Origin: Bryobacteraceae bacterium
Lineage (GTDB): Bacteria > Acidobacteriota > Terriglobia > Bryobacterales > Bryobacteraceae
DNA length: 60,288 nucleotides
Direction of reading: 5' to 3'
Assembly: GCA_019748195.1 (NCBI GenBank)
Contig: JAIEPW010000006.1
Location: forward strand, 1 to 60,288
A program made the translations under genes and the position numbers. Under the pieces are notes generated by a model, which had not been told where the DNA came from, did not search any database, and saw only the letters and a program-made list of their open reading frames with translations. The stretch's first letter is position 1, and each line of letters begins with the position of its first letter. This document shows positions 1 to 60,288 of the stretch, piece after piece.

Positions 1-71
1 GTGCCGAGCAGCGCTTCGCGAACCTTCGGCCAGAAGCCGTGGCGGCGTACTTTCGCTGTGATGGTGGTCAT
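1..71 (-). CDS. N-terminal fragment of a probable MATE-family efflux transporter (cut by window edge)
   Basis: Only the first 23 codons are visible, from an ATG at 71-69 running leftward off the window. The peptide is basic (K/R-rich) and ends in REALLGT. Acidobacterial MATE multidrug exporters often begin with such a basic cytoplasmic leader before the first membrane helix, so this is the best guess. No helix or MATE motif lies inside the window, so the family call is inference from a short leader and could be wrong. No strong ribosome binding site is seen. Confidence 0.35.
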   Translation of the reverse strand, partial: MTTITAKVRRHGFWPKVREALLG

Positions 72-338
72 GCCGTCTCGCCCAGGGACAGCAATCGGAT
101 GAGGGACCCGAGAACTCGCCTGCTGATTCGCAGTGTACCGTAAGCCGCCCTGGCCGCGCTAACGTGACAGCCCGCTATGCCGCTACAGGTGAAAAGACGT
201 CAAGAGCTCTTCGGATCTGAGTTGGGATGTCGCTCTGCCCGGCATCGATCAGCGGCTGCACGGAATCGAGGCCCAATCCCCGCCGACCCTCGCCTGCATT
301 GGCTCAAACTCGGCGTCTCCGCTGGATAGCTCATGCGG

Positions 339-926
339 CTATCTTCCTGAGGGATTCTTGCTGACCTCGGCCACCAGCCGGCTCGCCAGCGGACTCGTCT
401 GCCCCGCGTACTTATTGCCCGCCTTCTTGTAGTACGGCACCGAAGTCGGCGTGGTCAGTTGCTCGAACGTGAAAGAGCAGATTCTCATCCCCGGGTACAA
501 CGCCACCGGCATGATCCCCAGGTTCGATAGCTCCAGCGTCGCCTTGCCGCGCCAGCCCGGATCGAACAGCCCCGCCGTACCGTGCACAATGATCCCGATC
601 CGTCCCAGCGATGACCGCCCTTCCAGGCGGCCCAGGACGTCGTCATCCAGCTCCAGCGTCTCCATCGTGATCGCCAGCGCGAATTCCCGCGGCTGCAGGA
701 TGAACGGCTCGCCGTCCGGCACCACGATGGTGCGCATCAGGTCCTGGATCGCCGATTTCTCGCGCGGATCGATATACGCGTGCCGGGAGTGCTCGAAAAT
801 TGAGAACTCCGCGCCCAGCCGGAAATCCACGGAGCAACTGCCGAACTGTTCCGGCGGCAGATCCGGCGACACGCGGATCTTGCCCTGCTCCATGTAGCGG
901 CGGATGTCGATATCCGACAAAACCAT
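339..926 (-). CDS. dcd: dCTP deaminase
   Basis: A 195-residue protein of normal Dcd length. It deaminates dCTP to dUTP (some homologues also hydrolyse to dUMP), feeding dTMP synthesis in the cytoplasm. The family core is clear: GRSSLGR at residues 103-109, then HGTAGLFDPGWRGKATLELSN (115-135), with the likely catalytic Glu at 132 in LELSN, followed by PGMRI and the C-terminal KYAGQ motif that closes over the nucleotide. The HGTAG-FDPG-G pattern resembles both mono- and bifunctional enzymes, so dUTPase activity cannot be decided here. The gene is divergent from tRNA-Ala; the 60 bp between them carries two inverted repeats. A 6-bp inverted repeat (325-343) overlaps its stop codon. Confidence 0.93.
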   Translation of the reverse strand: MVLSDIDIRRYMEQGKIRVSPDLPPEQFGSCSVDFRLGAEFSIFEHSRHAYIDPREKSAIQDLMRTIVVPDGEPFILQPREFALAITMETLELDDDVLGRLEGRSSLGRIGIIVHGTAGLFDPGWRGKATLELSNLGIMPVALYPGMRICSFTFEQLTTPTSVPYYKKAGNKYAGQTSPLASRLVAEVSKNPSGR

Positions 927-928
927 AA

Positions 929-958
929 GCTGTTATCGTAACAGCGCCCAGCGGGCGC
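929..958. promoter_or_regulatory. two overlapping inverted repeats between dcd and tRNA-Ala
   Basis: Positions 929-935 and 939-945 form a perfect 7-bp inverted repeat (GCTGTTA/TAACAGC) around TCG. Positions 944-949 and 953-958 form a perfect 6-bp repeat (GCGCCC/GGGCGC) around AGC. The two share bases 944-945. They lie 3 bp upstream of the dcd start and just upstream of the tRNA -10 box, so they could be an operator or mRNA leader hairpins; which one is not shown by the sequence. Confidence 0.45.
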
Positions 959-962
959 ATGC

Positions 963-968
963 TATACT
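963..968 (+). promoter_or_regulatory. -10 box candidate for tRNA-Ala
   Basis: TATACT lies 18 bp before the mature 5' end of the tRNA, a good place for a -10 element with a short leader to be trimmed. No convincing -35 hexamer is seen 16-18 bp upstream, where the inverted repeats lie. Confidence 0.4.
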
Positions 969-986
969 TCTTGAGGACTCTGGCAC

Positions 987-1062
987 GGGCGGCTAGCTCA
1001 GCTGGGAGAGCACCACGTTCGCAACGTGGGGGTCGTGGGTTCGAATCCCATGCCGTCCACCA
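987..1062 (+). tRNA. tRNA-Ala (anticodon CGC)
   Basis: A 76-nt cloverleaf with encoded CCA end. The acceptor stem is GGGCGGC (987-993) with GCCGTCC (1052-1058) and contains a G3-U70 wobble pair, the alanine identity element. The anticodon stem CCACG/CGTGG (1013-1017, 1025-1029) encloses loop TTCGCAA with anticodon CGC at 1020-1022, reading GCG codons. The T arm has GTGGG/CCCAT around TTCGAAT. The D stem is GCTC/GAGC. Confidence 0.96.
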
Positions 1063-1070
1063 TCCCATCC

Positions 1071-1769
1071 ATGCCGGAATTCGATCCGCAAGCCGAATTA
1101 GACCCACAATCTCAGTTGGACAAAATGCGTCTCGACTGGGATCAGCGGGCGCGCGAAAACGCGCGCTACTACGTGGCTACCGGCAAAACCGACTGGAGCG
1201 ACGCGGAATTCTTTGCTTCCGGCGAACAAGCCGTTGCCGAAGACATACTTACGGACATGGGTAACGTTTGCCAGGGCAGGGATCCCCGGCACATGCGGGT
1301 AATCGAGATCGGCTGCGGCGCCGGACGTATCACCCGGGCGCTGGCCGGACTCTTCGGCGAGATCCATGCCGTGGATGTATCGGGTGAGATGGTCGCCCGC
1401 GCGCGACAGGCGTGTGCCGATCGTCCCAATGTTTTCATTTATCAAAACAACGGCACCGATCTGACCGTCATCCCCGACACCGCGCCCTTCGATTTCGCCT
1501 ACTCCACCATCGTCTTTCAGCACATTCCAAGCCGCCAAGTGATTGAAAACTATGTGCGAGAGGTGGGCCGGCGGTTGCGTCCCGGAGCCCTGTTCAAGTT
1601 CCAGGTGCAAGGCGACTTTCGCGTGCAGAGCTCCCCGGACGATACCTGGCTCGGCGTCTCCTTCACCGAGCAGCAGGCAATGGAGATGGCATGGCGGTGC
1701 GGCTTCGACCCGCGCTACCGCCATGGCGCGGGCGAACAGTACTTCTGGCTGTGGTTTTTTCGAAAGTAA
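1071..1769 (+). CDS. class I SAM-dependent methyltransferase
   Basis: About 232 residues. The SAM-binding motif I, VIEIGCGAGR, is near residues 77-86, followed by an acidic strand end (AVDVS) and a motif near YSTIVFQHI, as in small-molecule methyltransferases of the Methyltransf_11/25 type. The substrate is not evident. The N-terminal part (RENARYYVATGK) is typical of acidobacterial orphan members. The first ATG (1071) is only 8 nt after the tRNA CCA end, so the ribosome binding site would have to lie in the tRNA; ATG 1125, just before the conserved RLDWDQRA stretch, is an alternative start. It converges with the small gene at 1773. Confidence 0.82.
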   Translation: MPEFDPQAELDPQSQLDKMRLDWDQRARENARYYVATGKTDWSDAEFFASGEQAVAEDILTDMGNVCQGRDPRHMRVIEIGCGAGRITRALAGLFGEIHAVDVSGEMVARARQACADRPNVFIYQNNGTDLTVIPDTAPFDFAYSTIVFQHIPSRQVIENYVREVGRRLRPGALFKFQVQGDFRVQSSPDDTWLGVSFTEQQAMEMAWRCGFDPRYRHGAGEQYFWLWFFRK

Positions 1770-1772
1770 CCG

Positions 1773-1979
1773 TCAGCTACTCTTACGGGCGGCGCTTCGC
1801 CGCTTCGCCCAATAACGCTTCATTCTCTCCGATACTTTACGCCGCTCTTCCGGGCTCATGTTCTTGCGGCCCCGTCTTGCCTGAGGCGCTCCCGCCATTA
1901 CGGCTTCCAACGCCTCGATGGCTTTGTCCACGCGCTCCCGCTCCTGCAGCAGTTCACCGATAATGCGATTAAGATCCAT
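1773..1979 (-). CDS. small basic coiled-coil protein, hypothetical
   Basis: A 68-residue protein. Residues 1-28 form an amphipathic helix (LNRIIGELLQERERVDKAIE) likely to self-associate; the second half is strongly basic (RRGRKNMSPEERRKVSERMK), followed by a Lys/Arg tail. Small proteins with this helix plus a GRK-MSPEERRK-type tail recur in Acidobacteria and look nucleic-acid binding, with loose resemblance to H-NS-like or Alba-like architectures. The function is unknown. The start ATG at 1979 follows GGGGAG at suitable spacing. It ends 4 bp from the stop of the convergent methyltransferase gene. Confidence 0.6.
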   Translation of the reverse strand: MDLNRIIGELLQERERVDKAIEALEAVMAGAPQARRGRKNMSPEERRKVSERMKRYWAKRRSAARKSS

Positions 1980-2094
1980 ATGTTCAGGGGCCCAGCTCCC
2001 CAGTAGCCTCGGTTGGAACGTGGTACCGGGTCATTGCCCGGAACCTTATCGTTTGGGTAAAGCTCTATAGTAATACAAATTACACTGTGACGAC

Positions 2095-3294
2095 TCAGGG
2101 CACCAGAAAAGGCCAAACCCCGTGTAGCCGGTAGCCGTATCTGGTCATAAGAAGATAGACAAACCCCGCCGACATCGCCAGCACCACGCCTGTCACCAGC
2201 AGTACCGCCATCCACGGGAACCTCTTCTTGTCCCTCTGCAGATTCAGGAGATAGCCCGCGAACACCCCCACAAAGTACAGCAGGCACATCGGCACCGCGA
2301 ACATGGTCAAATTGAACACGTCCGGCGTTGGGGTAAGGATTGATGCTACGACGACAATCGCCAGCACCGCGTAACGCGAGTTACGAACTAAAAATGCGGG
2401 AGTCACGATTCGCAGCAGGACTAAAAAGAAGATAAGAACTGGAAGCTCGAAGACCAGTCCGATCCCTAGTGTGACGTTAATGAACAGGTCAAAGTATTCG
2501 CTGGCGGAGACATACGGCACCACGCCGATATCCTTGCCGATCCCTAAGAGAAACGTGAGGCCGAAGCGGAACGCCACGAAGTAAGCGAACGTACCCCCCA
2601 GAATGAACAAGCCGGCCGTACAGATCACGAACGGCGCGGCCCATTTGCGCTCCCGGCGGTACAAACCGGGGGCGATAAACGCCCATACCTGCCACAAGAT
2701 CCAGGGAGATGCCAGAAAGAGCGAAGACAGCAGCGGCAGCTTCACATAAATGGTGGAGAACCCCTCCATGGGTGAGAGGATCACCAGTTGCGGCGGCAGC
2801 CCCAGCGAAGTCAGCGCCGCCTGAGCCGGCTCGCTTACCGCCAGCCAGAGACGGTTGGCGAAGATCAGGCTGAACGCAAACGCGACCGCCAAACCCATTA
2901 AAGCCTTGATGATGCGGCTGCGCAGTTCCTCCAGATGCTCCAGGAAGCTCATCCGCAGCATCCCGTCGTCGTCTTCGTCGGGTTCCGGTTCCGGCTCCGG
3001 GGACGGCGGTGGGGTGATGCGGGCGGGAGGCGAGGGAGGCGGCGTGGCCGTGATCCCCGCGGCCTTCTGACCGCCGGTCGCGGCTTCCGCTGAGGCGTCC
3101 GCCGGCCTCGACCACGATTCGTAGTCCTTGCGCCAGTCTTCTATGGGGTCCGGATGGTTCGAGTAGTCGTAATCTTCGTCGTGGAAGTTGTAAGGATCGT
3201 CGATAACCCGGTCGGGCGGAGTTCCGTTTTTCGGCTGGACCGGTTCCGCACGCTCGGGCGTCTGGCCGGAGCCCTGGTTCTCGTTGGACGACAT
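2095..3294 (-). CDS. tatC: Sec-independent protein translocase TatC with a long acidic N-terminal extension
   Basis: TatC is the multi-spanning receptor of the twin-arginine translocase that exports folded proteins. The classical start of the family, FLEHLEELRSRI, lies at residues 117-128, followed by six hydrophobic helices and the conserved SPMEGF and FIAPGLYRRER segments. TatC is usually about 250 residues; here about 115 extra residues precede the core, rich in Pro and Asp/Glu (including EPEPEPDEDDD), predicted to be cytoplasmic and disordered. The gene lies 20 bp after a TatA/B-type gene and in the same direction, so they form one operon. The Tat-type DUF1501 protein at 7.9 kb is a likely client. 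Confidence 0.95.
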   Translation of the reverse strand: MSSNENQGSGQTPERAEPVQPKNGTPPDRVIDDPYNFHDEDYDYSNHPDPIEDWRKDYESWSRPADASAEAATGGQKAAGITATPPPSPPARITPPPSPEPEPEPDEDDDGMLRMSFLEHLEELRSRIIKALMGLAVAFAFSLIFANRLWLAVSEPAQAALTSLGLPPQLVILSPMEGFSTIYVKLPLLSSLFLASPWILWQVWAFIAPGLYRRERKWAAPFVICTAGLFILGGTFAYFVAFRFGLTFLLGIGKDIGVVPYVSASEYFDLFINVTLGIGLVFELPVLIFFLVLLRIVTPAFLVRNSRYAVLAIVVVASILTPTPDVFNLTMFAVPMCLLYFVGVFAGYLLNLQRDKKRFPWMAVLLVTGVVLAMSAGFVYLLMTRYGYRLHGVWPFLVP

Positions 3295-3314
3295 TCCACT
3301 CCCGGAGCCTGGAT

Positions 3315-3734
3315 TCAGGCTGCCGAACTGTTCTCCGGCTGAATCCCGTTTTTCGGCTCCAGTGAGGGCGCCGTGCGGGCCACGGTGCCTTCCGGCCGTG
3401 CCGGCGCGGTGATCGTTTCCGGAGCGCTGGATTCCACTTCGGCCGCGGGAGTAGACGCCGCGCCGGTGCCGTACGGATCGCTGTTATCCAGGTAGCCCGT
3501 GTAACTGGTCAGATCGTTTTGAAAGTCGCGCGCCGTTTCCCGCAAGGATCGATTCTCGTCGTCGATCTGTTGCATCTCGCGATCGAAGGTCGCCTTCAGA
3601 TCGTTGGTGGCGCGGCGGAACTCGGTCATCGCCTTGCCGATGTTGCGGCCCAGTTCGGGAAGCTTCTTGGGTCCGAACAGCAGCAGTGCGACCAGAAAGA
3701 TCACGACCATTTCGGGCCAACCGATGGGTCCCAT
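3315..3734 (-). CDS. TatA/TatB-family twin-arginine translocase subunit
   Basis: A 139-residue protein with a single N-terminal membrane helix (about residues 6-20), the hinge FGPKKLPELGR and then an amphipathic helix, the standard TatA/B layout. Glu at position 8 in the helix is the TatB-like choice (TatA normally has Gln), but the hinge fits TatA as well; many acidobacteria use one protein for both jobs. After residue 80 the tail is Pro/Ala/Thr/Glu-rich and disordered. It is first in an operon with tatC. AGGAGGC-like purines lie just before the ATG (on the minus strand, near 3745). Confidence 0.88.
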   Translation of the reverse strand: MGPIGWPEMVVIFLVALLLFGPKKLPELGRNIGKAMTEFRRATNDLKATFDREMQQIDDENRSLRETARDFQNDLTSYTGYLDNSDPYGTGAASTPAAEVESSAPETITAPARPEGTVARTAPSLEPKNGIQPENSSAA

Positions 3735-3812
3735 GAAACCAGCCTCCTTTCCGCCGGAGTAACGACTCGCTTCAATGATAGCCCAGCGCGAAACGAACGC
3801 GCCACGCGGATT

Positions 3813-5633
3813 CTACTGGATCCAGATGTCCGCCAGATCCGTGTAGCCCTCGTCCGTCAGGATCGCCAACGCCTGCAAGCCCGTGGGGCTGTTGGCCGGG
3901 ATCTGCACGTTGATCTGGTATAGGCCGGCCAGCGTGGGCGCCAGGCCTTTGTAGAGGATGTTGGGGGCGGGTGTCGCGCCGATCAGCACGGTGAGTGCCC
4001 GCGAAGTGACACTCAGCGGGTTGGAGGGCGCGGCCGCGCCGTCCGGCACCGGCGGCGCCGTCACTCCCAATCCCGTGAGGAAAATCTGGACGAAACTCCC
4101 GCGGCGCGCGCGGTTGTTGGTGGAAATCACCTGGAATCCCTGGTCCAGGATCGCGCCCTCGCCCAAGCCGTTCCGCGGAATGGTGAAGATCCCCGGCGCG
4201 GAGGCTCGTAACGGCACCTCCACGGGGTTCGAACGAACACCGTTATTCGTCAGCACGAACGTCGCCGACGGGCCGGTGGCGGAGAACGGAACCAGGGCGC
4301 TCACCTGCGTGGGCGATACCGCGTAAACCGGCGCCGTCGTCCCGTTTACCGTTAGCGAAACCCCCGCCAGAGTCGTAGGGAAGGGCAACGTTTGCGTCAC
4401 CTCCGTCCGCGAGGCGAGGCCGGCGCCGAACATCGTCACCAGCATTCCGGGGGCGACGGGCGCTCCCGCGGGCGCGAAACTGGCGCCATTAAAAATCCCT
4501 TGCGGGTTCAGGAATACGCCGGTTCCGGATTGCGCGGGCGCGCGGAAACCGGCCTGCAAAACGTAGGCGCCGGAGTTCCCATTGTCCGGAACTCCCGTCA
4601 CCAGAAAACCATTGCCTCCGGCGCCCAGAGCGAACTTGTTCCCCGCGACCTGGCCGGATCCGTCGCCCGCCACCGAATAGCCGGTCAGCAGACTGAAGTC
4701 GAACACGGAGGTGTCCTCTTTCCACCGGCGGTGCCAGGTGAGACCTCCCGCGCCGGTCGCATTCGCCGATCCCACGAAGGACCTGCCGCTCCCCTGGAAC
4801 TGCAGACCGCCGGTAAAGAACAATCCGGTGAAAACGCCGTTCGAGCCGTTGCCGGGCAGCGATTTGGTCGCGATTAGGATGCCGTGCAGGCCTGGCTCGA
4901 ACGAACCGCCCAGCAGCCAGTTGCCGTCCGCCGATAGGTAGATGGTCTTGGCGCCGCTCGCCAGTTGGTTGTCCCCGGTCTGACCGCTCGACAGGGGCAG
5001 CGTGAGCGTGCCGGACCCGTCCGCGCTGACCGAATAAGTAATTCCGGTCACCGTCTGGCTCAGGCGGCGGCCCCCGAGGTTGGCGGCCTGACCCTCCACC
5101 AGGGCGTTTCCGAAGTTCCCGGCGCCGTTCGCGCCGGCCTGGAAAAACGTGTTTCGGATCTGGGCCAGATTGCCGCCTGGGAATTCCAGCGTGGCAATCG
5201 AGTAATTACCCTGGAGAGCCGCGTTGTTCACCGCCTGCCCGGGCGCGGGAATCGCGATCATCAAATCCTGAATGCCGGGCGCTTCCGTTCCGGCGATGAC
5301 CGCGCCGCTCGCCAGCCGCCCCGTCAAAGGGCCCCCGCCGGTAAAACTGCTGGCCGAGAGAAAGCCTCCGGGTTGCACCGCGTAGGTCCCCGTGACATTC
5401 AGCGCCGCCGGCGCCGCCGTACCGGTCATCTGCTGGCCCTGAACCGTGTAGCCGCCCGCTCCGTTGAACGTGATAACGCCCCCCGCGCTCCGCGCCGCGG
5501 TCACCGTCGCGCCGGTCACCGTAAGCGAGACGTAACGGAAGTAGTACCTGCCGTTCAAATTGGCGTTGCCCGAGACCTGGGCGCATAGGCAAGAAGCGAA
5601 TAAGGCGAAGAAAACAAGAAGTCTGACAGTCAT
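3813..5633 (-). CDS. secreted protein with C-terminal TIGR03437 (Soli_cterm) domain
   Basis: About 606 residues. The start was placed at ATG 5633 because it opens a clean signal peptide (MTVRLLVFFALFASCLCAQ); an upstream ATG at 5717 would bury it. The middle is a glycine-rich beta-type region with repeated GNY/GNF-like segments. The last about 230 residues match the acidobacterial Soli_cterm pattern: NGASF-PG-VTMFG-GL, then VNG--APVYAVSPTQV-ALVPF, ending in GLYQINVQIP. Such domains terminate many surface or secreted proteins of the Solibacter lineage; the function is unknown. No good ribosome binding site is visible. Confidence 0.85.
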   Translation of the reverse strand: MTVRLLVFFALFASCLCAQVSGNANLNGRYYFRYVSLTVTGATVTAARSAGGVITFNGAGGYTVQGQQMTGTAAPAALNVTGTYAVQPGGFLSASSFTGGGPLTGRLASGAVIAGTEAPGIQDLMIAIPAPGQAVNNAALQGNYSIATLEFPGGNLAQIRNTFFQAGANGAGNFGNALVEGQAANLGGRRLSQTVTGITYSVSADGSGTLTLPLSSGQTGDNQLASGAKTIYLSADGNWLLGGSFEPGLHGILIATKSLPGNGSNGVFTGLFFTGGLQFQGSGRSFVGSANATGAGGLTWHRRWKEDTSVFDFSLLTGYSVAGDGSGQVAGNKFALGAGGNGFLVTGVPDNGNSGAYVLQAGFRAPAQSGTGVFLNPQGIFNGASFAPAGAPVAPGMLVTMFGAGLASRTEVTQTLPFPTTLAGVSLTVNGTTAPVYAVSPTQVSALVPFSATGPSATFVLTNNGVRSNPVEVPLRASAPGIFTIPRNGLGEGAILDQGFQVISTNNRARRGSFVQIFLTGLGVTAPPVPDGAAAPSNPLSVTSRALTVLIGATPAPNILYKGLAPTLAGLYQINVQIPANSPTGLQALAILTDEGYTDLADIWIQ

Positions 5634-5892
5634 GGGAGGCACCGGACCAGCTAGCAGGTTACAGGACTTGAATCCTGCACCACATAAAGTATGCTGGATT
5701 GTGCGGGGTACTGTCATCCTGGAAAAGGAAGATTGCGTCCTGACGATTGTATCGCGCGGTTGGGGCGACGGCTTAAGTGAACCCCCTTGGTACCCTCCGG
5801 ATTTTGAGGGTGCGGCCTAGGGGAGAAACTTTGTAGGTGGATGGGGGTTTTCTCAGGCATACTGGACGAGAACCTGGTTGAGAGGGATCGGC

Positions 5893-7857
5893 ATGACAAA
5901 GAGCGTTACCGTATTGTCGTTGTGCGCGGCGGGGTCGATAGCCGCGCTGGGCGGATGGCTGTTGCTGCAGGCGCAGGAGCCGCGGGAGCAGCAGCTCCCT
6001 GAAAATCACGCGGATTGCGTGATCTTCTCGTCGAAGCGGGATAAGTACGCCGGATGGGCGGAATCGCGGGAGCGCTTCGACCGATCCCGGCTGACCATGG
6101 AGGTCAGCGCGCGGCTGAAACAGGCGGGCGACTTCAACGCTTCCATGCCCTCGCCTCCGGCCGACAGCCGCACCGGCCGCGCGCAGAATGACGTTTGGAA
6201 CAAGAGCGGACTGATTGATGGCCCGTTGTTCTCGGCCATGCGCGACAGCGGCGTGCGGCCCGCGGAGAAGACCAACGACTTTGAATACATCCGCCGCGTT
6301 ACCCTGGACCTCACCGGGCGCATCCCCACACCCGATCGCGTTGCCCTCTTCGTCACTTCCACCGATCCCGACAAGCGCGCCAAACTCGTCGATGAACTGC
6401 TCGCCTCGCCCGAATGGGTGGACAAGTGGGGCCTGTTCTTCGGCGATCACCTGAAGAACACGCAGATCGTGGTCAGCCAGGGCACGCAGATCCGTCCGGA
6501 AGGGCGCAACGCGATGTACCAGTGGATCCGCAACTCCCTGTCGGAAAACAAGCCATACGACCAGTTGGCGCGGGAACTGATCTCCGCGACCGGCGAAAAC
6601 TCGTGGGATGACGGGCGCCTCAACTGGATGATCGGCGGCCGCGTTACCGGCGGGCCGGTGCATGACATCTGGGACGGCCAGGCTAAGCGCGCGGCCGAGA
6701 TGTTTCTGGGCCTCGGCCACATGGACTGCCTGCTGTGCCACTCCGGCCGCGGCCACCTGGACACGCTGACCTTGTGGGGCGGCCAGACGTCCCGCATGAC
6801 CGCCTGGGGATTCGCCGCTTTCCTGGCCAAGAGCACCATCGCGATCGTTCGCGTGCCGGGCTCCACTGATCCCAACAATTACTACTGGGCGGTGCGCGAG
6901 AATCCGGCGGCCCGCGGATACCAGTTGAACACCACCACCGGCAACCGTCCCGCCCGCCAGCCGATCGGGACCGTGAACACCGTGGCGCCCCTGTATCCCT
7001 TCTCCAACCGCGGCGCGGCTCCGGGCGAGAACGCGCGCGAGGCGCTGGCCCGCGAAATCACCCGCGACTTCCAGTTCGCGCGAGCCTCGGTGAACTACAT
7101 CTGGAACGAGTTTTTCTACCGCGGCCTGGTAATGCCGCTGGATCAGTTCGATCCCATGCGGCTGGACCCCGACAATCCGCCCACCGAGCCCGGCTGGACG
7201 CTGCAACCCTCCAACGCGCGGCTGCTGAAAGACCTGGCCCAACGCTTCGTCGACGACGGCTACGATCTCAAGAAGCTGATGCGCCTGATTGTGACCTCCG
7301 AGGCTTATCAACTCAGCTCCCGTTACGGTTCCGACTGGAAACCGGAGTGGGAGCCGCTGTTTGCCCGTAAGCTGGTTCGCCGCTTGCTGGGCGAGGAGCT
7401 CGCCGATTCGCTCGTGCTCGCCAGCGGGATTCCACAGGTTTACACCCAGCAGGGAGTGACCGTGAACCGCGCCGTGGCCCTGCCCGAACCGGGGCGTCCG
7501 CCCGCCAACGGGAACTTCCTGTTGAGCTTCATGCCCGGCAATCGGGACGATGAAGACCGCCGCCCGGATTCCACGATTCAGCAGGCGCTGAACCTGATGA
7601 ACGACGGCTTCGTGATCAACCGCACGCGGGAAACCGCCACCGGCGTCCCGCAGACGCTGCTGGCGCGCGCCCTGCAGGGCAATGATGAGCAGGCGGTGAA
7701 TACGCTGTACATGGCCGTGTTGTCCCGCAACCCCACCGACGCGGAAAGGGCCGTGGCCACCGCGCAGTTGCGCGGCGGCGCCGGCACCCGCGCCACGCGA
7801 GGCCGCAGCCTGCTGTGGAGCCTCTATAACAAAGTCGATTTCATCTTCAATTACTAG
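5893..7857 (+). CDS. DUF1549/DUF1553 domain secreted protein with a CxxCH motif
   Basis: About 654 residues. ATG 5893 is preceded by AGAGGG six bases upstream, and opens a signal peptide or membrane anchor (VTVLSLCAAGSIAALGGWLL). The DUF1549 part (about residues 100-330) has the usual DFEYIRRVTLDLTGRIPTP and LLASPEW-DKW segments; the DUF1553 part has FVDDGYDLKKLMRLIVTSEAYQ near residue 450. CLLCH at about residues 279-283 is a possible c-type heme site. These proteins are always found next to DUF1501 proteins, as here, 13 bp downstream. The pair is thought to act in the periplasm or at the surface; the substrate is unknown. Confidence 0.9.
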   Translation: MTKSVTVLSLCAAGSIAALGGWLLLQAQEPREQQLPENHADCVIFSSKRDKYAGWAESRERFDRSRLTMEVSARLKQAGDFNASMPSPPADSRTGRAQNDVWNKSGLIDGPLFSAMRDSGVRPAEKTNDFEYIRRVTLDLTGRIPTPDRVALFVTSTDPDKRAKLVDELLASPEWVDKWGLFFGDHLKNTQIVVSQGTQIRPEGRNAMYQWIRNSLSENKPYDQLARELISATGENSWDDGRLNWMIGGRVTGGPVHDIWDGQAKRAAEMFLGLGHMDCLLCHSGRGHLDTLTLWGGQTSRMTAWGFAAFLAKSTIAIVRVPGSTDPNNYYWAVRENPAARGYQLNTTTGNRPARQPIGTVNTVAPLYPFSNRGAAPGENAREALAREITRDFQFARASVNYIWNEFFYRGLVMPLDQFDPMRLDPDNPPTEPGWTLQPSNARLLKDLAQRFVDDGYDLKKLMRLIVTSEAYQLSSRYGSDWKPEWEPLFARKLVRRLLGEELADSLVLASGIPQVYTQQGVTVNRAVALPEPGRPPANGNFLLSFMPGNRDDEDRRPDSTIQQALNLMNDGFVINRTRETATGVPQTLLARALQGNDEQAVNTLYMAVLSRNPTDAERAVATAQLRGGAGTRATRGRSLLWSLYNKVDFIFNY

Positions 7858-7870
7858 GGAGCCGGCCAAC

Positions 7871-9292
7871 ATGGATAACCAGTTCAAGCACGATCAACTT
7901 GTAGCGAAGCTGCCGCATCCGCACAAGAATTTCTTCAGCCGGCCTCACTGGACCCGCCGTCACTTCTTCGGCCTGGTGGGCTCGGCGGTCTCGGGATCTT
8001 TTCTGGCGCAACGCGGCAAGGCCGCCGAGATCACCAAGCTCAACGTCCAGACCATGAACACGGCGGAGAACGTGATCTTCGTGTTCCTGGCTGGAGCGCC
8101 CAGCCACGTCGACCTCTTCGACTTCAAGAACTACGCCGGCGTCACGCCGGCGGCGGCCGCGCCGGAGACCATCAACGGCATCCTGTTCCCCACCGGGATC
8201 CTCCCGCGGTTGAAGGATCAACTGGGAGACATCGCCATCATGCGCTCGGTGCGCTCCTGGGCGCTGGTGCACGGTCTGTCGCAGACCTGGCTGCAGATCG
8301 GACGCAATCCCACTTCCGCCCTGGGCTCAATTGCGCCCAACATCGGAAGCGTGGTCGCGCTGGAGAAGGAAGTGGAGCGGAGGCCGGGGCAGTTCTTCCC
8401 CACCTTCCTCGCCTTGAACTCCGGAGCTGCCGTCGGACCGGGATATCTTCCCTCGATGTTCGCCCCCTTCAAGACCACCCCCTCGGTGAACGGACTGCCC
8501 GGAACCACGCATCCCGACGGCGAAGCCGCGCTGAACGAACGAATCACCTTGCTGCGCGCCCAGGATAACGTCCTGCGGGTGAACTCGCCCTACGGACGCG
8601 CTATCGAGGACATGGACGCCTTCTACCAGGCGGCGCGCGGAATGATGTATAACCCCGCGGTGGACCGCGCGTTCCGCATTCAGGCGGCTGACCGCGCGCG
8701 ATACGCGCCGCAGGGTGTCGCCTCTACCGGTTTCGGCGACGCCTGCCTGGTCGCCAAGCAGGTCCTCGAAGCCAAGCAGGGAACCCGGTTCGTCCAGGTT
8801 ACGCTCGGCGGCTGGGACATGCATGGCGACATCTACGGCGTCAACGGCAACATCGCCGTCGGCAACAACATCTTCACCCTCGGCCGGACTTTCGACGCCG
8901 GGCTCAGCGGGCTCATCGCCGACTTGAAGGCCGGCGGATTGTTCGAAAAAACGCTGGTCGTCGTGGCCGGGGAGTTCGGACGCACCGTCGGCGCGCTGAG
9001 CGCCCAGCGCGGCCGGGATCACTTCATGCAGCAGTTCGCCCTCATGGCGGGCGGCGGCGTGAAGGGTGGCCGGGTGATCGGCAGGACCAATGACCTGGGT
9101 TCCGCCACCGTGGATCCCGGTTGGAAGGCGAAACGCGACATCCGCGCCGAGGATCTGGAAGCCACTATCTATTCCGCCCTGGGCATCAACTGGACCACAA
9201 CCCGGTACGACGATCCCTTCGGCCGCGGTTTCGAGTACGTTCCCTACGGAAAAGAAGGCCTCTACGAGCCGGTTCACGACCTGTTCTCCTGA
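7871..9292 (+). CDS. DUF1501 domain protein with Tat signal
   Basis: A 473-residue member of the DUF1501 family, related to sulfatase/alkaline phosphatase-like proteins. The N-terminus carries a twin-arginine export signal, TRRHFFGLVGS (Arg 29 and 30), followed by a hydrophobic stretch. Family landmarks include VIFVFLAGAPSHVDLFD near residue 75, LGGWDMHGD near 315 and AGEFGRT near 370. It has an AGGGAG ribosome site and is co-transcribed with the DUF1549/DUF1553 gene. The two together are common in Acidobacteria and Planctomycetes; their activity is not settled. Confidence 0.92.
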   Translation: MDNQFKHDQLVAKLPHPHKNFFSRPHWTRRHFFGLVGSAVSGSFLAQRGKAAEITKLNVQTMNTAENVIFVFLAGAPSHVDLFDFKNYAGVTPAAAAPETINGILFPTGILPRLKDQLGDIAIMRSVRSWALVHGLSQTWLQIGRNPTSALGSIAPNIGSVVALEKEVERRPGQFFPTFLALNSGAAVGPGYLPSMFAPFKTTPSVNGLPGTTHPDGEAALNERITLLRAQDNVLRVNSPYGRAIEDMDAFYQAARGMMYNPAVDRAFRIQAADRARYAPQGVASTGFGDACLVAKQVLEAKQGTRFVQVTLGGWDMHGDIYGVNGNIAVGNNIFTLGRTFDAGLSGLIADLKAGGLFEKTLVVVAGEFGRTVGALSAQRGRDHFMQQFALMAGGGVKGGRVIGRTNDLGSATVDPGWKAKRDIRAEDLEATIYSALGINWTTTRYDDPFGRGFEYVPYGKEGLYEPVHDLFS

Positions 9293-9323
9293 ACCGGCGC
9301 GTAACGGTCTGTGCGTTTTGAAT

Positions 9324-9354
9324 CGGGGTGTCCCACAAGCGGACACCCCGTTTT
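9324..9354 (+). terminator. Rho-independent terminator after the DUF1549-DUF1501 operon
   Basis: A perfect 10-bp stem (9324-9333 with 9341-9350) encloses a 7-base loop and is followed by TTTT. It lies 32 bp after the DUF1501 stop codon and separates this operon from the HlyD gene. Confidence 0.85.
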
Positions 9355-9447
9355 GCGTCTGGGGAAGGGAAAACGCTTTGCTTTGCTTGCGATACGGCGC
9401 GAAAATCGAATGGAACCGGAAGTGCCACATCAGAGTGGAGTTTTCCT

Positions 9448-10701
9448 ATGGACGTTAAACGTGAAGGCGTGGGCCGCAAGAAGGCAATTCGCAGGGCGAT
9501 TCTCACCATACTCCTGCTGGCGGCGGCGGGCGGAATCACTTTTGCTCTCAGCCGGTTGAAGCCGGCCGCTCCGACCAAGGAGCGGGCCACGGTGTGGATC
9601 GACGGCGTCAAGCGCGGTCCCATGGTGCGGCAGGTCCGCGGCCTGGGGACGCTGATTCCGGAAGAGATCCTGTTTATCCCCGCGCAGCATGAGGGCCGCG
9701 TCGACAAAGTGGTTTTGCGCCCCGGCGTCAACGTCAAGGAAGACACGGTCCTGTTGATCCTCTCCAACCCCGATATGGAGCTCCAACTCGCCGACCTCGA
9801 ATGGCAGATCAAGGCCGCGGAAGCCAACCTCGCCGATCTTCGGGTCAAGCTGGAGACTCAGAAACTGGCGTTGCGCTCCAGTTCGGCGCGCGTGCAGAGC
9901 GAGTTCACGCAGGCCAAGCTGACCCGCGACCGCGATGAAGCGCTGGCCAAGCTCAATCTGAAGTCGGACCTGGAATTGAAGCTCTCCGTCGCCAAGGCGG
10001 ATGAGCTCGCCGGACGCCTGGATATCGAGAAGGAAAGCCTGCGCATCTTCGAGGACTCCATCCGGGCGCAGTTGGACAAGGAGAAGGTGAACATTGAAAA
10101 GCTGCGGGCCGCGCGGGACCTGAAAAAGAAACAGGTGGATCAACTGACCATCCGCTCCGGAACCGCCGGCGTGCTGCAGCAAATGGCCGTGGAAGTCGGG
10201 CAGCGGGTGACGCCGGGGACGCTTCTCGCCAAGGTCGCGCAGCCCTGGAAACTCAAAGCGGAGCTGAAGATCGCGGAAACCCAGGCCAAGGATATCGTCA
10301 TCGGGCAGGCGGCCGAAATCGACACCCGTAACGGAATCATCAAGGGCCAGGTTTCGCGCATCGACCCCGCCGTGGTCAACGGCACCGTTACGGTTGACGT
10401 TCGTCTAGTGGGAGAGCTGCCGCAGGGCGCCCGGCCGGACTTGAGCGTCGACGGCACGGTGGAACTGGAGCGGCTGGCGGAAGTGGTGTACGTGGGGCGG
10501 CCGGTGTTCGGGCAGGCGCATAGCACCGTCAGCCTCTTCCGCCTGGATGAGGACGGAAAAGGCGCGACGCGAGTGCCGGTGAAGCTGGGGCGGAGTTCAG
10601 TGAATACGATCGAAATCGTCGAGGGCCTGAAAGTGGGCGATCAGGTGATTCTGTCCGACATGTCGGACATGGACGCCCATCCCAGGATCCGGCTGAACTA
10701 A
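9448..10701 (+). CDS. HlyD/MacA-type periplasmic adaptor protein
   Basis: About 417 residues. The start ATG 9448 follows GGAG at 7 bp. One N-terminal membrane helix (IRRAILTILLLAAAGGITFAL) anchors it in the inner membrane. A split biotinyl-lipoyl-like domain (about 50-100 and 220-250) flanks a long coiled coil (about 105-220, rich in Lys/Glu/Leu), then beta-barrel and membrane-proximal domains. Such adaptors link an inner-membrane ABC permease to an outer-membrane channel. The next gene is an ABC ATPase, followed by ADOP permeases, so a MacAB-like exporter is the likely assembly; its cargo is unknown. Confidence 0.9.
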   Translation: MDVKREGVGRKKAIRRAILTILLLAAAGGITFALSRLKPAAPTKERATVWIDGVKRGPMVRQVRGLGTLIPEEILFIPAQHEGRVDKVVLRPGVNVKEDTVLLILSNPDMELQLADLEWQIKAAEANLADLRVKLETQKLALRSSSARVQSEFTQAKLTRDRDEALAKLNLKSDLELKLSVAKADELAGRLDIEKESLRIFEDSIRAQLDKEKVNIEKLRAARDLKKKQVDQLTIRSGTAGVLQQMAVEVGQRVTPGTLLAKVAQPWKLKAELKIAETQAKDIVIGQAAEIDTRNGIIKGQVSRIDPAVVNGTVTVDVRLVGELPQGARPDLSVDGTVELERLAEVVYVGRPVFGQAHSTVSLFRLDEDGKGATRVPVKLGRSSVNTIEIVEGLKVGDQVILSDMSDMDAHPRIRLN

Positions 10702-10735
10702 AATATCGGGAAAAACGAGGGGACAATAGGGAAAA

Positions 10736-11437
<702 letters not shown>

Positions 11438-11442
11438 CGGCT

Positions 11443-11460
11443 GGCCCACCGGGCCTTTTT
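11443..11460 (+). terminator. small Rho-independent terminator
   Basis: A 5-bp stem GGCCC/GGGCC around ACC, followed directly by TTTTT, 6 bp after the ATPase stop codon. The stem is short, so some read-through towards the ADOP genes is plausible. Confidence 0.6.
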
Positions 11461-11505
11461 GTTGTTCACCATACACTTGTAGAGTAGTTCCGGCGATAAG
11501 TTTGT

Positions 11506-11825
11506 GTGTCCGTCGCCCCGGAATCGCCGCGCCACCGGCTCGCCGTCCTCCTCCTTCTGATCGCCGGCGCCGCCGGTCTGTGGCGCTACACTATCCCTTG
11601 GTTTCCTGCAGAGGCCCAGTTCTACCTGCTCTAGCCGGCGATTCGCTATACCTGTGGCAGCAGCTATTTCTGAACCGCGACGGAACCGCGTGGGTTCACT
11701 TCTTCCCGCTGAATCTGATTCTCGCGGCTGCCGCGGCCGCGGCTTCCTACCATTTGATCGAAACACCCATGCTCGACCTCCGCCTGCGCTGGGAAAAACG
11801 AATCTTCCGTAGGGAGCGGACGTAA
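11506..11825 (+). pseudogene. relic of an acyltransferase-3 (OafA/YrhL-type) membrane acyltransferase
   Basis: Two pieces of one protein family survive in different frames. From a GTG at 11506 one frame reads LAVLLLLIAGAAGLWRY, then WFPAEAQFYLL, a TAG stop at 11632, then PAI. This mirrors the family motif W-L-VEEQFYLLWPAL, with Trp TGG mutated to TAG. Just after, a second frame reads SLYLWQQLFLN, then a hydrophobic helix and SYHLIETPMLDLR, matching the acyltransferase C-terminus. About 170 residues that should separate the two are missing. So a deletion plus a nonsense change destroyed the gene. The pieces are short, but both motifs in order make chance unlikely. Confidence 0.55.
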
Positions 11826-11891
11826 CGAGGGGTGTGCGGCGCGGTTTCGGGAACCACGGCGATTCTCATCCGTATTCCTGGGAAGACGCTC

Positions 11892-14348
11892 ATGACCACC
11901 CTTGCGCAGGATCTTCGCTACAGCCTCCGGACGTTGCGCCGCGCGCCCGGATTCACGGTAACGGCTCTGCTCACGCTGGCCCTCGGCATCGGCGCCACCA
12001 CCGCGATCTTCACCGTCGTCGACGCCGTCCTGTTGCGCGACCTTCCCTTCCCCAACGCGGAGCGGCTTGCTTTCGTGTGGGCCTCCAACCCACAGGTGGC
12101 GGACAAAGTCGGCGGCATCGATCTCCCCACCAATCCGGGCGACTTCACTTCTTACCGCCGGCAAACGCGGACCTTCGAACGGATGGCGCAGATCCAGGCG
12201 AGCCAGTCCACGCTGCTGTCGCAGTCGGGTGAGCCGGAGAAGGCGGGCGGAGCCTACACCACGGGCGAGTTCTTCGACATTTTCGGCCTCCGGCCGGCGA
12301 TTGGCCGCTTCTACACCGCCGCCGACGACACGCCCGCGGGCAAGCACGTGGTGGTGATCAGCAACCGTTTGTGGCAGCGGCGATTCGGAGGGGATCCGGG
12401 CGTACTGGGGCAAGCTCTCAAGATCGACAACACGCTGTACACGGTGATCGGCGTGGCGCCGCCGGGATTTTCGTTCCCCACCGTGGAGGACCTGCATCCG
12501 GCGTACGGGTTCAGCCGCCACTCCGACCTCTGGCTCCCGATGGGAAGGAGCGCCGCCGAGGCGGAGTCCAACGATAACCGGGGCTTCGCGATCCTCGGCT
12601 TGTTGAAGCCTGGCGTCACTCCGACGCAGGCCGACGCCGAAATGAGCGGCTTTGCGCGCGTGCGCCAAAAGCAGTTCCCCGAGTCGAACGCCGCGTGGGA
12701 CGCCGCCGTGATCCCGATGTTGCGGCAGGTGACCAGCCGGTCCCGCACGGCGATGCTGATACTGCTCGGCGCCGTGGCTTTCGTCCTGCTGATCGCCTGC
12801 GCCAATGTCGCGAACCTGCTGCTGGCGCGCGCCGCGGTGCGCCGCAAGGAATTCACCCTGCGCACCGCCTTGGGCGCCGGGCGAGGCCGCGTGGTGAGGC
12901 AATTGCTCACCGAGAGCGCCCTGCTGGCCGTCGTGGCGGGCGGAATCGGCGTTGCCGTCGCATGGGCAGCCGTTCGCTGGCTGGTGGTCTCGGCGCCCTC
13001 CGGCATCCCACGCCTCCAGGAAGTGTCCATTCACTGGGGAGTCCTGGGCTTCGCCCTGGTGGTATCGCTGCTGTCCGGCTTCCTGTTCGGGCTTCTCCCC
13101 GCCCTGCAGGCCTCGCGTCTGGATTTGAACGAAGTGCTGAAGGAATCCGGCCGGTCGCTGGCGGGCAGCGGATCCCACGCCCGCGGCGCGCTGATCATCG
13201 GAGAAGTGGCGCTGGCCGTGATGCTGCTGGCGGGCGCGGGGTTGCTGATTCGAAGCCTCGCGAATCTAACCGCCATCGACCCCGGATTCGACCTCCAGTC
13301 CGTCGTCACCATGAGCGTGTCGCTGGACCACCGCTATCAGAAGCGGGACGACATTATCGGCTATCAGCGCCGGTTGCTGGACCGCATCCGCGCGCTGCCC
13401 GGGGTGGAGTCGGCGGCCCTCAGCAGTGAGATCCCGCTGAGCGGGCAGGAAAACCTTAACTACGCGATCGCGGACGGCAAGCCCGAGCCCCCGCCCGGGC
13501 AAGCGCCCTTCGCCGATGACCGCCGCGTGTCGCCGGAGTATTTCCGGACGATGGGCATCGAATTGATCGAGGGCCGCTCCATCAGCGATCAGGACGTGCG
13601 GGGCAAGACGCCCGTGGTGGTCGTGAACCGCCGCCTCGCTGAGACGCTGTTCCCCGGCGAAAATCCGATCGGACACAAGATCCGCAATGACACCGATCCC
13701 AAGGGAACCCGGTTCGAAATCGTCGGCGTGGTGGAAAACGTGCGCCAGTCCACGCTCGAAATCGGGGACCGGCTGCAGCTCTACCGCTCCAGTTGGCAAA
13801 GTACCGGGAGTTCCTTCGGAGTTTCCGTCCGGGTAAAGGGCGATTCCGCGTCGATCGCCCAACAGGTCCGCCGCGCCATGCGGGAAATCGACCCCGAGCA
13901 GTTCATCTCCGATCCGCGAACAATGGCGCAAATGGCGGCATCATCCCTGGACCGGAGACGCTTCCAAACAGTTCTGATGGCTTCCTTCGCGCTACTCGCC
14001 CTGGTGCTCACCGTGATCGGACTCTACGGCGTCATCTCCTACACCGTCAACCAGCGCACCCGCGAGTTCGGTGTGCGGATGGCGTTGGGCGCGTCCGGCG
14101 GTAACATCCTCCGCCAGGTGGTGAGCCGCGGCCTGGCCCTGGCCGGCCTGGGCGCCGCGATCGGACTCGGCGGCGCGCTGGCGACCGTACGCTGGATGCG
14201 CAGCCTGCTGTTCGGCGTCACGCCGTTCGATCCGCTCACCATCGCCGGAGTGTGCGCGCTGCTCCTCGCCACCGCGCTCGCGGCGTGCTACTTGCCCGCC
14301 CGTCGCGCCACCAAGCTTGACCCGATGACCGCGCTCCGCTATGAATAG
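11892..14348 (+). CDS. ADOP-type MacB/FtsX-like permease (copy 1)
   Basis: About 818 residues, twice the size of a MacB permease half. ATG 11892 opens the ADOP-typical LAQDLRYSLRTLRRAPGFT leader. Layout: a first helix (LALGIGATTAIFTVVDAVLL), a MacB_PCD periplasmic domain (about 45-250), an FtsX segment of three helices (about 285-410), then the same plan again: helix near 440, second periplasmic domain, and FtsX helices at the C-terminus ending in PARRATKLDPMTALRYE. There is no ATPase domain. ADOP proteins (TIGR03434) are expanded in Acidobacteria; substrates are unknown, and peptide or drug export by analogy with MacB is inference. The next ADOP starts 3 bp after its stop. Confidence 0.92.
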   Translation: MTTLAQDLRYSLRTLRRAPGFTVTALLTLALGIGATTAIFTVVDAVLLRDLPFPNAERLAFVWASNPQVADKVGGIDLPTNPGDFTSYRRQTRTFERMAQIQASQSTLLSQSGEPEKAGGAYTTGEFFDIFGLRPAIGRFYTAADDTPAGKHVVVISNRLWQRRFGGDPGVLGQALKIDNTLYTVIGVAPPGFSFPTVEDLHPAYGFSRHSDLWLPMGRSAAEAESNDNRGFAILGLLKPGVTPTQADAEMSGFARVRQKQFPESNAAWDAAVIPMLRQVTSRSRTAMLILLGAVAFVLLIACANVANLLLARAAVRRKEFTLRTALGAGRGRVVRQLLTESALLAVVAGGIGVAVAWAAVRWLVVSAPSGIPRLQEVSIHWGVLGFALVVSLLSGFLFGLLPALQASRLDLNEVLKESGRSLAGSGSHARGALIIGEVALAVMLLAGAGLLIRSLANLTAIDPGFDLQSVVTMSVSLDHRYQKRDDIIGYQRRLLDRIRALPGVESAALSSEIPLSGQENLNYAIADGKPEPPPGQAPFADDRRVSPEYFRTMGIELIEGRSISDQDVRGKTPVVVVNRRLAETLFPGENPIGHKIRNDTDPKGTRFEIVGVVENVRQSTLEIGDRLQLYRSSWQSTGSSFGVSVRVKGDSASIAQQVRRAMREIDPEQFISDPRTMAQMAASSLDRRRFQTVLMASFALLALVLTVIGLYGVISYTVNQRTREFGVRMALGASGGNILRQVVSRGLALAGLGAAIGLGGALATVRWMRSLLFGVTPFDPLTIAGVCALLLATALAACYLPARRATKLDPMTALRYE

Positions 14349-14351
14349 CTC

Positions 14352-16775
14352 ATGTCCGATTTCCGTTTCGCAGTCCGGATGCTGGCGAAGTCGCCCGTGC
14401 TCACCGCGGTCGCCGTGCTTTCGCTCGGTTTAGGAATCGGCGCCAATCTGGCGATCTTCACCGTCGTCAATGCAGTGTTGCTCAAACCGCTGCCTGTGGA
14501 GGACCTCGGCCGGCTGGTGAGCGTGTTCACCACCGATCCGCGCAATCCCGGCAGCCTGCCGGTGTCGCATCCCAACCTGATGGACTACCGTGCGCGCACC
14601 GATGTGCTGTCCGGACTTGCGGGATATCACTACACCGGCGTCGCGATCGGCAGCGGCGGCGAGCCGGAGCAGGCCACCGCGGAGATGGTCAGCGGCAATT
14701 ACTTCGACCTGCTGGGGGTGAAGCCCATCCTCGGCCGCGCGTTCCGTCCCGAGGAAGACCGCACGCCCGGATCGCACCCGGTTACGGTCATCAGTCACAA
14801 TCTGTGGACGCGCCGCTTCGGCGCCGATCCCGCCGTGCTGCATCGCAAGCTGACCATCAACGGCAGGCCCTTCACCGTCGCGGGCGTTGCCCCTCCGGAG
14901 TTCCGCGGCGTCAACCCGCTTGCCGGCACGATGCTCTGGATCCCCACCATGATGTACCGCGAGACCATGGGCCTGCCCGAAATGTTCGACGAGCGCCGTT
15001 TCCTCGGCTTCTTCGGCGTGGCGCGCCTCAAATCCGGCGTCAGCCTGCAGGCGGCGGAGCAGGCGCTAATGATCCAGGCAGCCGAGCTCGCTAAGCAGTA
15101 TCCTTCGGCCAACCAGGATCGCGGCATTCAACTGCTGCCCCTTGCCGAGGCCGGCGTGCCCCCGCAATTCCGCGGCGCGCTGGTTCAGGCCGGCGGCATG
15201 CTCATGACCATCGTAGGCGTGGTCCTGTTGATCGCCTCGGCCAACATCGCCAATCTTCTTCTGGCCCGCATGTCGGCGCGGCGCAAGGAGATCGCCATCC
15301 GCGCCGCGATGGGCGCCAGCAAAGCCCGCATCGTCCGCCAATTGCTGAGCGAGAGTCTGCTGATGGCCGGCCTCGGGGGCATTGCCGGGGTGGCCATCGG
15401 AATCTGGGCCAAGGAAGGCTTGTGGGCAATGCGCCCTCCGTTCCTGGAGCAAAGCGGCCTGAACATCAGCCTGGACTGGAACGTGGCCGCGTTCGCCGCC
15501 GGGCTTACGCTGCTCTCGGGAATCCTGTTCGGCCTCGCGCCGGCCTTCCGCGCTGCCCGCGCCGACCTCGCGATCGACCTTCGCGACCGCGGCGCCGTCA
15601 CCGGCCGGGGCTGGCTGCGCAACAGCCTGGTGGTCGGTCAGGTCGCGCTGTCGATGGTCGCTCTCGCCGGCGCGGGCCTCTTCCTCCATAGCCTCGGTCA
15701 GGCCCAGGCCATCGACCCCGGCTTCGACACCCCGAAGCTGGCGCTCATCTCCTTCTCCCCCGGCCGCCTCGGCTACAACCAGCAGCAATCCGACGAGCAT
15801 TACCGCCGCGCCATGGAACGCGCCGCGTCGGCGCCCGGCGTCGAGTCCGTTGCCCTTTCGTCCAACGGCGTTCTGGGCGGCGGCGGGTTTGCGCGAAGCG
15901 TGTTCCTCGAGGGCGCCGAAAGGGGACCCAACGATCGCGGCGTGCTGGTCCTTACCGACACCATTTCTCCCCGCTACTTCCGCACCGCCGGAATCGAGTT
16001 GCTGCGCGGCCGCGACTTCCAGGATGCGGATCGCCAGGATGCGGTGAAGGTGGTGATCGTCAACCAGTTCATGGCGGAACGGTTCTGGCCCGGCCAGGAC
16101 GCCGTCGGCAAACGCTTCCGCTTCCACGGCGACGCCGAGCCGCGCGAGGTGGTCGGCGTCGCCAGGACCGCCAGCTACTTCAACGTCGGCGAGAACCCGC
16201 AGCCGTGCGTCTATCTTCCCGAAGCACAGGAGCATGCCGCGGCCGTCTCCCTGGTGATCCGCGCCGCGGATCCGGCGGCCGCCCTGGCCGTCGTCCGGCG
16301 CGAAGTGCAGGCGCTCGATCCGAACCTTCCGCTGGCACAGGTGGTCACCTTGGAAGAGCGGTTTGCGCAGGGGTTGTGGGCGCCGCGCATGGCCGCCGCC
16401 CTGCTCAGCCTGTTCGGAGTGCTGGCGCTGCTGTTGGCTTCCATCGGCATCTACGGCGTGATGGCCTACACAGTCAGCCGGCGTTCGCCGGAGATCGGCG
16501 TACGCATGGCGCTCGGCGCCAGTCCGCGCGAGGTCTGGTCAATGATCATCCGGCAGGGACTTTCCCTGGTGATCGCGGGACTCGCTTTCGGCCTCGCCGC
16601 CGCGTTCGGACTGTCGCGGCTCATTACCGGCATGCTGTACGGTTCGGCGGGCAGCGACTGGACCACCTTCCCGCTGACCGCATTGGTTCTGCTGGCCGTC
16701 GCTCTGGCGGCGCTCGCCATCCCGGCTCGCCGCGCCATGCGCGTCGATCCCGTCATCGCGCTGCGCGAGGAGTAA
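14352..16775 (+). CDS. ADOP-type MacB/FtsX-like permease (copy 2)
   Basis: An 807-residue permease with the same duplicated plan as its neighbour: first helix VLSLGLGIGANLAIFTVVNAVLL, periplasmic MacB_PCD, FtsX block with the VLLIASANIANLLLARMSARRKEIAIRAAMGAS-type hairpin near residue 290-320, then second half ending ARRAMRVDPVIALREE. It begins 3 bp after copy 1 and its TAA stop overlaps the next start codon (TAATG), so the three genes are translationally coupled. Copies 1 and 2 are clearly diverged, so the tandem is not recent. Confidence 0.92.
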   Translation: MSDFRFAVRMLAKSPVLTAVAVLSLGLGIGANLAIFTVVNAVLLKPLPVEDLGRLVSVFTTDPRNPGSLPVSHPNLMDYRARTDVLSGLAGYHYTGVAIGSGGEPEQATAEMVSGNYFDLLGVKPILGRAFRPEEDRTPGSHPVTVISHNLWTRRFGADPAVLHRKLTINGRPFTVAGVAPPEFRGVNPLAGTMLWIPTMMYRETMGLPEMFDERRFLGFFGVARLKSGVSLQAAEQALMIQAAELAKQYPSANQDRGIQLLPLAEAGVPPQFRGALVQAGGMLMTIVGVVLLIASANIANLLLARMSARRKEIAIRAAMGASKARIVRQLLSESLLMAGLGGIAGVAIGIWAKEGLWAMRPPFLEQSGLNISLDWNVAAFAAGLTLLSGILFGLAPAFRAARADLAIDLRDRGAVTGRGWLRNSLVVGQVALSMVALAGAGLFLHSLGQAQAIDPGFDTPKLALISFSPGRLGYNQQQSDEHYRRAMERAASAPGVESVALSSNGVLGGGGFARSVFLEGAERGPNDRGVLVLTDTISPRYFRTAGIELLRGRDFQDADRQDAVKVVIVNQFMAERFWPGQDAVGKRFRFHGDAEPREVVGVARTASYFNVGENPQPCVYLPEAQEHAAAVSLVIRAADPAAALAVVRREVQALDPNLPLAQVVTLEERFAQGLWAPRMAAALLSLFGVLALLLASIGIYGVMAYTVSRRSPEIGVRMALGASPREVWSMIIRQGLSLVIAGLAFGLAAAFGLSRLITGMLYGSAGSDWTTFPLTALVLLAVALAALAIPARRAMRVDPVIALREE

Positions 16776-17191
16776 TGGACCCTGAGAACCCGGTCGTCCG
16801 CTTGTGTGCCGAAGGCATTCGCGCCGAGCAGGAGGGCCGCCCGGGCGATGCCGCATGCCTCTACCAACAGGCCTGGAAGGAAAGCCGGGACGACTGGGAA
16901 CGCTGTATCGCGGCGCACTATCTTGCCCGCCATCAGCCCGACCCGGCGCAAACGCTGTTCTGGAATCAGGAATCGCTGCGCCTTGCCGATTCGGCGGGCG
17001 GCGATCGCGTCCGCGATTTCTACCCGTCTCTCTATCTGAACCTCGGACATTCGCTGGAGGTGCTGGGCCGCGCCGCGGAAGCCTGCCGCTATTACCGCAT
17101 GGCCGCCTCCCGCATGGATGCTTTGCCTCCCGGCCGCTACAGTGACGTGGTGCGCCACGGCGTGGCCGAAGCACAGCGGCGCACCTGCTAA
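16775..17191 (+). CDS. small TPR-like protein
   Basis: A 138-residue soluble protein. It has helix pairs with TPR-like spacing: LCAEGIRAEQEGRPGDAACLYQQAW, then CIAAHYLARHQPDPAQTLFWNQESLRLAD, then FYPSLYLNLGHSLEVLGRAAEACRYYRMAA. Similar short proteins in other bacteria are sometimes labelled 'rRNA adenine methyltransferase', but no SAM motif is present here. The start overlaps the stop of the ADOP permease by one base. The role is unknown; protein-protein binding is the safest guess. Confidence 0.75.
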   Translation: MDPENPVVRLCAEGIRAEQEGRPGDAACLYQQAWKESRDDWERCIAAHYLARHQPDPAQTLFWNQESLRLADSAGGDRVRDFYPSLYLNLGHSLEVLGRAAEACRYYRMAASRMDALPPGRYSDVVRHGVAEAQRRTC

Positions 17192-17201
17192 AATCGCCCG
17201 T

Positions 17202-17480
17202 ATGCCGAAATTCGTCATTGAGCGCAACATCCCCGGCGCCGGCAACTTGTCACCCCAGGAATTGCAGGGGATCTCGCAAAAATCCTGCGGCGTGCTGCGC
17301 GACATGGGACCGCGGATCCAGTGGCTGCAGAGCTATGTCACCGGCGACAAAATCTATTGCGTCTACATCGCTCCCGACGAGCAGGCCATTCGCGATCACG
17401 CAGCCCAAGGTGGTTTCCCCGCCGATCGCATCAGTCAGGTCACCAGCATCATCGACCCCACCACGGCGGAGCACCCGTAA
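17202..17480 (+). CDS. DUF4242 domain protein
   Basis: A 92-residue protein beginning MPKFVIERNIPGAG, with ISQKSC, IQWLQSYV and DKIYCVYIAPDE, and the C-terminal block HAAQGGFPADRI, all matching the DUF4242 family (one actinobacterial member binds nickel). It folds as a small ferredoxin-like dimer in known homologues. It starts 10 bp after the TPR-like gene. The link to the transporter genes around it is not clear. Confidence 0.85.
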   Translation: MPKFVIERNIPGAGNLSPQELQGISQKSCGVLRDMGPRIQWLQSYVTGDKIYCVYIAPDEQAIRDHAAQGGFPADRISQVTSIIDPTTAEHP

Positions 17481-17613
17481 AACCGCCCACCCAGCCCTCC
17501 AGTACCGTTCGATTTACCGCCGCTCCGTTCCGATTCCGAACACTTCCGGAGTCCCAATTCGCTTGTAATCAGCCACTTAGCCCTTGGCCTTCCGCGTGCC
17601 CCCAGGTCCCGTC

Positions 17614-19995
17614 ATGGATCTCCGGTTCGCGCTACGAACGCTGTTCAAGAATCCCGCCATCACGGTGCTCTCGATCGTCGTGCTCGCGCTCGGAATCGGC
17701 GCCAACACCGCCATCTTCAGCGTCGTGAACGCGGTGCTTTTGAGGCCGCTCGACTACCGCGATCCGGACCGGATTGTCACCCTCTGGACGGACTTCCGCC
17801 GGACCGGAGGACGCGGCCAGGTATCCGCTCCCGATTTCCATGACTGGCGGTCGCGAGCCACCTCGTTCGAGACCATGGCGTATCACATCGGCGGCGAAAC
17901 CGCCGTAACGGTGAAGGGAACCGCCGATTACGCCAACGTTAAACGCGTCACCCCCGGCTTTTTCTCCGCGGTGGGTGTGGCGCCGGCGTTGGGGCGGCTG
18001 TTCAGCGCCGACGAGGAACGCGCGGGATTTGCAGCGGTGATCAGCCATCGCTTTTTCCTCAAGCACTTCGCCGGAAGCCAGGGCGTACCCGCGCAGCCGC
18101 TGCAGATTCTGGATCGCTCCTTCCCCATCGTCGGGGTGCTGCCGGAAGCCTTCCAGTTCGCCGGGAATACGGATGTGTTCCTTCCGTCGTCGGTTTTGCC
18201 CGAGACTACCTCGCGCACCGCGCACAATTACCGCGTGATCGCGCGCCTGAAAGACGGCGCTACGCTCGAGCAGGCGCAAGCCGAGATGAACATAATCGCG
18301 GATCAGTTAGGCGCGGAGCATCCCAAGGAGAACCGGGAGAAGGGCATCAACGTCGTGCCCCTGAAGGAGCAGACGGTCAGCAACGTCAAGCTCACTTTGT
18401 ACGTGCTGCTCGGCGCGGTGGCGGCGATCCTGCTGATCGCCTGCGCCAACGTAGCCAACCTCCTGCTGGCCAAGGCGAGCGCCCGCACGCGCGAGATCGC
18501 GATCCGGGCCGCCGTCGGCGCCAGCCGCGGCCGCATCATCCGCCAACTGATCACCGAAAGCCTGCTGCTGGGACTCATCGCCGGCGTGGCCGGCCTGCTG
18601 TTGTCCTTCTGGGGCGTCGAGGTGCTGCTGGCCATCGCGCCCGCCGGAATCCCGCGCCTGGAACAAACCGGCGTCGATTGGCAGGTGCTCGCCTTCACCC
18701 TGATCGCGTCCATCCTGGCGAGCTTGCTGTTCGGCCTCGCGCCCGCCTGGACCGCCTCCAGGATGGATCTGCAGAACGCCTTGAAGCAGGCGGCGCGCAC
18801 CTCTACCGGAGGCTCAAGCGCCCTGCGGTCCGGACTGGTGGTGGCGGAAATCGCGATGTCGGTCATCCTGCTGACCGCGGCCGGCCTCCTCATTCGCAGT
18901 TTCCAGACCCTGACCAGCGTCGACATGGGCGTGGAAACCTCCCGGCTGCTGCTGATGGAAGCCACCGTCCCCTCGATGGGTCTGGAGGCCGCCAAGCGCG
19001 CCTCCGGTTTCTACCAGGACTTGCTGCCGAAGATTCGTGGCCTGAACGGCGTCACCGCCGCCGCCGCGGTGTTGGGGCTTCCGACCGCTTCCAAATCCAA
19101 CGGCGGATATCTCGTGGAGGGCTCGGGGACGGCCGAGTTCGTCGGAATCCCCAAGGAGCAGGCGATCTTCAATGTGGTAACGCCCGAGTACTTCCGAACG
19201 ATGGGCATCGCGCTCCGCGGCGGCCGCGACTTCAACGATCGCGATCAGTTTGAGGTCGCGCCGGTGGCGATCGTCAACGAAGCCTTGGCGCGAGCCTCCT
19301 TCGCCGGGAGCGATCCCATCGGACGGCGGTTGAAATGCGGTCTGGATCGCCCGGACTGGATGACCATTGTCGGCGTGGTGGCCGATTCGCGCCAGGACCC
19401 GGCGCGTCCCGCCCGTCCCGAAATCTTCATGCCCTACCGCCAGCATCCATTCTTCGCCACATCCATGGTGGTGGTCGCCCGCGTGAACGGCGACACGGAA
19501 CTGCTCGCCGAACCGATCCGCCGGCTCGCGCGCGAGATCAACTCCGACGTGCCGGTGCGCTTCAAGACCATGGATCAGGCGATGTCCACGGCCGTGGCAA
19601 CGCCGCGTTTCCGCACCCTGCTGCTCAGCGTGTTCGCCGGCCTCGCCGTGCTGCTCGCCATGACCGGAATTTACGGCGTCATGTCGTACGCGGTGACGCA
19701 GCGCGCCCCGGAGATCGGGCTGCGCATGGCGTTGGGCGCCCGCGCGTCCGACGTCCTGTCGATGATTTTGAAGAACGGATTGCGCCTCGCCGTCATCGGC
19801 CTGGCGCTCGGCTTGCTGGGCGGATGGGCGGCATCGCAGTGGCTCGAGAGCATGTTGTTCTCGGTCACCCGCTACGATCCGCTCACCTACCTGGCGGTCA
19901 TCGTGTCCATTCTCGCCATCACCTGGCTCGCCTGCTGGATCCCCGCCCGGCGAGCCTCCCGCGTCGACCCGCTCATCGCCCTCCGCCAGGACTAG
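17614..19995 (+). CDS. ADOP-type MacB/FtsX-like permease (copy 3)
   Basis: About 793 residues from ATG 17614, chosen because the ADOP leader MDLRFALRTLFKNPAIT starts there (an in-frame start at 17584 adds only a Pro-rich leader). First helix VVLALGIGANTAIFSVVNAVLL, then the duplicated periplasmic/FtsX layout, ending PARRASRVDPLIALRQD. A 133-bp gap separates it from the DUF4242 gene, so it may have its own promoter. Its TAG stop shares the sequence CTAG with the stop of the convergent hydrolase. Confidence 0.92.
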   Translation: MDLRFALRTLFKNPAITVLSIVVLALGIGANTAIFSVVNAVLLRPLDYRDPDRIVTLWTDFRRTGGRGQVSAPDFHDWRSRATSFETMAYHIGGETAVTVKGTADYANVKRVTPGFFSAVGVAPALGRLFSADEERAGFAAVISHRFFLKHFAGSQGVPAQPLQILDRSFPIVGVLPEAFQFAGNTDVFLPSSVLPETTSRTAHNYRVIARLKDGATLEQAQAEMNIIADQLGAEHPKENREKGINVVPLKEQTVSNVKLTLYVLLGAVAAILLIACANVANLLLAKASARTREIAIRAAVGASRGRIIRQLITESLLLGLIAGVAGLLLSFWGVEVLLAIAPAGIPRLEQTGVDWQVLAFTLIASILASLLFGLAPAWTASRMDLQNALKQAARTSTGGSSALRSGLVVAEIAMSVILLTAAGLLIRSFQTLTSVDMGVETSRLLLMEATVPSMGLEAAKRASGFYQDLLPKIRGLNGVTAAAAVLGLPTASKSNGGYLVEGSGTAEFVGIPKEQAIFNVVTPEYFRTMGIALRGGRDFNDRDQFEVAPVAIVNEALARASFAGSDPIGRRLKCGLDRPDWMTIVGVVADSRQDPARPARPEIFMPYRQHPFFATSMVVVARVNGDTELLAEPIRRLAREINSDVPVRFKTMDQAMSTAVATPRFRTLLLSVFAGLAVLLAMTGIYGVMSYAVTQRAPEIGLRMALGARASDVLSMILKNGLRLAVIGLALGLLGGWAASQWLESMLFSVTRYDPLTYLAVIVSILAITWLACWIPARRASRVDPLIALRQD

Positions 19996-20771
19996 AGCAA
20001 CTGCTTCACATGATCCGCCACGGCATCCGGCTCCTCCAACGGCAGCCAGTGGCTGCACTCCGGAAAGTGCGTGATCCGCGCTCCGGCAAAGCGTTCCGCC
20101 CAATGCGGCTCAATGTAAGGATCGCGATCCGCCCACAACACTCGCGACGGCGCGTTCCCCAATAACTCCAACAGCCGCGGAGTCCAATCCCGGAAGTTCT
20201 CCGGGTCCGTCGCCCGATACAGCTTCAGGATCATCTTCTTGGTTGCCGGAGTGATGAAGCTGTATTGATGACGGATCTGCTCTTCAGTCAGCCGCGGAGA
20301 GGACTTTTTCATCTGGGACCGGTACACCGGCCAGTTCATGCCCCACAAGCTGAGCTCGCCTAACCATGGCGTACGCCACACTCGCGCCCAGGTGTGCCAG
20401 CGGTAATCGGGAAAGAAGACGGTGTTCGAAATCACCATCCCCGCCACACGCTCCGGATGCTTCACCGCCCAGGCAAAACCATACGGGCCGCCGAAATCGT
20501 GAACCACCAGGACCACCGGTTCCCGCACACCGGCGGCGTCCAGGAATCCATCCACCCAACTGGCCATCGACGGAAGCGAACAGTCGAAGGACTCCGCCGC
20601 CTTCGATCTCCCGAAGCCCGGCAAATCGGGCGCCAGGCGCCGGGCGTGTTCCTCCAGCCGGCCGACCACCGGCAACCACATGTCGGCGGTATCGGGATTG
20701 CCGTGCAGGAACAAAACCGGACGGCCCGCACCCCGGTCGTGGTGGAACGTATCGACGCCGTCAATCACCAT
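19992..20771 (-). CDS. alpha/beta hydrolase, haloalkane dehalogenase/epoxide hydrolase-like
   Basis: About 259 residues. The nucleophile elbow VVHDFGG puts Asp (about residue 92) rather than Ser at the nucleophile, as in haloalkane dehalogenases and epoxide hydrolases. The oxyanion motif HGNP is at 23-26; the acid is likely the Asp in LWADRDPY and the base His in CSHWLPLE near the C-terminus. A Trp beside the nucleophile, typical of many dehalogenases, is replaced by Phe, so the reaction is open. ATG 20771 was chosen; upstream in-frame starts are non-ATG and lack a ribosome site. The stop codon overlaps that of ADOP copy 3. Confidence 0.85.
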   Translation of the reverse strand: MVIDGVDTFHHDRGAGRPVLFLHGNPDTADMWLPVVGRLEEHARRLAPDLPGFGRSKAAESFDCSLPSMASWVDGFLDAAGVREPVVLVVHDFGGPYGFAWAVKHPERVAGMVISNTVFFPDYRWHTWARVWRTPWLGELSLWGMNWPVYRSQMKKSSPRLTEEQIRHQYSFITPATKKMILKLYRATDPENFRDWTPRLLELLGNAPSRVLWADRDPYIEPHWAERFAGARITHFPECSHWLPLEEPDAVADHVKQLL

Positions 20772-20822
20772 CGCCGGATCATACCAAGCCACCCCAAACA
20801 AATTCTTCAGGCGCGGCTAACC

Positions 20823-20864
20823 CTATGTAGAGTTTCCCGTCCAAGCAAGTAGATTTCTACATAG
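20823..20864. promoter_or_regulatory. palindromic operator upstream of padR, probable PadR autoregulatory site
   Basis: Perfect 9-bp arms CTATGTAGA (20823-20831) and TCTACATAG (20856-20864) lie 24 bp apart and end 2 bp before the PadR start codon. A third half-site, GTAGA at 20849-20853, forms an inner inverted repeat with TCTAC (20856-20860). PadR proteins bind sites of the ATGT-n-ACAT kind, which the outer arms contain, so self-control of the padR-ADOP operon is likely. Confidence 0.7.
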
Positions 20865-20866
20865 CC

Positions 20867-21181
20867 ATGCACCACACGCTGCCCACTGCTCTGATTCTCC
20901 AGGCGCTCGAACGAGGCTACCGCCACGGCTTCGACATCATGGACGCCACCGGCCTGCCCAGCGGCACTGTGTATCCCGCGCTGCGGCGGCTGGAGAAGGA
21001 AGGCCTGGTGACCGCCCGTTGGGAGCAGGAGGACGCCGCTCACGCCGACAACCGCCCCGCCCGGCGCTACTACGAGCTGAATGAGTTCGGCGAGGAGTTC
21101 CTGTCCGAAGCGCGCGGGAAGTTCCGGATGCTCAGCCGCGCCATTCCCCCCAAGCCGAAAGCGAGGACCTCCCGTGCTTAG
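20867..21181 (+). CDS. PadR-family transcriptional regulator (acidobacterial type)
   Basis: A 104-residue winged-helix regulator. LPTALILQALERGYRHGFDIMD is the first helices; the recognition part and wing are LPSGTVYPALRRLEKEGLV and the basic RPARRYYELNEFG. The family is known as padR_acidobact (TIGR03433) and is usually encoded beside an ADOP permease, as here. Its stop overlaps the GTG start of the permease by 8 bp, so the two are co-translated. The palindrome just before its start codon is the expected operator. The ligand is unknown. Confidence 0.92.
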   Translation: MHHTLPTALILQALERGYRHGFDIMDATGLPSGTVYPALRRLEKEGLVTARWEQEDAAHADNRPARRYYELNEFGEEFLSEARGKFRMLSRAIPPKPKARTSRA

Positions 21182-23777
21182 CCTCACCGTCGTCCGCCTG
21201 GCGTCTTTCCTGGTCCCGCGCGGGGTCCGCGCCGAGTGGAGACAGGAGTGGGAAGCCGAGATCGGCTGGCGCGCGGACAAGTTGCGCGCCTGGGGCCGCT
21301 GGTCGCCGGCCGGACGCCTGCAACTTACCATTCGCAGCCTGGGCTCTATCGCCGATGCCGCCTGGCTCCGCATGGAGGATCTGCGGCAAGGCATCTTCGC
21401 CGATCTCCGCCTGGGCGCGCGTTTGCTTCGTAAGCATGCCGCTCTTTCCGCCGTCTCGGTAACCGCTCTTGCCGCCGGAATCGCGCTGAACACCTCACTC
21501 TTCGCCGTGGTCGACGGGCTGCTGTGGCAGAATCCGCCGGTGCGCGATCCCGGCCGATTCGCCGCTCTCTACACCAGCGATTCCAGCGGTCCGCTGTTCG
21601 GCAACTCCTCCCTGCCCGATTTTCACGACTTGGTGACCGGCGCGCAAAGCTGGGAGTATCTTGCCGCCTTCCAAACCATTGCGCAAGCCGTTGAAGCCAA
21701 CGGCGAAATCGAACGCCTGGAGGTGACCTCCTTCACCGGACCGTACTTCGAGGCCACCGGGATCGCCGCGCACGCGGGCCGTCTGCCCGCCGCCGGTTCC
21801 GAAGTGCTGATCGGCTACAGCTTCTGGCAGCGCCGATTCGGCGGAGCTCCTTCCGCCATCGGCGCAGGCATCTCGTTTGCCGGCCGGGGATTCACCATCT
21901 CCGGCATCGCTCCGTCCGGCTTCACCGGCGTCAGCCTGGAGGAGCAGCCCCAGGTCTGGTTGCCGATGACGATCCCGGAGAACGCCTTTCGAGGCAATCG
22001 CCGCTACGACATCATCGGTCTGCGGAAACCGGGGGTGACGCTCGCTGCAGCCCAATCGGAGTTGAGCGTCATCGCGGCGCGCCTCTACACCGCACATCCC
22101 GCCGAATGGCGGGATCGCTTCGGCAAGGGCCGCTCCCTTACCGCGGTCCCCGCCCGCGAGGCCCGTTTCGATCCCGCCGCGCGGAGCAATGTCACCGGTA
22201 TCAGCCTCTTCGCCCTGGCTCTCGCGGCCATCGTGCAACTGCTGCTTTGCGCCAACGTCGCCGGTGTCCTCCTGGCGCGAGCCCAGACGCGCCGCAAGGA
22301 GATCGCCGTGCGGCTCGCCTTGGGCGCGGCGCGCTTTCGCTTGGTGCGGCAGTTGATCGCCGAAAGCGCCCTGCTGGGCCTGTTGGGCGGCGCGCTGGGA
22401 ATCCTGCTCGCCTGGTGGGCTCTCCCCGTGCTGCGAACGGCGCCCGCCTGGTTTGGCGGTCCGGAAGTCGTCTCCATCGCGATTCACGGCCGGGCGATCG
22501 CCTTCGCCTTGGGCCTGGTCCTAATCACTTCCGCTATCGCGGGCGTGCTGCCTGCGCTCGGCGTCTTCGGGCCGGACCTCATGGCGTCCCTAAAAGACGA
22601 TTACTCCGGCCGCGGTTTTCGTTCCGCGCGCTCCCGCTGGGGCGGCTCCTTGGTGGCGGCGCAGTTCGCGGCGTCCCTCGTGCTTCTGGTGGTGGCGGCC
22701 CTGCTCGGACGCAGCCTGCTCCGCATGCAGAACGTCGAGCCCGGCTTCCATCCCGGAAACCAGACGGTTGCGCGCGTCGAGGTGGCGCTCCCCCACCGGC
22801 AGCCGGAGAATTGGAAACGGTGGGCCGGCCCCAACCTCGAGCGCCTGCGCGCCCTGCCCGGCGTGGAGAACGCCGCCATCGCCTGGCGCATCCCTCTCGC
22901 GCAAGCCTTTCCCCGCCGGTCCTATGCCGTCGAAGGCCACCGTTACGGTCCCCAGGAAGAGCGCCAGATTTTCCTGCAAGCCGCGACCGCGGGGTATCTC
23001 GCCACCATGGGCATCCCCTTGCGTCTGGGCCGTGATTTCGACCCGGCCGAGGTGGAGCGCGGCGCCGGGGGACTGCTGGTGAACGAGGCGTTCGCCCGTC
23101 ACTATTGGCCCGGCCAGGACCCCATCGGCAAACGGCTGGAAGGGCCGCCCGGCCAGTTCCGCCCGGTGATCGGTGTGTTCGGCAACTGGAAGTTCCGCGC
23201 GCTTACCCAGGGCGATCTGCCCATGGTCATCGCGCCGCTGGAACACAACCCCACCGCTGACGTCACGGTGCACATCCGCGGGCCAAACCTGCCCCGCCGG
23301 GAGGACCTGGCGGCGGCGCTGCACAACGCGCGGATTTTCTCCACCGTCGATTTTCATCAGGTCATGCGCGACGCGCTGCGGCCCGCCCGCCTCTCCACCA
23401 TCGCCCTGCTGGCCTTCTCCGGCCTGGCGCTGGCGCTCTCCGCCATCGGCGTCTTCGGCGTCGTGGCGCAGACCGTGGCGCAGAGCAGGCGCGAGATCGC
23501 CGTCCGCGCGGCCCTCGGCGCCACGCGATCGGACGTGTTGCGAGCGGTGCTGGGCGGTGGCATCCGGTTGCTCGCCGCCGGACTTGTCATCGGGCTGCCC
23601 GCCTCTTATGGGGCGGCGCGCCTGCTGGAGGGCTGGTTGTTCGGAGTCCGCGCGCTCGATCCGCCGTCGATCGCCGCCGCCGCCGCGGTGCTGATCCTGG
23701 TCGGCCTCGCCGCGATGTGGCTCCCCGCCCGCCGCGCCGCCGCCGTCGATCCGGCCGCGGTGCTCCGTTACCAGTGA
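21174..23777 (+). CDS. ADOP-type permease with N-terminal prefix domain (copy 4)
   Basis: About 867 residues from GTG 21174 (AGGACC upstream). About 75 residues precede the usual ADOP leader: a helical cytoplasmic prefix with RAEWRQEWEAE and RLQLTIRSLGSIADA, found in ADOPs paired with PadR. The core then follows, LRLGARLLRKHAALSAVSVTALAAGIALNTSLFAVVDGLLW, with two periplasmic and two FtsX blocks, ending PARRAAAVDPAAVLRYQ. The prefix has been suggested for regulation; here its presence together with PadR supports a sensing or control link. The signature segment near residue 380 reads LLCANVAGVLLARAQTRRKEIAVR. Confidence 0.93.
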   Translation: MLSLTVVRLASFLVPRGVRAEWRQEWEAEIGWRADKLRAWGRWSPAGRLQLTIRSLGSIADAAWLRMEDLRQGIFADLRLGARLLRKHAALSAVSVTALAAGIALNTSLFAVVDGLLWQNPPVRDPGRFAALYTSDSSGPLFGNSSLPDFHDLVTGAQSWEYLAAFQTIAQAVEANGEIERLEVTSFTGPYFEATGIAAHAGRLPAAGSEVLIGYSFWQRRFGGAPSAIGAGISFAGRGFTISGIAPSGFTGVSLEEQPQVWLPMTIPENAFRGNRRYDIIGLRKPGVTLAAAQSELSVIAARLYTAHPAEWRDRFGKGRSLTAVPAREARFDPAARSNVTGISLFALALAAIVQLLLCANVAGVLLARAQTRRKEIAVRLALGAARFRLVRQLIAESALLGLLGGALGILLAWWALPVLRTAPAWFGGPEVVSIAIHGRAIAFALGLVLITSAIAGVLPALGVFGPDLMASLKDDYSGRGFRSARSRWGGSLVAAQFAASLVLLVVAALLGRSLLRMQNVEPGFHPGNQTVARVEVALPHRQPENWKRWAGPNLERLRALPGVENAAIAWRIPLAQAFPRRSYAVEGHRYGPQEERQIFLQAATAGYLATMGIPLRLGRDFDPAEVERGAGGLLVNEAFARHYWPGQDPIGKRLEGPPGQFRPVIGVFGNWKFRALTQGDLPMVIAPLEHNPTADVTVHIRGPNLPRREDLAAALHNARIFSTVDFHQVMRDALRPARLSTIALLAFSGLALALSAIGVFGVVAQTVAQSRREIAVRAALGATRSDVLRAVLGGGIRLLAAGLVIGLPASYGAARLLEGWLFGVRALDPPSIAAAAAVLILVGLAAMWLPARRAAAVDPAAVLRYQ

Positions 23778-23791
23778 AACCGGGAGAAAAA

Positions 23792-24439
23792 ATGAAGCTC
23801 TTCTGCCTCTTCTTGGTCGCCGCCATCGCCGCGGCTCAGGAACTCAAAATCTCGCAGGGACACAGCAATGAACCGATTCTGCACCTGAATCCCGGCGAAT
23901 ACGACATCTCCGGCATTTCGCTGTCAATGATCCTGGCGACTGCCTGGGAGGTAGCCCCCTACCGCGTCACCGGACCGCGCGAGCTGGCAACCACAATGAA
24001 CGCGACCTTCCGCTCCCCCGGCCGTTCGCCCGGCCAACTCCGGCAGGATTTTCGCAAGGCGCTCGAAGAGAGGCTCGCGCTGAAGTGGCGCGTGGAAGAC
24101 CGCGAAGTGGACGGCTACGTCCTTCGCCTCCCCGACGGCGGATCGCATCGCATGAAGCCCTCCAGCTCGGCCAAGCCCCACATGCGTGGCAGTCCGAACG
24201 GGCTCGACGCCGAAGGCGTGTCGCCGCAATTCCTCGCGGGTTCGCTCGAACGCACACTGCGCAAGCCCGTCTTCGACGAGACCGGCGTCACCGGCGCCTT
24301 CGATTTCGAACTTTCCTGGAGCAATAGCTCGGACAAGGCGATCGCCGATGCCGTGCGCCACCAGCTCGGCCTGGAGCTTGCTCCCGTCCGGCGTCCGGCG
24401 CGCTGGCTGGTGGTGGAGAGCGTCCAACTTCCGAAGTGA
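23792..24439 (+). CDS. DUF3738 (TIGR03435) secreted protein
   Basis: A 215-residue protein with signal peptide MKLFCLFLVAAIAAAQ. The middle resembles a secretin/TonB short N-terminal-like fold (GEYDISGISLSMILATAWEV), and the C-terminus carries the family block FLAGSLERTLRKPVFDETGVTGAFDFEL and VRHQLGLELAPVRRPARWLVVESVQLP. The family is expanded in Solibacter-type Acidobacteria; the usual protein is longer, so this is a compact member. GGGAG lies 5 bp before the ATG, and it starts 14 bp after the ADOP stop, in the same operon. Its role is unknown. Confidence 0.87.
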   Translation: MKLFCLFLVAAIAAAQELKISQGHSNEPILHLNPGEYDISGISLSMILATAWEVAPYRVTGPRELATTMNATFRSPGRSPGQLRQDFRKALEERLALKWRVEDREVDGYVLRLPDGGSHRMKPSSSAKPHMRGSPNGLDAEGVSPQFLAGSLERTLRKPVFDETGVTGAFDFELSWSNSSDKAIADAVRHQLGLELAPVRRPARWLVVESVQLPK

Positions 24440-24534
24440 AAAACGCGCGAAAGCTAACTGGGGTACCTTTCCAGATAACTTTCATCCACAGGCTAACTAA
24501 CACTTAAAAGTAGAGATAAACGAATCCCCCCTCG

Positions 24535-24563
24535 GGCGGCGCCTGGCGCCACCGGGCGCCGAT
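24535..24563 (-). repeat. degenerate REP-like palindrome copy
   Basis: This 29-bp stretch matches the REP copy at 35648-35676 at 22 of 29 positions, and the match continues into the following CCG. The right half, CACCgGGCGCCGAT, is the best kept. It lies in the 299-bp gap between the DUF3738 gene and ADOP copy 5; nothing else is recognised in that gap. Confidence 0.5.
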
Positions 24564-24738
24564 CCGCGCCGGCGGGCCGACTTCACGACCGCCCAGGAAG
24601 CCGCCCCTCCCCGACTAACCCCCGCTTCCTGCCGTCCCACCGCACACCCCAGTGTCCGTATTCGAACACGCACCGCGAGCCTAACCATGTCCCCTCAACA
24701 ACATCCGGATGGAAGACCGGTTGCACACACCATCCCGC

Positions 24739-27192
24739 ATGTCTAACCTCCGGCTCGCGCTCCGCTCCCTCGCGCATCGCCCCCTGTTCTCGATCATGGC
24801 GATTCTCATCCTCGCTCTGGGCATCGGGGCCAACATCGCCATCTTCAGCGTGGTTCATGCCGCTCTGGTCCGGCCCCTCCCCTTTCGCGATCCGGAGCAG
24901 CTTGTATTGGTCTGGGAGCGCATCCCGCAACTGGCCGACGGCAACCTCCAAGGCTCGCCGGCCGATTACCTGGACCTGCGCACGTTAAACCGCAGCTTTC
25001 AGGAGATGGCCGGATTCGAGGAAAGCGACTTCAACCTCGGCGGCGCGGGCGAGCCTGAGCGCGTAACCGGAGCCCGCGTTTCCGCCAGCCTCTTTCCCCT
25101 CCTCGGCGTCGCCCCCCAACTCGGACGCTGGATCGGCGTCGAGGAGGATCGCTATGGCGGCCCCAAGGTCGCCCTCATCAGCCACGCCCTGTGGATGCGG
25201 CGCTTCGGCGGGGACTCGGGCGCGATCGGCAAAACGGTGATGCTGAATCATCAGCCGCACACCATTGCCGGCATCATGCCCCGCGAGTTCACCTTCCCCG
25301 CCTCACTGCCCGGTCGCGTTACCCCCGCCGACGTGTGGGTGCCCCTTGCCTTCACCCCGGAGGAGCTGGGGGAGCGCGGCAATCGCTTCGACACCTGGAT
25401 GATCGCCAGGCTGAAGCCGGGTGTCACCGTGGAAGCCGCCGCCGCCGATGTGGACCGGGCCGCGCGCGAGATCCACAAAAAGTACTCGCCTCGCGCCCAA
25501 ACGTCGTTCGAACTCCGCGCCACCGCAACCGCGCTCCGCCAGGAAATGACTTCCGGCATGCGGCCCGCGCTGCTGATTCTGCAGGCGGCCGCCGCGCTGG
25601 TGCTGCTCATCGCCTGCGCCAACCTGGCGAACCTCCTGCTCGCGCGCGCCACCGGGCGGCAGCGCGAAATCGCCATCCGCGGCGCGCTGGGCGCCGGGCG
25701 AGCCCGCATCCTCCGGATGCTGGTCACCGAAAGCCTGGCGCTTTCGCTCGCCGGCGGCTTCGCCGGCGCGCTGCTGGCGATGTGGCTCACTGACCTGTTT
25801 CTCGCCATCGGACCCGAAACCCTGTCGTACCTCCGTCCCGCCGTCCTGTCTCCCGTGGTCGTCAGCTTCGCCGCCGGCATCTCCGTGTTCACCGGCGTGC
25901 TCTTCGGACTTGCGCCCGCCATTCCCGCCGCGCGCCGCGATATCAACTCGGGATTGAAGCACGGCGGGCGCGGCGTCAGCGCGAACCTGCGCCGCAGCCC
26001 GCTGCGCAAGGCCCTCATTCTCTCCGAGGTCGCCTTCTCCGTGATGCTTCTCACCGGCTCCGGCCTCCTGATCAAGAGCTTCCTGAAACTCCTGGAAGTC
26101 GACCCCGGATTCCGCCCCGAAAACCGCATCTCCTTCTCGCTGGATGCCGCCAACACCCGCTATCCCGATCGCGACTCCATTCTCGCGTTTTCCCGCAACC
26201 TGCGCGAACGGCTGTCGGCCATCCCCGGCGTGAAGAACGTATCGCTTTCCACCGCCCTGCCGCTGAGTCCGCGCGGCCGCATCCTCATCACGCCCGACAA
26301 TCAGACCTCGGGAACGTGGGGCCGGAATCTCATCTGGTTCACCATGGTGGAAGGCGATTACATCGGAACGCTCGGCATCGGCCTCAAGGCCGGCCGCAAA
26401 CTCGACCAGCGGGATCGCGCCGGCGCGGCGCTCGTCGCGGTGGTGAACGAAGCCTTCGCCCAGCGTTTCTGGCCCGGCGAAAACCCCTTGGGACGCCGCT
26501 TCAAATGGGGCTCGCCTACTTCCGACGCTCCCATGATGGAAGTGGCCGGCGTCGTTCACAACACCACCCAGCAGAACCGCGAGGGCGCCCCCGAGCCCGC
26601 CATCTACATCCCGATGGATCAGGCCTCCAAGGGGGCGGTGGACATCTTCGGCCGCAACTTGCGAGTCGTGGTGCAGGCAAGCTCGGACGCCGCGGCTCTC
26701 CTGCCGGCCATCAAAGCCGCGGTCCGCGCCGCGGATCCTGACGTGCCCATGTATGCGGTCCGCACGCTGCAGCAGTCGCTGCAGCGATCGGAAACCGAAC
26801 GCCGCTTCGTCCTGTGGCTGGTCGCGTTCTTCGCCGCGGCCGCGATGTTGCTGGCCGCGGTCGGCTTGTTCGCCGTGATGTCGCACAGCGTCGCCGGCGC
26901 CACGCGGGAGATCGGCATCCGCATGGCCCTCGGCGCCCGATCCCGCGACGTCGCCGCCATGGTCCTATCCGGCGGCATGAAACTCGTCGCCCTCGGGCTC
27001 GCCCTTGGTCTGGCCGGCGCCGTCGCCGCCACCCGCTTGATGCGCGCGCTGCTCTTTCAGGTCAGCCCCGCCGATCCCTGGGTGTTCGCCTCCGCCATCC
27101 TGGTGCTCGCCGCCGCCGCCGCTCTCGCCTGCTGGTGGCCCGCCCGCCGCGCGTCTCGCATCGATCCCGTCATCGCCCTGCGCAATGAGTAA
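24739..27192 (+). CDS. ADOP-type MacB/FtsX-like permease (copy 5)
   Basis: About 817 residues; ATG 24739 starts the ADOP leader MSNLRLALRSLAHRPLFS (an ATG ten codons upstream is possible). First helix LALGIGANIAIFSVVHAALV; the first FtsX block has VLLIACANLANLLLARATGRQREIAIRGALGAG near residue 295-325; the C-terminus is PARRASRIDPVIALRNE. Layout as in the other copies: two periplasmic MacB_PCD domains, each followed by FtsX helices. Thirty bp downstream is an ATPase gene, an arrangement that suggests they work together. Confidence 0.92.
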   Translation: MSNLRLALRSLAHRPLFSIMAILILALGIGANIAIFSVVHAALVRPLPFRDPEQLVLVWERIPQLADGNLQGSPADYLDLRTLNRSFQEMAGFEESDFNLGGAGEPERVTGARVSASLFPLLGVAPQLGRWIGVEEDRYGGPKVALISHALWMRRFGGDSGAIGKTVMLNHQPHTIAGIMPREFTFPASLPGRVTPADVWVPLAFTPEELGERGNRFDTWMIARLKPGVTVEAAAADVDRAAREIHKKYSPRAQTSFELRATATALRQEMTSGMRPALLILQAAAALVLLIACANLANLLLARATGRQREIAIRGALGAGRARILRMLVTESLALSLAGGFAGALLAMWLTDLFLAIGPETLSYLRPAVLSPVVVSFAAGISVFTGVLFGLAPAIPAARRDINSGLKHGGRGVSANLRRSPLRKALILSEVAFSVMLLTGSGLLIKSFLKLLEVDPGFRPENRISFSLDAANTRYPDRDSILAFSRNLRERLSAIPGVKNVSLSTALPLSPRGRILITPDNQTSGTWGRNLIWFTMVEGDYIGTLGIGLKAGRKLDQRDRAGAALVAVVNEAFAQRFWPGENPLGRRFKWGSPTSDAPMMEVAGVVHNTTQQNREGAPEPAIYIPMDQASKGAVDIFGRNLRVVVQASSDAAALLPAIKAAVRAADPDVPMYAVRTLQQSLQRSETERRFVLWLVAFFAAAAMLLAAVGLFAVMSHSVAGATREIGIRMALGARSRDVAAMVLSGGMKLVALGLALGLAGAVAATRLMRALLFQVSPADPWVFASAILVLAAAAALACWWPARRASRIDPVIALRNE

Positions 27193-27221
27193 CGATCTGC
27201 GATGCTAAAGAAACCCAAATT

Positions 27222-27884
27222 ATGATCTCGCTCCGCAATGTTGAGAAGTTCTTCGAGCACGGCCCTTCCAAGACGTTCGTTCTGCGCCGCATCAATGCCG
27301 ACATCAAGGAAGGCGAGTTCGTCTCCATCATGGGGCCGTCCGGCGCCGGCAAATCCACCTTGCTGCACCTCATCGGCATGCATGACTCCGCCTGGACCGG
27401 CGAGTACTTTTTTCTGGATCAACCGGTTCACAAGTTGAACAAGAAAGATCGCAACGAAATCTACAAGAAATACTTCGGATTCGTCTTCCAGAGCTACCAC
27501 CTGCTCGACTCCCTCACCGTCGCCGAGAACCTCGACATCCCGCTGTCCTATCGCAACGTGAAGAAGGGCGAACGCGAGGCCATGGTCGGCGACATGCTCG
27601 ACAAGTTCAACATGGTCGGCAAGAAGGATCTGTTCCCCAACCAGCTTTCCGGCGGACAACAGCAACTGGTGGCCATCGCCCGCGCCATCATCGCCAGCCC
27701 CAAGGTCATCCTCGCCGACGAGCCCACCGGCAACCTCCACTCCTCGCAGGCCAAGGAGATCATGGAGGTTTTTAAGAAGCTGAACGAGGAAGGCACCACC
27801 ATCATCCAGGTGACCCACTCCGAGGCCAACGCCGCCTACAGCCATCGCGTCATCAAGATCGTCGACGGCTGGATCCAGGATTAA
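27222..27884 (+). CDS. ABC transporter ATPase, MacB/LolD type (second copy)
   Basis: A 220-residue stand-alone ATPase. Walker [10 protein letters not shown] is at 38-46, Q loop FVFQSYHLL, signature [14 protein letters not shown] (note Leu where Arg is common after QQQ), Walker [14 protein letters not shown], where His replaces the usual Asp after NL, and the switch His in VTHSEAN. These two substitutions lie outside the catalytic Glu, so activity is probably kept. It follows ADOP copy 5 by 30 bp. It is well diverged from the ATPase at 10.7 kb. Confidence 0.92.
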
Positions 27885-27901
27885 CCGCTTTCGCCGTTCG
27901 A

Positions 27902-27919
27902 GCGCGGCTTTGGCCGCGC
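27902..27919 (+). terminator. hairpin after the ATPase gene, weak terminator
   Basis: A 7-bp GC stem (GCGCGGC/GCCGCGC) with TTTG loop 17 bp after the stop codon. No U-tract follows, so it may be a factor-dependent or transcript-end hairpin rather than a true intrinsic terminator. Confidence 0.35.
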
Positions 27920-27984
27920 CGTTGTGGGCAACCGTCCCAAAATCTTGGCGGAATTGACATCCCGCGATCCTACATTGATAGTGC

Positions 27985-28989
27985 ATGCGCCCACTGCTAT
28001 TGTTGACCCTGTGCCTGCCTCTGCCGGCGCAGGACGCCGCCGTTTGGATCGAAAAAGGGCGCTTCCGCGCCGCGCACGCGATCCTGGAACGCGCGCTCCA
28101 ATCCGGCAATCAGAACCCCGAAACGTACTTCTTCCTCTCCAAAACAAAGGCTGCCTTCGGCGACCTGGAGGGCGCCATCGCCGCCGCCCGCCGCGCGGTC
28201 GAACTCGAGCCTCGTAACGCTGCCTGCCGCGCCCAGCTCGGCGGCCTCCGCCTGATCCAGGCCCGCTACCGCATGCCCGATGCGGTCCTCGCCAAGCCGG
28301 ACTTCCAGGCCGCCCTGGAGTGGGATCCTAAGAACGCCGAGGCGCTCTCCGGCCTGGCCAAAATTCTCTTCCTGGAGGGCGATCGCGATAATGCCGCAAA
28401 CACCGCCGCCCGCATCCCCAGCCCCGAAAAAGCAATGCTCGCCCGCCTCGATCTGCTCGAACTCGCCAACGACAAGCCCGGGCTCACCGCGCTGCACACC
28501 GAAGCCGCCGCGCAATTCCCGGACTCCTTCGAAGTCCAGTGGCGAGCGGCGTTCCACTTCATCGACGCCGGACGGACCGAAGCCGCCGCGCGGCTCGCCC
28601 GGTCCGCCATCCGCATCGCCCCCGATCGCCAGCAGGGCTACGCCATTCTGGTCCGCTGCCTGATCCTAGACAAAAAGTTCGACGCGCTCGACGCGCTCCT
28701 CGACGAAGCCGCCGCCAAGGTCCCCAACGACGGCAACCCGCTTTTCCAGGCCGCCCGCGAGCTCATCATCCAGTCCGCTGAGCCCGCCCGCGCGGAAAAG
28801 TATCTGCGGCGATTCCAGACCCTGCCGCCCGAGGGCTTCGCCCCCGCCCCCGCCGTGGTCTGGTGGCGGCTCGGACAGGCGCTCGCCCAGCAGAACAAAA
28901 TCGAGGACGCCCGCAAGGCCTTCGACGCCGCCCTCGCTGCCAATCCCCGCTTCGAGGCAGCCCGCCGCGAACGCGAAAAACTTCGCTAA
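27985..28989 (+). CDS. secreted TPR protein
   Basis: A 334-residue protein with a short signal peptide (MRPLLLLTLCLPLPAQ) and TPR repeats through the whole length, e.g. GRFRAAHAILERALQSG, GDLEGAIAAARRAVELEP and, at the end, NKIEDARKAFDAALAANPRFEAA. Probably a periplasmic scaffold; partner unknown. Upstream, TTGACA (27954-27959) and TACATT (27971-27976) are -35- and -10-like, but they are not well spaced together and no ribosome site precedes the ATG; a near-leaderless mRNA is possible. Confidence 0.78.
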   Translation: MRPLLLLTLCLPLPAQDAAVWIEKGRFRAAHAILERALQSGNQNPETYFFLSKTKAAFGDLEGAIAAARRAVELEPRNAACRAQLGGLRLIQARYRMPDAVLAKPDFQAALEWDPKNAEALSGLAKILFLEGDRDNAANTAARIPSPEKAMLARLDLLELANDKPGLTALHTEAAAQFPDSFEVQWRAAFHFIDAGRTEAAARLARSAIRIAPDRQQGYAILVRCLILDKKFDALDALLDEAAAKVPNDGNPLFQAARELIIQSAEPARAEKYLRRFQTLPPEGFAPAPAVVWWRLGQALAQQNKIEDARKAFDAALAANPRFEAARREREKLR

Positions 28990-29111
28990 ACAGCAGCCCC
29001 GAAATCTGTTTGGAATCAGCAACTCACGAAACTTAACACTGTAAACTTTGGCTATACAGGTTCCAGCATGCGAATGCCAACTGCGATAAACTCGCGGTTT
29101 AGGAATCCTTA

Positions 29112-31439
29112 ATGAGAACGATCCGAAAAGTAGCTGTACTCGGCGCCGGAACCATGGGCAGCCGCATCGCCGCCCACTTCGCCAACGCCGGCATCCCTTC
29201 CGTTCTGCTCGACATCGTCATCCCCAATCAGGAGGATCGCAACTCCGCGGCGAAGAAGGGTCTCGAAGCCGCCGTCAAGCAGCGTCCCGTCGGCTTTTTT
29301 ACCGAGGACGCAATCAAGCTGGTCGAGCCCGGCAACTTCGACGACCACCTGGACAAGGTGAAGGACTGCGACTGGATTCTGGAAGCGGTCACCGAGAATC
29401 TGGAGATCAAGCGCGCCCTGTGGCGCAAGGTGGAGGCGCTACGCAAGCCCGATTCCATCGTCTCCACCAACACCAGCGGCATCCCGCTGCGCCAGATCTC
29501 GGAGGGATTCTCCGCTGGCTTCCGCAAGCACTTCGTGGGGACGCACTTCTTCAACCCGCCCCGCTACCTGCACCTGCTCGAGATCATCCCCGACACCGCG
29601 ACCGATCCCGCCGTCGTCGATTTCGTCCGCGACTTCGGCGATCGCCGCCTCGGCAAGGGCGTGGTGATCTGCAAGGATACTCCTAACTTCATCGCCAACC
29701 GCATCGGCAGCTTCTTCGGCGCCACCGTCGGCAAGATCACCGTCGAAGGCGACTACTCCGTCGAGGAAGTGGACGCCATCACCGGTTCCCTCATCGGCCT
29801 GCCCAACTCGGCCAGCTTCCGGCTGCTCGACATCGTCGGCATCGACGTCTGGGACTACGTCAACACCAACCTCTACAACGCCGTTCCCGACGATCCCTGG
29901 CGGGAGCGATTCCGCACGCCGCCCATCCAAAAACAGTTGGTCGAAAAGAAATGGCTGGGCGAGAAGTCCGGTCAGGGCTTTTACAAGCGCGTGGGACCGC
30001 AAAAAGAAATTCATGCGCTGGACATGAAGACCCTCGAATACCGTCCCGCGCAAAAGGTCCGGTTTCCCTCCGCCGAGGAGGCGAAAGGCATAGACGATCT
30101 CGGCAAGCGCATGCGCAAACTGGTGGCCGGCGACGACCGCGTGGGCGCATTCCTGTGGCAGCTTTACAGTGACCTGTTCCTGTACTCCGCCGGGCGTATT
30201 CCCGAAATCGCGGACCGCATCGTCGACATCGACCAGGCCATGCGCTGGGGCTACGCCCATCAGCTCGGACCCTTCGAAATGTGGGATGCGATCGGCTTCG
30301 ACTACGTCCTGAACCGCATGAAGTCCGAGAACCGGCCCATCCCCGAAAACATCCGGAAGATGGCCGCCTCCGGCGCCGCCTCGCTGTACCGCTTCGCCGA
30401 CAACGACGGCCAGCCCCGCCGCCAGTACTTCGATTTCCGGACCAACTCCTACCAGGACATCGCGCCCACGCCGCAATACCTGCTGCTGAGCGACGTGAAG
30501 CGCGCCCGCGGCGTCGTGAAGTCCAACGCCGGCGCTTCCCTGGTGGACCTCGGCGACGGCGTCCTCTGCGTCGAGTTCCATTCGAAAATGAACTCGATCA
30601 GCGGCGATACCATCGCCGCCCTCTACGACGGGCTCCGCGAAACCGAGCGCAACTTCGAGGCCATGGTGGTCGCCAACCAGGCGCAGAACTTCTCGGTGGG
30701 CGCGAACCTGATGATGGTCCTGATGGCCGCCCAGAACGGCGACTGGGACGAGCTCAATCAAAGCATCCACCAGTTGCAGCAGGCGATGCTGGCGCTCAAA
30801 TACGCCGCCAAGCCCGTGGTCACCGCGCCCTTCGCCCAGACTCTCGGCGGCGGCGCGGAAATCGCGATGCACGGCCATCGCGCGCAGGCGTCCGCTGAGT
30901 TGTACATGGGCCTCGTGGAGGTCGGCGTCGGCGTGATCCCCGCCGGCGGCGGCTGCAAGGAACTGATCGCCCGCCTCAAGGACCCCCGCCGCGTCTTCGA
31001 ACTCGTCGGCCAGGCCAAGGTGTCGGGCTCCGCGGAAGAAGCCCGCAAAATGGGCTTGCTGTCGCGCCAGGACCGCATCTCGATGAACTACGAACGTCTG
31101 CTCGCGGACGCAAAGGATCTCGCCCTCTCCCTGGTGAAGGATTACGCCCCCGGGCAGCCGCGAACCGACATCGACGTACAGGGCGAGCCTGGGTTCGCCG
31201 CTCTCGAGGTCGGCTTGTACATGATGAAGCAGGCCGCCTACATCTCCGAATACGATGCCGAAATCGGCAGGAAGCTGGCCTATGTGATCTGCGGCGGCAA
31301 GCTCTCCCAGCCGCAGAAGGTCAGCGAGCAGTATCTTCTGGACCTGGAGCGCGAGGCGTTCCTGAGCCTGTGCGGCAATCCGAAAACCCAGGAGCGGATG
31401 GCGGCCATGCTGAAGACCGGGAAACCACTGCGGAACTAG
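29112..31439 (+). CDS. fadN: 3-hydroxyacyl-CoA dehydrogenase/enoyl-CoA hydratase, FadN type
   Basis: A 775-residue bifunctional beta-oxidation enzyme with the dehydrogenase first. The NAD-binding motif VLGAGTMG lies at 9-16; the catalytic region has GTHFFNPPRYLHLLEIIP near residue 142 and the C-terminal HAD half follows (DLFLYSAGRIPEIADRIVDIDQAMRWGYAHQLGPFE). A crotonase domain forms roughly residues 480-680 (NFSVGANL, AQTLGGGAEIAMHGHRAQA). This order is that of Bacillus FadN, not E. coli FadB. It heads an operon with thiolase and acyl-CoA dehydrogenase, as in fadNAE. The 122-bp leader has direct repeats of AAACTT (near 29030-29050) but no clear operator. Confidence 0.93.
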   Translation: MRTIRKVAVLGAGTMGSRIAAHFANAGIPSVLLDIVIPNQEDRNSAAKKGLEAAVKQRPVGFFTEDAIKLVEPGNFDDHLDKVKDCDWILEAVTENLEIKRALWRKVEALRKPDSIVSTNTSGIPLRQISEGFSAGFRKHFVGTHFFNPPRYLHLLEIIPDTATDPAVVDFVRDFGDRRLGKGVVICKDTPNFIANRIGSFFGATVGKITVEGDYSVEEVDAITGSLIGLPNSASFRLLDIVGIDVWDYVNTNLYNAVPDDPWRERFRTPPIQKQLVEKKWLGEKSGQGFYKRVGPQKEIHALDMKTLEYRPAQKVRFPSAEEAKGIDDLGKRMRKLVAGDDRVGAFLWQLYSDLFLYSAGRIPEIADRIVDIDQAMRWGYAHQLGPFEMWDAIGFDYVLNRMKSENRPIPENIRKMAASGAASLYRFADNDGQPRRQYFDFRTNSYQDIAPTPQYLLLSDVKRARGVVKSNAGASLVDLGDGVLCVEFHSKMNSISGDTIAALYDGLRETERNFEAMVVANQAQNFSVGANLMMVLMAAQNGDWDELNQSIHQLQQAMLALKYAAKPVVTAPFAQTLGGGAEIAMHGHRAQASAELYMGLVEVGVGVIPAGGGCKELIARLKDPRRVFELVGQAKVSGSAEEARKMGLLSRQDRISMNYERLLADAKDLALSLVKDYAPGQPRTDIDVQGEPGFAALEVGLYMMKQAAYISEYDAEIGRKLAYVICGGKLSQPQKVSEQYLLDLEREAFLSLCGNPKTQERMAAMLKTGKPLRN

Positions 31440-31482
31440 CGATTATTGGGAACCTTGAGGGAAATCCGACGTTTCATTCCGC

Positions 31483-32583
31483 ATGACACCTGTCCTCAGA
31501 TTCGTCGCAGTCCCGGTCCTTTGGGCCGGAACCCTTCTTTCTCAGACTCCGGCGCCGCCCGCCGGCGCCCGCGAGTTCGTGCTGGACCTCCAGAACCGCA
31601 CCAAGGCGCCCGGCATGTCCGTCGCCGTAATGCGCGACGGCAAGCTGGTCTGGACCGGGGCCTTCGGCCACGCCAACCTGGAAACAAAGACGCCCGTGGA
31701 GCCCGCAACGCTGTTTCGCCTGGGAAGCGTGTCGAAGCTGTACACCGCGGCAATCGCCGCGCGGCTCGCTGACAAGGGCAAGCTCGACTGGAATGCTCCC
31801 GTCCACAAGTACATCGCCGACTACCCCTCGCAAAAGCCTTTCTCGATCCTGCAACTGGCTGGGCACCTGGCGGGAATTCGCCACTACGCCGGGACCGATC
31901 CGGTGTTCAAGCGAGGGTATGGCGCGACCCTGAAGGAAGGGCTGGCGATCTTCAAGTCCGATCCGCTGCTCTCCGAGCCCGGCGCCAAATACAACTACAC
32001 CAGCTACGGCTACAACCTGCTGGGAGCGGTCCTGGAACAGGCAGGCGGAGCCGATTTCCTCACTCTGCTGCGGAACAACGTAACCGCCCCGCTGGGGGTC
32101 CAATCACCCCAAGGGGACGACTGGCAGAAGGTAATCGAGGGCCGGACGGGGTTCTACGCGCAGACCCGGGATCAGAAAATCGTGAACGCTGATTTCGTCG
32201 ACAACGGCTACAAGTGGCCCAGCGGCGGTCTGGTGGCCAGCGCGGCCGACGTAGCGAAGTTCGCGGACGCGCACCTGCGTCCCGGCTTCCTGAAAGCTGA
32301 GACCCTGGAGGTAATGATGCGCAGCCAGAAGCTCGCGTCGGGCGAGGAAACCGGGGTCGGCATCGGCTGGCGGTCCGGTAAGGACCCCAAGGGCCGGCGC
32401 GTTCTTCATCACGGTGGGACCATCGACGGCGGCCGCGCCATGGTGATGGTTTACCCCGGCGAGAAGTTGGTGGTGGTCATGCTGGCGAACCTGCTGGCGC
32501 GCTTTGGCGAAGCCGAAGCCCAGCAGCTCGCCGGCTTTTTCCTCGATAAACCGGTTGCCCAAACCACGGCGCCGGTACACTGA
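31483..32583 (+). CDS. secreted serine hydrolase, class C beta-lactamase/LACTB-like
   Basis: A 366-residue protein with a signal peptide (VLRFVAVPVLWAGTLLSQ). The nucleophile motif SVSK is at 82-85; the second motif reads YTS in NYTSYGYNLLG (a YST-like form as in LACTB proteins rather than YSN), and the third is HHGG in VLHHGGTIDGG. Such proteins are mostly peptidases or esterases; true beta-lactamase activity is not implied. It sits between fadN and fadA in the same direction, 43 bp after and 12 bp before them, so it is probably part of the fad transcript, which is unusual for an exported enzyme. Confidence 0.88.
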   Translation: MTPVLRFVAVPVLWAGTLLSQTPAPPAGAREFVLDLQNRTKAPGMSVAVMRDGKLVWTGAFGHANLETKTPVEPATLFRLGSVSKLYTAAIAARLADKGKLDWNAPVHKYIADYPSQKPFSILQLAGHLAGIRHYAGTDPVFKRGYGATLKEGLAIFKSDPLLSEPGAKYNYTSYGYNLLGAVLEQAGGADFLTLLRNNVTAPLGVQSPQGDDWQKVIEGRTGFYAQTRDQKIVNADFVDNGYKWPSGGLVASAADVAKFADAHLRPGFLKAETLEVMMRSQKLASGEETGVGIGWRSGKDPKGRRVLHHGGTIDGGRAMVMVYPGEKLVVVMLANLLARFGEAEAQQLAGFFLDKPVAQTTAPVH

Positions 32584-32595
32584 AATGGAGTTGAG

Positions 32596-33774
32596 ATGCA
32601 AGAAGCTGTAATCATCGATTGTCTGCGCACCGCGGTCGGCAAGTCCGGCCGCGGCACGCTTCGCGCCTACCGTCCCGACGACATGGGCGCCATGGTCATC
32701 CGCGCGCTCGTGGACAGGTATCCGCAAATTGACAAGAACCTGATCGACGACGTCATCATGGGCTGCGCCAATCCGGAAGCCGAAAGCGGCATGAACGTCG
32801 CCCGCATCTGCGCCATGCGCGCCGGGCTTCCCGATTCGGTGCCGGGCGTCACCATCAATCGCTTCTGCTCCTCCGGCCTGCAGTCGATCGCCATGGCCGC
32901 CGAAAAGATCCGGTCCGGCGGCGCCGATATCGTCATCGCCGGCGGCGCCGAAAGCATGAGCCTGCTGCCCATGTCCGGGCACAAGTTCGCGCCCAACCCC
33001 TGGCTGGCCGAGCATTACCCGCAGATCTTCACTTCCATGGGCCTCACCGCCGAAGCAGTGTCCGCCAAGTACAATGTCAGCCGCGAGGACGCCGACCAGT
33101 TCAGCTACCAGAGCCACCAGAAGGCGCTCGCCGCGCAAGCGGCGGGCAAGTTCGACGAAGAGATCGTGCCCCTCGAAGTCGAATACACCGAGCTCAAGAA
33201 CGGCAAGCCCGCGACCTCGAAGACCACCTTCGCCAAGGACGAAGGTCCCCGCGCCGATACCAGCGTGGAAGCGTTGGGCAAGCTGAAACCGGTCTTCCAC
33301 GCGCAAGGCAAGGTCACCGCCGGAAACTCCTCGCAGACCTCCGACGGCGCCGCCGCGGCCATCGTGATGTCGGCGAAGATGGCCGGTCAACTCGGCTTGA
33401 AACCGAGGCTCCGCTTCGTGAGCTTCGCCGTGGGCGGCGTTCCGCCGGAGATCATGGGCATTGGACCCGTCGTGGCCATCCCCAAGGCTCTCAAGATGGC
33501 CGGGTTGAAGCTCGACGATATCGGCCTGGTGGAACTCAATGAAGCCTTCGCCTGCCAGGCGCTCGCCGTCGCCCGTGAAGCCGGGCTCAACCTGGAAACT
33601 TTGAACGTCAACGGCGGGGCCGTCGCGCTGGGACATCCCCTGGGTTGCACCGGCGCGAAACTTACCGCCACCATTCTGCGCGAAATGAAGCGCCGCGACA
33701 CGAAGTATGGAATGGTAACGATGTGCATCGGCGGCGGACAAGGCGCCGCCGGCATCTTCGAAAACATGAATTAA
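32596..33774 (+). CDS. fadA: acetyl-CoA C-acyltransferase (thiolase)
   Basis: A 392-residue thiolase that cleaves 3-ketoacyl-CoA in the last beta-oxidation step. The acyl-carrying Cys is in NRFCSSGLQ (Cys 91), the His in GGAVALGHPLGCTGAKL, and the second Cys in MVTMCIGGGQGAAGIFE. GGAG precedes the ATG. It follows the serine hydrolase by 12 bp and precedes fadE, the fadNAE order. Start and length fit the family. Confidence 0.95.
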   Translation: MQEAVIIDCLRTAVGKSGRGTLRAYRPDDMGAMVIRALVDRYPQIDKNLIDDVIMGCANPEAESGMNVARICAMRAGLPDSVPGVTINRFCSSGLQSIAMAAEKIRSGGADIVIAGGAESMSLLPMSGHKFAPNPWLAEHYPQIFTSMGLTAEAVSAKYNVSREDADQFSYQSHQKALAAQAAGKFDEEIVPLEVEYTELKNGKPATSKTTFAKDEGPRADTSVEALGKLKPVFHAQGKVTAGNSSQTSDGAAAAIVMSAKMAGQLGLKPRLRFVSFAVGGVPPEIMGIGPVVAIPKALKMAGLKLDDIGLVELNEAFACQALAVAREAGLNLETLNVNGGAVALGHPLGCTGAKLTATILREMKRRDTKYGMVTMCIGGGQGAAGIFENMN

Positions 33775-33798
33775 CGCAGTCTCAACAGAGAGGTCATC

Positions 33799-35586
33799 AT
33801 GGCAACCGTCACGGCAATTCCGAAAACGAAGGGCGGCGCGTTCCTGTTGGAAACCGTCAACCCGCGCGACATCTTCACGCCCGAGGATTTCACTCCCGAA
33901 CACCTGGCCATCAGGAAAACCACCGACGAGTTCTGGGCCAAGGAAGTGGTCCCCAACATTGACAAGATCCGCCATCAGGATCACGCGGCGGCGGTCGCCA
34001 TTCTGAAGAAATCGGCCGAGCTCGGATTGACCGCCGTTGCCATCCCCGAAAAATTCGGCGGCATGGAAATGGACCTCACCTCCATGATGCTGGTGGCCGA
34101 AGGCGTCTCCCGCGAAGGCTCCTATTCGGCCTGGCACGGCGCCCACACCGGCATCGGCACGCTGCCCCTGCTGCTGTTCGGAACCGAGGAGCAGAAGCAG
34201 CGCTACCTCCCCAAGCTCGCGTCAGCCGAAATGGTGGCGGCTTATTGCCTCAGCGAACCCCAGGCCGGCTCCGACGCTCTCGCGGCCCGCACCCGCGCTG
34301 ACCTCACTCCCGACGGCAAGCACTACATCCTCAACGGCCAGAAAATGTGGATCACCAATGGCGGCTATGCGGATCTTTACACCGTGTTCGCCAAGGTGGG
34401 CGGTGAAAAATTCACCGCGTTCCTGGTGGAGCGCGCCTACCCCGGCGTGAACCCCGGCCAGGAAGAGAAGAAGATGGGCATCAAGGGCTCATCCACCACC
34501 GCCGTGTACCTCGACAACGTCAAGGTGCCGGTGGAGAACGTCCTCGGCGAAATCGGCAAGGGTCATATCATCGCGTTCAACATTCTCAACCTGGGCCGCC
34601 TCAAGCTGGGCCCCTTCGCCAACGGCGGCGCGCGCGACTGCCTGAACATCTCGCTCAAGTACGCCAAGGAGCGGAAAGCGTTCGGCCAGTCCATCGCCGA
34701 CTTCGGCATGATCCAAGCCAAGCTCGCCGAAATGGCCATCCGCATCTACGCCAGCGAGAGCACCAGCTACCGCGTCGTCGGCATGATCGATGCCGCCCTC
34801 GAAGGCTTCTCCTGGGACATGCCCAACGCCGGCGAAGTCATGCTGAAGGCTGTCGAGGAGTTCGCCGCCGAGTGCAGCTACATCAAGGTCTTCGCCAGCG
34901 AAATGCTCGACTTCGTCACCGATGAGGGCGTGCAGATCCATGGCGGCTACGGCTTCCATCAGGACTACGCGGTGGAACACGCCTATCGCGATTCCCGCAT
35001 CAACCGCATCTTCGAAGGCACCAACGAGATCAACCGCATGCTCGCCACCGGCATGCTGCTCAAGCGCGCTCAGAAGGGCGTCCTGCCTCTGGTGGAAGCA
35101 GTGAAGAAACTGCAGGCTGACTTGCTGTCGGGCCCCGCGCTCTCCACGGAAACCTCAACGGAACGCTTCGCCGAAGAAACCCGCAAGATCGAAAACGCCA
35201 AGAAGATCGGTCTGCTTTGCCTGGGTGTCGCTTACCAGAGGTTCGGCAATGACCTGGACAAGCAGCAGGAAGTGGTGGCGTCCATCACCGATATCCTGAT
35301 GAACACCTTCGCCATGGAATCGAGCGTCCTGCGCGCGCGCAAGATCGCGGAGTCCGGCCGCAACGCCGACAACGCCTACGAAATGTCGCGCGTCTTCGCG
35401 GCCGAGGTCATGGACATCGTGGAATCCTCGGCTCGCAACGTGCTCGCCGCGTCCAGCGAGGGCGACGCGCTGCGCATGAATCTGTCCGTGTTGAAGCGCT
35501 TCGCCAAGTCCGAGCCCGTGGACGTCATCGGACTGCGCCGCAAAATCGCCGGCCGCCTGATCGCCGCCGACCGCTACACCGTCTAG
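33799..35586 (+). CDS. fadE: acyl-CoA dehydrogenase
   Basis: A 595-residue FAD-dependent acyl-CoA dehydrogenase, first step of beta-oxidation. The N-terminal helical domain, middle beta domain (YCLSEPQAGSDA, MWITNGGYADLYTVFAK, KMGIKGSSTT) and C-terminal helical domain (RKAFGQSI, HGGYGF, RIFEGTNEINR with a likely catalytic Glu) are all present, followed by a further about 170-residue helical extension as in the Bacillus FadE/VLCAD-like group. GAGAGG precedes the ATG. It is the last gene of the fad operon, which ends at a strong terminator 15 bp downstream. Confidence 0.94.
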   Translation: MATVTAIPKTKGGAFLLETVNPRDIFTPEDFTPEHLAIRKTTDEFWAKEVVPNIDKIRHQDHAAAVAILKKSAELGLTAVAIPEKFGGMEMDLTSMMLVAEGVSREGSYSAWHGAHTGIGTLPLLLFGTEEQKQRYLPKLASAEMVAAYCLSEPQAGSDALAARTRADLTPDGKHYILNGQKMWITNGGYADLYTVFAKVGGEKFTAFLVERAYPGVNPGQEEKKMGIKGSSTTAVYLDNVKVPVENVLGEIGKGHIIAFNILNLGRLKLGPFANGGARDCLNISLKYAKERKAFGQSIADFGMIQAKLAEMAIRIYASESTSYRVVGMIDAALEGFSWDMPNAGEVMLKAVEEFAAECSYIKVFASEMLDFVTDEGVQIHGGYGFHQDYAVEHAYRDSRINRIFEGTNEINRMLATGMLLKRAQKGVLPLVEAVKKLQADLLSGPALSTETSTERFAEETRKIENAKKIGLLCLGVAYQRFGNDLDKQQEVVASITDILMNTFAMESSVLRARKIAESGRNADNAYEMSRVFAAEVMDIVESSARNVLAASSEGDALRMNLSVLKRFAKSEPVDVIGLRRKIAGRLIAADRYTV

Positions 35587-35601
35587 GCGCCTTTCCTCAC
35601 A

Positions 35602-35638
35602 GGCTAACCGGCTGCACCGAAACCGGTTAGCCCGTTTT
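35602..35638 (+). terminator. Rho-independent terminator after the fad operon
   Basis: A perfect 10-bp stem (35602-35611 with 35623-35632), an 11-base loop, and CGTTTT after it, 15 bp after the fadE stop codon. Confidence 0.85.
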
Positions 35639-35647
35639 CCTCCCAAA

Positions 35648-35676
35648 ATCGGTGCCAGCCACCACCTGGCGCCGAT
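35648..35676 (-). repeat. REP palindrome, near-identical to the copy beside the RAYT gene
   Basis: The minus strand of this 29-bp stretch equals the REP at 51284-51312 at 28 of 29 positions. The arms are 11 bp with one G-to-A-type mismatch and enclose a 7-base loop. It lies 10 bp after the fad terminator. The gap from here to 35777 contains nothing else recognised. Confidence 0.8.
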
Positions 35677-35777
35677 CCGCTCCCCCCTCGTAACCAAGGC
35701 CCGTCCCATCAACCCCTTACAGCGATTCCCCACCTCCCCGAAACGCGCCCCCCCACGTTTCTGCTACCCTGGCTCCC

Positions 35778-35867
35778 ATGCGCTGGCTGGAGCTCCTGCT
35801 TCCCCGTCTCGCCGCCGCCCAAGTCCCGGCCGATCCCACAACTGCGCCTGCCCTTAAAATCGTTTAG
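35778..35867 (+). pseudogene. duplicated signal-peptide stub
   Basis: A 29-codon frame that starts MRWLELLLPRLAAAQVPA and stops at TAG 35865-35867. The gene at 36396 starts MRWLVLLLPCLAPAQFPA; 15 of the first 18 residues agree, and the DNA upstream of both ATGs is also alike (CTNCCC-ATGCGCTGG). So a 5' fragment of the 36396 gene was duplicated, and the cupin gene now lies between the two copies. It is probably not functional, but a tiny secreted peptide cannot be ruled out. Confidence 0.6.
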
Positions 35868-35879
35868 AGTAAACAGCAC

Positions 35880-36365
35880 ATGACCCAGCCCGAAATGAAA
35901 CGCAAAACACTCGTGCTCGGACCCAATGAGCACCGCCTTGCGGAGCCCCTCGATGTCCTCGGCGAAATCGTCCGCGTGAAACTCTCCGGCGCCGACACCA
36001 ACGGCGCCGCAGCCATGGTCCACGTCACCGTGCCGAAACTTTCCGGACCCCCGCTTCACCGCCACTCGCGCGAGGACGAGTGGTTTTACGTCCTTCAGGG
36101 CGAGATCACCTTCGAAGTCGACGGCCAGCGCTTCAACGCCACCCAGGGTGCGTCCGCCTTCGCACCCCGCGGCGCCGTGCACGCGTTCCAAAACTTCCAC
36201 GACGATCCTGCACAGCTCCTCGTACTGATGAATCCAGCAGGCGCGGAGCGATTCTTTGAAGACATCCACGCGCTCAACAAAGGCATGAGCGAGCCCGATT
36301 TCGCTCGCGTCGAACTTCTGATGCAAAGCTACGGGATCGAACTTCTCGGTCCGCCACTCTCGTAG
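35880..36365 (+). CDS. cupin-domain protein
   Basis: A 161-residue single-domain cupin. Motif 1 PPLHRHSREDEWFYVLQGEITFEVDG supplies the metal ligands (His, His, Glu), and motif 2 is PRGAVHAFQN with the last His. Enzymatic or sugar- and auxin-binding roles occur in such cupins; none can be assigned. It stands alone between the stub gene and the secreted-protein gene and both gaps are short (12 and 30 bp), so co-transcription is possible. Confidence 0.85.
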   Translation: MTQPEMKRKTLVLGPNEHRLAEPLDVLGEIVRVKLSGADTNGAAAMVHVTVPKLSGPPLHRHSREDEWFYVLQGEITFEVDGQRFNATQGASAFAPRGAVHAFQNFHDDPAQLLVLMNPAGAERFFEDIHALNKGMSEPDFARVELLMQSYGIELLGPPLS

Positions 36366-36395
36366 GCCCCCGCATTAAGGTGATACGCTTCCCGC

Positions 36396-37484
36396 ATGCG
36401 CTGGCTGGTGCTGCTCCTCCCCTGTCTCGCCCCCGCCCAATTCCCAGCCGGCCTCCTCGGCGAGTGGCGAGCCCAAGTTTCCGGCGTCACCATGACCCTC
36501 CGCTTTGAACCCGGCGGACGCTGCTCCGTCGACAACGATCGCGGCGTCTGCAAGCTCCAGGACGGCTGGCTCACCTTCCGCTCCGACGATGGCGAGCTCG
36601 AGCGCTACGCCTATGACCTCGCACCCGGCCGCCTCACCCTCAGCGGCGGCGACCTCGATGAGCCCATCACCTTCCTGCCCGCCCAAGCGTCACCGCAAAC
36701 CCCGCACGCCCGCCGCTTCCACCAGCCCAAGTGGGGGCTCAGCTTCGCCCCGCCTCCCAACTGGAATGCCGCCGAACGCGACGGCCTCCTCCTGCTCGGC
36801 TCCCCCACCGAACCCGGCCTCATCGTGATCCGCTTCCAGCGCCGCACCGGCGAACCCCAACTCCGCGCCGGCTACGCCGCGGGACTCGAAGAAGCCGGCA
36901 TGAAGCTCGTCGCCGCCGCGCCCATCCAGACCACCCAGGCCGGCGCCTCCCCAGCCCTCGCCGGCGAACTCGCCGGCGCCTCCGCCGAAGGCCCCGTCAC
37001 CGCCCGCGTCATCGCCGTCCTCTCCCCCTTCGGCGATGCCGCCGTCATCCTCGCCATCACCACCAACGCCAACTACGCCAGGCTGAAGGCTCACGCCGAC
37101 GCCCTTGCCGCAACCGTGATGTTCTCCGAGCCCGCGAAATTCGCCGCGCGCGACGCCATCGCCGGCCAGTACATGTACTACTACCAGGGCGCCAGCGGCG
37201 GCGCCTACTCGCGGCAGGAAGTGCTGAATCTCTGTGCCAACGGAACCTTCTCCCGCGGCGGCGAAACCCATGGTTCCGGTTCCGCCGGCGCCGCCGTGAT
37301 TTCCAGCGCGAATAGCGGCCACTGGCTCGCCGACGGCGACGACCACCAGGGCGCCATCACGCTGATCTTCCGAAACGGCGACCGCGACGAGCTCGCCTAC
37401 CGCAAATCCGGCCCCGACATCGTCCTCAACGGCAAAAAGTACGGTCGCTTCGGCGACGGCGCCTGCTCCCAGCGCTCCCCATGA
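36396..37484 (+). CDS. secreted protein of unknown function
   Basis: A 362-residue protein with signal peptide MRWLVLLLPCLAPA. Residues about 20-90 (LLGEWRA...MTLRFEPGGRCSVDNDRG) resemble a small lipocalin/beta-barrel-type domain with GxW near the start; 110-240 look like a PsbP/YhcN-like domain (WGLSFAPPPNWNA, GLIVIRFQRR), and the C-terminus repeats a beta pattern with GQYMYYYQG and FSRGGETHG, ending with a Cys. Related proteins are common in soil bacteria; function unknown. After it, about 1.5 kb carries no gene. Confidence 0.7.
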   Translation: MRWLVLLLPCLAPAQFPAGLLGEWRAQVSGVTMTLRFEPGGRCSVDNDRGVCKLQDGWLTFRSDDGELERYAYDLAPGRLTLSGGDLDEPITFLPAQASPQTPHARRFHQPKWGLSFAPPPNWNAAERDGLLLLGSPTEPGLIVIRFQRRTGEPQLRAGYAAGLEEAGMKLVAAAPIQTTQAGASPALAGELAGASAEGPVTARVIAVLSPFGDAAVILAITTNANYARLKAHADALAATVMFSEPAKFAARDAIAGQYMYYYQGASGGAYSRQEVLNLCANGTFSRGGETHGSGSAGAAVISSANSGHWLADGDDHQGAITLIFRNGDRDELAYRKSGPDIVLNGKKYGRFGDGACSQRSP

Positions 37485-37586
37485 CATCGCCTTCGCAGAC
37501 TCACAACAGCAAAGTGGGAAAACCGCCTTTCTAGGCCATCCGGGCCCTCCAGTCCCCGCGTCCGGGCGAACGCCAGGCGAAGGGTG

Positions 37587-38010
37587 CCAGTTCCACCTGC
37601 TCCATATACCCGGACTAAGGAGGTATACCCCATCCGGCATACCCCGCCGCCCAATTCCAACAACTTGCAACGACTCCAGCCTCACAACTCCAGCGCTTGG
37701 TGATCTTCTTGGGCTAAGGGTCCGCAAGCCCCCGGAACACCCGGAACTGGCGCCGCCCCCCGAGTGCCTGTTCCGCCTGCTCCACCGCGAGCGGCGCCAG
37801 TTCCACCTGCCCCCAGCGACGGTCCTCCGGAACACGTGGAACTGGCACTCCTGCCTCCCCATCACTCCGGACACCCCGCCGACCCCCGCACCCGTTCCGC
37901 CTGCCCCAAATGCCGAGCCTGGTGCTGACCCAGAATCTCCGGCCCAGCCCCCACCGTGAACCGCGGAAACGAAACGAACGGGTTCCGGAACCGGACCCCG
38001 GTCCACGTCA
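37587..38010. repeat. left copy of a diverged duplicated non-coding block
   Basis: Segments recur in the same order at 38629-38905. Examples are TCCACCTGCTCC at about 37592 and 38634, GGCATACC-CGCCG at about 37637 and 38675, GAGTGCCTGTTCC at 37761 and 38780, CCCCAAATGCCGA at 37905 and 38801, and CCCACCGTGAACCGC at 37949 and 38830. Identity is patchy, so the duplication is old. Long reading frames cross the block on both strands, but they follow GC bias rather than any family. No gene is recognised. Confidence 0.6.
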
Positions 38011-38046
38011 AACGCGCTCAAGCTCCCAGGCGACCTGATCACTTCA

Positions 38047-38126
38047 CGCTCCAACGAAGGGAGTTGGCGCACATACTCGTGCAGCTTGTAGTGCCGCCTT
38101 CAGGCGGCAGGGGCCTTCAGGCCCCG
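38047..38126 (+). repeat. 80-bp triple-hairpin repeat, unit A
   Basis: Contains three stems: CCAAC/GTTGG around GAAGGGA (38051-38066), GCCGCC/GGCGGC around TTCA (38093-38108), and GGGGCC/GGCCCC around TTCA (38110-38125). It is nearly the same as units B and C; where the second stem changes (GCCGCC to ACCGCC), its partner changes to match (GGCGGC to GGCGGT), which points to selection or transfer at the structure level. Confidence 0.8.
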
Positions 38127-38379
38127 TTAACCCCACCCCCGGCGACCCAAGCGTCCGACAACACACCAGTCTGCCGGCCACGCCCCCCGCGCGGCCGTCC
38201 GAAACCGCCGGCTCCGCCATCAGACGTTCGGCCCAGTCCGGCAGCGATGCGCTCCGTTGCGACACCTGCCCAGTTGAGGCCACCGGCATACCAACCCCGC
38301 GGAAGACCCGTCAAGAAAATAGGGAGCCGCGATGCGTAAGCGAGCGGCACACGATCCTGCTGCAAGACGCAGGCTGTCG

Positions 38380-38404
38380 AACCGCCTTCAGGGGTAGCCC
38401 TGTT
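38380..38404 (+). repeat. truncated triple-hairpin unit
   Basis: AACCGCCTTCAGG followed by GGTAG and CCC, a collapsed form of the second and third hairpins, lies directly before unit B. It has lost the inner bases of the third stem, so this is a decayed first member of the tandem. Confidence 0.5.
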
Positions 38405-38508
38405 GAAGATAGCGAACACTCCCACATGCGCTCCAACGAAGGGAGTTGGCGCACATACTCGCGCAGCTTGTAGAACCGCCTTCAGGCGGTAGGGGCCTTC
38501 AGGCCCCG
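38405..38508 (+). repeat. 104-bp tandem repeat, unit B (with 80-bp triple-hairpin core)
   Basis: The core is 38429-38508. The 24 bp before it (GAAGATAGCGAACAC plus flanks) is repeated before unit C with few changes, so B and C form a true tandem of period 104. Stems: CCAAC/GTTGG, ACCGCC/GGCGGT, GGGGCC/GGCCCC. Confidence 0.8.
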
Positions 38509-38612
38509 TGGAAGATCGCAAACATTCCCATGCGCTCCAACGAAGGGAATTGGCGCACATACTCGTGCAGCTTGTAGAACCGCCTTCAGGCGGTAGGGGC
38601 CTTCAGGCCCCG
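38509..38612 (+). repeat. 104-bp tandem repeat, unit C
   Basis: The core is 38533-38612, exactly 104 bp after the core of unit B, differing at only a few positions (GGGAA for GGGAG, CGTGC for CGCGC). It ends at the same G after GGCCCC. Both full units keep all three stems. Confidence 0.8.
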
Positions 38613-38628
38613 ATTATGGCATCGGGGT

Positions 38629-38905
38629 GTCAGTCCACCTGCTCCAGATCACCCGATGAAGGAGGAACCCTTTCGGCATACCGCGCCGCGTCATTCCAGC
38701 AACTCGCGTGACTCCAGACTCACGACAGCGCAATCGGCCTTCTGGAGCGTCCGGAACACGCGGAACTGGCATTGCCTCCCGAGTGCCTGTTCCCCCTACC
38801 CCAAATGCCGACCCTGGTGCTGACTAGCCCCCACCGTGAACCGCAGAACCGGAACGAACGGGTTTCGGAATCGGACCCGGTTCGCGTCCAACGCGCTCGC
38901 CGGCA
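38629..38905. repeat. right copy of the diverged duplicated non-coding block
   Basis: Shorter partner of 37587-38010, lacking the about 140 bp that carries the second AGTTCCACCTGC set in the left block. The triple-hairpin units lie between the two copies. No gene is recognised between 37485 and 39053. Confidence 0.6.
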
Positions 38906-39053
38906 CTGGCGCTCCCCTCCCACACCACGCTCCCAGCGCACATACTCCCGCGCGGGCGCGACGCAAGACCCACTCCGCTGTCAAGACCCACTCCGCTGTA
39001 ACGTGTGAGAAGATCTACCGTGAAGCGTGAACGAAGCGCACAAGGCGGGCGAC

Positions 39054-39884
39054 ATGGCTGACGACGCGAGGATCGGGACACCCTGGCAGAATGACGAGCT
39101 CGACGCGATTGTAGCTGATTACTTCGACATGCTTGAGGCCGATCTTTCCGGCCAGCCGTACGTCAAGTTGAGGCACAGCCGGGCATTGATGACGAAGATC
39201 GGCAGGACGCACCGATCCATCGAGTTCAAACACCAGAACATTTCGGCCGTCCTCGACGAACTCGGCATGCCCTGGATCCCGGGCTACATTCCCAAACGGA
39301 ATTACCAGAACGCGATTTTCGACGCCATCGACCGTTACCTGACGCAACACCCAGCGATTCTTGATGTGGTCCCGGCGTCTCAAACGACTGCGCCACCGTC
39401 TACGGTCTTCGTTGAGGTGCCGATCCTCTCCGCTCCCGCAGAGCCGATTCCGGACCGCTTGCGCAGGCTTGTTCAGAAGTTTGATCCGGTAGAGCGTGAC
39501 TATCGCAACAGGTCGCTGGGCAGAGCTGGCGAGTCCTTTGTAGTTGATCTCGAACGGCGCCAGCTCTCCGAGGCCGACCGGACTGATCTGGCCGGAAAGG
39601 TTCGGTGGGTCGCCGCAGAAGACGGCGACGGCGCTGGCTACGATGTGCTGTCTTTCGACCGCAGCGGCTGCACGCGCCTTATCGAGGTGAAAACTACAAA
39701 CGGGTCCGCGCGGACGCCGTTCTACTTGAGCCGGAACGAGCTTGGACTTGCGGAGGAAAGGCCGACAGAATGGCGCATTTACCGCGTTCACCTGTTCGCC
39801 AAAGATCCGCACGTTTTCACGATTGCTCCGCCGTTGAAAGCCTCCGTGAACCTGCGCCCTGAAACGTGGCGCGTATTTTTCTAA
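39054..39884 (+). CDS. DUF3883-domain, restriction-endonuclease-like protein
   Basis: About 276 residues from ATG 39054 (AAGGCGGG upstream; GTG 39027 possible). The C-terminal half shows the DUF3883 pattern: GRAGESFVVDLERRQL, then GAGYDVLSFDRSG, RLIEVKTTNGS and PFYLSRNELGLA. The Asp, then Glu-x-Lys spacing is the PD-(D/E)xK nuclease layout. The N-terminal half (NDELDAIVADYFDML, LRHSRALMTKIGRTHRSIEFKHQNISAVL) is a helical domain often coupled to it. DUF3883 occurs in restriction and anti-phage proteins, so a DNA-cleaving defence role is plausible but not shown. No methylase is nearby. Confidence 0.85.
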   Translation: MADDARIGTPWQNDELDAIVADYFDMLEADLSGQPYVKLRHSRALMTKIGRTHRSIEFKHQNISAVLDELGMPWIPGYIPKRNYQNAIFDAIDRYLTQHPAILDVVPASQTTAPPSTVFVEVPILSAPAEPIPDRLRRLVQKFDPVERDYRNRSLGRAGESFVVDLERRQLSEADRTDLAGKVRWVAAEDGDGAGYDVLSFDRSGCTRLIEVKTTNGSARTPFYLSRNELGLAEERPTEWRIYRVHLFAKDPHVFTIAPPLKASVNLRPETWRVFF

Positions 39885-40043
39885 CGCATGAGCGGCCCGA
39901 CGCGCATGAGGAGAGGATCACGAAGGACCAAAGTTCGGCTGAAAGCAGTTGGGGTTGGCCGGCGCACTGGGGCGTCCGCTCAATTCCTGCTAAGGAACAG
40001 CACCGGACCAAGCACAGAGGTGGCCCCGCGCTTGGGCTGCAAG

Positions 40044-40976
40044 TCATCCTGGTGCGTCGATGTTGATTGAAATTGCTGCAGACATTGGTCCACTCCGGAG
40101 ATTGAAAACTCGGAATAGTCCTTCATCCTCCACGGGATTTGTTCCTGCGAGGTACCCTTCCTTGCACCCGATGACGAGGTCGGCGACGAAATGTTGTAGG
40201 CTCCAGAACTCTTTTTCCCAGCCCTTCGGCATTCCGGCTACTTGAACGAAGGACGGGTGCTGCCCTTTTGATAGAGCTGCGCGTTGGAGCTTTTCGTGTA
40301 GAACAACAGCATTGATGACTCGGCAACCGACCGTCACTGCTGTGACTGGTGCTGGTCCGTTCGCGTCGGCGGGCAGTTCAGTCATCCACGGTATTTCGAC
40401 GGGATTGTAGAGCTGATAATGAACAGGAATACCATGCTTATTCGTATAATCAAGAATTGCACTGTACTGCTGGGCCGCAAATTCCAGTGCCCTATACCGG
40501 GAGTCACGTGAGAAATGGAACGCCCGGGTCTTAACGCTCGACCGATACTCGCTGTCAGTCGCAAGGAGCCTAGCGAATCCAACGCGGTAGTCGATTGGAA
40601 GGGCGTCCGTCGCGCTCTCGATCTCATCAGGATAGAGCCGCTTGGATTGAAGCAAGGCTAACTTCGTCCCGAGGATGTGCCCGCGCTGGCGGAAGATAAT
40701 CAAAATGCCGATGTCCGCGATCTCCCACGAGCCCCAGAATCGTCCTCCTCCTATGAAGTGCGTTTCCAGGTTTACAACCCAGTTCGAGGAAAACCGAAAT
40801 GGTGCGGCGAACTCCGCCAGGTGACCAATTAGACCATGGTCGAGTGTCGTCTCCCACGTTGTCGGGATGCGCGAGAGAGTTGACGAACTCCGCAGATTTA
40901 CCTGGGCGAACACATCTCTAATCCAATCGACCACGGCTTCCGGTATAGCGAAAGGCGCTGCAGGCATACTCGCCAT
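40044..40976 (-). CDS. hypothetical protein of an accessory family
   Basis: About 310 residues from ATG 40976 (a further in-frame start lies at 40967). No signal peptide or membrane helix. Distinct segments are ETHFIGGGRFWGSWEIADIG, HILGTKLALLQSKRLYP and, later, WSLQHFVADLVIGCKEGYLAG. I do not recognise a named domain; proteins with this GRFWG-EIADIG/LLQSKRLYP pattern are seen sporadically in diverse bacteria, which suggests an accessory, possibly defence-linked role. Base composition is clearly less GC-rich than neighbours (for example about half at 40441-40500). It converges with the DUF3883 gene; the 159 bp between holds nothing recognised. Confidence 0.65.
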   Translation of the reverse strand: MASMPAAPFAIPEAVVDWIRDVFAQVNLRSSSTLSRIPTTWETTLDHGLIGHLAEFAAPFRFSSNWVVNLETHFIGGGRFWGSWEIADIGILIIFRQRGHILGTKLALLQSKRLYPDEIESATDALPIDYRVGFARLLATDSEYRSSVKTRAFHFSRDSRYRALEFAAQQYSAILDYTNKHGIPVHYQLYNPVEIPWMTELPADANGPAPVTAVTVGCRVINAVVLHEKLQRAALSKGQHPSFVQVAGMPKGWEKEFWSLQHFVADLVIGCKEGYLAGTNPVEDEGLFRVFNLRSGPMSAAISINIDAPG

Positions 40977-41556
40977 TGTACTGTAGAGTGACGAATCGGA
41001 GTGCGACCGCGTTGTGTTAACACACTGCAATCAGCCGTCGTGCAATGCATGTTTCTGACAAAATAGGAACTTGTAATTAGAAAGACATGTATTTCGGGAC
41101 GGTTGCCTCATTCCCCGCGACCTCCATCCGTGAAGCCGCTGTAAGCACAATGTCTGGTGCGACCTGCATTCCGCCCGCCTTCATTCGTCGAGCGGCGACC
41201 GGAAACCCTCCGCAATCCGCCGCAGCACCTCTCCCACCCAACGCCAGCGAGCGCCGTCGCTTACGAATGCCCCGAGCCATCGCAAGTCAGCGCCGAATTC
41301 CAGCACCGAAACCAGCACTCCCGGCGAGCAAGTTCAGGTAAAGCAAATAGCCTTCGGAGCGGAGGAAGACTTCCTCGCGAATCATGCCATTGAGTGATAC
41401 TGTGAGGAAGATCAGGGATATAAGCTTGTGATGGGAGGAATGCCGCGAACTATGCCGATTGGTTGAATCCATCGTAAGGGAATCATCGGGGCTATCCCCC
41501 CGAACCGCCGTCCCGTATGCGCGGCAGGATAATCGGATGTCGAATGGAGATGTAGC
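40977..41556. other. gap with only gene relics
   Basis: No intact gene is seen between the 310-residue protein and the DUF4236 gene. The only coding-like material is the broken minus-strand frame at 41181-41385. No RNA gene, terminator or palindrome was recognised. Confidence 0.5.
41181..41385 (-). pseudogene. frameshifted relic of a short hypothetical gene
   Basis: One minus-strand frame reads MIREEVFLRSEGYLLYLNLLAG from ATG 41385. After a one-base slip near 41320-41335 a second frame continues VLVSVLEFGADLRWL, then FVSDGARWRWVGEVLRRIAEGF and stops at 41181. Joined, they make a plausible acidic/hydrophobic protein of about 68 residues of unknown family. Either frame alone is short, so this may be chance. 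Confidence 0.25.
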
Positions 41557-42689
41557 ATGAGTTGGCGATTTCGAAAGTCTTTCAAGCTCTTGCCGGGTAT
41601 CAAACTCAACCTGACGAGTAGAGGCTTGAGCGCCACCATAGGTGCCTCCCCCTTTAGCGTCAATGTTGGTCCGCGAGGCGTCTATGGCAACGTCAGCATC
41701 CCCGGGACCGGTGTGTCTGCACGTCAGCGTCTCGACGTCGCGCCGCGAGACGAGGGAAGTGGTGTCGCACCGAGCATTGCACCTTTATCTCTCTCGGAGA
41801 CATTGTTCACGCCCGTCGAGCCTAGCACTACCAGGGAAATCCGCAGTTCGAGCACTGAGCTCCTCAGGAAGCCTACGACGAGCGCTCCACGCTGGCCAGC
41901 GACGTAAATAGTGCTGAGCGAGAAGCAAGCTTCGCGCAGCGACGGCACGCAGCTTGGGACAGCGGGTTCCTTTTCAAGCGTGTGTTCAAGAATGCCTTCG
42001 CACTGCGTAAGGAGACGGCCGAGATCGCAGACGCCAAGTTGCAGGAACTGCGGGAGCAGCTTCGATTAACGATATTGGTGACGCAGATCGAAATTGATCC
42101 CGCGCAAGCCGAACCGTACTACAGAATGCGAGATGAGTTCGCCGCTTTGTCGGGCTGCAAGAGAATCTGGGATACGCTAGACCGGCGTGGAATCAACCGT
42201 TCAGCGGAGCGCTCAGCAGCAAGCGAAGCTATCACTCGCGAAGCTGTTTCCTTCGCTTTGTCCTCATGCGATCTTCTCGGGTGGGAGCAGAAGGTTCCGC
42301 ACTTGGCGAACCGAAACGGCGGGGATTTGTACCTGTATCCCGGCTTCGTTCTGTACCGGGCATCGAGGCAAGCGTTCGCCCTGATTGACGCGTCAGAAAT
42401 CAAGCTGGAGTTTCGGAACGTACGTTTTGTTGAGGAGGAGTTCATCCCCTCGGACAGTCAGGTCGTCGGCCAAACATGGGCGAAGGTGAACAAAGACGGT
42501 AGCCCTGATCGACGATTCCGCGACAACTACCAGATTCCGCTCGTGCTCTATGGAGCGCTAACGTTTCGCAGTTCAAGTGGACTTCAAGAGGAGTACCAGT
42601 TCTCCAACGCGGCACTGGCAGAGCGGTTCGCGGTGGCGTGGACAGTTTTTCAGAAATCGTACTCGTCCTGCAGAGGAGCTTCTAAGTAG
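41557..42689 (+). pseudogene. DUF4236-domain protein gene with a one-base frameshift
   Basis: The first frame starts at ATG 41557 with the DUF4236 domain (MSWRFRKSFKLLPGIKLNL, then VNVGPRGVYGNVSIPGTG) and ends at a stop at 41907. The downstream frame, open from 41856 to 42689, reads EAYDERSTLASDV, a long helical part, then LYPGFVLYRASRQAFALI and SDSQVVGQTWAKVNKDGSPDRRFRDN, which is the usual second half of this protein. The junction is at 41866-41870: AGGAAGCC where AGGGAAGCC would keep one frame. A single missing G explains all. It may be a true mutation or a sequencing error; no slippery site is present. Function of the family is unknown. Confidence 0.8.
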
Positions 42690-42937
42690 GCGTCCAGAAC
42701 GGGCGCGTCCACCTCTGCTGTGATCGAGAGCAGAGCCGATTGAACGGTCCTCACCTCCGTTCGACACCCTTTCTCGTTGGCCGTCGGGCCGCACAGAGCT
42801 TCTTGCTCTTGCAGTCGGCTCACTTACTCCTCACAATCGTGCACGGCTATCGAATCCGCTCGGTGATCGCGGCGTGCCGTTGAGCTGTGAGAGTCTACCA
42901 CTCTCGCCAACCCCCAACTGCGATATCCTCATCACCC

Positions 42938-44809
42938 ATGCGCCCCCTCACCCTCCTCCTCTCCGCGACCACCCTCTTCGCCCAGCCCACCCTCACCAAG
43001 GACGACCTCGCTCCCTTCCTCGACGGCATCATCCCCCTCCAACTTGCCCGCGAGGACCTTGCCGGCCTCACCATCGCCGTCGTGAAAGACGGCGAAGTCC
43101 TCTTCGCCAAAGGCTACGGCTACTCCGACGTCGCCAACAAAAAGCCGGTCGATCCCGCCCTCACGCTCTTCCGCCCCGGCTCCGTCTCCAAGCTCTTCAT
43201 CTGGACCAGCGTCATGCAACAAGTGGAGCAGGGCAAGATCAACCTCGGCCAGGACGTCAATCAGTACCTCGACTTCCGCGTCCCCGCCGGCCTCACCATG
43301 CGCCACATCATGACGCACACCAGCGGATATGAAGAAACCATCAAGGACCTGTTCGTCAGTCGCGCCGAAGACCTGCCCTCCCTCGAAAACTACCTGAAGA
43401 ACGGCCAGCCGCGACCGCTGTTCGCGCCGGGCGCCACTCCCGCCTACTCCAACTACGCCACCGCGCTCGCCGGTTACATCGTGCAGCGCGTCTCCGGCGA
43501 AAAGCTGGAAGACTACATCGAAAAGCACATCTTCACGCCGCTCGGCATGAAGCAGTCCAGCTTCCGCCAGCCCCTTCCCCCCGCGCTGCAGCCCCATATG
43601 TCCGAAGGCTACGCGCTCGCCTCCGGCAAGCCGAAGGGCTTCGAATTCGTCGGCGGCTGGCCCGCCGGCAGCCTGTCCAGTTCCGCCCTCGATATGACGC
43701 GATTTGTCACCGCGCACCTGAACTACGGCAAGCTCGGCGAGAATCGCATCCTCACGGAAGAAACCGCCCGCCAGATGTATCAGCGCCAGAAGGGCCTCAC
43801 GCCCGACATGAACGCGATGGCGCTCGGCTTCTACGAAGAATCGCAGAACGGCCTCCGCATCATCGGGCACGGAGGCGACACCGGCTGGTTCCACAGCGAC
43901 CTCCACCTCGTCCACGAAAAGAACCTCGGCATTTTCCTCAGCTACAACTCCGCCGGAAAAGGCGGCGCCAATTCCCGAGGCTGGCTCTGGAAACAGGTCC
44001 TCGACCGCTATTTCCCCGACACCCGCCCCTCGCCGCCCACCACCTCCAACGGCCCGGCGGATTCGAAAATCGTCGCCGGCACTTACCTCACCTCGCGCCG
44101 CGCCGACCATTCCCTGCTCAAGCCGCTGGGCATCCTCGGCGAAGCCGAAATCACCGCGCTCCCGGATGGCCGCCTCCAGACCGACGCGTTCCGCACCGAC
44201 AGTGGACAGCCCGAGAAGTGGCGCGCCATCGGACCGATGTTGTTCGAAAGCGAATCCCAGAAACGGCGACTGCGCTTCATTGGCGATCCCAACGGAAGAC
44301 TGGTCGCGGTTACCGATTTCGCCGCCTTCGTCTTCGAACGCGCGGGCTTCTGGGCCAACCAGAAAGTCCATCTTGCGATCGGCGGTTTCTCGCTGGGCGT
44401 GCTCGCGCTCGCCCTGCTGTTCTGGCCCGTCGCGGCGCTAATCCGCCGTTATTACGGCGAACGTCTCGAAGTCGATTCCACGCAACTGCGGCGGCGCCGC
44501 TGGGTCCGCTTCGCCTGCGCTTTACAACTTCTCGCGCTTGCCCTCTGGGCCATGGCATTCCAGCCGGCCGCTGCCGGCGAGATCGGGAAGCTGTCCTCTC
44601 CATTGGACACGCGCCTGCACCTTACGCAAGCTTTGATCGTGGTGGCGATGTGCGGCGCTGCCTTCGCCATCTGGCACGGCATGCAGAGCTGGCGCAGGAA
44701 GAATAGCGCGCTCTTCAAGCTGGTGGAAGGAAGCATCGCGCTCGCCTCCATCGGGTTCCTGTTCCTGGTCATCAACTGGAACATGCTCGATTTCAGCCTG
44801 CGCTATTAA
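42938..44809 (+). CDS. serine hydrolase (beta-lactamase fold) with C-terminal membrane helices
   Basis: About 623 residues from ATG 42938 with signal peptide MRPLTLLLSATTLFAQ. Nucleophile SVSK is at 82-85, the YSN motif in AYSNYATALAGY near 170, and the third motif HGGDTGW near 310. After a middle beta-type domain (about 370-470) the last 150 residues contain several membrane helices (FSLGVLALALLFWPVAALI, ACALQLLALALWAMAF and two more). Such proteins are likely membrane-bound D-Ala peptidase or esterase-like enzymes facing the periplasm. Its stop is 1 bp from the stop of the convergent GT39 gene. Confidence 0.88.
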   Translation: MRPLTLLLSATTLFAQPTLTKDDLAPFLDGIIPLQLAREDLAGLTIAVVKDGEVLFAKGYGYSDVANKKPVDPALTLFRPGSVSKLFIWTSVMQQVEQGKINLGQDVNQYLDFRVPAGLTMRHIMTHTSGYEETIKDLFVSRAEDLPSLENYLKNGQPRPLFAPGATPAYSNYATALAGYIVQRVSGEKLEDYIEKHIFTPLGMKQSSFRQPLPPALQPHMSEGYALASGKPKGFEFVGGWPAGSLSSSALDMTRFVTAHLNYGKLGENRILTEETARQMYQRQKGLTPDMNAMALGFYEESQNGLRIIGHGGDTGWFHSDLHLVHEKNLGIFLSYNSAGKGGANSRGWLWKQVLDRYFPDTRPSPPTTSNGPADSKIVAGTYLTSRRADHSLLKPLGILGEAEITALPDGRLQTDAFRTDSGQPEKWRAIGPMLFESESQKRRLRFIGDPNGRLVAVTDFAAFVFERAGFWANQKVHLAIGGFSLGVLALALLFWPVAALIRRYYGERLEVDSTQLRRRRWVRFACALQLLALALWAMAFQPAAAGEIGKLSSPLDTRLHLTQALIVVAMCGAAFAIWHGMQSWRRKNSALFKLVEGSIALASIGFLFLVINWNMLDFSLRY

Positions 44810-44810
44810 G

Positions 44811-46283
44811 CTACATCTTCACCAGCACTTCGATCCACTGCCCCCGCTCCCGGAATTCGATCATCGGCCGGAAACCCAACCGGTACGCCGTGTCCCGCCC
44901 CTTGGACGCCGGTTCGTAGTCATAGTATTGCTCCAGCAATGCCCGCACCCAGGGGATGGAGAGCAGCCCGCCTTGTGGCTCCCAGGTCCGCGAATACAGC
45001 ACCAGCACCCGGACGCGCGGGTCGATGGCGGCAATGCTGGCTGAGTGAAAATCGCTGGTCTCCAAGGTTTCGAACGGGATCTCCACGAATCCCAACTCCG
45101 GGTTGCGCAGGGCGGCGGTCAGCGGCCACGCCGTTGCCACGCGGACATTGCTGAAGTTCCGTTCCAGGTATTCCGCCGCCTGGCGGTGAAGGTTGACAAA
45201 GTCAACCATCGCCAGGTTGTTTTCGTACGGAAACGGGTGGAGCGGGTTCAAAAACAGGGATCCAAGCAGCCCCAAAGCCAGAATTACCTGCCCGGCGATC
45301 CTCCAAAACGTCGGTGCTAAGCACAAGGAAGCGGCGATTCCGGCGTACAAAATGGGCAAAATGGGCACTAAATAACGCTCTAGAGTGGCTCCTCCGAGCA
45401 GGCTAACCGCCAGCACATGAGCCCCGGCAAGCCACCCCGCGATCTCCCATTCGCGCCGCCGGAAAAGCTTCGTTTGGATCCACGCGCGCAGCATCGCGAT
45501 GGCCCCAACCCAATGGAAACATTGAACGAATAGAAAGTAGAGCCGCCGCTGCAGAGCCACCGCGATCCGCACCGGATGCAGCGCATAACTCACGTTATAG
45601 TGCGCAAATCCGGAATCTCCAAGCACGTGCCCGGTGGCATTGCGCAGATACAGCAACCACCCCGTAAGTGGTAGAAGGGGAAGGACAAAGAACAACGCGC
45701 GGCGAAAATCCCGCTCCCTCGCCAGCATCCACATCCCAAAAACCGCCGGCGCCACCAGCCCTGTCTCCTTTGTTATCACTAAGATGCAGCAGACGGCCGC
45801 GCTCCAGGCGTACCGGCGCTCGAGAAATAACAACAAAGCCAGCGCTGTGAACAACATAGCGGGCATGTCGAGCTGCGCCATCATGGCCTGCGTGTAAAAA
45901 ACCGGAGACAAAATCAAAAACACCACCGCCGAAAACGCCGGCGCGCCCGGCACACCTTGCGTCAGGCGGATCGCCAGTAAAAAGCTGACATAAGCTCCCG
46001 CGGAAGCGAGCAGCAGCATTGCTAAGCGTGTAGAAAGAATGGAGTAACCAGCTACGCTCCAGGCGGCGGCAAGATAAGCCATCACGCCCGGGGGATGCAC
46101 GTTGGGAGTGGTGGAGCGAGGCACCCACAGGCCCTCGCGATAAATGTCGAGCGCGGCGGGAACGAACTGTCCCAGCTCATCCCAGAAGAAGGGAAGGCGC
46201 AGAAACGGCGCGTGGGATCCGAAGACAATCGCCGCCACCACCGCCAGCAGGATCAGGTGGGTGCTTAGGCGCTTCGCGGTCAC
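44811..46283 (-). CDS. GT39/PMT-like membrane glycosyltransferase
   Basis: A 490-residue protein with about ten membrane helices. The first periplasmic loop carries FFWDELGQF, the Asp-Glu motif of the GT-C family used with polyprenyl-phosphate sugars, and PNVHPPGVMAYLAAAW. The C-terminal part is soluble and probably periplasmic. It would transfer a sugar from a lipid carrier to an unknown acceptor. The GTG start at 46283 overlaps the TGA stop of the DUF3467 gene (GTGA), so the two are translationally coupled. Confidence 0.8.
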   Translation of the reverse strand: MTAKRLSTHLILLAVVAAIVFGSHAPFLRLPFFWDELGQFVPAALDIYREGLWVPRSTTPNVHPPGVMAYLAAAWSVAGYSILSTRLAMLLLASAGAYVSFLLAIRLTQGVPGAPAFSAVVFLILSPVFYTQAMMAQLDMPAMLFTALALLLFLERRYAWSAAVCCILVITKETGLVAPAVFGMWMLARERDFRRALFFVLPLLPLTGWLLYLRNATGHVLGDSGFAHYNVSYALHPVRIAVALQRRLYFLFVQCFHWVGAIAMLRAWIQTKLFRRREWEIAGWLAGAHVLAVSLLGGATLERYLVPILPILYAGIAASLCLAPTFWRIAGQVILALGLLGSLFLNPLHPFPYENNLAMVDFVNLHRQAAEYLERNFSNVRVATAWPLTAALRNPELGFVEIPFETLETSDFHSASIAAIDPRVRVLVLYSRTWEPQGGLLSIPWVRALLEQYYDYEPASKGRDTAYRLGFRPMIEFRERGQWIEVLVKM

Positions 46284-46573
46284 TGGATGGGGCCGTGCGG
46301 CTGCGGTTCCAAACGGATTTCGCCGAAGGTGGCCTCATACTGCTGCAGGTTCTGATTCAGCACGTTGGCAAGCGCCTTAGCCTGCTGCGGGCTTAAGTAG
46401 ATGCCCTGGAAGTTCTCGATGGTGACGCTCTCCGGGCTGCTCTGGTCCAGGCGTCCGAACAGCAGGCAGAAGTCCCAGAGGTTCACCCGGATCTGCACGC
46501 TGTTGGCGTAGCCCAAGCGGTAATCGGGAGATTCGGTAAGCGTAATTTTGGGTTGCCCCTGGGATGGGTTCAT
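46280..46573 (-). CDS. DUF3467 domain protein
   Basis: A 97-residue protein. The family block is YANSVQIRVNLWDFCLLFGRL, then ESVTIENFQGIYLSPQQAKALANVLNQNLQQYEATFG. ATG 46573 is preceded by AGAGGG. It is often found in single copy in bacteria; function unknown. It is the upstream partner of the GT39-like gene and divergent from the PQQ enzyme gene. Confidence 0.85.
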   Translation of the reverse strand: MNPSQGQPKITLTESPDYRLGYANSVQIRVNLWDFCLLFGRLDQSSPESVTIENFQGIYLSPQQAKALANVLNQNLQQYEATFGEIRLEPQPHGPIQ

Positions 46574-46603
46574 CACCCTCTCAGGATATACGGTCGCGCC
46601 GGA

Positions 46604-46609
46604 TATAAT
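46604..46609 (+). promoter_or_regulatory. -10 box of the PQQ enzyme gene, possible leaderless start
   Basis: A consensus TATAAT ends 7 bp before the ATG at 46617, so transcription should start at or next to the start codon, leaving no leader. No ribosome binding site precedes the ATG, which agrees. The -35 region is poor (CTCAGG-like). Confidence 0.5.
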
Positions 46610-46616
46610 CACACGC

Positions 46617-48425
46617 ATGGTGCGGACGTTACTCGCGGTGATGATTCCCATGATGCTGCTGGCGCAGGCGCCCGATGCGGAGGCGCTTTACAAGAAGGCG
46701 TGCGCGCTGTGTCATGACGTCCGCGGGGCGGCGCGCATTCCGCCCCGGGAAACGATCGCGCGGATGTCGCCGGAGCTGGTGTACGAATCGATGGTCAGCG
46801 GGCTAATGCGGGATCAGTCCGTGGGGCTGAGTGACGCGGACAAGAAGCTGCTGGCCGAACACATCACCGCGAAGAAGCTGGGCATGACGAAAGCGGTGAT
46901 GACCGGCGCCTGCGCGGCGGGCAGGACGTTTCGCATGACCGGGCCGAACTGGAACGGATGGGGAAACGGGCTCCAGAACCTGCGCTTCCAGAAGGACACC
47001 ACCATCACCGCGGAGCAGCTTCCAAAGCTGAAGCTGAAGTGGGCGTTCGGACTCCCCGGCACCATCATCGCCTACGGCCAGCCGACGGTGGTAGGCGGCC
47101 GCGTGTTTACCGGCAGCGCGAATCGCAGCGTCTATTCGCTGGACGCGGCCACGGGCTGCTATCACTGGATTTTTGAGGCGACCGGCAATGTACGCAGCGC
47201 GATCACCGTGGCGAAGGTGGGGGATCGCCATCTCGCGTTCTTCGGCGATTCGCGGGCTCGCGCTTACGCAGTGGATGCGGAGACGGGGAAGCTGGTGTGG
47301 AAGGCGACGGCGGATGAATCGAACCTGGTGCGGGTGACGGGAGCTCCGGCGTATCACGACGGCAAACTGTACGTGCCGCTGTCGACCACGGAAGATGGAC
47401 CGGCGGTGAATCCCAAGTACGAATGCTGCGTATCCCGCGGCGGAGTAGTGGCTTTGAACGCGGCGACGGGAGCCAAGCTGTGGACCGCGTACTCGTTTGT
47501 GGAGGAGCCCACCAAGCGCGGCAAGAACAAGATCGGAACGCAATTGTGGGGACCGTCGGGCGCGGCCATCTGGAACTCGCCGACCATAGACGTGAAGCGG
47601 AAGGTGCTGTACGCGGGCACCGGCGACAACCACTCGCACCCGGCGACGACGACGTCGGACGCCGTGCTCGCCATTGCGCTCGATTCGGGGAAGATCGTGT
47701 GGCACCGCCAACTGACGCCGGCGGATGCGTTCAACGTGGCGTGCGTGACGCCGGACAAAACCAATTGTCCGGACCCGCGCGGGCCGGATCACGATATCGG
47801 GAGCAGCGTGAATCTGGTGTCGCTGCGGAATCGCGATGTGCTGGTGGTGGGGCAGAAGTCGGGGATTGTCTGGGCGCTGGATCCGGACAAGCAGGGCGCG
47901 GTGCTGTGGAAGACGGGCGTGGGCCGGGGCGGGGAGTTGGGCGGCGTGCAGTGGGGCACGGCGTCGGACAACACGAACGTTTATGTGGCGGTGTCGGACA
48001 TTGTGTTCCAGGACCCGGAGCTGAAGCCGGGGGTGCGCATGAAGCCCGATCCGAAGGTGGGCGGCGGATTGTTCGCGCTGCAGGTGGCAACGGGGGAGAA
48101 GATCTGGCACACGCCGGCTCCGCCGTGTCACGACCGTCCGGGCTGCTCGCCCGCGCAATCGGCGGCGGTGACGGCGATTCCGGGGCTGGTGTTTTCGGGG
48201 TCGGTGGATGGGCGGCTGCGCGCGTATTCGACGCGGGACGGGCGGATCGTGTGGGAGTACGACACGGCGCGCGAGTTTCCGACGGTGAACGGGGTGAAGG
48301 CGAACGGCGGGTCAATGGACGCATCGGGTCCAACGTTCGCGGGCGGGATGATGTTCGTGAATTCGGGGTATGGGACGTGGGGCGGGTTTCCGGGGAATGT
48401 TTTGCTCGCGTTTGGGGTGGAGTGA
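46617..48425 (+). CDS. cytochrome c / PQQ-dependent beta-propeller dehydrogenase
   Basis: About 602 residues with a signal peptide (MVRTLLAVMIPMMLLAQ). A c-type heme site CALCH at 29-33 opens an N-terminal cytochrome domain; the rest is a PQQ-type eight-bladed propeller with repeated blades such as VYSLDAATGCYHW, AYAVDAETGKLVW and VALNAATGAKLW. A vicinal Cys pair (YECCVSRGG) resembles the disulfide ring of quinoprotein dehydrogenases. Polyvinyl-alcohol dehydrogenase-like proteins have this order. Likely a periplasmic quinoprotein; substrate unknown. Confidence 0.87.
   Translation: MVRTLLAVMIPMMLLAQAPDAEALYKKACALCHDVRGAARIPPRETIARMSPELVYESMVSGLMRDQSVGLSDADKKLLAEHITAKKLGMTKAVMTGACAAGRTFRMTGPNWNGWGNGLQNLRFQKDTTITAEQLPKLKLKWAFGLPGTIIAYGQPTVVGGRVFTGSANRSVYSLDAATGCYHWIFEATGNVRSAITVAKVGDRHLAFFGDSRARAYAVDAETGKLVWKATADESNLVRVTGAPAYHDGKLYVPLSTTEDGPAVNPKYECCVSRGGVVALNAATGAKLWTAYSFVEEPTKRGKNKIGTQLWGPSGAAIWNSPTIDVKRKVLYAGTGDNHSHPATTTSDAVLAIALDSGKIVWHRQLTPADAFNVACVTPDKTNCPDPRGPDHDIGSSVNLVSLRNRDVLVVGQKSGIVWALDPDKQGAVLWKTGVGRGGELGGVQWGTASDNTNVYVAVSDIVFQDPELKPGVRMKPDPKVGGGLFALQVATGEKIWHTPAPPCHDRPGCSPAQSAAVTAIPGLVFSGSVDGRLRAYSTRDGRIVWEYDTAREFPTVNGVKANGGSMDASGPTFAGGMMFVNSGYGTWGGFPGNVLLAFGVE
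48405..48425 (+). repeat. left imperfect direct repeat, 3' end of the PQQ gene
   Basis: CTCGCGTTTGGGGTGGAGTG followed by A, the last codons and stop of the PQQ gene. It recurs at 50309-50328 with one base changed and one missing (19 of 21 kept). Confidence 0.5.
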
Positions 48426-48446
48426 GACTGGTATCCTCAGGTTTCG

Positions 48447-49640
48447 ATGCAGCGATCGGCGTCCATACAGCGGGTCCGGCTGAAGAACTACAAGAGCTTC
48501 GCCGCAGCCGATGTGACTCTTCGCGACCTGACATTCCTAGTTGGGCCGAACGGCTCGGGTAAAAGCAACTTCCTGGACGCGCTGCGGTTTGTCGCGGATT
48601 CCCTTCGCGGCTCCGTGGAGCATGCGCTGCGGGAGCGTGGAGGAATACAGGAAGTGCGGCGGCGCTCCGGCGGCCACCCGAACCATTTTGGCATTCGCTT
48701 GGACATGACGCTCGGCGACGGCTCTCGCGCGTACTACGCGTTCACGATAGCCGCACGCCCTTCCGGCGGCTTTGAAGTGCAGACGGAAGAGTGCGCGGTC
48801 CAGGGCCTGCTGGAAGAGCAGCGCGAGTTCCGGGTTTCCGGCGGAAGGGTCACGGGCTCGCTCCGGACTTTTCCGGCGGTCCTGCCGGACCGTCTGTTCC
48901 TGGTCAACGCGAGCGGGTTGCCGGAGTTCCGTCCGGTATACGACGCGCTGGCGGCGATGAGCTTTCACAATTTGAACCCGGACGTGATCCGGGATCTTCA
49001 GCAGCCTGATTCGGGAGAAATTTTGGCGCGAGACGGGAGCAACATCGCAAGCGTGGTGAAGCAGCTATCGCGCCGCCACCCGCCGGCAAAAGCCCGAATC
49101 GAGGAGTACCTGGCGAAAGTGGTTCCGGGCGTCCGCGGGGTGGAGTCGCGAGACATCGGTCCCAAGGAAACACTGGAGTTCAAGCAAGACGTGGCCGGGT
49201 CCAAGGCTCCGTGGCGCTTCCTGGCGGCCAACATGTCGGACGGAACGCTGCGAGCGCTGGGGATTCTCGTGGCTTTGTTCCATTCCTGGAATGGCGAGAG
49301 CTCGAAAGTGACGCTGGTGGGAATTGAGGAGCCGGAAATCGCGCTGCATCCCGCCGCGGCGGGACTGCTGTTCGACGCTTTGACGGAGGCAAGCCGCCGG
49401 GTGCAGGTGCTGGTGACCAGCCACAGCCCGGATCTGCTGGACCGCAAGGAAATCAACTCCGATTCGATCCTGGCTGTTTCCACGCGAGAAGGCGGTTCCC
49501 GCATTGCTGGAATCGACGGCGCCGGAAGAGCGGCGTTGCGGGACCAGTTGTACACGGCGGGCGAGCTGCTCCGCGCCGACCAACTGACGCCAGACCCGGA
49601 AGCGGTATCCCAGGCAGCTCAGGTCAATCTTTTCGAGTGA
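48447..49640 (+). CDS. AAA family ATPase, RecF/SMC-like (candidate OLD-type defence ATPase)
   Basis: A 397-residue ATPase of the SMC/OLD group. Walker A GPNGSGKSN is at 33-41 following KNYKSF and DLTFLV; the signature NMSDGTLRALGIL is near 262-274, Walker B LVGIEEPEIALHP near 289-301, and the switch His in VTSHSPDLLD near 325. There is no TOPRIM nuclease domain at the C-terminus, but the next gene encodes a TOPRIM-like DUF4276 protein, overlapping by 4 bp. In known systems such as OLD, PARIS and Gabija, this kind of ATPase works with a TOPRIM effector against phage; assigning that role here is inference. Confidence 0.88.
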   Translation: MQRSASIQRVRLKNYKSFAAADVTLRDLTFLVGPNGSGKSNFLDALRFVADSLRGSVEHALRERGGIQEVRRRSGGHPNHFGIRLDMTLGDGSRAYYAFTIAARPSGGFEVQTEECAVQGLLEEQREFRVSGGRVTGSLRTFPAVLPDRLFLVNASGLPEFRPVYDALAAMSFHNLNPDVIRDLQQPDSGEILARDGSNIASVVKQLSRRHPPAKARIEEYLAKVVPGVRGVESRDIGPKETLEFKQDVAGSKAPWRFLAANMSDGTLRALGILVALFHSWNGESSKVTLVGIEEPEIALHPAAAGLLFDALTEASRRVQVLVTSHSPDLLDRKEINSDSILAVSTREGGSRIAGIDGAGRAALRDQLYTAGELLRADQLTPDPEAVSQAAQVNLFE

Positions 49641-50239
49641 CCTTCAACATGCCGGCAATTGGAATTGTGGTGGAGGGTCACGGGGAAGTGCAGGCGGTAC
49701 CACTGCTTGCCCGGCGGCTTGCCCTCGAAATGGGTTTGTTCGCGGATTTTCTCCATCCGATCCGCGCCAGCCGGTCCAGCTTGTTGAAGGCGGGGGAGAT
49801 CGAGCGCTTCGCGCGTCTTGCAAAACTGAAGGCCGGTCCGGAGGGAGGCGTACTGATTCTTATCGATGCTGACGATGATTGTCCGGCCGTGGCTGGAGAG
49901 GCCCTGCGCCGTCGCGTTCACGTCGCGCTGCCGAGTGTGCCGGTGGGGGTCGTGCTGGCGAAATGCGAATTCGAGGCGTGGTTCTTGGCATCGGCGCCAT
50001 CGCTGCATCGAGAGGGCCGACTGAGTTCCGCGGACGATCTTCCGGTCGATCCGGAGGGCGTTCGAGGTGCTAAGGAATGGCTCAGCCGAAGGATGCCAAA
50101 CGGTTATTCGGAAACTGTTGACCAGCCGGCTCTCGCGTCGTTAATGGACTTGAAGGAGGCGCGTGCCTGCAGATCTTTCCGGAAGCTCGAAGGCGATCTG
50201 CGGCGGTTGCTGGAGGCTGTGTCGGGCGGTTCAGCGTGA
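49637..50239 (+). CDS. DUF4276 TOPRIM-like protein, partner of the AAA ATPase
   Basis: A 200-residue protein, start GTG 49637 (GTGA overlap with the ATPase stop; ATG 49649 possible). TOPRIM-type acidic residues are visible: Glu in VEGHGEV (about 13), the DxD run LIDADDDC (Asp 77, 79) and Glu in KCEFEAWF (about 113). These could bind Mg for nucleic-acid cleavage. DUF4276 proteins are commonly encoded just downstream of AAA ATPases, matching this pair. Whether it is a nuclease is not shown. Confidence 0.85.
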   Translation: MTFNMPAIGIVVEGHGEVQAVPLLARRLALEMGLFADFLHPIRASRSSLLKAGEIERFARLAKLKAGPEGGVLILIDADDDCPAVAGEALRRRVHVALPSVPVGVVLAKCEFEAWFLASAPSLHREGRLSSADDLPVDPEGVRGAKEWLSRRMPNGYSETVDQPALASLMDLKEARACRSFRKLEGDLRRLLEAVSGGSA

Positions 50240-50308
50240 CGAGTCTGGATCAATCCGTGGTCCGCGGTATTCGGAACAACTGAGCGATTGGTCGGGAAGA
50301 ACGCGGTA

Positions 50309-50328
50309 CTCGGGTTTGGGTGGAGTGA
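50309..50328 (+). repeat. right imperfect direct repeat of the PQQ gene end
   Basis: CTCGGGTTTGGGTGGAGTGA matches 48405-48425 except one substitution and one deletion. The preceding bases also translate like the PQQ C-terminus (AVLGFGW versus VLLAFGVE). It lies 69 bp after the DUF4276 stop. Confidence 0.45.
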
Positions 50329-50360
50329 AGGCAGGCAACGAGGGGCCATGGCGGCACGAG

Positions 50361-50383
50361 GGTGCCTGGTGGTGCCAGGCACC
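50361..50383 (+). repeat. REP palindrome, left of the RAYT gene
   Basis: Perfect 9-bp arms GGTGCCTGG/CCAGGCACC around TGGTG, followed by GATGTGGG. The TGGTG-CC-GGCACCGATGT part is shared, in the same orientation, with the right flank REP. It lies 45 bp after the RAYT stop codon. Confidence 0.8.
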
Positions 50384-50427
50384 GATGTGGGAGGTTGGAA
50401 CGCGATATCCGGCTTTTCTGCAGTAGC

Positions 50428-51141
50428 TTAGGCTGTGGAAAAAAGATCCGCAAAAAGTGACCCCAGTTGCTTCTGGGCCGCTTTTCGATCCGCGCGTTTG
50501 GGCCGTGGAAACAAGACGCCGAACCGCTCCTCCAGCTCCGCTACAAAGCGCGCGGAGCCGAGCGGGATGCCGTGGCGGGTGGCCTTGCGGATCGCGGCGA
50601 GCTCGCGGCGCGGCTGCTTCGCGCCCAGCGCGAGCCTCCAGTAGTCCAAATCAAAGCGGCTCTCAAATGTTTGCGTGTCCAGCCACGGCGGCGCCTTCTT
50701 CAATCCCAAATGCACCGCCGCCGTGGACCAGCGATACTCCTCGGCGCGCGCGGTGATGCGCGCCCGAACCGGGTTCAGCTCCACGTAGCGAAGCGCGCAG
50801 GCGAAGTGTTTTTCATCCAAAACACAGGCAAAATAGCGGTCTTTCCACAAATGCCCGCTTCGCCGCAGGCGGCTGTTGAGGAACTTCGCGTACTCGCCGG
50901 CGAGGCGCTCCATCATGTTCGAGAGAGCGTCTTCCTCGTCGGGAATCACGATGAGGTGGCTGTGGTTGGACATCAGGCACCAGGCGATGACGCGCACGTT
51001 GTGCTCCTCGGAATGGCGCGCGAGGAGGTTCAGGTAATGGAGACGATCGGCGTCGGTGAAGAAGGTGCGTTGTCCAAAGTTGCCGCGCTGGGTGACGTGG
51101 AGGGCGAGGCCGGGAGGTGCGAATCGGGGTCGGCGAGGCAT
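50428..51141 (-). CDS. REP-associated tyrosine transposase (RAYT), Y1/IS200-like
   Basis: A 237-residue single-domain Y1 transposase. The HUH motif is HSH in LMSNHSHLIVIP (His 60 and 62), and the likely nucleophile is the Tyr in ALRYVELNPVRA (Tyr 119). The flanking LWKDRYFACVL and N-terminal HVTQRGN are also typical. RAYTs act on REP hairpins; both sides of this gene carry REPs (45 bp after its stop and 143 bp before its start), and further copies occur at 35.6 kb and, decayed, at 24.5 kb. The basic tail (PKRADRKAAQKQ) may help bind DNA. It lacks insertion-sequence ends of the usual kind. Confidence 0.93.
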   Translation of the reverse strand: MPRRPRFAPPGLALHVTQRGNFGQRTFFTDADRLHYLNLLARHSEEHNVRVIAWCLMSNHSHLIVIPDEEDALSNMMERLAGEYAKFLNSRLRRSGHLWKDRYFACVLDEKHFACALRYVELNPVRARITARAEEYRWSTAAVHLGLKKAPPWLDTQTFESRFDLDYWRLALGAKQPRRELAAIRKATRHGIPLGSARFVAELEERFGVLFPRPKRADRKAAQKQLGSLFADLFSTA

Positions 51142-51283
51142 GTTGAAACAGTAGTGATGGGAGTGGGGAGAAGTTCTCGCGGAAAGTGGGGGGGGGAGGC
51201 GCGGGTGGGGGCGGTTTTTGGAGGGCCGAAAAATGGCTGCAAGGGGCTGAGGGGGTGAGGCTTAGCCTCGAAATCGCCGGCGG

Positions 51284-51312
51284 ATCGGCGCCAGGTGGTG
51301 CCTGGCACCGAT
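51284..51312 (+). repeat. REP palindrome, right of the RAYT gene
   Basis: Twelve-base arms 51284-51295 and 51301-51312 (11 of 12 pair) around TGGTG. It is 28/29 identical to the minus strand of 35648-35676. Confidence 0.85.
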
Positions 51313-51433
51313 GTTGGCGCGTGGCAGCGATCAGGTGAGATCATTCCGGAGACGGGGGGCGTCAGGAAGACCCGGTGGGCGTTGCCGGGTTGGGCATTCG
51401 CGGTGGTGCTCGAGTGATCTACTACTAGCACAG

Positions 51434-51561
51434 CAGCGTCTGCCGTTGTTTCTGCTTTCAGCATACGCAAAGGGATGGAAGGACACCTAAGCAAGGCCGA
51501 GCAGAACGCGATGAAACGGCTGGTGCCGGTTCTGGTCGCCGGATATCCGAGAAAGGTGTGA
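51434..51561 (+). pseudogene. relic of a RelE/HigB-type toxin gene
   Basis: One frame (51434-51490) reads LPLFLLSAYAKGWKD and stops at TAA; the next frame (from 51475) reads LSKAEQNAMKRLVPVLVAGY and stops at TGA 51559-51561. Together they match the end of RelE/HigB-like toxins (FLL-YAKxEK--LSKAE-NA). The start of the gene is missing and a frameshift near 51475-51490 splits the rest. The intact antitoxin gene follows 11 bp later, as expected for such a pair. Confidence 0.6.
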
Positions 51562-51572
51562 GGAGGTCGAAA

Positions 51573-51923
51573 ATGGCCGCCGAGAAGACGACGAAGCCCC
51601 TGAAGAAGGCGGTGGCACCAAAGTGCCAGACCGTTGGCGCGAGCATCATCCAGGGGCTGAACGAGGCGATCGCGTGGACCCGCGGAGGGAGCACGCGAAT
51701 CCACGTGACGCTGGTTCACATTCCCGAAATCGACGTGAGAAAGCTTCGGGCCAAGATGGGGCTGAGCCAGTCGGAGTTCGCGACTAAGTTCGGCCTTCCG
51801 CCGGCCACGCTGCGCAACTGGGAGCAGGGCAGGTCTCGACCGGACGCGCCAACGCGAGTGCTGCTTGCGGTCATCGCCAAGCACCCGGACGCCGTAGAGG
51901 ACGTGTTGCGGAGAGCGAGCTAG
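51573..51923 (+). CDS. HigA-like XRE-family antitoxin
   Basis: A 116-residue protein; ATG 51573 follows GAGGAGG at ideal spacing. The C-terminal helix-turn-helix has VRKLRAKMGLSQSEFATKFGLPPATLRNWEQGRSRPD, then a leucine-rich dimer helix. The N-terminal half (GASIIQGLNEAIAWTRGG, IHVTLVHIPEIDV) is typical of NadS/HigA-type antitoxins that neutralise a RelE-like toxin. The toxin gene upstream is broken, so this is an orphan that may still act as a repressor or protect against related toxins. Its stop overlaps the acpS stop (CTAG). Confidence 0.82.
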   Translation: MAAEKTTKPLKKAVAPKCQTVGASIIQGLNEAIAWTRGGSTRIHVTLVHIPEIDVRKLRAKMGLSQSEFATKFGLPPATLRNWEQGRSRPDAPTRVLLAVIAKHPDAVEDVLRRAS

Positions 51924-52297
51924 TCTTCCAAAATCACAAACGCCATCCCATACTGCGCCGTGTGCGTGAGCGATAAGGCGATCCGCTTCACCCCCAGGCG
52001 AGCGGCGAACTCGGCGGCTTTGCCATGCAGGTTCAGCGTCGGACGGCCGCCGGGCAGGTTGGCGACCTCGAAATCGTGCCAGCGGATGCCGCGCCGCCAG
52101 CCGGTGCCGATCGCCTTCATCCCGGCTTCCTTGGCGGCGAAGCGGGCGGCGTAGCGTTCAAAACGGTTGGCCTTCCGTTCCACATACGCGATCTCGCCGG
52201 GTGTGTAGATGCGTTCGACGAAGCGCGGGCCGTAGCGCTCGATGGCGGCCTGGATGCGGTCCACTTCCGCGAGGTCAATTCCGGTTCCCACGATCAC
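51920..52297 (-). CDS. acpS: holo-[acyl-carrier-protein] synthase
   Basis: About 125 residues from GTG 52297, set by the family start VIVGTGIDLAEVDRIQ. AcpS attaches 4'-phosphopantetheine from CoA to acyl carrier protein. Conserved blocks: GIDL with the Mg-binding Asp, RFAAKEAGMKAIGTGW with the second ligand Glu in KEA, and LSLTHTAQYGMAFVILE at the end. No ribosome binding site is obvious. It is divergent from cbiM with 53 bp between starts. Confidence 0.94.
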   Translation of the reverse strand: MIVGTGIDLAEVDRIQAAIERYGPRFVERIYTPGEIAYVERKANRFERYAARFAAKEAGMKAIGTGWRRGIRWHDFEVANLPGGRPTLNLHGKAAEFAARLGVKRIALSLTHTAQYGMAFVILED

Positions 52298-52350
52298 GCT
52301 AGGACAGTGTGACACGCGGCGAAGGATCATGCTACTGTGAGGACTCCGGA

Positions 52351-53253
52351 ATGCATATCCCCGACGGATTTCTGACGCCGCCGGTCTGGATCGCAGCCGA
52401 TGCCGCCGCAATACCCGCGGTGGCGTGGCTCACCCGCCGGGCCGAGCGCGAAATCGACGAATCCCGCATCCCTCTATTGGGCGTTCTGGGCGCCTTTGTG
52501 TTCGCCGCGCAAATGATCAATTTTCCCGTGGGGATGGGCACCAGCGGTCACCTGGTGGGCGGAGCGCTGTTGGGCATCGTGCTCGGACCCGCGGCGGCAG
52601 CGGTGGTGCTGACGGCGATTCTTGCGGTGCAGGCGCTGGTGTTTCAGGACGGCGGCGTGCTCGCGCTCGGCGCGAATGTCCTGAACATGGCAGTGGCGGG
52701 GGTATGGGCGGCGATGCTGCCGTACCGCTACTTCGCCGGGACCCGGTGGCGTCCGGCGGGAATCTTCGTGGCGGGCGTGATTTCGGTTCTGGTGAGCGCG
52801 GCGCTGGCGCTGGCGGAGCTGCGAATTTCGGGCGTGGCGATTCCCGCGGCGGTGTTCGCGGCGAGCACCGTGCTGTTCCTGATCAGCGCGGTTCTGGAAG
52901 GCGCGATCACGCTGGCTGTGGTTCAGGCGATCGAGAAGATCCACGTGCCGGCCGTTGCGGTTGCGAGTCGTCCGGCGCCGGCAGTGGGCGCGCTGCTGGG
53001 CGCGGCAATTCTGCTGGTGACCGGCGGGGTGCTGCTGGCGTCGGCGGCTCCGGACGGGCTGGAGTCAGTGGCGGAGCAGACCGGGATCGCGGCGCAAGCG
53101 CGCCACCTGTGGACCACGCCGTTCGCCGAGTACGAACTCGCGGGGCTGTCCTCGGAGTGGGCTCGCAAAGCGGCTGCCGGCTTGTGCGGGATGGCGCTGT
53201 TGTTCGGCGCCTGTTCGTTGTTCACGCGCTATCTCTCGCGCCGGAATGCCTGA
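52351..53253 (+). CDS. cbiM: ECF-type cobalt/nickel transporter substrate-binding component CbiM
   Basis: About 300 residues. ATG 52351 (GAGGA upstream) gives the N-terminal MHIPDGFL, in which the free amino end and His2 bind the Co/Ni ion. Several helices follow (INFPVGMGTSGHLVGGALLGIVLGP, GGVLALGANVLNMA). The C-terminal 90 residues resemble a fused CbiN-like part (LLASAAPDGLESVAEQTG), so one protein may replace CbiM plus CbiN. The next two genes are the T and ATPase components. No cobalamin riboswitch can be seen in the 53-bp leader. Confidence 0.92.
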   Translation: MHIPDGFLTPPVWIAADAAAIPAVAWLTRRAEREIDESRIPLLGVLGAFVFAAQMINFPVGMGTSGHLVGGALLGIVLGPAAAAVVLTAILAVQALVFQDGGVLALGANVLNMAVAGVWAAMLPYRYFAGTRWRPAGIFVAGVISVLVSAALALAELRISGVAIPAAVFAASTVLFLISAVLEGAITLAVVQAIEKIHVPAVAVASRPAPAVGALLGAAILLVTGGVLLASAAPDGLESVAEQTGIAAQARHLWTTPFAEYELAGLSSEWARKAAAGLCGMALLFGACSLFTRYLSRRNA

Positions 53254-53965
53254 CCTGCGCCGTTTCGCCCTGGAAGACCTAAGCCGCGGGAGCGGTCTTT
53301 TTCACGCTCTGGATCCACGCTCCAAACTGGCGGGCTGCCTGTGGATGCTGGCGGTGATCTCGACCACGCCGCCGGGTGCGCATGCAGCGTTCGCGGGCTA
53401 TGCGGCGATCCTTGCGGGGGCGCTGCTCGCGTCCGGGCTACCGCTGCTCCGGTTGGCGGAGCGTTCGCTGGCGATTCTCCCGTTCACGCTGGTGTTCGCC
53501 GCAGGATCGTGGCTGGCGGGGGACCGGGCGCGCGCCGTGGGGCTGGTGGAGAAGAGCATCCTGTCGATTTTCGCGGTGTTGTGGCTGATGGGAACCACGC
53601 CGTTGCCCGCGCTGCTGGAGGCGTTGCGACGGTGGCGCGTGCCGCGGCTGCTGCTGCTGGTGACGCAGTTCGTGTACCGGTACCTGTTTCTGTTGTCGGG
53701 CGAGGCGCACCGGATGCGGCTCGCGGCAGAGTGCCGCTCCGGGCGGCGATCGCCGCGCGGGCTGCGGTTCCGGGTGGCCGCGGCGGCGCTGGGCGTGTTG
53801 TTCGCCAGGTCCTACCGGCGGGCGGAAAACATCCACCGGGCGATGCTGGCGCGCGGATACCGGGGTCACTTGCCGGTGCTGGTTCCACTGCGGTTTCGCG
53901 TGGCGGACGCGGCGTTTCTGGCGTGGTCGATTCTGCCGCCGCTGGCGGTGCGGCTGGCGTTATGA
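53246..53965 (+). CDS. cbiQ: ECF transporter T component CbiQ
   Basis: A 239-residue membrane protein. It has the opening HALDPRSKLAGCLWML typical of EcfT, five to six helices, and the cytoplasmic coupling motifs with Ala-Arg-Gly (AECRSGRR and MLARGYRG). It overlaps cbiM by 8 bp and cbiO by 4 bp (ATGA). It transmits ATPase motion to CbiM. Confidence 0.92.
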   Translation: MPDLRRFALEDLSRGSGLFHALDPRSKLAGCLWMLAVISTTPPGAHAAFAGYAAILAGALLASGLPLLRLAERSLAILPFTLVFAAGSWLAGDRARAVGLVEKSILSIFAVLWLMGTTPLPALLEALRRWRVPRLLLLVTQFVYRYLFLLSGEAHRMRLAAECRSGRRSPRGLRFRVAAAALGVLFARSYRRAENIHRAMLARGYRGHLPVLVPLRFRVADAAFLAWSILPPLAVRLAL

Positions 53966-54660
53966 CTCCCGCGCTTCAGGTTCGCGGCTTGCGGTATCGC
54001 TATCCCGACGGCACGGAGGCGCTGCGTGGAGTGGATCTGACGCTTGCGGCGGGGGAATGCGTGGCGATTCTCGGCGCCAACGGGTCGGGCAAAACCACGT
54101 TCGTTCTGCACTTGAACGGTTTGCTGACAGGCGAGGGCTCGATCGAAGTCGGCGGACTGGCGCTGACCCGGCGCAACCTGGCGGAAGTCCGGGCCAAAGT
54201 GGGCATGATCTTCCAGGATTCCGACGATCAACTGTTTTTGCCCACGGTGCTGGAGGATGCCGCCTTCGGCCCGTTGAATCTCGGCGCGGCGGCTCCGGAA
54301 GCCGAGGCTCGGGCGCGGGCTGCGCTGCGGCAGGTGGGCATGGAAGGCGCGGCGGGCAAACCGCCGTATCATCTCAGCGCGGGCGAGAAACGCCGCGTGG
54401 CCTTGGCCGGGGTTCTGGCGATGTCGCCGGAGGTGTTAGTGCTGGATGAGCCAACGATACATCTGGATCCGCCTGGGCAGCGCGAGCTGGTGCAGTTATT
54501 GAAACGGCTGCCGCAGGCCAAGCTGATCGTGACGCATGACGCGGGATTCGCGCGCGCGCTGGCGAGCCGGGCGGTTTTCTTCGAGCGCGGGAGGATTTTG
54601 GCGGAGGGTCCGGTGGACGAGATCGTGCAGCGATTTTCGTGGTTCGAACTCGGAGGCTAG
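53962..54660 (+). CDS. cbiO: ECF transporter ATPase CbiO
   Basis: A 232-residue ATPase. Walker A GANGSGKTT is at 38-46, Q loop FQDSDDQLF (the EcfA-typical FQ-D-QLF), signature LSAGEKRRVALAGVLA, Walker B VLVLDEPTIHLDP and switch His in VTHDAGFA. Single ATPase genes of this kind form homodimers with CbiQ. The stop shares CTAG with the small convergent gene downstream. Confidence 0.94.
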   Translation: MTPALQVRGLRYRYPDGTEALRGVDLTLAAGECVAILGANGSGKTTFVLHLNGLLTGEGSIEVGGLALTRRNLAEVRAKVGMIFQDSDDQLFLPTVLEDAAFGPLNLGAAAPEAEARARAALRQVGMEGAAGKPPYHLSAGEKRRVALAGVLAMSPEVLVLDEPTIHLDPPGQRELVQLLKRLPQAKLIVTHDAGFARALASRAVFFERGRILAEGPVDEIVQRFSWFELGG

Positions 54661-54863
54661 ATCGCCTGGCGTGCCGGCTGATTCCGGCGGCGGACGGCGA
54701 GCGCCATACCCAGGAAACCGCTCACCAGCAGCAGGCGGGAGCTGAGTTCCCGGCCTTCGGTGGTTTCGCTTGCCGGTTGCGCGGCCAGCAGATCTTGGAC
54801 CGGATTCGCGTTGGCGAAAGTGCTGAAACAGAAGAGAGAGGCGATGAAGGCCAGGTTCCGCAT
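54657..54863 (-). CDS. small secreted protein with a C-terminal hydrophobic/Arg tail
   Basis: A 68-residue protein. A signal peptide (MRNLAFIASLFCFSTFANA) is followed by a short polar part and, near the end, a helix (LLLVSGFLGMALAV) and RRRNQ. That tripartite tail of helix plus Arg cluster recalls PEP-CTERM-type sorting signals, but no PEP motif precedes the helix, so sorting is only a possibility. Function unknown. The gene is convergent with cbiO. Confidence 0.55.
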   Translation of the reverse strand: MRNLAFIASLFCFSTFANANPVQDLLAAQPASETTEGRELSSRLLLVSGFLGMALAVRRRNQPARQAI

Positions 54864-54972
54864 CCGATGGCTCCGATAGGCGTGAGAAACGCCTTGGGGG
54901 TCTATCGGCGGGCCGCGCGGGAAGCGTTAGAGTCTCATGCTATACTGCGTGTCGTTTTCCGGGAGGAAATCG

Positions 54973-55329
54973 ATGCTGCGCCTGATTGTCCACTGGCTGC
55001 TGAGCGCGGCGGCGCTGCTGGCGGCCGCATACCTGATCGACGGATTCCGTGTAGCCACTTTCGGCACCGCGCTGATTGCCGCGCTGGTGATCGGCCTGGT
55101 GAACGGAACTATCGGCAACTTGTTGAAATTCATAACGTTTCCACTCACGCTGCTGACTCTGGGCCTGTTCTGGATCGTAATCAACGCGGCGATGTTGAAA
55201 CTGGCGGCCGCGCTGGTGACCGGCTTTGAGATCGCCGGCTGGATACCGGCGCTACTGGCGGCGGTGCTGTTGTCGGTGCTGAACCTGGTGATCCGGTCGC
55301 TGACCCGGAAGGAAAAAGACCGGGATTGA
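54973..55329 (+). CDS. phage holin family 4-like (YvlD-type) membrane protein
   Basis: A 118-residue protein with four helices; ATG 54973 follows GGGAGG. Landmarks: AAAYLIDGFRVATFGTALIAALVIGLVNGTIG and FITFPLTLLTLGLFWIVINAAMLKLAA, matching the YvlD/phage_holin_4_2 family of small bacterial membrane proteins, mostly not phage-related. It overlaps the phytase start by 4 bp (TTGA). Function unknown; envelope-stress roles are known in Bacillus homologues. Confidence 0.85.
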   Translation: MLRLIVHWLLSAAALLAAAYLIDGFRVATFGTALIAALVIGLVNGTIGNLLKFITFPLTLLTLGLFWIVINAAMLKLAAALVTGFEIAGWIPALLAAVLLSVLNLVIRSLTRKEKDRD

Positions 55330-56408
55330 CGCGAATGGCGGCGGTCTTACTGCTCGGGTTGGCAGGCTGCGGGCGGACCGGCGATCCGCGCGAGCCGCTG
55401 CGGATCGCGCCCGCACTCACCTTCGAGGCGGTGGGCGACGATCCGGACGACCCGGCGATCTGGGTTCATCCTCAAGACCCGGCGCGCAGCCTGATCCTGG
55501 GAACGAACAAAGCCCAGGCGCCCAACGGAGCGTTGGTGGTTTATGGCGTCGACGGGCGGATCCGGCAGACGATTTCCGGCCTCGATCGGCCCAACAACGC
55601 CGATATCGCCAAGAACTTCACACTTGGCGGAGAAGTAGTTGACCTGGTGGTAGTTACGGAGCGAAACCAGAGCCGCTTGCGGACCTTCCTCATCCCCCGG
55701 GACGGGGGCGGGCTACGCGACGTGTCGGACCTGGACGGCTTGCGTGTTTTTGCGGGCGAACGGGATCGCGAGGCCGCGCCGATGGGGATCGCCATGTATC
55801 GCGAGTTCGCGATCGTCAGCCGCAAAACGGGACCTTCGGGGCGGTACCTGTGGCAGTACCGGCTGCGGGATAACGGCGCCGGGAAGGTGCGGGCGGAGAA
55901 GGTGCGGGAGTTCGGGAATTTCGCGGGCAGGCCGGGCTCCGAGGACGAGATCGAGGCGGTGGCTGTGGACGCGGAACTGGGGTTCGTCTACTACTCCGAT
56001 GAGAACGCGGGAGTGCGCAAGTATCACGCCGATCCGGCGCATCCGGATGCCGGGCGGGAGCTGGCGTTTTTCGCAACCAGCGGATTCCGGATGCAGCGGG
56101 AAGGCATCGCGATTTATCCCACGGCGCCGGGCCAGGGTTACCTGCTCGTGACGGATCAGATTCCGGGCGGGACGCGATACGTCGTGTACCGGCGGGAGGG
56201 CGAGGTGGGCTCGCCGCACGATCATTCGAAGGTGTTGGCGATCTTGAGCGGCGGCGCCGACTCGACCGACGGGATCGAGGCGACGGCGCAATCGCTAGGA
56301 CCGGCGTTCGCCGAGGGGATACTGGTGGCGATGAACTCGGGCGCCCGAAACTTCCTGGGGTTCCGGGGCGCGGATATCCGCCGGGCGATCGAATCCCGGC
56401 GGCGCTGA
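55326..56408 (+). CDS. beta-propeller phytase-like lipoprotein
   Basis: A 360-residue protein. TTG 55326 was chosen because it gives a proper lipoprotein signal with Arg before the hydrophobic stretch and lipobox LAGC; ATG 55335 would shorten it. Phytase family landmarks are DDPDDPAIWVHPQDPARSLILGTNK, GLDRPNNADI, and GSEDEIEAVAVDAELGFVYYSDE, with the acidic residues that bind Ca. It would release phosphate from phytate outside the cell. It overlaps the preceding holin-like gene by 4 bp. Confidence 0.87.
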   Translation: MTRMAAVLLLGLAGCGRTGDPREPLRIAPALTFEAVGDDPDDPAIWVHPQDPARSLILGTNKAQAPNGALVVYGVDGRIRQTISGLDRPNNADIAKNFTLGGEVVDLVVVTERNQSRLRTFLIPRDGGGLRDVSDLDGLRVFAGERDREAAPMGIAMYREFAIVSRKTGPSGRYLWQYRLRDNGAGKVRAEKVREFGNFAGRPGSEDEIEAVAVDAELGFVYYSDENAGVRKYHADPAHPDAGRELAFFATSGFRMQREGIAIYPTAPGQGYLLVTDQIPGGTRYVVYRREGEVGSPHDHSKVLAILSGGADSTDGIEATAQSLGPAFAEGILVAMNSGARNFLGFRGADIRRAIESRRR

Positions 56409-56413
56409 CTTCT

Positions 56414-59161
56414 CTAGCGCACGAACATGCCGACGCTGACCGGGCTGGAGCGATCCCCGATGGTCAGCACGACGGGAACCCGTCCCGCGGGAACCGGCGG
56501 CACCACGGCATTCACCTGCATCAGTCCGACGAAGCCCGGCGCGGCGCCGGCGTACCGGGTTTGAGCCACGGCGCCGCCGATCCGCACGACTACGGGCGCG
56601 GCGGGGACCGGAAGCGGCGCGGCGGCGGGGCGTCCGGTGACGCCGTTGGGTCTGGTGTCGCCCTCTCCGGTGGCAAAGAACACAACAACGTCTCCCGCGC
56701 GGGCGGGATTCGAGGCGGAGTTGACGGTGCCGTCCTGATTCAGGACTACCGCGCGGGTAATGTCGCCATCGATGGTGACGATGGAGGGCGCGGCCGGCAC
56801 AATCTGCACCACGCGCTCGCGTCCGGCCTGGCCGCGGTAGCGGACGCGGAGCGTCGCGGTGCGGCGTCCGCTGACCTCATAGGGAACCTGCGCGTTGATC
56901 TGATCGTCGCGGACGAAGAACAACGGGGCGGGGAAACCTTCGAAGGTAACCTCGGTCTCGCCCAGGGTGGTGGCCACCAGGCCGTCCTCGTTGATTTGGG
57001 TTCCGAGGGCTACCGGAGGTCCGAAGCCGCTTCCGAAGATGGAGACGATCTGACCGGGGGCCACCGGACCGCGGACGAATCCGGCGCCGCTGACCACCGG
57101 ATTCTCGGGCAGGTACTGGGTGGCGATCTTGGCGACGAAAGCGTCCTGAATGCCGCCATAGGCGAATTGCGCGGACTGGCGCTGCACCGGGAAATCGGGC
57201 GAGACGGTGGTTCCGGCCACGTACAGATTGCCGCGGGTGTCGAGCGCGAGAGCGCGGGCGGAGTCGGAGGCGAGGCCGCCCAGGAAGCTGGAGAACTGCA
57301 GGCCTTCCTCGGTATTGAAGGAGGTCACGAACGCTTCCTGCCCGCCACCCGGAGTGGGCTGGAAGTTCGGCAGGGTGAGCGGGTAAGTGGCGAGGGAAAG
57401 CGTGTACCCGCACAAATAGACGTTGCCGAAGGAGTCGACGGTCATGGCGGTGAGCTCGTCCAGGTCCGTGCCGCCGAACAAGGTGGAGTAGAGCAGGCGG
57501 GTGGCGTCCGACTCCAGGCGGGTGATGAAGATGTCGGCGGGATCGCTGGCGGCGATCCCGCGCCGGTAGGCGTTGGTGGTGGTTGGGTAGCCGTCGCCGC
57601 GGGTGACGCCGGCGATGAAAACCTCCCGGCGGGAATTGACGGCGATTCCGCGCGGCTCATCGCCGCCCCGGCCGCCGAGGTAGGTGGACCAGATGAGGCT
57701 CGCGCCGTCGGCGGCCATCTTGGTGACGAACACGGATGGCTTGTCCGGGTCGGTTCCGGCGGGCATGCGCTGGAACGCGCCGGGGGTGACGGGGAAGTCG
57801 GACGCCGTCGTGGCGCCGGTAACATACACCGCGCCGGTGGAATCGAGGGCGATGGCCAAGCCGCGATCGTCGTTCAAGCCTCCGGGTCCTTGGGAGCCGC
57901 CGAGATAAGTGGAAAAGGCCAGGTCCTGGGCGTCGGGCGAGAACTTGGTGACAAAGGCGCGCTGGAAGCCGGCGGTCTGAAATGCGCCGGGAGTGGTGGG
58001 GAAGTTGACGCTGCGAGTCTGGCCGGTGACAAAGACGCTGCCTGAGGCGTCCAGCACCATGGCGGTGATCTCATCATCGTCCGCGCCGAAGTACGTGCAC
58101 CAGAGAATGCCGGAGCCTTCCGGATTCAGCTTGACCAGGAATCCGTTGGTGCGATGGCCGGTGGACCGGCGGTTACGCTGGTAGACGTTCCGGGTGACCG
58201 GGAGATTGTCGGACGTGGTGTTGCCGGCGACATGGATGTTGCCCGCGGCGTCCAGCGCGATGGCGACGGGGACGTCTTCGGATGAGCCGCCGAAGTAGGT
58301 GGTCCAGAGGAACGCAGTACCCGCGGGATTCAGCTTCGAAATGAAGACGTCGGCGCCGCCGATCGCGGAACTGCGTCCGGCCGCGCCGGGGAAGTCGACG
58401 GATCGGGTGCGGCCGGTGACGTAGGCGCTGCCGGCGGCATCGACGGCGATGGCGGCGGCGGCGTCCTCGCCGGTGCCTCCGGCATAGGTGGTATAGACCA
58501 GCGTGGGATCGATGACCAGGGTCTGGCTGCGATCGTACGGACCCAATTCGAAGGCGAACTCGGCGGGGCCGGTTTTGCGGAACCGGGCGGGGATGGTGCG
58601 GCGGCGTCCCGCGGATTCCTGATAAACCAGGGGCGCGTTATGGACCACCGATCCCGATCCCGTGCTCAGGTTCAGCCGGCCTTCGGCGTCGAGGGCAGCC
58701 GAAGCGCCGGAGAACGACATGCGGATGCGGGAGGGGTCGGCGCCTGGGGCGACCACGAAATCGTACTCCAGCATACGGCCGCTGCCGTAGTAGAGCAGGT
58801 CGACCCCCGGGTAGAGATCGCGATAACGGACGCGAGAGAAGTTCGGCACCTCGCGGATCGCCGCGGCGCCCTGAAGGTAATGGCTGACTCCGGGTTGCAG
58901 GCCGTCGCCTTCCAGGCGGGGCCGGGGATTGGCCCCGCTCCAGCTCATACGGACGGTCTGGGAGTGGGGCAGCTTCAGCACGGCCTCCCGCTCGGTCAAA
59001 AAAAGGCCGTATCCGGCGCCGCGGGCCAGGAAGCGGACGCGGGGATCGGTCTGGCCGAGGTTGGGCTCGAATCGCGGAGGCAGTTGCCCGGCGGCGGCCA
59101 GTGCGGCGGCGGCGAAGAACAGCAGGCCGCGCGCGGGGTTGCGAGAAGGTGCATCTCCCAT
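56414..59161 (-). CDS. SBBP-repeat secreted protein with C-terminal TIGR03437 domain
   Basis: About 915 residues from ATG 59161, which opens the signal peptide (ARGLLFFAAAALAAAGQ). The N-terminal 230 residues contain FEPNLGQTDPRVRFLARG and the DLYPGVDLLYYG block of a DUF7948-type domain. Seven or more SBBP beta repeats follow (VDAAGSAYVTGRTRSVDFPG, LDAAGNIHVAGNTTSDNLP, and so on). The last 210 residues are the Soli_cterm type (GAGFVRGPVAPGQIVSIFGSGFGP). Likely a surface or secreted propeller-type protein; its partner is unknown. Confidence 0.88.
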   Translation of the reverse strand: MGDAPSRNPARGLLFFAAAALAAAGQLPPRFEPNLGQTDPRVRFLARGAGYGLFLTEREAVLKLPHSQTVRMSWSGANPRPRLEGDGLQPGVSHYLQGAAAIREVPNFSRVRYRDLYPGVDLLYYGSGRMLEYDFVVAPGADPSRIRMSFSGASAALDAEGRLNLSTGSGSVVHNAPLVYQESAGRRRTIPARFRKTGPAEFAFELGPYDRSQTLVIDPTLVYTTYAGGTGEDAAAAIAVDAAGSAYVTGRTRSVDFPGAAGRSSAIGGADVFISKLNPAGTAFLWTTYFGGSSEDVPVAIALDAAGNIHVAGNTTSDNLPVTRNVYQRNRRSTGHRTNGFLVKLNPEGSGILWCTYFGADDDEITAMVLDASGSVFVTGQTRSVNFPTTPGAFQTAGFQRAFVTKFSPDAQDLAFSTYLGGSQGPGGLNDDRGLAIALDSTGAVYVTGATTASDFPVTPGAFQRMPAGTDPDKPSVFVTKMAADGASLIWSTYLGGRGGDEPRGIAVNSRREVFIAGVTRGDGYPTTTNAYRRGIAASDPADIFITRLESDATRLLYSTLFGGTDLDELTAMTVDSFGNVYLCGYTLSLATYPLTLPNFQPTPGGGQEAFVTSFNTEEGLQFSSFLGGLASDSARALALDTRGNLYVAGTTVSPDFPVQRQSAQFAYGGIQDAFVAKIATQYLPENPVVSGAGFVRGPVAPGQIVSIFGSGFGPPVALGTQINEDGLVATTLGETEVTFEGFPAPLFFVRDDQINAQVPYEVSGRRTATLRVRYRGQAGRERVVQIVPAAPSIVTIDGDITRAVVLNQDGTVNSASNPARAGDVVVFFATGEGDTRPNGVTGRPAAAPLPVPAAPVVVRIGGAVAQTRYAGAAPGFVGLMQVNAVVPPVPAGRVPVVLTIGDRSSPVSVGMFVR

Positions 59162-59275
59162 ATCTGACCGATTTTCGAGTGGAGTATCGGCCGCTGTCAA
59201 TCAGAAAGAGGCCCACGGAGCAAAAAAACATTGGCCTACAGAAATGTTCGGGAAGAAACTTCTCCTTGGCGGACT

Positions 59276-60235
59276 CTACTGGAGAGTGGGGAGGGTGATC
59301 AGGGAGAAGTGGGCCAGCATCTTGCCGATGAAGGTGTCGCGCTCGGAGAGGGCCACCCAGCGGACGCTGGAGGCGTCGTGAGAATCGTTAAAGAACCCGA
59401 CGCCGCCGCGCGCCAGGCGCTTATCGCTCCAGGTGGAGACGACCTGGCCATTGACCCAGGTGATAAAGCGGTCATCCTGGACGCTGACCCGGACGAGATA
59501 CTCCCGGCCGCGTTCGAGGGTAAGCGGCAGGGGCAACTGGACGCGGTCCCACTCGCGGCCGTCCATCATCACGTAGCGGATGAGGCCGGCGTTGGGCAGG
59601 GGGCCGGGCTTGGTGATGGTGATACGGGTGGCGTAGTAGTTGCGCGGATCGGTGGCGCGGAACGCAAACGCCAGGCTCTTTTTGTCCAGCGGGCTCATGA
59701 AATCGAACGAGTAGTTGGACAAGGTGGTCGATTTGTTCCAGATACGCAGGGAAGTGGACCCGGGCAGGGCCAGATCGGCGGAGGCGCGGCCGCTGGAGGC
59801 ATTGCGAACCGCGGCCGTGCTCCATTCGTTGAAGCCGGAGCTGAAGTCATGACGGATGCTGGAAGGCGCCGCGCTGCCGAGCACGCTGCCGATGGAGCCG
59901 GCGGCGCGCTGAATTAACCCGCCGCCCTTACGGAGGCTGGCGTCCTCACCCGCGGGGTAAGTGGTAACCGCGGGATTGGGGAGGCTGACGGCGATCACCA
60001 GCAGCACCGCGACAAAGCAAACGGCGACCATGGAGGCGGCTTGCGACGTCTTCTGTTGCTTCGCTTTACGGGTGGCCTGATGGACGCTCCAGGGCTCGTC
60101 CATGACATCTTCGATGTCGCGGAGCGCGCGGGCGGAGGCGAGGCTCGCCTCCCGGCGGTGTTCGGTCGAGCAATACTGCTGATCGACGATCCGCCGCACC
60201 CACCCGATTTGTTTCCCGCACAGGTAGCAGTCCAT
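59276..60235 (-). CDS. zinc-ribbon and single-helix membrane protein with an extracytoplasmic beta domain
   Basis: A 319-residue protein. The N-terminus has CYLCGK and QYCSTEHR, a small metal-binding ribbon in the cytoplasm. One helix (VAVCFVAVLLVIAVSL, about 69-84) crosses the membrane. The rest is a beta-sandwich of LamG/3-keto-disaccharide-hydrolase type (DFSSGFNEWS, FAFRATDPRNYYATRITI, VNGQVVSTWSDKRL, VGFFND). A transmembrane sensor or anchored sugar-binding protein would fit, but no family name can be given with certainty. The 53 bp between its start and the window end hold no gene. Confidence 0.75.
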   Translation of the reverse strand: MDCYLCGKQIGWVRRIVDQQYCSTEHRREASLASARALRDIEDVMDEPWSVHQATRKAKQQKTSQAASMVAVCFVAVLLVIAVSLPNPAVTTYPAGEDASLRKGGGLIQRAAGSIGSVLGSAAPSSIRHDFSSGFNEWSTAAVRNASSGRASADLALPGSTSLRIWNKSTTLSNYSFDFMSPLDKKSLAFAFRATDPRNYYATRITITKPGPLPNAGLIRYVMMDGREWDRVQLPLPLTLERGREYLVRVSVQDDRFITWVNGQVVSTWSDKRLARGGVGFFNDSHDASSVRWVALSERDTFIGKMLAHFSLITLPTLQ

Positions 60236-60288
60236 AACCTTCGCGACAAACCCATCCTAAGCCGAAAACGCCTTACGCGTACCAGGAA

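Follow-up and report, generated by a model that had tools for sequence, protein, structure and literature searches.

REPs (repetitive extragenic palindromes), REPtrons, clusters iterated in tandem and families that differ by compensated changes in their stems are already known (Di Nocera 2013, PMC3733652; PMC6006769; what is said here of these papers and of PMC8266576 refers to excerpts of them). Pairs in the published GTAG families arise from whole REPs (PMC3733652, PMC6006769). On the protein side, the roles of the W, Q, E and R residues of Escherichia coli TnpAREP in guide binding have been described (PMC6006769), and two of the three systems tested depended critically on positions in the loop (PMC8266576).

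Here we describe an acidobacterial REP in which two hairpins stand on one foot, together with the RAYT (REP-associated tyrosine transposase) gene that it borders. We put the probability at about three in four that these represent a REP/RAYT system with a twin-hairpin substrate, spread by its own RAYT and amplified locally in tandem.

Results

A repeated element of two hairpins

The window, by which we mean the whole 60,288-nucleotide stretch analysed (Bryobacteraceae bacterium, NCBI GenBank assembly GCA_019748195.1, contig JAIEPW010000006.1), carries a REP array between one ORF with no Pfam match (36396-37484) and another matching NOV_C (39027-39884). TRF recovered the tandem repetition that a sequence-only reading had noticed (Table 1), and self-BLAST matched 38368-38508 to 38462-38612. 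The 104-bp period is made up of one REP and a 65-bp spacer. Unit A of that reading (38047-38126) is indeed 95% identical to units B and C across 80-81 bp, and the collapsed copy that it placed near 38380 was read as a degenerate REP. An older local duplication (37582-38019 versus 38625-38898, 71-78% identity) has the REP array between its halves.

The REP element proper is 39 nt long and consists of GTAG, a stem of 6-7 bp with a TTCA loop and then a stem of 6 bp with a TTCA loop. Copies A, B and C all have the GTAG foot, with two hairpins to the one foot, unlike the one stem-loop of those published families whose description is known from the excerpts. As single-stranded DNA the two TTCA-loop stems reported earlier fold strongly in all three copies, and no shuffle equalled the real sequence among 200 dinucleotide shuffles of each. 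The stem of hairpin 1 reads GCCGCC/GGCGGC in A and ACCGCC/GGCGGT in B and C, a single compensated pair (G-C to A-T), whereas its seventh, outermost pair is T-A in A and a broken A-A in B and C; the matched stem changes claimed earlier therefore hold for the former pair and fail for the latter.

The sequence-only reading had drawn the unit too large, with CCAAC/GTTGG as a third stem in each copy. The stem stands ahead of copy A, but unit C reads CCAAC/ATTGG, which is uncompensated, and no stem of this form appears in the centroid fold of any of the three units. It is also private to the window locus: an 81-nt unit-A query gave 33 matches, 3 of them at the locus, and the other 30 start at a query position of at least 30 (18 of them at position 43), past the stem. 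Given that the CCAAC/GTTGG stem is absent from the other genomic copies, the element comprises two stems and not three. Stem variation without compensation, an observation that had been set to count against the earlier proposal, was found in this stem and in the one outermost pair of hairpin 1.

Table 1. Positions of the features discussed (window coordinates unless a contig is named; R1 is a covariance model, see text).
Feature	Position	Strand	Evidence and remarks
Twin-hairpin REP copy A	38088-38126	+	R1 65.5 bits, E 1.6e-13; DNA fold z -5.8
GTAG foot of copy A	38088-38091	+	followed by hairpin 1 (7 bp, TTCA loop) and hairpin 2 (6 bp, TTCA loop)
Twin-hairpin REP copy B	38470-38508	+	R1 62.2 bits; DNA fold z -4.3
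Twin-hairpin REP copy C	38574-38612	+	sequence identical to copy B; R1 62.2 bits; DNA fold z -4.3
Degenerate, collapsed REP copy at start of tandem array	about 38376-38403	+	sequence reading; within self-BLAST match
Head-to-tail tandem array	38397-38612	+	TRF, period 104 bp, 2.1 copies
Locus-private spacer copy ahead of copy A, with CCAAC/GTTGG stem	38047-38087	+	self-BLAST
Spacer between B and C, stem broken (CCAAC/ATTGG)	38509-38573	+	sequence
Second dispersed palindrome, GGGAG-CCGC...GCGG-CAnAC	38322-38352	+	8 genomic matches
IS200-like/TIRYT-like Y1 gene	50428-51141 (element 50361-51313)	-	Y1_Tnp match
RAYT gene (matched coding stretch)	C151:177696-178223	-	bordered by two inverted twin REPs
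REP copy beside the C151 RAYT	C151:177627-177665	-	R1 match
REP copy beside the C151 RAYT	C151:178273-178311	+	R1 match

Copies and arrays across the source genome

The genome-wide search that the sequence-only reading had suggested was carried out with R1, a covariance model built from 13 source-genome copies, and did find the element elsewhere: 62 matches at E<=0.01 are spread over 20 contigs, and 46 matches reach E<=1.2e-7; the total may be low, given that the initial pass scored 150 of 9697 candidates. In the 13 aligned copies the first three columns of the foot are invariant, and G4 is kept in 12. About half of the copies are near contig ends (32/62 within 1 kb, versus 5.3% expected by length; for four contigs the left end only), so assemblies are probably interrupted at such arrays, which would then be undercounted. 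Across 41 genomes, source included, R1 matched in 6, mostly weakly outside the source genome. The exact pattern of the window REP gave 0 matches in a collection of genome contigs in which the source genome is perhaps not included.

Six arrays were read, in C119, C114, C110, C112, C136 and C69, and in all of them the copies stand head to tail. Periods are 132-210 bp in C69 and 85-121 bp in the other five, and the spacers are locus-specific, except one common to C110 and C112. Inverted neighbouring copies occur at C151, C41, C65 and C15, with further ones of weak R1 match at C37 and C123. Arrays of a sister subtype, with TTTA loops, stem 1 GCCGCG/CGCGGC and the same spacer, were seen at L060 (C110:4731-5134) and L057 (C112:56007-56270); within the former, each full copy is preceded by a partial one. 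At the start of C110 (L044) and the end of C114 (L015), nearly the same gene end is followed by differently built REP arrays; the two may be variants from different strains or the outcome of a locus duplication.

The matches to the second palindrome of the window (<=3 mismatches) all have an R1 match at most 500 bp away, and a looser pattern also finds C153:59847, which has no listed REP copy within 500 bp. This palindrome perhaps belongs to a composite element, either as a partner end or as a REP of a second type.

The RAYT gene at C151 and the Y1 gene of the window

Ten Y1_Tnp matches were found in the source genome, and judged from the R1 matches above the element borders the C151 gene only. 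The RAYT-like gene inside the window, which had been suggested for a test of transfer, was rejected as the partner: its locus holds no twin element, the contig has no R1 match beyond the 38-kb array, and palindromic ends of another kind border it. Two more copies of this window element, on C126 and C152, are 98.8% and 97.9% identical to it over about 950 bp; the copies have similar palindromic ends on both sides with the common sequence GGCACCGAT, and the whole is probably a small element active recently.

At C151, both bordering REPs have their GTAG feet turned to the gene and lie at distances of 30 and 49 bp from its matched coding stretch, an arrangement that makes the locus a REPtron in the sense of a RAYT with inverted REPs at both borders in the same genome. 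The reading frame is open, with NHVH and YVERNP intact, and YVERNP fits the Y motif stated for RAYT subclasses (PMC6006769). In the alignment with 4er8, YVERNP falls on YIYINP, and the W, Q, D and R of the C151 protein fall on W94, Q95, E100 and R104 of E. coli TnpAREP (positions counted on the alignment). A profile of 17 RAYTs had 4er8 TnpArep as its best match (E 4.8e-10). For the fold comparison a clade relative, L113, stood in for the source genome's own protein; the AlphaFold model of L113 (mean pLDDT 88.6) likewise had 4er8 as its first match (E 3.6e-8, TM 0.60-0.63). The C151 protein scored 72.4 bits on the NCBIfam RAYT model NF047646, below the cut-off of 80, and a single-sequence PDB search with it gave 0 matches at E<=0.01.

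Alone among the 17 aligned RAYTs, the C151 protein has EYDD, not ESYD, beside the guide-binding residues, in an EYDD/CPR motif absent from the 16 others. This difference raised the suspicion that the catalytic tyrosine had been lost, which was abandoned when YVERNP turned out to be the Y motif in the alignment with 4er8; in E. coli TnpAREP, Tyr115 is catalytic. The protein also sits on a long branch (1.03), and because of this branch and of EYDD it may be degenerate.

The same features would suit a fossil REP family, in which the RAYT that spread the elements is defunct here and the arrays change by slippage and recombination only. A single clade RAYT was found in the genome, the REPs at its borders differ in hairpin 2 from the window copies and from the common types, and partial and collapsed REP copies are frequent. 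However, the catalytic and guide-binding motifs described above are intact in an open frame, and identical 39-nt copies stand on separate contigs (C119:38088, C69 and C153:173901), and we consider a fossil family unlikely.

Covariation and coupled hairpin tips

Pairing can be followed across genomes. Among 17 TTCA-type elements (8 from the source genome and 9 from G006, G009 and G015), 91% of cells pair and 11 of 13 pairs are changed on both sides, with a covariation of 0.626 versus 0.209 when shuffled and <=0.097 when slid, a result that is tilted towards pairing because the rows were hand-chosen and the structure was derived from the same rows. For the source-genome copies alone, 7/13 pairs are changed on both sides (covariation 0.338 versus 0.161). 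A MAFFT alignment of all loop types (A3) was misaligned in the stems and was left out of the pair counts. Moreover, the hairpin tips within one element are alike, with a mean loop score of 2.05 versus 0.00 permuted (0 of 5000; 20 distinct tips).

Covariation by itself does not separate RNA from folded single-stranded DNA. Covarying stems would equally fit an RNA or mRNA element (terminator, stabiliser or small RNA) selected as RNA, as had been suggested from the window, and REPs of other species reportedly lie mostly downstream of genes and are plausibly transcribed (PMC3733652). Yet an Rfam search of 37000-40000 gave 0 matches at E<=1; 37400-39100 contained no promoter-like site and a single terminator-like site, which lies at some distance from the array at 37444-37457; and selection as RNA leaves the inverted placement at both RAYT borders and the conserved GTRG foot unexplained. 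We therefore regard a structured RNA as quite improbable. The twin-hairpin REP may have a secondary use as RNA.

A second covariance model, R2, of the TTCA-loop type elements, matched in 11 of 40 genomes: 82 times in G006, 46 in G000, 41 in G009, 20 in G005, 10 in G015, 8 each in G017 and G019, 5 in G025, 4 in G021, and 2 each in G020 and G024. Three of these genomes, the drafts G005, G019 and G024, yielded no full-length clade RAYT, which speaks against a strict link. R2 gave no match in G001, G008, G011, G014 and G032, all with clade-type RAYT matches; most of the elements in these five genomes have other loops or feet than the TTCA training set of R2. Only 6 exact matches across the 41 genomes were obtained for the loop type of G001, G015 and G020, a family that is therefore small or variable. 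The REP pattern of G008 has 13 copies (<=3 mismatches) versus 0 for the reversed control, 4 of the 13 in tandem beside the RAYT gene with a period of 112-113 bp.

Twin and single hairpins at the RAYTs of relatives

RAYT matches were present in 19 of the 41 genomes searched, source included, some of these being distant Y1 proteins only. Counts from an earlier structural scan, which with 585 hits proved far too permissive, were discarded. A scanner for GT[AG]G twin hairpins, whose background is 0.0026 per kb in mononucleotide shuffles, was positive at 14 of 18 full-length or near-full-length RAYT loci. Control Y1 loci were positive in 2 of 21 cases, one being L084, a truncated clade member with twins; the 21 include one place twice (L037 = L097, C124) and the near-identical copies L034-L036. 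On the real 60-kb window the scanner picked up copy A plus 2 chance hits at the same threshold, below which the other two copies, B and C, fell. At the non-clade Y1 locus L087 (G005), a twin lies more than 300 bp from the gene.

A further 80 loci were taken from named GTDB genomes as the best 80 of 414, and the nearest among these best 80 belong to Bryobacterales/Bryobacteraceae, Candidatus Solibacter and other Acidobacteriota. The tree was built from 85 of 118 profile-matching loci, with at least 120 profile positions each, identical sequences entered once (L041 = L072) and L084 left out by length. It contains a clade of 28 RAYTs (support 95/89) that includes the source genome's protein and whose named members are all Acidobacteriota. 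A twin detected by the scanner lies no more than 300 bp from the gene for 24 of the 28 clade members versus 3 of the 57 other rows (Fisher p 5e-14, with rows that are not independent). Reading the four scanner-negative members by eye raises the former count to 27/28, a reading that was not blind and that compares with others judged mostly by scanner only: L094, L111 and L114 have twins, the last two with a GGAG foot, and L083 has hairpin 2 only. Feet in the clade are GTRG or GGAG (GTGG or GGAG in several relatives), and the stems differ among genera with compensation.

In the sister clade of six, also read by eye and not blind, a single hairpin stands on both sides of the gene in five, and none was found at L109. 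The foot of these single hairpins is GTRG, except in the left one of L079, where it is GTGA. Single-hairpin units were likewise read by eye at L110 and L120. On these sequences, one switch from the single to the twin hairpin is the simplest reading.

Two loci outside the clade may be added. At the outgroup locus L120, two GTAG single-hairpin units lie almost back to back, an arrangement that is a possible model for the origin of the twin form. Twin-hairpin-like GTAG elements with matching tips also lie by a distant RAYT outside Acidobacteriota, at L132 (Ardenticatenaceae), by chance or through an independent origin.

Discussion

At the level of sequence, the twin-hairpin REP has dispersed copies, head-to-tail arrays, inverted copies at the borders of the C151 RAYT and the same architecture at the RAYTs of one acidobacterial clade. 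Together with the compensated changes within and between genomes, these support the proposal, made from the window, that a mobile hairpin cassette is copied, or kept by selection, on the basis of its structure and that a RAYT takes part. By analogy, the RAYT would bind, cleave and mobilise the twin REPs. The element would fold wherever it becomes single-stranded, on the lagging-strand template or during repair; the cognate RAYT, a HUH tyrosine single-strand endonuclease, would recognise the foot and the hairpin tips, nick next to the element and move it to other sites. Since the two tips within an element covary, we infer that both hairpins would be read by the same protein surface, either by two RAYT protomers or successively. 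Arrays are best explained as local amplification, and the 104-bp array of the window would go back to one inserted REP that was multiplied together with flanking DNA, either through slippage or because the RAYT joined adjacent REPs. That the locus is instead an ordinary minisatellite, in which slippage duplicated a unit whose hairpins are incidental, is very improbable: the spacers are private to each array examined and the array sits between the halves of the older duplication, but slippage accounts for the array and not for the element, since the latter is dispersed over 20 contigs with unrelated spacers in the arrays read and borders a RAYT.

Starting from the preferred reading of a REP/RAYT system with a twin-hairpin substrate, we tentatively put forward a more detailed scheme, with the odds somewhat against it. 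A single switch in one acidobacterial, mostly Bryobacterales, RAYT lineage may have produced a twin REP of which both hairpins are now required. A single surface, acting as a dimer or in two steps, would read the tips and keep the loops locked together; RAYT and REP would have co-changed in each genus; and the head-to-tail units of roughly 85-120 bp would be copied or excised by the RAYT and not by slippage alone.

These findings bear on how RAYTs recognise REPs and on whether RAYTs move REPs. Given that the partners are twins in one clade and mostly single in the sister clade, the protein change and the role of the second hairpin can be tested with matched pairs, and loop swaps offer a check on the prediction that follows from the coupled loops. 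A one-foot twin-hairpin REP tied to one RAYT clade was found in none of the literature searched, which covered parts of openly available main texts, among them PMC2817692 and PMC3686654.

Among the described systems, the GTAG REP families and REPtrons (Di Nocera 2013, PMC3733652; PMC6006769) are similar in the GTAG foot, the GC-rich short-loop hairpin and the many copies, and also in clusters iterated with flanking DNA, a RAYT bordered by inverted copies and families that differ by compensated stem changes. The present element departs from them in its two same-orientation hairpins per foot with coupled tips, where the published families, in the excerpts, have one stem-loop per GTAG unit; the E. 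coli REP, too, is unlike the twin REP in being one imperfect palindrome with a bulge (PMC8266576). The basic unit of a REPIN or BIME is an inverted REP pair; in the source-genome arrays that were read, that of the window included, the head-to-tail arrangement predominates, and inverted neighbours occur at C151 and the other loci named above. The class 3 TnpA_Y1 repeats of Solibacter usitatus (about 600 copies; PMC6006769) share the acidobacterial host, the high copy number and the position at the borders of a Y1 gene, but have the foot CnGA, as excerpted, in place of GT[AG]G or GGAG. The TIRYT genes of Acidobacteria (PMC3733652) resemble the window Y1 gene, which is bordered by longer palindromic ends, and not the C151 RAYT, which is bordered by the twin-hairpin REP. 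Finally, the RAYTs of the clade resemble E. coli TnpAREP (4er8) in the HUH-Tyr single-strand nuclease fold, in the guide-binding W/Q/(E or D)/R and in the positions of the Y motif, and differ from it in about 30 extra residues before the match, which starts at clade position 67 versus residue 33 of 4er8.
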